Position numbers and translations under genes: made by a program
DNA from: a virus
Length of the DNA: 28,176 nt
Reading direction: 5' to 3' (one strand)
IMG/VR virus record: IMGVR_UViG_3300049617_000440
Span: 1 to 28,176 of that record
Part shown: positions 1 through 28,176 of the stretch, one piece after another
Position numbering within the stretch: position 1 is the stretch's first letter
Layout: every line of letters starts with the position of its first letter
The notes under the pieces: generated by a model
What the model saw: the letters and a program-made list of their open reading frames with translations, nothing else
Databases searched by the model: none
What the model was told of the DNA's origin: nothing

Positions 1-2028
1 TTATTGGGCGGGGAACAGGCCGGCATTGATCAGCCCTGCATTGACCACCGCCTGGTGCAGCGCCGCCGCCGGATGCACGCCGTCGGCACTGCCCGGCCCG
101 AGATCAACCCGCCATTTCCCTGAACCGCCAGGATCGGCAAAGACGCTATCCACGTCGATAAGGCCCGTGCAACCCAAAGCGGTGCGGCCAGCCGCCGTTC
201 TCAAAAACGCGTTATACGCCTCGCGTTGTGTCTCGACACCGGAGGCGGACACCGATTGGGTGCCTGTCAGCAGCGTGGTGCCAGAGGCGATGGCACCGGC
301 CAACGGTGCACTGAGCGTGATGACATTGGAAGCGAAGCCAGTGATCGTCGTGCCGGGTGCCACCGCTGTCCCGAACGTCACCGACACGTTGGCCGACGTC
401 GTGGCAGTGGTCGCCTTGCTCAATCCTATGACCGAACCCGCGACGCTGCTGACAATGGTGCCCGATGCAATCCCCGGCCCATAAACGGCCAACCCGGTGG
501 TCACGCCAGACGTGCTTGCCAGCGTCAATGACGTAGCCCCCGCGGCAGCAGTGACACTGACAATTTGCGCGGTCGGCGCCACATCAACGGCTTGTCCCAC
601 GGCTGGGGCGGTCGCCGGCGCAAGGATGGCAATCGTGCTCGCCCCCGCACTGGCGCCGCCGCTCGTGGTCTGGGTCGTCGCAGGGAACGCCTGATTCGCC
701 AACGTCGTCCAGCCATCTGTACTGTAGGTCGTAGGTGGAACCGAAAAGCACCACACGCGCTTTCCGGCACTGCCGTAACGGGCTGCAATGTTCGCCACAT
801 AGCCTTCCACCATGGCGGCCGTTGCGGAAAACTGCTGTATATCGTTGCGCCCCAATTCGACCAGCACATCGGTAATGCCAGTATCTACGGTCGCTGCGTA
901 CTGCCCGTCGCCGCGCGCCGCGAGCATCTGCGCCGTCTCCGAACCGCGCGCCGCAGTGATGAACGGCACGTTATTCTCAAGGCTGCGCTGGATGTAGCCT
1001 TGCAAATAGAGCCCATCGGCAACATCGCCGGTGCCCGCTCCTATGCTGTCTCCGAGCACAAGCACGGCCCCAGGCGCCGAGGCGCCAGGACTCGGAGTCA
1101 CCAGGCCAAGCACATACCAAGGGCACCAATACCCACCGCCGGTATTCGAACCGCTTGTCGGCGCCAACGTGAGATCGGTCAGCGTCGTGCCTCGCGTATC
1201 GAATTCGTCGTAGGTGATGCCATAAACCGTATTCGCAATAACCCGGCTGCCGGTGCCCGGGTAGTCCATAAGCATGATCCCGGGTGCCGAAAAGCTCGCC
1301 GCCGTGCGTATCCAGAACTGCCCACTTGCCGGAACCTGCACGGCGACCGGATCAGAGGTCGCCACGTCATGGCGCGGCGAAAGCACTAGGCTTCGCACGC
1401 CACCAAATGCAACCGGCGTGATCTGCCCCGCAAATGTAAACGATTGCCCACTCGTTGTATTGGCCGTTGTCGGCGCGCTGAGAGTGATGGTGACGCTGGT
1501 CACGGAGTTTGATGTACCGATCACGCGAGAGATGCCTGTAATGTAGTCGCCGCCCGGAATTCCTGTACCCGTGATCTGCTGCCCGATCGACAATGCGTTG
1601 GAATTAAAACTACCCCCGGCGAATTGCAGTGTTGACGATGGGAATGTCGTTGCAGCACTGGAAGCGATAGCAAACTGGTTGTTTGCCGGCTGAAAAATCG
1701 ACGCTGTCAGAGTTGCCGAAATCAACCGGTCTTCCTCGCCCTGTTGCAGAAGGTCAAAACCAGCATAGACGAGTTTCAGCGCAGTGACAGAACCCCATGA
1801 AGGACTGCTGCAAACGACTTGATCCATGATCGCCGTGTTGACAGAATCGGTGTAGGCTGCGGATCCGTTCACGCCGCGCCGCGAGCATATTGGTACCCAT
1901 AGCGCACGGCCGGAAAGCGACCGCAGAGATTTTTGCGGCGTTACGACCGAGGCATTTGCCGACAATGTCTTCAATGCCAACGCTGTTGCGACAAGCACTG
2001 CGACCGCCATCCTGCTGACTGAAGCCAT
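1..2028 (-). CDS. Secreted SGNH/GDSL-family hydrolase (probable polysaccharide deacetylase/esterase)
   Basis: A 675-aa protein. All four SGNH blocks are visible: GDSIG with Ser328, Gly362 in ARGSE, GRND with Asn395, and DGVH with Asp649/His652, so the enzyme should be active. Residues 1-27 look like a Sec signal peptide (MASVSRMAVAVLVATALALK, then ...SANA). Residues 30-315 are a beta-rich N-terminal region. About 145 residues rich in Ala/Ser/Thr/Val/Gly (451-597) are inserted between the Asn and His blocks; a similar G-x-x-I-x-G-T segment lies at 145-200. The ATG at 2028 was chosen because GGGAGGG lies just upstream, overlapping the stop region of the preceding gene. It is the last gene of the tailspike cluster, so the likely substrate is an acylated host surface polysaccharide; that substrate is inferred. 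The stop codon is at the very edge of the window. Confidence 0.85.
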   Translation of the reverse strand: MASVSRMAVAVLVATALALKTLSANASVVTPQKSLRSLSGRALWVPICSRRGVNGSAAYTDSVNTAIMDQVVCSSPSWGSVTALKLVYAGFDLLQQGEEDRLISATLTASIFQPANNQFAIASSAATTFPSSTLQFAGGSFNSNALSIGQQITGTGIPGGDYITGISRVIGTSNSVTSVTITLSAPTTANTTSGQSFTFAGQITPVAFGGVRSLVLSPRHDVATSDPVAVQVPASGQFWIRTAASFSAPGIMLMDYPGTGSRVIANTVYGITYDEFDTRGTTLTDLTLAPTSGSNTGGGYWCPWYVLGLVTPSPGASAPGAVLVLGDSIGAGTGDVADGLYLQGYIQRSLENNVPFITAARGSETAQMLAARGDGQYAATVDTGITDVLVELGRNDIQQFSATAAMVEGYVANIAARYGSAGKRVWCFSVPPTTYSTDGWTTLANQAFPATTQTTSGGASAGASTIAILAPATAPAVGQAVDVAPTAQIVSVTAAAGATSLTLASTSGVTTGLAVYGPGIASGTIVSSVAGSVIGLSKATTATTSANVSVTFGTAVAPGTTITGFASNVITLSAPLAGAIASGTTLLTGTQSVSASGVETQREAYNAFLRTAAGRTALGCTGLIDVDSVFADPGGSGKWRVDLGPGSADGVHPAAALHQAVVNAGLINAGLFPAQ

Positions 2029-2032
2029 CGCT

Positions 2033-2671
2033 CTAACCCTCCCAGGCCGAGACTGTAGCCGCCACCGGCGAGTACACCGTAATGGCACCACGATTTACAT
2101 ATTGCCCGCTTTCATAGAAAGTGCCGGCAGCGAAATAAGCACAATCAACGGCGTTCGGAGCGGCCACACCGCCGAGGAAATTGACCCAGATATAGCTGCC
2201 CTGTGGAACCTGCAACGCCAGGTAATGCCGGCTCGCATTGACCGGAAAGAGTGTGATGCTCTGCTGCGCCGCCACACTGAGCGAGCGCGACGTGGGAACG
2301 CCGCCAATCGGCACTGCTGAAATACCACCTCCTAGCACACTCCATACGCCCTTCAGCACGGCCGTCACCGATCCCGACCCGCCCGCATAAGGCGTATCGG
2401 CCGGCGTGCCGAGGGCCGTTGCCGAGGATTGCTCCGCCGCAATCTGACTCTGCTGATTGCTCGCCGTTGCAGACCCGCCGCCTCCCGTGCCGCCAGTCAC
2501 GACCAGCGGTGTCGTTGTTGTCCCGCACGGAACCACGACGTTGCCGCCGGTCTTGCAATGCAGGACCATCGCTGGCGCCCGCGTCACGCCATCCTGTAGA
2601 ACGTAGGGCGTGCCCGCAAAAACCTTTCCCGAAGACAGGATCAAAACCGCAGCGCATAAAACCCGCATCAT
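2033..2671 (-). CDS. Exported phage-type structural protein of unknown function
   Basis: A 212-aa protein with a clear N-terminal signal peptide (MMRVLCAAVLILSSG, then KVFA before GTP, a good signal peptidase I site). The middle is Gly/Thr/Ser-rich. The C-terminal half (about 140-212) resembles the beta-sandwich segment found in many phage structural proteins: 'ITLFPVNASRHYLALQVP', then 'YIWVNFLGG', then 'AITVYSPVAATVSAWEG'. Three Cys residues lie in the mature part. The ATG at 2671 has AGGGA 8 nt upstream; a second ATG follows directly. It ends 4 bp before the SGNH gene, so the two are probably co-transcribed and both enter the periplasm. A minor virion protein or a secreted accessory of the esterase are both possible. 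The function is not established. Confidence 0.65.
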   Translation of the reverse strand: MMRVLCAAVLILSSGKVFAGTPYVLQDGVTRAPAMVLHCKTGGNVVVPCGTTTTPLVVTGGTGGGGSATASNQQSQIAAEQSSATALGTPADTPYAGGSGSVTAVLKGVWSVLGGGISAVPIGGVPTSRSLSVAAQQSITLFPVNASRHYLALQVPQGSYIWVNFLGGVAAPNAVDCAYFAAGTFYESGQYVNRGAITVYSPVAATVSAWEG

Positions 2672-2735
2672 CTTTTCTATCCCTGCAACCGGTTTACCAA
2701 GGACCCACACTTCCAAAGACACTCCCGCCAAGCAC

Positions 2736-3161
2736 CTATCGCCGAGAGAAATGGTTCTCGACCAGCCAATGGTAGAAGGGTTCGGCAAGCCAGATCGCCA
2801 TGCTTCCAACAACCCCAATGCTGAAAACAACGCCGGCTATGCGCGACCTCAGCGCAGCGATCTCGGAAATCGGGCGCCTCAATGCCTGCACGGCATGAAC
2901 GAGATCGTCGACCGCGCGTGAGTTTTCCTTGGCATCGGCGCGAAGTGCCTCGAGATCGTGCTGCACGATGCATATCACGCAATCCAGCTTTTCCTCGAGG
3001 TCCCCATGATCGCTCCTAAGGCTTGAAAGATCGGAACGCAGGTATCCATGCAATTGCTCGCTCTGCTCCTGCCTGAGCCGTATGGTATCGCGGAGCGCAT
3101 CAATGCTGCTGATCACCTCTCCCATTTGCTGAAAGAGCACATGAAGATCAACATCTGTCAT
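2736..3161 (-). CDS. Coiled-coil protein with C-terminal transmembrane segment (DUF1515-like architecture)
   Basis: A 141-aa protein. Residues 1-100 are charged and heptad-like, with many Leu/Ile spaced between Arg, Glu and Asp, which suggests a coiled coil. One hydrophobic segment follows (IAGVVFSIGVVGSMAIWLA), then a short cytoplasmic or periplasmic tail ending in Arg-Arg. Small proteins of this layout (DUF1515-type and similar) are common in alphaproteobacterial prophages next to tail fibre or lysis genes. A holin-like or membrane-anchor role is possible but unproven. The ATG at 3161 is preferred over an upstream in-frame start because AAGGG sits 5 nt before it. The long untranslated gap upstream suggests a separate transcript or a processed message. 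Confidence 0.6.
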   Translation of the reverse strand: MTDVDLHVLFQQMGEVISSIDALRDTIRLRQEQSEQLHGYLRSDLSSLRSDHGDLEEKLDCVICIVQHDLEALRADAKENSRAVDDLVHAVQALRRPISEIAALRSRIAGVVFSIGVVGSMAIWLAEPFYHWLVENHFSRR

Positions 3162-3500
3162 AGTTGCCCTTTCCAATATCAAACGGAACCTGACAAAACA
3201 TTCTCTCCCGTACCCGCCACAAGAGGAAGTCCGTCCTGCCCACTTCTTGGAAGACGGCTATAGCGTTTCCAGCCTGACTGGAATGAAACAGCGGCGCTGA
3301 GAACGCTCTAGCTGCGTGTTTTGACGAGCAATTTTATCACCGGGCTGACATCATTCATGGTAATTTTTCTCTAGGAAGGCGAAGCCTCAAACCTCATGCA
3401 GTGACGCGCGCGTTCCGACCGGCGCCATCGCCATGGATCAGGGGTTCCTTGCTTCTTTTGTCCAAAAGCAGTCTTTCGCCCTGACCTCGCTTCCGATGTC
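3162..3500. other. Intergenic gap of 339 bp without a gene
   Basis: No credible coding region on either strand; the longest minus-strand start-to-stop stretch I see here is about 16 codons. The gap holds a palindromic repeat (see 3258-3311) and a small A/T-rich hairpin CTTTTG-GA-CAAAAG near 3455-3470 without a following T-run. No convincing -35/-10 pair was found for the downstream gene. Confidence 0.6.
3258..3311. repeat. Palindromic REP-like element
   Basis: The plus strand begins CTATAGCGTT and ends GAACGCTCTAG, so the two ends are near-perfect reverse complements. Inside is the perfect stem TTCCAG-CCTGA-CTGGAA, extended by GTTTC/GAAAC with a 2-nt bulge. It lies wholly in an intergenic gap. 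Similar palindromes are spread through many alphaproteobacterial genomes; only one copy is seen in this window, so its repeat status is inferred. Confidence 0.5.
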
Positions 3501-5768
3501 TCAGGCGATGCTCAAGACACCCCCATTATTCCACACCTGGTTCGACCCACTCGGCGGCTTCGATGTCGGCAGCCCCGGCGCGTAGAGTCCGCTTGAAGGT
3601 GAGAGCCACAAAGCGCCGCTTGGCTGAATACCAAGCCCCCCCGCATTCGTCGTCATCAGGCTAAGATTGCCCTGCGCCGCGTTCTGAAACTCAACCCAAT
3701 TAACCGCATTCGGTATGCTGACAAGGCTCAGCATGTTGCCGGAGCCGGCATTGCCGCCGGCAGCATTGATATAAAAATTCCCACCCTTGGTCTGGATCAC
3801 GCCCGCAACCGTCGCATCCGACCCATCGAAGCACAGAACCGGCGGGTTTGTTGTTGTCGCCGGTTGATGCCTGATGAAGTTCGCGGCGCCAGCCGTAGAA
3901 TTGATCCGAAAAAGGACGTTCCCCGCGCCGTTGGTAAAAAGATGATCCTTCGTCTTGGCCAAGCCAGCCGGTACGCCGGTAGCGGCCGGCGTTATGAAGG
4001 TGATATAGTTTGCGTTCTCCTGTGGCGTGTTGTCGATAACGGCCGTCGCTAGCGGTACATTTCCCAAATTAAGAGCGAAAGTCGTCAGGGCGACCGTTCC
4101 GTTACTGCCGGTGATCTCGATGACCGTCGCCATATTTTCGAAATGGCAAGCGCCGATCACGTTACCCGAGGAGTTCCAGGTACTCTGGAAGCCGAATGCG
4201 ACATCCTGTGAATTACCGCCCGATGGCCCACCAACAAAATTGCACCCCATGACGTGGAAATTGGAACAATTGGTCAAGTTGAAGAACGTCTGCGACGTGT
4301 TCGGCCCGCCATCACGCGTGATGTCGAGCCCGACAAAGAACCCGTCGGTTACGTTGGCGGCTTGTACCGTTCCAAGATTGGTGTTGACTTCGCCGTTCGC
4401 CACCCAAAGCCCCAGCAGCAAGGCCTTGTCAGCCTGGTAGCCAACCCAGGTCGTTTCATTCGTCTGTGCAAACAGATAGTCGACCCCTACCACAAGAGGG
4501 CTGGTCAGATAGATCCCTTCGCAGTAGCCGGTCTGCAGGACAACGGCATTGCCGTAATAGGCCTGAACGCCATGGATGCGCGTATCCACCGACCGATTCA
4601 GTTCAAAAACCGCTGACGTCGTCGCGCCAGCCACCGCCGGCGGCCCAAACCATGACACATTGTTGACCTGCGTGCTCCAGCAATTGTTGAGCACGAAGCC
4701 GCGCAAAAACGTTTGCGGAAATGGCGAAGTTCCATTTGCCGCATTCGGATAGCCAAAGCATTCAATCTCGTTAATCACGGCCGAAACATAGCCGAAGCCG
4801 CCGATGCTTGGGTAAGCAATCCGCGCCACGGCGGCCGTCTGGCCTGCGCTGCTCTCGGCATAAGCGGAAAAGTCATGCAGAACGACTTTGTCAAACACGT
4901 TCCCGGGTGCAAAGTCGAGTCCAATACCCGTATGCGCAAAATGCAGCCTGGTCTGTCCACGGCCGGCGCCACGGATCGTTACTCCTTTGCCGGCAAGCGC
5001 CAGAGAACTCTCAAACCAATAGTCGCCGGCGGGAACGAAAATCTCGCCAGTTCCACCAAGGCTGGCGAAAGCAGCGGCAAAGGCGCTCGTACAATCGGCG
5101 CCGCCGGTTATTGCGCCAAAGTCGAGCACATTGACCGTGTCAAGGGTCATCGCCCCCAGCGTCCGTGCCGGCGCCCCTGCCGCCACAGTGACTGTCGCCA
5201 GTGTGGCCGACCCTGCCAAGGGTGCAGTGACCTGCCCCTGGCTGTTCAATGCAGCGAAGCCGCCGCTCGGTATCTTGGCACTCAGTGCTGCGACTTCGGC
5301 CTGAGTGGTCGTCAGACCCGTTCCCAAAGTGCCCAATTGGCTCGTGACCGAGGGGTCAGTCGTCGCGGAGATGCTGCCGCTGGCGCTGATGCCCACGTTC
5401 GTACCGGCGCTGAACAGCCCGCGGAGCAGCGGCATCGCCAAGCGGCCCGGTGTGCCGGAAGCATTGACAATGACATCATCCGCCAGGCTAAGCGCCGGTT
5501 GAACGGCAAATCCCGCGTGGTCCCCGCCGTTCGCCAGCAACGACTCACTCTGCAGAGCGAGACCGGTCGATACGTAAACAGGTTCCGGCCCACCAGGTCC
5601 CAGCGAGACCCGACCCAACAAGGTTTGACTCGGAACTTCAATCGCCGGTTGCACTGTGGCCAGCAATTCCGAAATTGTCACCGAACGTGTAATGCCGGAC
5701 TGGCTCAGCGGTATTTCGTCCTGAGAGCCGGTACCGGTGGCCGGCGGAAGCTGTGGTATAGTCACCAT
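3501..5768 (-). CDS. Tailspike protein 2, right-handed beta-helix (pectate-lyase-like)
   Basis: A 755-aa protein. Residues 1-75 form an attachment module shared with the neighbouring tailspike (both contain DEI-x-LSQSGI-x-RS and TLLGR). A spacer rich in Ala/Gly/Thr follows. Near residue 212 is VLDFGAITGG with FVPAGDYWF downstream, the usual entrance to a pectate_lyase_3 beta-helix; residues 260-640 carry beta-helix-type N/G/V patterns. The C-terminus has the phage-fibre ending 'LPTSKPPSGSNQVWNNGG'. The ATG at 5768 is preferred over a TTG three codons upstream because GAGG lies 9 nt before it. Family knowledge suggests binding and cleavage of a surface polysaccharide. The catalytic residues cannot be assigned by eye. 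Confidence 0.82.
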   Translation of the reverse strand: MVTIPQLPPATGTGSQDEIPLSQSGITRSVTISELLATVQPAIEVPSQTLLGRVSLGPGGPEPVYVSTGLALQSESLLANGGDHAGFAVQPALSLADDVIVNASGTPGRLAMPLLRGLFSAGTNVGISASGSISATTDPSVTSQLGTLGTGLTTTQAEVAALSAKIPSGGFAALNSQGQVTAPLAGSATLATVTVAAGAPARTLGAMTLDTVNVLDFGAITGGADCTSAFAAAFASLGGTGEIFVPAGDYWFESSLALAGKGVTIRGAGRGQTRLHFAHTGIGLDFAPGNVFDKVVLHDFSAYAESSAGQTAAVARIAYPSIGGFGYVSAVINEIECFGYPNAANGTSPFPQTFLRGFVLNNCWSTQVNNVSWFGPPAVAGATTSAVFELNRSVDTRIHGVQAYYGNAVVLQTGYCEGIYLTSPLVVGVDYLFAQTNETTWVGYQADKALLLGLWVANGEVNTNLGTVQAANVTDGFFVGLDITRDGGPNTSQTFFNLTNCSNFHVMGCNFVGGPSGGNSQDVAFGFQSTWNSSGNVIGACHFENMATVIEITGSNGTVALTTFALNLGNVPLATAVIDNTPQENANYITFITPAATGVPAGLAKTKDHLFTNGAGNVLFRINSTAGAANFIRHQPATTTNPPVLCFDGSDATVAGVIQTKGGNFYINAAGGNAGSGNMLSLVSIPNAVNWVEFQNAAQGNLSLMTTNAGGLGIQPSGALWLSPSSGLYAPGLPTSKPPSGSNQVWNNGGVLSIA

Positions 5769-5796
5769 GATAAACAACCTCGTCGAATTGTTCCGA

Positions 5797-8274
5797 TCAG
5801 GCGATGGCGACCCATCCGGAACTGCCGCTACCGGAGAGTTTTATCCAAAGCGTGCCACCGGCGCCTCCATCGAGGTTCCGGAAGTCCGAACCCGGCCCTG
5901 CGGCCAAGGCACCCTCCGGGGAACCGCGCCCAAGGCAGGAAATATAGCCGCCTGGTTCTCCGGCGCTGGCGATCGTCAGGTTCCCGCCTGAGGCTGGCCG
6001 CACCGTGACGTTGCCACCGCCGACGCTTTGCAGCACAGCGCCGCCATCACCAGTAGGCAGCAGATAATCCACTGGTGGCGACTGCATGGCGCGCCACTGG
6101 CCTTGCACGCCTTCAAGCTCAACAGCACCACCGGCCGGTATGCTCATGTCGTAGCCGGTCCAATTTCGCAGTGGCGGCATGGAACCGCTTTGCACCAGGC
6201 GCATTGCGCAATTACATGCAATGCGCAAGCGCCTGCCTGCCAATACCGGCAGCCCAACAAAACCGACCGCCGTCGCGCCGAAACCGTCGCCCACGATGCC
6301 GACCTGCACCGACGCGCCGATGGTCCCATATCCCGATCCAGGATTTGTCACCATCAGCCAAATCACCTGTCCGCCCGACAGGATGGCCTGTGCCGATGCA
6401 CCGGTTCCAGAACCCTCTATGGTAACGGAGGCGGTCGTGTAGCCGCTTCCGCCGTTCGTCAGCCGCAAAAACATGACCTGGCCGAGCGTATCGACCTGAT
6501 GCTCCGTCAACAGGCTCGAAACCCCAGGGGGCGCGCTTACCACAAGCACATCGTCCGCCACCTCGGGCAGCACCAGGGCCGGCAACCCATCAACCGAACT
6601 GGATTGCAAAACGAATTGAGCAGAATTATTCCATCTATTGCCTTCGACAATCGCGCTGTCGGTGTGCAACCAGAGCGCCTGGCTGCCTAGCGCGCTGCCA
6701 TAGCCATTCACGGAATTCCGCGTCACCGCCACGCCCTGCGCACCGTCCGCGACCAGCACACCAACTGACTGGGCAGTGGAAAAGCCGATCCAGTTTGCAT
6801 CCACGGTCACCGCAGAGGTTGCCGACAGACTAATCGCAGGTTCGATTCCGTTTATGGCGACGCCAATGGAGTTGCCGACAAGGAAGTTCTCGCCAATGCG
6901 CACATTGATGCAGCCGCCGGCAAGAACACCAACGCCGGCGCCACACACATGATTGCCCGCTACGAGAGAGGCCGAGGAGCCTCGGCAATCCAAGCCCGCG
7001 GCGCCGCCCTGAACAACATTGCCACTCAACCGCGAAATCGTCAGGCGTGCCAAAATCCCGCCACCAAACGCCGGCGTGCCATTGGCCCCAATAATATTCT
7101 CGATCACCGCCGCGCCATTGGCGGCAACGGCCAGGCCCCACTGCGCATTACCCGCCGCCCGGTTGCCAGAAACAACGCAACTCGCGCTGCTCTGCGTCGG
7201 CGCTCCTCCAGCACTCCAGGTTCCGATCGATACGCCGCACTGATTCTGCGTGCAGGCATTGCCAACGAGCCATGAGCCGGTTCCCGCCGCAATGGCAATA
7301 CCGTCTCCGCCGTTATTCTGGCATAAGGTGCGAGTGATCGTCACACCACCACTACCGGCGGCCGAAATACCGTGGAGTGCATTGCCCTCGGCAATACAGT
7401 CAGTCACACTATGCTGCGAACCCGGTGCGCAGTCCAACAACAACCCTGTGCCCTGAGTAGCGCCTGCACAATCAAGAAACTGGCAGCAGACGAAAGCTGC
7501 TGAACCGCAGCCGGTTGTCACGTAAAAACACGGCGCGTCATCGCCAGCCAGGCTGCCTGCATCGAAGATGACGCCGTCAACAAAGCACGTCGGTCCAGCA
7601 ACACTGATCCAAGGACCAACCGAGGAAGCCCGTGTCCGCCGCAACACCGTAGCGCCGCGCACGCCAAGCATACTGAGACTGCCGATCGCCGACAGCTGGC
7701 CGTTCACGGCATATATGCGCCCACCCAAAATCAGCGGCAGCCCGCTGGCCAAGGCGAGCACAAAAGCCGCCGTATCATCGGTCACGCCGTCCCCGGCAGC
7801 GCCAAACGTCTCTATCGTCACGGCATCGGCAAACAGATCGGCAATCCGCCGAGCCGCAGGCGCGCCGGCGATACTCGAAAGAAGCCCGGAGCCGTCGATC
7901 CCAGGCACCTGGGACAAACCACCCATAAATTGCCCATAGGCTGCAGCAACATTCTCGCCGCCCTGTGCCATGGCGACCAGGTCACCCGGCTGCGGCGCAC
8001 CAGCGGCCGACAATGCACTCACCGCAAAGGCGGCCGGCGCGCTCAACGCCCCCTGGGCCAGCGTAAGATTGGCCCCGACTTGGATTATTTCCGGCGCGCC
8101 AAGGCCCGAACTCATACGGCCAAGCAATGTCCCTTGCGGCGCAGCCAGAGCCGCCTGAACACCAGCAAGCAACTGTGCCCGTGTCGCAGAGCGCGCGATA
8201 CCCGATTGGCTGAGCGCAATCTCATCACCATCTGAAACAGAGATCGCAGCGGGCAGTTGATCGATCATCGGCAT
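5797..8274 (-). CDS. Tailspike protein 1, right-handed beta-helix (pectate-lyase-like)
   Basis: An 825-aa protein. Residues 1-75 are the attachment module shared with the next gene. Residues 157-167 (FGAAGDGVTDD) are the classic start of a pectate_lyase_3 beta-helix. From about 200 to 560 there are repeated short strands with NxG, ENxxxGN and GNxxxGA patterns, as in stacked helix coils. Two GGSGYTT/GSGYGT-like turns occur around 630-670, and the C-terminus is Gly-rich and beta-like. It sits 16 bp after the adaptor gene and 28 bp before tailspike 2, in one operon. It should be a depolymerase or receptor-binding spike on the baseplate or on a branched adaptor. The start has only a weak ribosome binding site; an ATG two codons later is possible. 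Confidence 0.84.
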   Translation of the reverse strand: MPMIDQLPAAISVSDGDEIALSQSGIARSATRAQLLAGVQAALAAPQGTLLGRMSSGLGAPEIIQVGANLTLAQGALSAPAAFAVSALSAAGAPQPGDLVAMAQGGENVAAAYGQFMGGLSQVPGIDGSGLLSSIAGAPAARRIADLFADAVTIETFGAAGDGVTDDTAAFVLALASGLPLILGGRIYAVNGQLSAIGSLSMLGVRGATVLRRTRASSVGPWISVAGPTCFVDGVIFDAGSLAGDDAPCFYVTTGCGSAAFVCCQFLDCAGATQGTGLLLDCAPGSQHSVTDCIAEGNALHGISAAGSGGVTITRTLCQNNGGDGIAIAAGTGSWLVGNACTQNQCGVSIGTWSAGGAPTQSSASCVVSGNRAAGNAQWGLAVAANGAAVIENIIGANGTPAFGGGILARLTISRLSGNVVQGGAAGLDCRGSSASLVAGNHVCGAGVGVLAGGCINVRIGENFLVGNSIGVAINGIEPAISLSATSAVTVDANWIGFSTAQSVGVLVADGAQGVAVTRNSVNGYGSALGSQALWLHTDSAIVEGNRWNNSAQFVLQSSSVDGLPALVLPEVADDVLVVSAPPGVSSLLTEHQVDTLGQVMFLRLTNGGSGYTTASVTIEGSGTGASAQAILSGGQVIWLMVTNPGSGYGTIGASVQVGIVGDGFGATAVGFVGLPVLAGRRLRIACNCAMRLVQSGSMPPLRNWTGYDMSIPAGGAVELEGVQGQWRAMQSPPVDYLLPTGDGGAVLQSVGGGNVTVRPASGGNLTIASAGEPGGYISCLGRGSPEGALAAGPGSDFRNLDGGAGGTLWIKLSGSGSSGWVAIA

Positions 8275-8290
8275 GAGTGGAGATTCCGCC

Positions 8291-8773
8291 TCAGCTCGTG
8301 GTTATCGGGTTGTCGTTCTGATCCGTAATCGGGTCGCCATATTGATCCGTAATGGCCTGCGGTGGCACGCTCTCCGAAGCCAGGGACAGAACAGGGAGCG
8401 CCAGCGTGCGATTGATGGTCCGACCACTTTGCGTCCCAACCGTCACGGTCACCGCATAGGTTGTTCCGGGAAATCCCTGCGCAAGCCAGAGAATTGCCAG
8501 AGTCCCCTCGGCGCTGGACGAGTTCAGCGTAAGATCGCCGGGGTTGTTCGGAGAAATCTCCACATCCAATGTCGCAATGGAGTCCCCCTCGTTGCCCGCA
8601 AGCGCCTCCGAGAGATCCAGCACGTAGTCGAGAACATCGCCGGGGTCCTTGATCGGCCATGCCAGCGGCAGAGGCGCGATCTGCAAAGTGCCGCGTGGAA
8701 TTGCCCCAAACCCGTCAAGAACGATGACACGCGCTGTGCATGGAACCCAGCTGATGCTGGCCGGTGTCGGCAT
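8291..8773 (-). CDS. Ig-like fibre-tail adaptor protein
   Basis: A 160-aa protein. The segment DYVLDLSEALAGNEGDSIA, then a strand-rich stretch and 'GFPGTTYAVTVTVGTQSGR' followed by 'TLALPV', matches the usual pattern of small Ig-like phage proteins annotated as fibre-tail adaptors. The C-terminus has two tandem copies of ITDQ-x-x-x-P plus a third partial copy. The ATG at 8773 has AAGGAGAG 5 nt upstream, the best ribosome binding site in this part. Its place between the receptor-binding proteins and the spikes fits a role in attaching spikes to the tail. The family assignment is from memory and no search was run. Confidence 0.65.
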   Translation of the reverse strand: MPTPASISWVPCTARVIVLDGFGAIPRGTLQIAPLPLAWPIKDPGDVLDYVLDLSEALAGNEGDSIATLDVEISPNNPGDLTLNSSSAEGTLAILWLAQGFPGTTYAVTVTVGTQSGRTINRTLALPVLSLASESVPPQAITDQYGDPITDQNDNPITTS

Positions 8774-8785
8774 CAATGCTCTCCT

Positions 8786-8995
8786 TCAACCATTCAGCGC
8801 CGAGGCCACGTCTGCGACTGGCGCGCTTTCTGGCGCGCAAGCGCGCTCGCCATCCCACAGCCATCCCTCGAGCACATCTGACTGATCGCTCAGATCCACC
8901 CATTGCAGCTCCGGATGAAAAAGCTCGCTGATCGCTCTATTGGTTTGCAGAAGTTCGCAAATGGCTCCATCTGCAACCCGCCCCCAAATGCGCAT
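8786..8995 (-). CDS. Short tail protein with ELFHP...W motif
   Basis: A 69-aa protein. It has the layout of small proteins that follow phage tail fibre genes: a short beta start (RIWGRVADGAICELL), then ISELFHPELQWVDLSD, then VLEGWLWDG. The exact function of this family is unknown to me; chaperone-like or baseplate-peripheral roles are guesses. The ATG at 8995 lies 1 bp after the stop of the glycine-rich protein, which suggests translational coupling. A longer reading from further upstream would run into the coding part of that gene, so it was not used. Confidence 0.6.
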   Translation of the reverse strand: MRIWGRVADGAICELLQTNRAISELFHPELQWVDLSDQSDVLEGWLWDGERACAPESAPVADVASALNG

Positions 8996-8996
8996 G

Positions 8997-10241
8997 TCAC
9001 CACTCCACCAATACAAGTCCTGCACCACCCTGGCCGCCGAGCCCGCCACCAATGCCGCCCGCGCCACCACCCCCAGGCGTAGTACCCGAACTCCCGTTCA
9101 CGTTCCCGGACGCAGAGCCGACCGCGCCGGGTGCGCCAGCACCACCGAAGCCCGCGCCGCCGCCTCCGCTCACCCAGTTGCTCCCGGCCTGAAAACCACT
9201 TCCCCCAGCGCTGCCCGTCAACGACACTGTCCCACCGAAGCCACTGCCCCCCGCAGCCCCGCCCGCCCCAGCAGCGCCGGAACCACCGAGCGCCCCCGCA
9301 GCGCCACCCGTCGCCGAAGCCAGGCTTCCAAAGCTCGATGTGCCGCCAACGGGCGCATTGCCTGCGCCGCCGTTGCCGACGGTCACGAAGAAACCCTGGC
9401 CGGGAGATACCGAAAAGAAACCCTCGCAATAGCCGCCGCCCGCTGCACCGCCACCTGCACCACCGAACCCCGCTCCGCCCGGCCCGCCGCCGCCCCAAAT
9501 GCGCAACCGCACTGCCTGCACGCCAGCCGGCACCGTCCACACGCTCTGATTGGCCGGCGTAAACGCCGCCAGATTCCGCGTTCCAGGAGACAGCTGCGGC
9601 AACTTCCAGTTCACGAAAGGCGCCGATGGCAACGCCACGATGTTGCCCGGCCCAACCGTTGTTTCTCCGTAATACACGCTGATGACGTAAAGCCCGGCCC
9701 AGCCGTCATCAACCGACGGAGTCTCCTGCGACCCCGCCGGCCCTGGTGGCCCAGCCTTCATCTGGATCTGCACCCGCTGCAGCCGCTGCGTGTTCTGCGG
9801 TGTACCTAGCCCGACCGGTCCGCTGTAGGGCTGCGCAGGATTGCTGGAATTATAGTAGGGCAACACCACCGGCGTGGTATCGATCTCGAGCAGGCTGGCT
9901 TCTATGAGATAATTGATACCCTGTCCCGGTACAGTTGGCGCAGTGGTGGTGAACGTCGCCGGAGAAAGGCTGATGCCCATGCGCAGAAGCGGCAGCGCCT
10001 CCGCGGCCAACGAGCCGAATGGCGAACTGTCAACCACGCCAAACTGGGTAACGCTACCGGGTCCCACCACCACCGAAAGCGAAGCCGGCTGCGTCGCCAC
10101 GCAAGTGAGGCCATCGGCGACAATGCTCGTCCCCAGCGTCGCCTGCGCCAGGTATCCCAGCGCCACCATCACGTTTCGCTCAGTATTGAGCAGGTCCGTA
10201 TCCAGCGGAATTCCGCCGGGATAGACGATCTGTCTGTCCAC
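8997..10241 (-). CDS. Glycine-rich receptor-binding / tail fibre protein
   Basis: A 414-aa protein beginning at GTG 10241, with AGAGAGG about 10 nt upstream. Residues 1-160 resemble a baseplate-facing domain (DRQIVYPGGIPLDTDLLNTE, seen in proteins that follow gpI). A short collagen-like GPPGPAG lies at 164-170. From residue 234 (VWTVPAGVQAVRLRIWGGGG) to the end the protein matches the Gly_rich_2 style, with about half Gly, alternating GG/GA runs and a final LVLVEW strand. Polyglycine-rich tips are known receptor-binding parts in some phage adhesins. It starts the host-recognition block, 41 bp after gpI. A longer frame open upstream overlaps gpI and was rejected. Confidence 0.75.
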   Translation of the reverse strand: MDRQIVYPGGIPLDTDLLNTERNVMVALGYLAQATLGTSIVADGLTCVATQPASLSVVVGPGSVTQFGVVDSSPFGSLAAEALPLLRMGISLSPATFTTTAPTVPGQGINYLIEASLLEIDTTPVVLPYYNSSNPAQPYSGPVGLGTPQNTQRLQRVQIQMKAGPPGPAGSQETPSVDDGWAGLYVISVYYGETTVGPGNIVALPSAPFVNWKLPQLSPGTRNLAAFTPANQSVWTVPAGVQAVRLRIWGGGGPGGAGFGGAGGGAAGGGYCEGFFSVSPGQGFFVTVGNGGAGNAPVGGTSSFGSLASATGGAAGALGGSGAAGAGGAAGGSGFGGTVSLTGSAGGSGFQAGSNWVSGGGGAGFGGAGAPGAVGSASGNVNGSSGTTPGGGGAGGIGGGLGGQGGAGLVLVEW

Positions 10242-10282
10242 GATCCCAAAACCTCTCTGAAGATTTGCGCAAACGCGAGCGC

Positions 10283-10924
10283 TCAGCCCGCAACTTTCAT
10301 CCAGGCGATGCTGGCAGCAGGCAGGATCTGCGTGACGGCCTGCTGAATATCTGCATCGCTGACCACCGTCGTCACCATAGACAGATCGCCATACCCCACG
10401 ATGCCACCAGTGCCATACCCGGCCAACAGAGCAATTCCGCCCCCGGCTGGCCGGAATGCCGTCACGAAAACCTGATAGGGCAACTGCAGCGAACCCCACC
10501 CGCCTGCAACGCCGTAGCCGACGCCGCCCAGTGAATATCCGCCCGTGTCGCTGGTCCTGGCAGGCTCGAATATGATCGGCGCCTTGCCGGTGAGCTCGGT
10601 CAAGGCCAGCACCAGCGCCGCACGCGTCGCACGCGGGCGTAGCAATTCCTGATCGATGCGTACTGTGAACAGATTGTCGGCCTCAGCATTTCGCCTCGGC
10701 AGGGCTGTGCCGAAGAAATCCGCGCTGATCATGTCCAGAAAACCGCCGCTCGCGGTGGCGATTCTCGCCTGCGCCTGCACAGTCTGAAGCAAGCCGTACA
10801 TGATCGACCAGCATGTGCCGAGCCCGGTCAGCACGGCCTGAAGCAGCGGCGCAGCATCCCCGAACCAGCGCGCCGGCAGCACGGCCTGCATGCGTGCCGC
10901 CATGTCTGAAGCGTCGCCGGTCAT
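10283..10924 (-). CDS. Baseplate / tail protein I-like (gpI, Mu gp48-like)
   Basis: A 213-aa protein. The N-terminus (MAARMQAVLPARWFGD, then LLQAVLTGLGTCWSIMYGLLQ) is a helical start as in gpI/gp48-type baseplate wedge proteins. The C-terminus ends in a region with QQAVTQILPAASIAWMKVAG, typical of this group. It comes directly after the J-like gene, matching the order V, W, J, I known from P2 and Mu. The family assignment depends mainly on this order. It is separated from gpJ by 119 bp that contain an A/T-rich repeat, unlike the tight spacing elsewhere. ATG 10924 has no strong ribosome binding site. Confidence 0.7.
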   Translation of the reverse strand: MTGDASDMAARMQAVLPARWFGDAAPLLQAVLTGLGTCWSIMYGLLQTVQAQARIATASGGFLDMISADFFGTALPRRNAEADNLFTVRIDQELLRPRATRAALVLALTELTGKAPIIFEPARTSDTGGYSLGGVGYGVAGGWGSLQLPYQVFVTAFRPAGGGIALLAGYGTGGIVGYGDLSMVTTVVSDADIQQAVTQILPAASIAWMKVAG

Positions 10925-10955
10925 TTCATATCAGCCCAGGATAAGAGGGAAAGGA

Positions 10956-10990
10956 TTTCTTTTTTAAAAAAAGAGGCAAAAGACTTTTGC
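10956..10990. repeat. Family 1 A/T-rich repeat, single half-unit
   Basis: The plus strand has TTTCTTTTTTAAAAAAAG, then AGGCAAAAGACTTTTGC. It has the same plan as units at 17140, 23264 and 26725: a TTCTTTT/AAAAGAA palindrome followed by GC-A-rich CAAAA..CTTTTG. It lies in the 119-bp gap between gpJ and gpI. The structure could act as a weak terminator or mRNA processing site. Confidence 0.6.
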
Positions 10991-11043
10991 ATGATGGCAC
11001 TGAGCCGGCCGCGAGCCGAAGCGCAATGGACCGAGGTTTTTGG

Positions 11044-12165
11044 TCAGTTCACCACGACCGAACCGGCGATAATCACCCCATTGACCGGCGCAGTCACATC
11101 GGCCCCGGCTCCATTGATCGCTGTCCCGACAACGCTCACTACCGACGCGTCGGCTCCATGCGCCAGCGCATCCAGCCTGGATATTGCGAGAGTCCCACCC
11201 ATGGGCAGCGACGCGATCCATGCAAGAATCGCCTGCTGAACCTCGGCCGCCACTGCAGAAGCTGTCAGAGGATTGGACGTCTCCAAAGTCATCTGCACCA
11301 CGACGGACACCACCACCGGCGGCGTCACCGCATAGGTCGATCCAAGCGGCCGCACCGCTTCCACGGCCTGTTGCACATCACTGATCAGCGAAGCAGGAGG
11401 CGATCCGGTTCCGTCATCGACAGCCACCACAAAATGTCCTGGAAGCGGATCGCCCAGACCATCCTGATTTTCCACAATGCTGTAGCGCAAGCCCTGCTGC
11501 ACGGCCAGGATTGCATGACTGAGGGCCAGCGGCGTCGCCAGAGAACGGCTGTTGATGTAGGCCTGAAAGCGCAGGCGCAACGACGCATCGCTCTCCGGAT
11601 CAACCCCACCGACGGTCGGCAAGGCATTGTTCACCGTATCGATACCCGGAATGGCGAAACTCAGCAGCCCGATGGCGCCCGCCAGCACATTGCCCGCGCT
11701 ACCTGGCACAACAGCCTGAACAGGCACATCGACAGATGCCAGCTGTGCCGGTAGACTGTAGACAGCAACACCGTTCGCCACGGTGCTTGACGCACTGGCA
11801 ACAACCACGAAACTCTCGGTGCCATCGACCGTACTCACGACCGTGCCCACCGGCACCACTGTGTTCAGACCGATGGTGTAGCGAGCAAACGTCACGATTC
11901 CATTCGCTGCCGCACCAGGCAGCCGAAAGAACGAGAAATCAGCCATCCAGCTATCCAGATCGGGCCCATTGCTGGTGGCAGCCCGAGTCATAGACAGAAC
12001 CTGCAGAATTAGCCACTGCATCCAAAGGGCGATGGACGCGCTGGCCTCAAGCAGCGCCCGCAACACACTGCCGACGGAAAGATCAATCAGTTGCTGCGCG
12101 CCGCCTTGCACCGCAGCGGCCATCTGCTGCACAAGGGCTGAGAACCCGCTGAGTGGAAGCAGCAT
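11044..12165 (-). CDS. Baseplate J-like protein
   Basis: A 373-aa protein from ATG 12165; TTG 12177 and GTG 12174 in frame are also possible. The body is typical of the baseplate J family: SVLRALLEASASIALWMQWL near the N-terminus, GPDLDSWMADFSFFRLPGAA, then a repeated beta region with SVDVPVQAVVPGSAGNVLAG, then GVDPESDASLRLRFQAYINS and 'PLALSHAILAVQQG'. In P2 and Mu this protein joins the wedges of the baseplate to the hub. It starts right after the gpW stop, so it is probably coupled. The length is normal for the family. Confidence 0.88.
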   Translation of the reverse strand: MLLPLSGFSALVQQMAAAVQGGAQQLIDLSVGSVLRALLEASASIALWMQWLILQVLSMTRAATSNGPDLDSWMADFSFFRLPGAAANGIVTFARYTIGLNTVVPVGTVVSTVDGTESFVVVASASSTVANGVAVYSLPAQLASVDVPVQAVVPGSAGNVLAGAIGLLSFAIPGIDTVNNALPTVGGVDPESDASLRLRFQAYINSRSLATPLALSHAILAVQQGLRYSIVENQDGLGDPLPGHFVVAVDDGTGSPPASLISDVQQAVEAVRPLGSTYAVTPPVVVSVVVQMTLETSNPLTASAVAAEVQQAILAWIASLPMGGTLAISRLDALAHGADASVVSVVGTAINGAGADVTAPVNGVIIAGSVVVN

Positions 12166-12166
12166 G

Positions 12167-12535
12167 TCAGGCACCAACCTGGAACGAAAGCACTTCTGTC
12201 GAGCGCGTGGTAGAATCGACGTAACTGATGCGCACCATCACGCTCCCATCGGCATTGCCTTGAACATCGATCAGCGGCTCCGGCACTCGTGAGACCGCCT
12301 GTTCCTTGAAGATCTGGCTGCGAATCACAGCGCGAATTGCCAGCGGGTCCACTGGCGTACCGACGAACTGAGCCAGCCCGGCGCCATAGGTCGGCTGCCA
12401 GATGTAATCGCCCGGATTGGTCAGCAGCCGCCGCAACACGCGTTGCTGGCCGAGGCTGGTGCCAGAGGTCAGCGCAATATCGCCTGTAGGCCCTGCCGAA
12501 AAATCATTGCCCCACAGCAGGTTTGCATCCTGCAT
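12167..12535 (-). CDS. Baseplate wedge protein, gpW / T4 gp25-like
   Basis: A 122-aa protein, a usual length for gp25-type wedge proteins. The diagnostic stretch is RRLLTNPGDYIWQPTYGAGL, followed by DPLAIRAVIRSQIFKE and 'ISYVDSTTRSTEVLSFQV' at the end. These match the GPW/gp25 family (family knowledge). The protein helps form the inner baseplate ring that triggers sheath contraction. It lies 15 bp after gpV and adjoins gpJ. Confidence 0.87.
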   Translation of the reverse strand: MQDANLLWGNDFSAGPTGDIALTSGTSLGQQRVLRRLLTNPGDYIWQPTYGAGLAQFVGTPVDPLAIRAVIRSQIFKEQAVSRVPEPLIDVQGNADGSVMVRISYVDSTTRSTEVLSFQVGA

Positions 12536-12550
12536 CCGTCGTCCCCTAAG

Positions 12551-13075
12551 TCAGTCGGTGGGCGTTGGCGTCACATCCGAAGGCGGATGCACATGGTCGT
12601 TGTAATGACCACGCAACCGCGACAATGCGCCGTCGCCATCGTAAACGTCGCCGCTCACGTGCAAATCGCCGGTATGATTCCACGATGGCGCCGAACTCGC
12701 GATCGTCCCATCATTCAGCAGCTTGATGAAACTCCCCGACTGATGCACGAGCCAGCACTCCCCGCTCGCCGCCGCCGGTGCAGGCGTCACGCTCGACCAA
12801 AGCCGTCCCATCACCAGCCCGTGCTCGGAGTCACCCTCCTGCCAGATCACCACCACCTGATCGCCAGGCGACGGCGGGCAGGCAAAGCCCCAGCCATTGC
12901 CAACCCACGCGGCGGCAACTGGCAGCCACCCCGACAGCACGCCTTCCGGCTGGATTTTCACGCGAACCGCAGCGGTCGTTGTATCGACCGATGTCACGAC
13001 AGCAAGCCTTGGCTGAGCCCAACCCTGGTCGAGTCGCGCTGCATGTGCCTTGATTACATTGAGGAAGCTATCCAC
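12551..13075 (-). CDS. Baseplate spike protein, gpV-like, with HxH apex motif
   Basis: A 174-aa protein from GTG 13075, with GAGGG 7 nt upstream. Residues 20-95 form an OB-like domain (VTSVDTTTAAVRVKIQ, then WLPVAAAWVGNGWGFACPP, then GDQVVVIWQEGD and GLVMGRLW). Residues 105-150 are a short beta-helix-like stalk. Residues 161-163 are His-Val-His in NDHVHP, the same kind of HxH that binds iron at the tip of P2 gpV and similar spikes. It overlaps the end of the gpD gene by 22 bp. It is the membrane-piercing spike of the contractile tail. Confidence 0.88.
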   Translation of the reverse strand: MDSFLNVIKAHAARLDQGWAQPRLAVVTSVDTTTAAVRVKIQPEGVLSGWLPVAAAWVGNGWGFACPPSPGDQVVVIWQEGDSEHGLVMGRLWSSVTPAPAAASGECWLVHQSGSFIKLLNDGTIASSAPSWNHTGDLHVSGDVYDGDGALSRLRGHYNDHVHPPSDVTPTPTD

Positions 13076-14094
13076 GGAGGCACCCTCGCTCTGACATGCT
13101 GCGTGAACCCGTGCGAAAATGAAATCCGCCTCTCCACGTCAGAAACGACATAGAGGCCATCGAAGCCGGTGCCGGTATCGGAGATCGCCAGGCTCATACG
13201 CGGCTGAAGCGTGAGTTCACCTGGCATCTCCAAATCCACACACAGCGCGTGTTGCGCCATCTGTCCAAGCACGCGCTGCGCCATGGCCTGCGCCACATTC
13301 GCCGAAACATTCGGCCTGACGATGACGTAATCTGCCGCCGCTCCACTACTCGCGCCAAGCGTCGCAGTCTGCGAAATAGAGGTTCCGCCACGGCAATCCC
13401 AGCTTTTCACAACAACCGACAAATCATTCTGCAGGCTCAGCGTTCTCTCGAGCCGCATGGCCGTGCAGTCCCCCGGTGTCAGGGTTACAACCACGCCCGG
13501 TGCCGGCTGCGTAAAATTCAACGTCTGCTGATCGATCCAAACGTCGAACGCTTCCTGCTCAGCGAGCCGGGTCAGCAGATCCCATTCAGTGGTGCTGCGT
13601 CCATGCTGGTCCACCGTTGTCCTGGCATACTGGCTCTGAAAATCCCGTCCCACCAGCGTGTAAGTCTCCGTCACGTTCGCCGTCAGTCCATGCCGCGCCG
13701 CGAGCAGCGTGGCGATTTCGCTTGCTGTCTGATTCTGGAAGGTCTCCTGCGTCCTGGCTTCGATCAGCAGCGCCGTCAGATCCCGCCCATCAACCGCGAC
13801 TTCGCCGCTGATCGGATCAATCTCAACAAAATCAGCAGGCCCCAGTATCATTGGCGCCCACGCACCATCGAGGCCGAACTGAATCCCGATCTGCAATCCA
13901 CCGGAGGTCCAAAGACCCGCCCCAGTAGCATCAAGTGCAATCCGTAGCCGGAAACGGTTGGCCGCCAGGTGGCTGTTACTGCTAACCTCCGCCTCCAGAA
14001 CCCCGCCTACCACCTGCCCATTGACCGTAACAGCTACGCCAGGTGCGCGCAGACTACTGCTGGCCAATCCCGCCTCCAGCCGAAGGGTCAACAT
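13054..14094 (-). CDS. Baseplate hub protein, gpD-like (late control D family)
   Basis: A 346-aa protein. It has the phage_GPD pattern: an N-terminal barrel (VAVTVNGQVVGGVLEAEV), FRLRIALD, IDPISGEVAVDGRDLTALL, then the conserved QTASEIATLLAARHGL and 'EWDLLTRLAEQEAFDVWID', with a final RISFSHGFTQHVRARV. These proteins form the hub (T4 gp27-like) onto which the gpV spike docks. It overlaps the gpX-like gene by 41 bp and the gpV gene by 22 bp. No clear ribosome binding site precedes ATG 14094, so expression may depend on coupling. Confidence 0.85.
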   Translation of the reverse strand: MLTLRLEAGLASSSLRAPGVAVTVNGQVVGGVLEAEVSSNSHLAANRFRLRIALDATGAGLWTSGGLQIGIQFGLDGAWAPMILGPADFVEIDPISGEVAVDGRDLTALLIEARTQETFQNQTASEIATLLAARHGLTANVTETYTLVGRDFQSQYARTTVDQHGRSTTEWDLLTRLAEQEAFDVWIDQQTLNFTQPAPGVVVTLTPGDCTAMRLERTLSLQNDLSVVVKSWDCRGGTSISQTATLGASSGAAADYVIVRPNVSANVAQAMAQRVLGQMAQHALCVDLEMPGELTLQPRMSLAISDTGTGFDGLYVVSDVERRISFSHGFTQHVRARVPPWIASSM

Positions 14095-14239
14095 CGGGGA
14101 TCGTCAAAGTGACGAGACCCTGAAGCCAGGGATCCAGAATATCATTCAGTGCCGCAATCCGCACCCATTGCGTCGCATCGCCAAGATAGACGGACGCAAC
14201 CTGGAACAGATTGCCACCGATCACAGTGACAACCTGCAT
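14054..14239 (-). CDS. Tail protein X-like (LysM-type)
   Basis: A 61-aa protein. MQVVTVIGGNLFQVASVYLG, then DATQWVRIAALNDILDPWLQG fits the small LysM-like gpX family that lies just before gpD in P2-like phages. The LysM core is short but the G-x-x-L-x-x-V-x and W-x-x-I-A-x-x-N pattern is present. The ATG shares its A with the stop of the preceding gene (TGATG), a classic coupling signal. Confidence 0.8.
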   Translation of the reverse strand: MQVVTVIGGNLFQVASVYLGDATQWVRIAALNDILDPWLQGLVTLTIPDVDPSAGGGIGQQ

Positions 14240-14919
14240 CAGCTTGCCTCCGATGCATTATTGATCGCCCGCCCCACATAGCCTTGCGCGCTTGTCAACT
14301 GTGCCAATGCGCCGGCAGCACTCACCAGACTCGCGAGATCGTTGGAGCCGAGACTAACCTCCGCGCTCGCAATGCTTCCCGTTATGGAGCTCTGTAAGCG
14401 TGCGAGACTATTGTTCGCCGCCGCTGCCGCCTGCGTACCCACCGTCAACGCTCCAGGGGCACTCGTGGCGGATGCCGCTGCCGAAACATCAATATAGCCC
14501 GAAGCAGTAACAAGATCCGAGGCGATAGCACTTGCTGCCGAGATGAAAATGTCTGCCCCAGCCTGCGCCTTATCCTGCAGCACCTTGCAGGTAATCTCGT
14601 AATAGATCCACCACGGGCTGCAATAGTCCAGCTTAAGTCTGCTGATGATCACGCTAAAAAAAAACTGATCCCAGCTGAGCGGCAGCAGCGCTCCCGCCGC
14701 GCGCATGGCGTCCAGCAGCTTCGCCCGGTCGCTCGCATCACCTCCCGACATTACGCCCGACCAGGCCAGGTCCGCGTCATCGCGTCCCATGGCATCGATT
14801 ATGCGCACGCCGCCGGGCAGCTTGTGCACTGCCAAGGCCTGCGCCCCGCCAAAACTCACCCGGCCGGGCACTTCAAAACCCTGGAGCGTCACCCCTCCAA
14901 GTTGCAGAACAACCATCAT
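14239..14919 (-). CDS. Tail/baseplate protein of DNA-circularization type (Mu gp43 / gpU-like position)
   Basis: A 226-aa protein. The N-terminus (LQLGGVTLQGFEVPGRVSFG, then HKLPGGVRIIDAMGRDDADL, then WSGVMSGGDASDRAKLLDAM) resembles proteins annotated as DNA circularization or gpU-like between tape measure and gpX. The rest (150-226) is Ala/Ser-rich and helical. The name is historical; a baseplate hub role is more likely (inference). The start overlaps the stop of the tape-measure candidate (ATGATG/TGA). The coding strand has nine consecutive T at 14656-14664, coding for Phe-Phe-Phe. Confidence 0.7.
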   Translation of the reverse strand: MMVVLQLGGVTLQGFEVPGRVSFGGAQALAVHKLPGGVRIIDAMGRDDADLAWSGVMSGGDASDRAKLLDAMRAAGALLPLSWDQFFFSVIISRLKLDYCSPWWIYYEITCKVLQDKAQAGADIFISAASAIASDLVTASGYIDVSAAASATSAPGALTVGTQAAAAANNSLARLQSSITGSIASAEVSLGSNDLASLVSAAGALAQLTSAQGYVGRAINNASEAS

Positions 14920-15908
14920 CCGCCCACCGTCGCTCCAGGCAGCAGCGCATTACGCCGCGGATCAAAGCCAGTCGGTCCGCCCGTCGCGCGACTTGCCTCC
15001 CTGCTCAGCAGTCGGGACATCCATCGGCCGACCAGAGCGCCATCGAGGAAAACATCGCCGTGCGTCGGCCCATGCGCAGTCTCTGCACTGCCCCGGCCAG
15101 GCCCGGGGCCTCCAGGATCGTCTGCTGCGGCGGCAGCCTGGTCCTGCCGCGATGTCTCCCTCAATGGCTCGGGCTCAAAAGCCGGCGCGCGAGGCCCTGC
15201 CCCAGTGTCGTGCGGCGTCGCCGACTTCTGCGCATTTCCCGCAAACCGCTCAGCACCGGCGAACGCAAAGGCCGGATCCCCATCCGGATGAACGCCCGAA
15301 CCCGTCGCGCCAAACACATCCAGCCGAACCTGAGGCTGCCGCCCCTCAACCGGTGGAGCAATCTGACCAGGCGCCGCCTGGGCCATCGCCTGCACATTTG
15401 CCGACGGCGCTGCAACGGACCGCTCTGGCAGTTGAGCAAAAGCACTCAGGTGGCCCGACGGCGCAATCGCGCTCGGTGTCAACTGGCCTGACGCCGCCGG
15501 CTTTCTGGCTTCCGTAACCCCCTCAGGGCCCAACACGACAATCGACCCCAAGACCGAACTTGGCACCGTAACCGCAGGAGCAATCGAAGGCGCCCTCGAA
15601 GGCGCCTCTGGCAACTCAACGGGCGAAACCGGCAAATCCGCAGCAGTCTGCACCCTCGGTTCTAAAGTGGCGGGCGCCCGCGCTTGAGTCGAAGCGGCTT
15701 CACCACCGATCCGGGAGCGCACCTGCGCCCCCGCAGACTGCGCCACTGTGAGCGCGGCCACACCCGCCTCCTGCAATCGCTGCACCGACGTGGCGCCCAC
15801 GCCCACCGCCCGTGTGACCGCCGCAACATCCCGCTGCGCCTTCGCAATGCCCTCCTCAACACCATCCTGCAGCGCCAACGAGATCCCGATCTGGAAAGCC
15901 TCGATCAC
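14916..15908 (-). CDS. Candidate short tape-measure / tail protein
   Basis: A 330-aa protein from GTG 15908, overlapping the preceding stop (GTGA). Residues 1-70 are helical (FQIGISLALQDGVEEGIAKA, then QRDVAAVTRAVGVG). Residues 75-280 are low-complexity and rich in Pro, Ala and Ser. The last 47 residues carry a conserved-looking end (GDVFLDGALVGRWMSRLLSR, then GPTGFDPRRNALLPG). It has the position of the tape measure, between the frameshifted chaperone and the gp43-like gene. Known tape measures are long and mostly helical, often with hydrophobic segments, so this is atypical. With the usual 0.15 nm per residue the tail would be about 50 nm. It may instead be a different tail protein, with the true tape measure absent. 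Confidence 0.5.
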   Translation of the reverse strand: MIEAFQIGISLALQDGVEEGIAKAQRDVAAVTRAVGVGATSVQRLQEAGVAALTVAQSAGAQVRSRIGGEAASTQARAPATLEPRVQTAADLPVSPVELPEAPSRAPSIAPAVTVPSSVLGSIVVLGPEGVTEARKPAASGQLTPSAIAPSGHLSAFAQLPERSVAAPSANVQAMAQAAPGQIAPPVEGRQPQVRLDVFGATGSGVHPDGDPAFAFAGAERFAGNAQKSATPHDTGAGPRAPAFEPEPLRETSRQDQAAAAADDPGGPGPGRGSAETAHGPTHGDVFLDGALVGRWMSRLLSREASRATGGPTGFDPRRNALLPGATVGG

Positions 15909-16180
15909 AGAACACGGCCTCCTAAAACTCTTGCCACTTCGGCAACCACTCGCCCAGCGTTATCGCGGCCAATCATTTCAAGAACCGCGCCCGGGGCACG
16001 GTGCCTCGTACCCACTTCCGCATCGCGCACCGCGGCCGACCGGCTCGCCACCATGATGCGTCCATCGCGAACGAACACACTGACATCTCCAGGGAAGCCT
16101 TGCGACGAGAGTCCGGTCCGCACCGCCTCCGCCAACATATCGCCCGCGGAGGCCAGTGCATCCATCAGGCTTTCTTCCAT
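15905..16180 (-). CDS. Small tail-region protein of unknown function
   Basis: A 91-aa protein that I do not recognise. It has an amphipathic N-terminal helix (MEESLMDALASAGDMLAEAV), then GFPGDVSVFVRDGRIMVASR, then a region ending RVVAEVARVLGGRVL. ATG 16180 overlaps the end of the frameshifted chaperone reading frame by 16 bp, and its stop overlaps the next GTG. The tight coupling on both sides supports a real gene. Further-upstream starts in this frame run through the chaperone extension and were not used. Confidence 0.65.
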   Translation of the reverse strand: MEESLMDALASAGDMLAEAVRTGLSSQGFPGDVSVFVRDGRIMVASRSAAVRDAEVGTRHRAPGAVLEMIGRDNAGRVVAEVARVLGGRVL

Positions 16181-16676
16181 CTCTGTTCCGTCCAATCGTA
16201 ATCGAGCCCATCGAACCGGCCCATGGCCACAATCCACGCCTGCCGCTCATCCACCGGCAGCGAGAACGCCACGTCGAACGGCACCCCGTTCCGAACCAGG
16301 TAGAGCGAATCAACCAGATCGGGGTGCCAACTCAGTTTCCCTGCCCGGCACTCCCCATGGCAGGAGCAGGCTCAGCAGCAAATCCGGCGGCTGCAGCAGC
16401 AATCCCGCTATCGCCCAGCCGCGAGACCAAAGCCTCGACCTGCGCTTCGGTCACCGGCGGCGGCACCGGAATACCGTCAATGCAGCAAACCGATGCAGCA
16501 AGCATGGCCATTCCGAGGTAGGGCGTATTCTGCGCCAACTGCGGCCCGACCGCCTTGAACAGCCGCAGCCGGTCAATCGCGGTCATGCGACGCAAGGACA
16601 ACTCGCGCCCCTCACTATCCCGAACCACGGTCTGCACCAGCGATGCCGCAATAATCCTGCTACTGGGCGTCTCCAT
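16165..16676 (-). CDS. Tail assembly chaperone, long -1 frameshift product
   Basis: About 170 aa: all 114 residues of the short form, then a -1 slip at GGGAAAC (16335-16341), then 56 residues ending at the TGA at 16165-16167. The extension (LSWHPDLVDSLYLVRNG, then VPFDVAFSLPVDERQAWIVA, then MGRFDGLDYDWTEQRWKKA) has no start codon of its own near its beginning, yet is a clean, aromatic-rich, protein-like sequence. Paired short and long chaperones are the rule between tube and tape measure in long-tailed phages (lambda G/GT, P2 E/E+E'). Frameshifting is inferred from the signal and not measured. Confidence 0.82.
16280..16356 (-). promoter_or_regulatory. -1 programmed ribosomal frameshift cassette
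   Basis: Read on the minus strand, the order is: SD-like GGGGAG (16356-16351); 9 nt; slippery heptamer G-GGA-AAC (16341-16335) in the correct X-XXY-YYZ phase, followed at once by the TGA stop; a 6-nt spacer; and a perfect 9-bp stem GGCACCCCG (16328-16320) with CGGGGTGCC (16288-16280), loop 31 nt. Every element is at the distance known to promote -1 shifting. Confidence 0.85.
16332..16676 (-). CDS. Tail assembly chaperone, short form (gpE / gp41-like)
   Basis: A 114-aa protein. The N-terminus (SSRIIAASLVQTVVRDSEGR, then ELSLRRMTAIDRLRLFKAVG) is typical of tail assembly chaperones; the middle has CCIDGIPVPPPVTEAQVEALVSRLGD, as in the gpE/gp41 type. It ends in an Ala-rich tail. Its ATG shares the A with the TAA of the tube gene (TAATG), so translation is coupled. 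The protein is expected to bind the tape measure before tube polymerisation. It is also read through as a longer form by frameshifting. Confidence 0.85.
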   Translation of the reverse strand: METPSSRIIAASLVQTVVRDSEGRELSLRRMTAIDRLRLFKAVGPQLAQNTPYLGMAMLAASVCCIDGIPVPPPVTEAQVEALVSRLGDSGIAAAAAGFAAEPAPAMGSAGQGN

Positions 16677-17104
16677 TACATGCGCTGCCTTTGGGTCGCA
16701 AAGAACTCGAGCTTCTGCTTTACGCTCGCATCACCCTTCCAGCTTCCGGCATTCACCAGCTTGAACACCACGTTGCTATACTGGTAGGTGGAAACCGATC
16801 CATCCACTTCCGTCACATATTGATAAACCGTGCCTGCCGGCAGCGAGCCCTGGCTCAAAAAAATCTGCTCGGAGGCGGCAATGAAATCGTCCACAGCGCT
16901 GGTCCCGCGCTCAACTTCAAAACTGCCTTCCCACCCTTTGGGAAGCTCAGCACCCATCGGAATCCCGTCCAGCCGATCCAGCCTGACCGACTGCGTAATC
17001 TGACGGCTTTCAAACCCTGTGACATACGTCAAATCGACGCGCCCCTGCGGCCCCATGACCACAAGCTGACAATCGCGCCCGATCGAAAATGAATTGACCG
17101 GCAT
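16676..17104 (-). CDS. Tail tube protein (gpFII / XkdM type)
   Basis: A 142-aa protein. MPVNSFSIGRDCQLVVMGPQ, then VDLTYVTGFESRQITQSVRL, then GWEGSFEVERG and a C-terminal 'WKGDASVKQKLEFFATQRQRM' are consistent with the short tail tube proteins next to sheath in Mu- and PBSX-like tails. The tube polymerises inside the sheath. ATG 17104 has AGAGG 7 nt upstream. It is separated from the sheath gene by a 241-bp gap with repeats, which is unusual because the two proteins are needed in equal amounts. Confidence 0.85.
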   Translation of the reverse strand: MPVNSFSIGRDCQLVVMGPQGRVDLTYVTGFESRQITQSVRLDRLDGIPMGAELPKGWEGSFEVERGTSAVDDFIAASEQIFLSQGSLPAGTVYQYVTEVDGSVSTYQYSNVVFKLVNAGSWKGDASVKQKLEFFATQRQRM

Positions 17105-17139
17105 CTTGTGACCTCTCTGGCATCAGAAAAAAGCAAGAT

Positions 17140-17178
17140 CTTCTTCTTTGAGAAAAAGAAGCAAAAAACTTTTGAACT
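17140..17178. repeat. Family 1 A/T-rich repeat, single half-unit
   Basis: The plus strand has CTTCTTCTTTGAGAAAAAG, then AAGCAAAAAACTTTTGAACT. It matches the units at 10956, 23264 and 26725 in order and orientation. On the minus strand it is preceded by GCGCTTGGGC, similar to GCGCTTCGGC at the 10956 copy. A weaker related stretch (GAAAAAGAAGAGCTTTCTT) closes the same gap near 17329-17347. Confidence 0.6.
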
Positions 17179-17225
17179 CTGGCACACGCCCAAGCGCGAA
17201 TACCGACCCGCACGAGGAAAACCAC

Positions 17226-17314
17226 CATTTTCTACCTACCCGCTTTGTGGGGGAGGGCCGCGGGGGAGGGGGCCATGGGCCATCTTCCGCGCAGATTGTT
17301 ACAAAACCCTGCAG
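17226..17314. repeat. Family 2 GC-rich intergenic repeat, copy a
   Basis: The plus strand contains GTGGGGGAGGG, CGGGGGAGGGGGC, ATGGGCCATCT and CAAAACCCTGCA in order. The same blocks occur in the same order at 21792-21877, including the final CAAAACCCTGCA, so the two are copies of one element. It lies between the sheath and tube genes. Confidence 0.65.
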
Positions 17315-17345
17315 CTCGTCTCATCCCCGAAAAAGAAGAGCTTTC

Positions 17346-18911
17346 TTAAGAAGACGGCAAGACCTGACTCTGAACGACCACCGTCTGCCCGCCCTGAACA
17401 TTCACGATGAATTTCTCATTGATCCCTTGGTACTGAACCTGCGCATCGCTCTGCACATAACCCAAACTCGTTTGGCTGAGCGGATTGTTGCTCAAATCAC
17501 AGATGACGCTGAACGGCGCCGACCCATCAATGCTGCCCAGGACCCCCTGACTCAACAACTGCTGCAAATAGCTCAACTGCGTTGACCTGATCTGTTGAAA
17601 CAGGCCTGCGTTGATCACCTGTCCGACAAACTGCCCCATGCCGGCCGCCAAGGTCGCCGCAATAAAGTTCGTCAGGCGGGTATAATTATCGCCGTTCGTC
17701 GCCTGATTTGAACTCGTATTATGCCCACACCGTACGCCCCAATAAGTACCACCGGGCTGCGGATTGGCAATCACATCGATCCCGCTTTCGAACAGTACCG
17801 TGAGATCGGCATCGCTATAGGTGGAGGTCTGGCCACTGCCAGGCACCCCCGACATCTGCGAACCGACCACGCTATACAAAGGCTTGTTCAAACCCGACTG
17901 CTCGGGAGACAGATTTCCGAGGCGTCCCGAAACAAAACCCTGCGGCGAGACAAGGCGTATCAACCCATTGGCCTGATCGTTCCAGTATATCCAGTCGCCG
18001 AACATCAGCTTTGCCGAATAGAAATCCAGGCCCGCCTGCTGTTTCGCGGTAACCGCATCACCGATCTTCTGTCCCTGAGGGCCAGTCAGGATCATGTAAA
18101 CACCCTCGGAGAGTCCGAACTCTGCCTGGGTAGTCCACTGTGTTGCGTCATCTGCGTCAGCCAGCATTCCAATGCTGCATCCCTGGCTCCTGAGGGCGTA
18201 CATGCCCTGTCGAGGTAACGTATCCTGGCCAACCAGTGTCGCCGCCGTCACCGCCGTTGCACCGTCGGTCCCGCCCGACAGCGTCTGACCGGAAAACGTC
18301 TTCACAGGAACGGTCGAGAGGCTACCAAGCGTCGCCACCACCAACTGCGATGGTCCACGCAGCGGCCCATTACCCTGGTTTACCGCGCTCACCAGATTAG
18401 CCCAGAATGCCGCGGAACTTGGCGCCGGAATATTGTCGAATACCTCGGGAACAAGGCCAGGCATGGCCACGGTCAACCGCCAGCATCCGGCCTGCGGCGC
18501 ACTGCCTATCGTCAGCATCACGCTGTTGCCGAGCGATCCTGTATAGAGCGCCGTCAACTGTGCCGCGAAAGCACCGGCAGCGAAACCGATTGCATAGCTC
18601 GCCGCAGTATCTGTGCCGTCGCTGACGCGCAGGCACCGGAAAGCCGTGGCACCTTGCTGCACTGCGCAGGCAACTGGCGTCCCCATGTCATATTTGCGTA
18701 CGATAACCGGCCCAAAATACCGCGCATAATCCGCCATCGACCCCACAATCACCGGCGTCCCCACGGGTCCCCACGAAGCCGTGCCGACTACGCCAATGAC
18801 ATTCGTGGGCACACCATTCAGCACCAGATTCTGCGGCGCCACGATCTGCACGTAAAGGTCGGGCACCACCAGCGCTGTTGTATTCAGCGCACCCTGCTGG
18901 AAGATCGGCAT
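17346..18911 (-). CDS. Contractile tail sheath protein
   Basis: A 521-aa protein. It has the sheath family start (PDLYVQIVAPQNLVLNG, then VIGVVGTASWGPVGTPVIVG), the middle 'YFGPVIVRKYDMGTPVACAV', and the C-terminal domain with TRLTNFIAATLAAGMGQFVG, then 'VNVQGGQTVVVQSQVLPSS'. Its length is normal. It is the outer contracting cylinder and its presence defines the element as myovirus-like. ATG 18911 has GGGAGA 8 nt upstream. It is followed by a 241-bp repeat-containing gap before the tube gene. Confidence 0.93.
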   Translation of the reverse strand: MPIFQQGALNTTALVVPDLYVQIVAPQNLVLNGVPTNVIGVVGTASWGPVGTPVIVGSMADYARYFGPVIVRKYDMGTPVACAVQQGATAFRCLRVSDGTDTAASYAIGFAAGAFAAQLTALYTGSLGNSVMLTIGSAPQAGCWRLTVAMPGLVPEVFDNIPAPSSAAFWANLVSAVNQGNGPLRGPSQLVVATLGSLSTVPVKTFSGQTLSGGTDGATAVTAATLVGQDTLPRQGMYALRSQGCSIGMLADADDATQWTTQAEFGLSEGVYMILTGPQGQKIGDAVTAKQQAGLDFYSAKLMFGDWIYWNDQANGLIRLVSPQGFVSGRLGNLSPEQSGLNKPLYSVVGSQMSGVPGSGQTSTYSDADLTVLFESGIDVIANPQPGGTYWGVRCGHNTSSNQATNGDNYTRLTNFIAATLAAGMGQFVGQVINAGLFQQIRSTQLSYLQQLLSQGVLGSIDGSAPFSVICDLSNNPLSQTSLGYVQSDAQVQYQGINEKFIVNVQGGQTVVVQSQVLPSS

Positions 18912-18964
18912 CTGTCAGTTCTCCCGCTGCACACCGGCAGCCGCTGCATGAACATCGAGCGTTT

Positions 18965-19774
18965 TCAGGCGTTGCTGGTCACGCCATTATACACGAGTTC
19001 GCCGAACAGCATGGACGGCAGAAGGCTCGTCAACGTCGTCGCGTACTCGACATCGTAAATAAGATCGCGCCGATAGACGCCGGCATCCTGTCCGTCGTCA
19101 AAGCTTGCCGTGCTCCGATAGCGCAACCGCCCACCCGTCCCATCAGCCAAACGCAGAAACGCGATCGTTGCGAACAGAGAGCCCAGCGCGCTGCAAGCGA
19201 CATCACGCAGCGCCGGCGTCGGCGCCCATACCGAAACTCTAAAACCCTGCTCCTGCCTGGCCCACTCGGCCGTACTCGGTTGCAGCGCCACCGTCCGTGC
19301 CACGATCGAAGATACGCCCGGTACAGTCACGCGCCCACCCGACAGCCAGCAAGTCTGCTTTTGCCTGACCTGATCAGCTAACGCCGCAGCAACGAGTCCC
19401 GCGCTATCGCCCAACTGCGCCTGATACACATGGGCCGCACCGGCCACCAGCAACCCGGCCAGATCGCCCGGGTTCGGCACACCAGCAAACACCGCCGAGT
19501 TACCCGAGACCGACACACTCACGCCAGGCGAGGTCGCAGCAACCCATGTTTGAACACCCCACCGCGTCGTATTCCTCGCCGTTCCAGGCACCGAAGAGAC
19601 ACTGACGTTGACGACTCCAAGCAAGAGATCGGCGTCAAGCGCCGCCGTCATCGGCCAGCCGCGATATACACGGGCACCAGAACCGACTATGCTTGGTCTG
19701 CCGCTTCCTGAGGGAACAAGCAACGAGGCCGCAGCAGTGACCAATGCGGCTTCGACATCCGACAGATCCGCCAA
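18965..19774 (-). CDS. Tail completion / terminator-like protein
   Basis: A 269-aa protein from TTG 19774, with GGGGGTG 4-10 nt upstream. I do not recognise a specific family. The N-terminal segment (ADLSDVEAALVTAAASLLVP) resembles gpR/XkdJ-like tail completion proteins, and the position before the sheath gene fits. Strand-rich parts follow (VVNVSVSSVPGTARNTTRWG, then FRVSVWAPTPALRDVACSAL and RLRYRSTASFDDGQDAGVYR). The role in closing the tail end is inferred from gene order. Confidence 0.65.
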   Translation of the reverse strand: MADLSDVEAALVTAAASLLVPSGSGRPSIVGSGARVYRGWPMTAALDADLLLGVVNVSVSSVPGTARNTTRWGVQTWVAATSPGVSVSVSGNSAVFAGVPNPGDLAGLLVAGAAHVYQAQLGDSAGLVAAALADQVRQKQTCWLSGGRVTVPGVSSIVARTVALQPSTAEWARQEQGFRVSVWAPTPALRDVACSALGSLFATIAFLRLADGTGGRLRYRSTASFDDGQDAGVYRRDLIYDVEYATTLTSLLPSMLFGELVYNGVTSNA

Positions 19775-19789
19775 GCTTCACCCCCGGCG

Positions 19790-20725
19790 CTACAGGCAGT
19801 TATCATCTTCCCGTCGCGACCTGAGATACAGATCCCATTCGCGCTCCAGCTCCGGCTTGTTCCCCGACCATTCAAGCACGCCAAAACTGTTGCGCTTCAA
19901 ATCCGTGTCCGGGTCGAAGCCGTGTTTCACAAACATCTCCCAACGCCCCAGATAGCCGCGGTTCTGTTTGGCGCCATGAAACCGATGCTCGATGATTCCC
20001 GGCACCACGCCAAGCCGGCCGTTAACAAAGCGCCTGGCTCTCTCTTGCCAGCGCAGCAGATGCCGCTTGTAGGTGTCACTCGTCCCGCCTGGCCAACTCC
20101 TCTCGACCAGTCCCACGAATGCCAGAGCCATATGATGATCGGCGCTTCCCATGCCGGCGAGTTCAAACAGACCACCAACCCAGTCCAGAAGCTCACGCTT
20201 GCATGCCCAAAAATATCCGCTATGTGGATAGTCGCAATAGCCACCGTCGAACTTCCAAAAGTTCTTGCCAGCAGCGACGAGCGGTGCACCTTCCACATAT
20301 TGCGCCGCAAACGCGTGATGTACGCCGATCAGTGAATCGTTTGGACCGAGGTCGAGTGCCCGTGACCAAGTCTGCACCACCCGGTAATGCTGCAGATGCT
20401 CCACCGTCTCGCGCGCCCAGCCCGGCTTGCGGTGCCACACGTCCGAGTCGCCCCAGGCGATGTACTCCGCATCCGGAATACGTCGAATGCCCTCATTCAG
20501 CGCGTTTTCCTTGCACCACGCCCAACTGTCCGCCCGTAGCCCGACATGATTGACGTGCGGCAGCGCGCAGACAAACTCCCTCCTGCCGTACTGCACCTCA
20601 ACCACCGTCAGCTTTGCGCCCGAGTCGAGAACATGCTCGACCCAGTTGCGATAATGCCGATCCGGTGTTTCCCAGCGCAATGGGTTGAAACGCGCAGTCA
20701 CCACATGCAATTGTTCAGACCGCAA
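19790..20725 (-). CDS. GT-A-type glycosyltransferase-like protein
   Basis: A 311-aa protein from TTG 20725, with a strong GGGGAGA 8 nt upstream. The N-terminus (HVVTARFNPLRWETPDRHYR, then AKLTVVEVQYG) looks like a nucleotide-sugar binding fold. AWGDSDVWHRKPGW carries a DxD motif (Asp93, Asp95) for metal and nucleotide sugar. GYFWACKRELLDWVGGLFEL, then GMGSADHHMALAF (Asp196, His197, His198) is typical of the acceptor side in GalNAc-T-like enzymes. A conserved HRFHG follows (His247, His250). There is no signal peptide or membrane segment, so it is cytoplasmic. It lies between head-completion and tail genes. Likely targets are virion proteins, DNA or cell-surface precursors; which is not known. 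Confidence 0.75.
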   Translation of the reverse strand: MRSEQLHVVTARFNPLRWETPDRHYRNWVEHVLDSGAKLTVVEVQYGRREFVCALPHVNHVGLRADSWAWCKENALNEGIRRIPDAEYIAWGDSDVWHRKPGWARETVEHLQHYRVVQTWSRALDLGPNDSLIGVHHAFAAQYVEGAPLVAAGKNFWKFDGGYCDYPHSGYFWACKRELLDWVGGLFELAGMGSADHHMALAFVGLVERSWPGGTSDTYKRHLLRWQERARRFVNGRLGVVPGIIEHRFHGAKQNRGYLGRWEMFVKHGFDPDTDLKRNSFGVLEWSGNKPELEREWDLYLRSRREDDNCL

Positions 20726-20740
20726 GATCGTATCTCCCCT

Positions 20741-21367
20741 TCAGGTAGCGACTTGCCTCACCAGCAGACGCCACCCGAGCGCGCTCTGCTCCGCAGCACC
20801 GACCATGTAAGTCATCGATGCATCGTCAATCACCACATCACCCACCTGCGGCGTAGCCGGCAAGGTCGGCAGCAACAGGCTCCATCCGCCGAATTTCTGT
20901 GTTCGCACATCGGTCTCGCTTCCGCGCGACTCGGCCTCCAGCAGACTTGCAGGAAACCCCTCTATGATCTGCGTCGCCGTAGCGGCCGAGAAGCCGCTAT
21001 AGCCGCCAGTCGCTGGCGCTGTGGCACGCAGAATCTGTACCACATGATTAGTTGCTACGCACTGCACAGGAAGCAGCGGTCGCTGTGCACATATAAAATA
21101 TGTCCCGCTGCCACCCACCAGGTAATCGCCCGGCTGCGTGTAGGACGCATCAAAGACCCCCCACCATACCGGCCTCCCAAAGCCGGAAACCTTGCGAAAC
21201 CTGTCGTCCTCTGCATTGAATGAAGCATACAGCTTTATTACCCGGTTTCGCGAACTGAGCGGATTGCTAGCCTGTGTCGGCCGGTACACGATGAACGGCG
21301 TGCCAAGCTTGCGCGCCGCCACACCCATGCCCCGGCTGATCCTGTCCTGCAGAATGGTGCCATCCAT
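20741..21367 (-). CDS. Head-completion / head-tail joining protein
   Basis: A 208-aa protein starting at an ATG that shares its A with the preceding stop (TGATG). The sequence (TILQDRISRGMGVAARKLG, then TPFIVYRPTQASNPLSSRNR, then KVSGFGRPVWWGVFDASY and PQVGDVVIDDASMTYMVG) resembles small head-tail stopper-like proteins of alphaproteobacterial prophages. No catalytic motif is seen. The role comes from its place after the connector. Confidence 0.6.
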   Translation of the reverse strand: MDGTILQDRISRGMGVAARKLGTPFIVYRPTQASNPLSSRNRVIKLYASFNAEDDRFRKVSGFGRPVWWGVFDASYTQPGDYLVGGSGTYFICAQRPLLPVQCVATNHVVQILRATAPATGGYSGFSAATATQIIEGFPASLLEAESRGSETDVRTQKFGGWSLLLPTLPATPQVGDVVIDDASMTYMVGAAEQSALGWRLLVRQVAT

Positions 21368-21741
21368 CACACCACCCACGCGAGGCCAGCAGCACCGAGC
21401 CCATCCCCCGGCGGCACGCCCAAGAACGCGCACAGCCTCCTGCACCAAATATTGAGCAGACGCAGCCGGTCGGCAACCTCATTCGGATTATGCGTCCAGG
21501 CGCCGGCAGCCTCGCTATCCAGATTGTCACTCGAGCCAGGCACAGACTGCTCGAGCTGTAATAATATCGCTAGATGATTACCCACCACGATGATTTCATC
21601 GGGCGAAAAGTTGTTCATCCTGTACTCAAGAGCACCGTAAGCCACATAGAACCGCCAGCCCATGTTGCCCGAAGGCGAAGCGCCATAGGCGGGATAGCCG
21701 CAGAACCGCCTGACGTCGGTCTTTTGCTGATCCGTAAGCAT
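21367..21741 (-). CDS. Head-tail connector protein
   Basis: A 124-aa protein, mostly helical. MLTDQQKTDVRRFCGYPAYG, then WRFYVAYGALEYRMNNFS and DEIIVVGNHLAILLQLEQSV fits head-tail connector (Ad1/gp6-like) proteins in size and helical pattern. It follows the capsid gene as expected. ATG 21741 has GAGGAG 5 nt upstream. A GC-rich hairpin lies in the gap between it and the capsid gene. Confidence 0.7.
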   Translation of the reverse strand: MLTDQQKTDVRRFCGYPAYGASPSGNMGWRFYVAYGALEYRMNNFSPDEIIVVGNHLAILLQLEQSVPGSSDNLDSEAAGAWTHNPNEVADRLRLLNIWCRRLCAFLGVPPGDGLGAAGLAWVV

Positions 21742-21765
21742 CCTGGCTCCTCAGCGCCAATCCAA

Positions 21766-21877
21766 CCCCGACCCCCAAGAGCAATGGCCCACATCTTCTC
21801 CATTGCCCCGTCTTGGGGGAAGGTCGGGGTGGGGGCTGATGGGCCAACATCTACGCTAATTGGCAAAACCCTGCATC
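21766..21877. repeat. Family 2 GC-rich repeat, copy b, with nested hairpin
   Basis: Outer arms CCCCGACCCCCAAGA (21766-21780) and TCTTGGGGGAAGGTCGGGG (21811-21829), and a perfect inner stem GCAATGG (21781-21787) with CCATTGC (21800-21806), form a long two-level hairpin. The part from 21792 to 21877 matches copy a at 17226 and ends CAAAACCCTGCAT. It lies between connector and capsid genes and could attenuate transcription from capsid into the tail operon. Confidence 0.65.
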
Positions 21878-21886
21878 AGGCGCCCG

Positions 21887-23215
21887 TTACCCCAGATGTT
21901 CGATCATCACGGCCCGCTTGAAATTGGCATTCGTCGCGGTCGGCACAGTCAGGCTGTTCGTTGTAGTATCCGAAGGCGCACAGAAGCCGCCGATCCAATA
22001 CCAGGATTGTGCAATGATCTGCTGTAGCCGGTCGATCGGTTCGCGCGTGACCATGCAAACACCATCCACAAGCGACACGATCGAATCCTTCGGCGCCACA
22101 TCGTCGCTCGCCATTCCAGCAAAGTCGCCCTCGACAAGAGCCCCCTTGCCAACGACAATGGGTCGTCTGATGAAGGCGCCGCCGATCGTCGGATGCGGCT
22201 GCACATACGACTCATTGGTCAGAACGAATCTCAATCCAAGAAATTCGTTCACTACACCCTGACCCGGCTTGAAAACCTCATTGGCAGACGTCAGACCGAT
22301 AAAAAGCTTCTGGAAATCGCTGTCTGCAAAGAGTTGCCTCGCGCTGATCGGATCCAGATAGCAATTATACGCGCCGTCCACATCAGGCACCGCATTGAGC
22401 CTGAGGTTGGCGACGCCATCAAGGATGTTGGCCATCGTCAGCGTATCACCCACTTGCAGCAAGGTCGAGTTTGTCCTGCCATTGGGCCGCAGTACCAACG
22501 AACCCGTCGCGGCCTGAACGCTGCTGAAAGCGGTTCCGTCCGATACAGTAACGTTACTCGAAAAACCGAGTACACCGGAAATGCCGCCCGGCGTGATGGA
22601 AACGCTCGTCGCATCTACCGTCACGCTCGTGAGCGTATAAATGTCCGAGCCCACGGTAACGGCAAGTGGATTGCTGTTGCTGACCGCCTGCTGCACACCA
22701 TTGACGAACGCTGTCTGAAATCCGCGAACGTCATCGACAGCAACATTGGGGCCAGCACTTGCGAGCGTGGTCCGGACAAAGGTATTGCCCCCAAAATACG
22801 CGTTGAACAAGGCATTACGCGCCAGATCATCGAGGCTTCGCGCCGCCTGTTCGCCGTTGACATAGGCATTTTGCAGAAAGACGCTGGCAATGGCCACCCG
22901 GCTGGTGACCATGTTCAGGTCCATTGTCGCCGCGTAGTGGTTCAGCGTAATCGTGAATTGCTCGACATTCCAGCTCCCGGACGTAAGCCCGTTGTCGAGG
23001 TTGGTGTTGGTGTTTGCCGCCAACGGCGTTGTGACGGCAGGCCGCAGCCCGGCGCGCGTTTTTGTCAGCGTCTCGCCGATGCCAACGGCAAATTCCTCCC
23101 GATCCGCGCAGGACCGATAGCCGAGTCGCGAATGCAGCGCCTGCTCGAACTCACGCTCCAAAAAACCTTGCTGAATGATCGGCTGCAAAGCGAGAGGAAA
23201 ATTGTTTATGCTCAT
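21887..23215 (-). CDS. Major capsid protein (HK97-fold, inferred)
   Basis: A 442-aa protein. It begins MSINNFPLALQPIIQQGFLE, with LTKTRAGLRPAVTTPLAAN after, similar to major coat proteins of P22- and N4-like groups. Middle parts carry EQFTITLNHYAATMDLNMVT, and the C-terminus has 'FLGLRFVLTNESYVQPH' and 'GFCAPSDTTTNSLTVPT'. A beta-rich insertion (about 200-270, TPGGISGVLGFSSNVTVSDG) may be a surface domain. The place after portal and scaffold supports the call. ATG 23215 has GGGG 6 nt upstream. No maturation protease gene is seen near it. Confidence 0.8.
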   Translation of the reverse strand: MSINNFPLALQPIIQQGFLEREFEQALHSRLGYRSCADREEFAVGIGETLTKTRAGLRPAVTTPLAANTNTNLDNGLTSGSWNVEQFTITLNHYAATMDLNMVTSRVAIASVFLQNAYVNGEQAARSLDDLARNALFNAYFGGNTFVRTTLASAGPNVAVDDVRGFQTAFVNGVQQAVSNSNPLAVTVGSDIYTLTSVTVDATSVSITPGGISGVLGFSSNVTVSDGTAFSSVQAATGSLVLRPNGRTNSTLLQVGDTLTMANILDGVANLRLNAVPDVDGAYNCYLDPISARQLFADSDFQKLFIGLTSANEVFKPGQGVVNEFLGLRFVLTNESYVQPHPTIGGAFIRRPIVVGKGALVEGDFAGMASDDVAPKDSIVSLVDGVCMVTREPIDRLQQIIAQSWYWIGGFCAPSDTTTNSLTVPTATNANFKRAVMIEHLG

Positions 23216-23263
23216 TCGTGCCCCCAAATCTGCGGGGGCGCGGCCCCCTCCCAAAGCAACTAT

Positions 23264-23374
23264 GTTCTTTTCTGAAGCAAAGAACCAAAAGCGTTTTGAT
23301 TGTGTAAAGCGCACCGCGTGCCACAGCGTGGCTTCCCAAGATCAAAAGTCTTTTGCTTTTTTTCAAAAAAGAAG
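23264..23374. repeat. Family 1 A/T-rich repeats, inverted pair
   Basis: Two similar units in opposite orientation: GTTCTTTTCTGAAGCAAAG, then AACCAAAAGCGTTTTGAT (23264-23300), and ATCAAAAGTCTTTTGC, then TTTTTTTCAAAAAAGAAG (23341-23374). They flank 40 bp holding GCCAC-AGC-GTGGC. It lies in the 170-bp gap between scaffold and capsid, next to a GC palindrome (CCCCC..GGGGG) at 23221-23252. It has the form of a small non-coding repeat with inverted ends. Confidence 0.6.
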
Positions 23375-23385
23375 TCCTTTCGTCC

Positions 23386-23790
23386 CTACATCCGGCGCAG
23401 CAACTCCGCTCGTGCCGTCCGCCATTCCTCCAGGCTCATCTCCGTAGCCAATTTGCGTCGCGCGGACGCAGGTTGCGGAGCAACGGCCGAACTGCTCGAA
23501 CTTGCAGCACTAAAGAGCCATGGCTTGTCCCGCCGCAGCTTCGCGATAATCTCGGCGGCACCGGAGAATTCGCCATGATCGTCCGGTTTCAGCCCAGCCA
23601 TTTCGATCAGTTTCAGACCATCCAGATCAACCATTCCTGCGCGAAGGGCTTCGGCCTTCAGCTCCATCTGCACCAGCTTGGCCGCCGCCTGCGTACGAAC
23701 CTCCGTCAATTTCTGCTCAAGCGCTTCCGCCCGCGCCTGCAGCGCCGGCACATCCTCGGCAGCCTCTGGCAGTCCCGCGCCGTCCATCAT
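23386..23790 (-). CDS. Scaffold-like protein (Phage GP20 type)
   Basis: A 134-aa protein. An N-terminal coiled coil (VPALQARAEALEQKLTEVRT, then QAAAKLVQMELKAEALRAGM) is followed by DLDGLKLIEMAGLKPDDHG and 'AEIIAKLRRDKPWLF', the usual GP20-type scaffold pattern. The C-terminus has a Ser run, a linker, then LEEWRTARAELLRRM. It sits between portal and capsid, the position of scaffolds. The ATG overlaps the portal stop (ATGATG/TGA). There is no protease domain. Confidence 0.75.
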   Translation of the reverse strand: MMDGAGLPEAAEDVPALQARAEALEQKLTEVRTQAAAKLVQMELKAEALRAGMVDLDGLKLIEMAGLKPDDHGEFSGAAEIIAKLRRDKPWLFSAASSSSSAVAPQPASARRKLATEMSLEEWRTARAELLRRM

Positions 23791-25178
23791 CGACCCTCCT
23801 CCGCCCCCACCCGGGCAAGTTCGGCAGCTACATCCTCGATGCCATATTGCGGCGCAAGAATGCGAAGCGCCGTTTCACGCGAGATCTGCTTGGCCGCGAC
23901 AAGAGAATTCATCGTCTCCGCGGTTCGCTGACGATCCAGCGGATCATCAGGATACCATTCCGGCCAGCGAAGAGTGAGCACTGCATCCGCATCCACAATC
24001 GGCAGTGAACGTCCCTCCAGAACCAGCGGATATATGCGCGCAGCACGCAAGATCATTCGCGCCAGCGAAAGCAGCCCGTCGCCGTAACTGATCCGCAGAT
24101 TGTCAGCCAGCCAAACCAGCCCCTGGTTCATCAACTCGATGGCGCGTCCACTCGAAGGTGTCGTCAGACGGCTGGCGTCCACGCGATTGCCGTGAACGCT
24201 CTCCAAGGCAAACTCCCTCAGCGTCCGCACGTAATCAATGACGGCCTGACTCGCCGTACCGCCTATCTCTAACAGCTTGGCGTCGCCTTTTTCGCTGACA
24301 ACCAAAGCATTTGCGGCGCCGCGCGTCATTGTGCCTTCGAGACCGGCCGGTTCCCGTATCAAAAGAGTTGGATCGCTGCTATACTTAAGACCGCGGCCGG
24401 CCTGGCTGAGCTGGTAGTCGATCTCGATCCCGGTCTCGATAGCGGCGCGGAATGTGCATGCGCCATCCGCGCCTTTTCCACCAGGCAGATTACGTATCCA
24501 GACAATCGGGACAAAGCCGAGGCGGTGCGACATGCTCCTCTCGTCGTCACGCAGCATGGGCGCAGAGTTGCCAACGTGCTCCGGCAGAAACCAGGTTTCT
24601 TCCTGAGCATCCCAGCAACGCGCGAACCAATATATCGCGTCGGCATCATCGACGTCGTATCCCTGGGTCAGCAGGTCGGCCCCAGTCACCTTCACGCGCT
24701 CCGTCACCCGCAGCAGGGTGTCTGGTGCGTTCGGGTCCCAAACCGGGGTCAGAAACTCCGTATCAAGCACGTCAACGAAGATCCGCCGTTGCAGAACGCG
24801 CATGTGCAGCGCAACCGATCCCACGCTGCCGCGCAGTCCGGCTTGCGTCATCACCGCATTGAGCCTGGCATCCCTGACGACCGCCGCAATTGCGTTCCGA
24901 GCCTCCGGATCGGTCGACTCGATAGTCGGGAAATGACCGTCGCTGAACAGCAGAGCGACGCTATCTTCCGTCACCACGCGGGCCAATGCATATCGCACCG
25001 AAGGCCGTCGTTTGCGCAAAGGGATATATTCACCAGAGGCGCTTTTCTCCTGGTGAAATTCGAACGGCAGAACATCGTAAAAGGTACCATCAAGAATACG
25101 TCGCAGAATACCGAGCGTCCAAACCCGCTCCGGCAGGTCGCGATCCTTCGGTATGAGGTCGCAAATAGTGCTGAACAA
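23787..25178 (-). CDS. Portal protein
   Basis: A 463-aa protein from TTG 25178, with AGAGG 6 nt upstream. It has portal-like features: YEFHQEKSASGEY-type wing at the start (residues 38-52), a beta-rich middle, LGFVPIVWIRNLPGG, then a helical part (AAIETGIEIDYQLSQAGRGL, then SGRAIELMNQGLVWLADNLR), and at the C-terminus 'LRWPEWYPDDPLDRQRTAET' with 'SRETALRIL', the usual portal ending. The length is near the SPP1/P22-like range. It forms the DNA channel at one capsid vertex. It is placed directly after the terminase, as expected. Confidence 0.85.
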   Translation of the reverse strand: MFSTICDLIPKDRDLPERVWTLGILRRILDGTFYDVLPFEFHQEKSASGEYIPLRKRRPSVRYALARVVTEDSVALLFSDGHFPTIESTDPEARNAIAAVVRDARLNAVMTQAGLRGSVGSVALHMRVLQRRIFVDVLDTEFLTPVWDPNAPDTLLRVTERVKVTGADLLTQGYDVDDADAIYWFARCWDAQEETWFLPEHVGNSAPMLRDDERSMSHRLGFVPIVWIRNLPGGKGADGACTFRAAIETGIEIDYQLSQAGRGLKYSSDPTLLIREPAGLEGTMTRGAANALVVSEKGDAKLLEIGGTASQAVIDYVRTLREFALESVHGNRVDASRLTTPSSGRAIELMNQGLVWLADNLRISYGDGLLSLARMILRAARIYPLVLEGRSLPIVDADAVLTLRWPEWYPDDPLDRQRTAETMNSLVAAKQISRETALRILAPQYGIEDVAAELARVGAEEGR

Positions 25179-25214
25179 GGAAAACCTCTTTTCAAGAACC
25201 GGATCAGACGGCGG

Positions 25215-26606
25215 TCAGCGCTCGAAATAAGGCACCTGGGCAAACCGTGCCGGCGCATCGGCTTCCATGAGCATCGCAAAGGCACGTGACAAAGCATCGA
25301 TCTGATCGTCCTTGGCGCCGTTGGGAAACTGCGCGATTTCATCAAGAAATGCCGCGTTCCAATGCGCCCGGCGCATGCTCAACCTGCCCTTCGCCATTTG
25401 TATCGCAACCGGCCTCGCCCGCAAAACCTTGGCGCCGCTCTCAGGACTCGAACAGACCCGATACCCGGCCAACGCCTTCGTCAGGCACATCACCTGAAAG
25501 CGTCCAGCCTGCCCCGGATCCTGTGGCAGACCCACCGGCACTGCCACGCCATCCCGTCCCGCTGCCGCGACGATAGCATCCTGAACCCCGGCAGGGTCCC
25601 GCCGCACGCGGATTATGTCGTCAACAAAGTAGCTCTGTTCTCTAGTGACAATGAGCTTGAGCCCCACCGTCCAGTCGGGGTCGCCGCCGTTCGCATCACT
25701 GACAGAGGCAAGATCCCAGGCGCGAACCGCCGTCCCAACCGGCACGATATCCACCACCGCCAAAAGCCGCGGATCGAACAGATATCCGGTCTCCGACTGC
25801 GGCAGCTGCTGGAACAACGCCGAAAACTGCCGCTCCCCCAGCATGCTCTGCTTCTCCAGCAACGCTTCGCGATCTTCCCAGTCCGGCCAAAGCGCCTCGC
25901 CTACGCACCGGCCCAGCGGATCCTCCGCTTCTGCCAACGCAGGCAGCCGCAATGATCGCCAACCGCCCTGTGCCAGCAACCGGCCGGCAAGATCATCGAC
26001 ATGCCAGCGCGTCATGATAAGGACGATGCGGCCTTGCGGCTTCATCCGCGTCACCAGTTCCGATCGGAACCAGTCCCAAAGCTGCTCCCGCGCCGCAAAA
26101 CTCTCGGCCTCAGCTAACGAACGTACCGGATCATCGATCAGCGCCAGGTCGGCCCTGCGCCCGGTCACTGCGCCGCTTACGCCGACACCGAAATATTCCC
26201 CGCCATCTTCGGTGACGAAACTCCCGGCCGCCCGTGCATCGCCGCGCATCTTCACGCCCAGATACCGCGAATGCTCGGCCAGCAATCCACGCACGCTACG
26301 TCCGAAATGTTCGCTCAACCGCGCCGTGTGACAGGCCGCAATCACCGCACTTCTGGGATGGTGAGAAAACCACCAGGCGGGAAACAGCCGGCTTGCATAA
26401 GTGCTCTTCGCCGAACCCGGCGGCAGCAGAATGATCAGCCGCCTGGTTTCGCCGCTTGATACGTCATCGAGCGCCTTGATGATCGCCAAATGATGCGCCG
26501 CCGGCGCCTGTCCCGCCGGCGCGAGCGCATGTCGGGCCCAATTCTCCAGGCTGTTCTGCGAGCCCGTCCGCAGCGCAAACGCCCCCAGCGCCGGGTCCAA
26601 CTCCAT
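25215..26606 (-). CDS. Terminase large subunit
   Basis: A 463-aa protein from ATG 26606; a GTG at 26654 adds 16 residues and has GGTGGG upstream, so the start is uncertain. Residue numbers are from the ATG. Walker A is LLPPGSAKST (61-69), with Ser at the second position of GSAKS. Walker B is DLALIDD (153-159). IMTRWHVDD (197-205) is the ATPase coupling motif. The nuclease domain has AWDLA (Asp298), FVDD (329-330) and DDQIDALS (433-440). All three nuclease acids are present, so it should cut and pump DNA. The family type suggests headful or similar packaging; this cannot be fixed by eye. Confidence 0.92.
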   Translation of the reverse strand: MELDPALGAFALRTGSQNSLENWARHALAPAGQAPAAHHLAIIKALDDVSSGETRRLIILLPPGSAKSTYASRLFPAWWFSHHPRSAVIAACHTARLSEHFGRSVRGLLAEHSRYLGVKMRGDARAAGSFVTEDGGEYFGVGVSGAVTGRRADLALIDDPVRSLAEAESFAAREQLWDWFRSELVTRMKPQGRIVLIMTRWHVDDLAGRLLAQGGWRSLRLPALAEAEDPLGRCVGEALWPDWEDREALLEKQSMLGERQFSALFQQLPQSETGYLFDPRLLAVVDIVPVGTAVRAWDLASVSDANGGDPDWTVGLKLIVTREQSYFVDDIIRVRRDPAGVQDAIVAAAGRDGVAVPVGLPQDPGQAGRFQVMCLTKALAGYRVCSSPESGAKVLRARPVAIQMAKGRLSMRRAHWNAAFLDEIAQFPNGAKDDQIDALSRAFAMLMEADAPARFAQVPYFER

Positions 26607-26668
26607 GCGGATATCGATCCTCGATGGCAGAGCGCGGCTAATACCAACCCGCACGACGCAGAACCCAC

Positions 26669-26714
26669 CATCTTCTCCCTTGCGCCTGGTGGCGGGGGCT
26701 GGGTTGGGTGAAGG
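26669..26714. repeat. Family 2 GC-rich repeat, copy c, short
   Basis: The plus strand has CATCTTCTCCCTTGCGCC, then GGTGGCGGGGGCTGGGTTGGG. The first part matches CATCTTCTCCATTGCCCC at 21792 (copy b). The rest is shortened. It lies just upstream of the terminase start region. Confidence 0.5.
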
Positions 26715-26724
26715 AAAGCAAGCG

Positions 26725-26830
26725 GTTCTTTTTAAAAAAAAGAACCAAAAAACTTTTCACAATTGTTGTCAGCGTAGCCGAAACGCATTCGCCCGGTCAG
26801 CAAAAGTTCTTGCTTCTTTTTTCAACAAGA
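26725..26830. repeat. Family 1 A/T-rich repeats, inverted pair
   Basis: The first unit is GTTCTTTTTAAAAAAAAG, then AACCAAAAAACTTTTCA (26725-26758). The second is AGCAAAAGTTCTTGC, then TTCTTTTTTCAACAAGA (26799-26830). They are roughly reverse complements and flank about 40 bp. It has the same plan as the pair at 23264. It fills most of the 315-bp gap between the terminase and the divergent lipoprotein gene; no other feature is seen there. Confidence 0.6.
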
Positions 26831-26921
26831 CGCGCTTTCTCTGCTTCGCACGCCGGTGCAGCGTGCCGCGCAATCCGCCATCCTTAATGAAAATATACCT
26901 AAAACTGGGGCATGTGGGCAA

Positions 26922-27284
26922 GTGAAAAAACGCTGCTTAGCCGAAATATTTTGTTTCGTCCTTCCGTTGGCAACCTGCACAAGCCCGGAGGCCTTGTTCA
27001 ACGGCGCACTGCGGCCCTTGTCCGGCACCTGCGACCCGTCTGCGACTGCGATCCTAACCCTCCGCCACCATGCGGTAGCCTTCGCGCCCAACACCGGCAC
27101 CCTGGTGCTGCGCGGCACAGCGGACCAGTCCGGCCACATCAATGCGGAACTCACTCTGCCCGGCATCGACCACAAGCCCTATCCCCTGTCCCTCGATGCG
27201 ACCATTCAGGGAGACACCATCAGAGGCACCTACTCGACACCCCGATGCCGCTATGCTGTCGCCCTCACGCAGAGCCGGAACTGA
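26922..27284 (+). CDS. Divergent lipoprotein-like small exported protein (probable moron)
   Basis: A 120-aa protein from GTG 26922. The N-terminus has two Lys and one Arg, then a hydrophobic stretch (IFCFVLPLATC) with a lipobox-like L-A-T-C at residues 16-19; Thr before Cys is less usual. The mature part is strand-rich (AILTLRHHAVAFAPNTGTLV, then LRGTADQSGHINAELTLPGI, then GDTIRGTYSTPRCRYAVAL) and has two Cys that may form a disulfide. It is the only plus-strand gene, lies between packaging genes and is flanked by repeats on both sides, as expected for a moron with its own expression. Role unknown; surface change or superinfection exclusion are guesses. Confidence 0.62.
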   Translation: MKKRCLAEIFCFVLPLATCTSPEALFNGALRPLSGTCDPSATAILTLRHHAVAFAPNTGTLVLRGTADQSGHINAELTLPGIDHKPYPLSLDATIQGDTIRGTYSTPRCRYAVALTQSRN

Positions 27285-27313
27285 ACCGACCCGCCCAACG
27301 CATGACCAAACTG

Positions 27314-27367
27314 TCTTCCACCCCTTGTCAGGGAGGGTCGGGGTAAGGGGCCCGGATGACCCAACCT
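27314..27367. repeat. Family 2 GC-rich repeat, copy d
   Basis: The plus strand has TCTTCCACCCCTTGTCAGGG, then AGGGTCGGGGTAAGGGGC and ATGACCCAACCTCTAC. It aligns with copies a and b in the AGGGTCGGGG..GGGGC..ATG.CCCA part. CCCCTT/AAGGGG (27321-27350) can form a stem. It lies between the convergent lipoprotein and HTH genes, so it may end transcription from both sides. Confidence 0.55.
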
Positions 27368-27874
27368 CTACTGAGCAGCCATGGCACCCTTGTGCGGGCG
27401 ATTGAGCACAGCAACCGCTGCCACCAGCATATCGATCCCCTGGCCATGCCAGCGCTGCACGGCCTTGTGGTCGGCGCCCACCACTTCACCCAGCCGCCGC
27501 CAGGAGAACAGATGCCGCTCCGTCACCGGGCTGACCAGGCTCCTCGCGCCGACGATGCGCCGTATTACCCGCCGCTCGGCCGGAATGAGCGTAATCCAAC
27601 CCAGCGCCTCATCCATTCTGGTGATGCGCGCGGCCGAAGGGGTCGGCGGACGCACCCGCGTGCGGTCCGATCCATAAGCCTCGACGACTGATGGAACCAC
27701 GTCGAGATGGCTGACACGCATTTTCGTCGAGTACCCGGTCCCTGGCAGCGCCAGCAACGTCGCGCCAGCCTCCTCAAGTCGATACACGATGAACGCTGCA
27801 TCAATCGGCTTCTCGTCGGTCCGGCTCTCGAATATGCCGCGTTGGGCTGCGGCGGCGTTCAGGTTATCGTTCAT
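27368..27874 (-). CDS. DUF6362-like HTH protein in small-terminase position
   Basis: A 168-aa protein from ATG 27874, with AGGAGAA about 6 nt upstream; a longer frame open upstream was rejected because it overlaps the next gene. The middle has RMDEALGWITLIPAERRVIR, and residues 122-150 (LFSWRRLGEVVGADHKAVQR, then WHGQGIDMLVAAV) form a sigma-region-4-like HTH. The pattern is like DUF6362 proteins of alphaproteobacterial phages (from memory). No other small terminase is seen, so recognition of the packaging site is a reasonable guess. Confidence 0.7.
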   Translation of the reverse strand: MNDNLNAAAAQRGIFESRTDEKPIDAAFIVYRLEEAGATLLALPGTGYSTKMRVSHLDVVPSVVEAYGSDRTRVRPPTPSAARITRMDEALGWITLIPAERRVIRRIVGARSLVSPVTERHLFSWRRLGEVVGADHKAVQRWHGQGIDMLVAAVAVLNRPHKGAMAAQ

Positions 27875-27885
27875 GAAACGTTCTC

Positions 27886-28176
27886 CTAGATAAACACCGG
27901 ATACGGGTAGCGCTCGCCATCGAGCACGGTGCCGTCGGTAATCAGGCCCCAGGTTTGCGGGTGACCGGCCGGGCGCGCCGGCCTGTCGCGCGGCTCTTCT
28001 TCCTCCAAGCGGACTGGCTGCCGCGGCAGCCGTGCGCCAATCTTTCTGGCGCGCTCTAGAACGGAATTGCGGCCAAGCGCCAACACAGCCGCGATCCGAT
28101 TCCACGTCATTCCTGCCGAACGCATCTCCCGCAATTGCTCATCAAGAGCGTGCGTCCAAACCGGCCCTGATCGCAT
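27886..28176 (-). CDS. GcrA-like HTH protein
   Basis: A 96-aa protein starting at the window edge; an upstream start cannot be excluded. Residues 7-47 (WTHALDEQLREMRSAGMTWN, then RIAAVLALGRNSVLERARKI) match the N-terminal HTH of GcrA-type proteins, where W-T-x(3)-D/E..L starts and G-x-T/M-W-x-x-I-A precedes the recognition helix. GcrA regulates methylation-dependent promoters in alphaproteobacteria; small phage versions are common. The C-terminal 45 residues are basic, Pro-rich and without the zinc part. The stop lies inside the ribosome binding region of the next gene, so the two are in one operon. Confidence 0.72.
   Translation of the reverse strand: MRSGPVWTHALDEQLREMRSAGMTWNRIAAVLALGRNSVLERARKIGARLPRQPVRLEEEEPRDRPARPAGHPQTWGLITDGTVLDGERYPYPVFI

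Follow-up and report, generated by a model that had tools for sequence, protein, structure and literature searches.

A conserved cassette for programmed -1 frameshifting predicted in a putative phage tail assembly chaperone gene

In the virus record IMGVR_UViG_3300049617_000440 (28,176 nt; positions 1 to 28,176, the whole of which is called here the window) we found a minus-strand gene that, judging by its sequence, very probably gives rise to both a short and a long form of a putative tail assembly chaperone through programmed -1 slippage just before its stop codon. The signal, its conservation in relatives and the coding nature of both frames were observed directly. Systems of this kind (lambda G/GT-type programmed -1 frameshifting) are already known; new are the family, its strong comparative documentation, its almost exclusive reliance on AAC and its swapping of hairpins.

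The 0-frame ORF (16332..16676, minus strand) encodes a short form of 114 aa, a putative analogue of lambda gpG, and ends with ...CAG GGA AAC TGA. Its last codons belong to a slippery heptamer, G_GGA_AAC (16335..16341), which is in the 0-frame phase and is directly followed on its 3' side by the stop codon TGA (16332..16334). An SD-like sequence GGGGAG (16351..16356), the proposed 5' stimulator, lies 9 nt upstream of the heptamer. Downstream, a 6-nt spacer TGAGTT (16329..16334) separates the heptamer from a perfectly paired 9-bp stem, GGCACCCCG/CGGGGTGCC, with its 5' arm at 16320..16328, its 3' arm at 16280..16288 and a loop of 31 nt. The -1 frame extension (16165..16334) consists of 56 codons and a stop ending at 16165 and would form a T-like domain; its first new codon is CTG, starting from the last heptamer base at 16335, its translation is LSWHPDLVDSLYLVRNGVPFDVAFSLPVDERQAWIVAMGRFDGLDYDWTEQRWKKA (56 aa), and the long form has 170 aa in all. 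Neither ATG nor TTG is present near the frame junction in the -1 frame, and the first ATG/GTG/TTG past the heptamer is GTG 16284, within the stem. Thus, the SD-like GGGGAG, the G-GGA-AAC heptamer, the 6-nt spacer, the 9-bp stem and the 56-codon -1 frame proposed by a sequence-only reading of this DNA were each recovered at the expected place.

In-phase X_XXY_YYZ heptamers occur 29 times in the 8818 codons of the window's genes, and only one of them, G_GGA_AAC, is located less than 60 nt from its own stop. The 59 nt downstream of it fold with -24.8 kcal/mol, better than 199 of 200 dinucleotide shuffles (z -2.75). Compared with synonymous recodings the same fold is moderately exceptional only (z -1.5, with 13 of 200 recodings as good). 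What makes the case strong is the comparison with relatives.

Relatives were collected by protein search, that is, by selection on the protein sequence and not on the heptamer. They comprise viral contigs, two Komagataeibacter phages, 48 genome contigs (the majority from Acetobacteraceae assemblies) and plasmids found in Rhodovastum, Pantoea and Aquitalea. The counts include near-duplicate and related contigs and, since the relatives are phylogenetically correlated, do not represent independent events. With this in mind, 146 of the 147 relatives were found to have an X_XXA_AAN heptamer at the junction, with both reading frames kept. Four types were revealed (the window not counted): GGGAAAC in 126, AAAAAAC in 16, CCCAAAC in three and AAAAAAT in one, so that the first triplet varies (G, A or C) and the AAAC part hardly at all. 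AAAAAAC was also present in 75 of 77 further distant relatives; the other two are L159 and L206, the match of the latter spanning residues 1-71 only. Elsewhere in the relatives' ORFs, 0.2% of codons carry an in-phase heptamer, and none of these is XXXAAAC.

The single exception among the 147 is the Rhodovastum plasmid RHOApd (positions 2992-3527 of entry L028, with L159 as a second record), which lacks an X_XXA_AAC sequence and contains, 25 nt upstream of its stop, an in-phase C_CCT_TTG, together with a recognisable extension. Loss of the heptamer with retention of both frames had been named earlier as an outcome that would refute the frameshift; as a rule, the relatives, near and distant, retain the heptamer. 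In the window, as in most relatives, the 0-frame TGA adjoins the heptamer; in 24 relatives it is located 3 or 18 nt further. It should be mentioned that in 22 entries (L010, L012, L044-L046 and others) the 0-frame stop lies 18 nt past the usual place; in those inspected the short form has six extra residues because the TGA inside GACCTGATC is used and not the one after AAC.

Both frames were expected to be conserved if the cassette is real, and this was found: in the relatives, protein-level conservation of the -1 frame sets in with the codon that follows the heptamer and includes the motif (R/W/G)HPDLVD..Y/FLVRNGVPFDVAF...FDW...W. Third codon positions of the extension vary freely outside the stem, which together with the protein conservation excludes a pseudogene or a sequencing error. 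In the annotated records that were checked the gene is labelled 'hypothetical'; the extension is unannotated in L028, L029, L031 and L032 and appears as a separate hypothetical gene in L027 and L030.

Analysis of the downstream stem revealed several signs of selection on pairing. The stem is perfect in 104 of 119 distinct sequences, and four-fold sites within it (offsets 14, 20, 56 and 59 from the heptamer) show an entropy of 0-0.42 bits vs 0.63-1.84 outside. Among 34 diverse sequences 98.4% of cells pair and three pairs are changed on both sides; their covariation score was reached by none of 500 shuffles and by none of the slid versions of the stem. The compensatory changes predicted earlier were therefore detected, in both arms. 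When 50 representatives were compared with synonymous recodings, the mean z was -2.3 and 68% fell into the best 5%. The strongest sign of selection for pairing itself is a wholesale replacement: in a sub-branch (L019-L021, L023, L051) with an insertion at the extension start, an unrelated hairpin of about 11 bp takes the place of the stem at nearly equal spacing. The replacement hairpins of L023 and L051 show compensatory differences from each other.

The SD-like element has a narrower distribution. Pairing of the window's GGGGAG with the anti-SD amounts to -7.9 kcal/mol, and across the family the strongest pairing with the 16S anti-SD is seen for the 8-mer whose end lies 5-8 nt before the heptamer. 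In the window's branch Gly-Ser is encoded by GGG AGY in all 37 distinct sequences with that dipeptide (AGT in 33), while GGG accounts for 29% of the glycine codons and AGT for 8% of the serine codons in the same sequences. Outside the GGGAG branch the signal is no stronger than in synonymous recodings (52 of 500 as extreme). The synonymous constraint indicates that the element is real for the window and its own branch; a family-wide role is unsupported. We also considered a competing upstream hairpin (GGGG-AG-UGCC with GGCACCCC) as the cause of the constant GGGAG, and rejected it because the UGCC part varies (e.g., TACC, CACC, TGAC) while GGGAG is constant. In dnaX the SD-like element lies about 10 nt upstream of the heptamer. 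The earlier likening of the window's element to it is borne out as regards its presence, its distance of 9 nt and its constraint in the window's branch, but not as a general feature of the family.

Three other explanations were weighed against programmed slippage assisted by a selected stem. One accepts the frameshift but regards the stem as a by-product of the conserved protein (RHP and NGVP codons), the heptamer alone driving slippage. The window's own fold, which lies within the best 6.5% of synonymous recodings and is not extreme, would agree with this, as would L221-L222, in which the stem is apparently absent. However, four-fold sites are frozen only inside the stem, the arms carry compensatory changes and unrelated replacement hairpins stand at about the same spacing; taken together these require selection on pairing, and we consider a by-product very improbable. 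The frame change might also arise through transcriptional rather than ribosomal slippage, for which the six consecutive A residues in part of the family would be suitable. Yet the window and most relatives contain GGGAAAC or CCCAAAC, with homopolymers of at most three, and the conserved downstream stem and the SD-like element point to the ribosome, which leaves transcriptional slippage barely credible.

It could further be supposed that the extension is a separate small gene, translated from an independent start (e.g., GTG 16284) or by re-initiation past the 0-frame stop. The records of phiKX2 and Pantoea Lij88 do carry a separate CDS starting inside the extension, and the GTG is constant in 110 sequences. 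Nevertheless, conservation of the -1 frame protein begins at the heptamer, upstream of GTG 16284, and a start at this codon would omit the first third of the conserved domain. Some relatives from acetic acid bacteria have ATT or ATA in place of the GTG, and Pantoea and Aquitalea have GTT, with the paired base changed too (C-G to A-U); in Pantoea, therefore, pairing persists without a start codon. A slippery heptamer would be superfluous for a separate gene, yet it hardly varies in the family, and this explanation appears very improbable to us.

The sequence-only reading had assigned the gene to the tail assembly chaperones, and this assignment is moderately supported by fold and gene order. 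The window protein (E 1e-20) and all 53 scanned relatives match phrog_20383, a family listed as of unknown function whose entry, as returned, notes no frameshift. Weak matches to chaperone families were obtained for 18 of the 53 members (phrog_508) and for four of them (phrog_344). A Pfam search gave no match for the window's chaperone and extension proteins and no chaperone-family match in the 53 relatives, and a PDB sequence search found no chaperone. The AlphaFold model of the 0-frame protein is of high confidence, with a pLDDT of 87.5. Its top PDB fold match is the HK97 tail assembly chaperone 2ob9, with TM 0.49/0.52, a probability of 0.63 and E 0.45, which is not significant by E-value; the viral fold matches include several annotated tail assembly chaperones. 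Each line of evidence alone is moderate, and a tail assembly chaperone is the best reading of the modeled fold together with the gene order.

The gene belongs to a contractile-tail cluster on the minus strand containing terminase, portal, scaffold, major head protein, sheath, a gene in the tube position, the putative chaperone gene and baseplate genes. It stands directly behind the genes for the tail sheath protein (17346..18911, minus strand; phrog_23 tail sheath, E 7e-44) and for a probable tail tube protein (16676..17104, minus strand), the latter directly upstream of it. The tube-position gene matches phrog_12993 (unknown function, E 2e-43) and probably encodes the tube protein, as suggested by its place after the sheath. 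On the other side, the gene at 14916..15908 (minus strand, 330 aa) is a candidate for the tape measure protein by position only, and no family match was found for its product by homology (Pfam, PHROG). In two relatives, Rhodovastum and phiKX2, a gene of 697-742 aa stands one gene after the extension; compared with it the 330-aa candidate would suggest a much shorter tail.

Under programmed -1 frameshifting the cassette could work as follows. Most ribosomes would read through GGA AAC to the TGA and terminate there, which gives the 114-aa short form (G-like). A smaller fraction would stall with GGA in the P site and AAC in the A site, the 9-bp hairpin holding the ribosome at the mRNA entrance and the pairing of GGGGAG with the 16S anti-SD pulling on it. 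The tRNAs would then slip back onto GGG AAA, and reading of 56 more codons would yield the 170-aa long form (GT-like). By analogy with lambda, the tape measure protein would be coated by the short form, and the C-terminal extension would recruit tube subunits. We infer the slippage itself, its efficiency and the mode of action of the chaperone from these features. The efficiency is probably a few percent; it could be low, since in E. coli slippage is weaker on A_AAC than on A_AAG (review PMC5009743).

Long-tailed phages commonly produce G and GT by low-level -1 frameshifting (PMC5009743), and a frameshift of 6-7% was measured in an HK97-like chaperone cluster (PMC3711429). The window resembles the G/GT systems of lambda, HK97, P2 and Mu in the logic of gene position (after the probable tube gene and before the candidate tape measure region), in a predicted -1 shift shortly before the short ORF ends and in the predicted short and C-terminally extended products. 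It differs from them in that its family has no detectable Pfam family and that it possesses a conserved hairpin and, in its own branch, the SD-like element. The lambda slippery heptamer is G_GGA_AAG; the window's heptamer is lambda-like, but its A-site codon is AAC instead of AAG.

GGGAAAC and AAAAAAC sites were predicted earlier in Burkholderia phages, Caulobacter phages and haloarchaeal viruses (PMC5009743, PMC3483164, PMC3556154). As in the window, GGGAAAC was predicted in the pre-tape-measure gene of Burkholderia phage KL1 (gp18/gp19) and of Caulobacter phage Colossus, and AAAAAAC, as in part of the window's family, in that of Caulobacter phiCbK; in KL1 it also stands directly before TGA and is accompanied by a possible stem-loop (PMC3483164, PMC3556154). 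Published descriptions place KL1 among the siphoviruses and call phiCbK a siphophage, a difference from the window, and the likeness lies in the predicted sites. The sites of KL1, phiCbK and Colossus are single predictions, whereas the family of the window has comparative support.

The order of elements is the same as in E. coli dnaX: SD-like element, X_XXY_YYZ heptamer and downstream hairpin. SD stimulators are frequent in many IS elements, and the three-element layout resembles both dnaX and IS elements. A downstream hairpin of the dnaX type, at the usual spacing of 5-9 nt from the heptamer, is present in the window (6-nt spacer, 9-bp stem, covariation). In contrast, the dnaX-type A_AAA_AAG heptamer with a truncated product, at which about 50% of ribosomes shift (PMC5009743), is absent; the window has G_GGA_AAC, and the shift would lead to a longer product and is presumably rare.

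It can tentatively be proposed, with somewhat less than even confidence, that the family relies on an A-site AAC (once AAU) and almost never on AAG, and compensates for this by a near-invariant hairpin and, in some branches, by an SD-like stimulator; the hairpin being exchangeable, selection would hold the frameshift rate and not a particular RNA. Through these data phrog_20383, listed as unknown, gains a putative function and a predicted second product. More than 200 natural variants of the heptamer, spacer, hairpin and SD-like element form a comparative set for studying how phages tune the frameshift ratio and are also useful for testing AAC slippage in bacteria.

Several other features of the window deserve mention. 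An Rfam search of the window gave no match, and ARAGORN detected no tRNA in it. A putative GDSL lipase/acylhydrolase domain (PF13472, E 6e-9) is encoded at 1-2091 (minus strand) in a probable tail-associated protein. Within the structural cluster, a 311-aa gene (19790-20725, minus strand) has no Pfam match, and its WGDSDVW sequence hints at a putative glycosyltransferase-like protein. Finally, a dispersed AT-rich element (AAGAAGCAAAARACTTTT and its inverse) is located mostly in intergenic gaps (10962-10995, 17147-17173, 23271-23297, 23343-23370 and 26731-26757), with six matches in the window vs 0.25 expected. Exact copies of its core were found in nine of 235 fetched loci, the window's own locus being one of the nine; it is perhaps a terminator or a mobile repeat.
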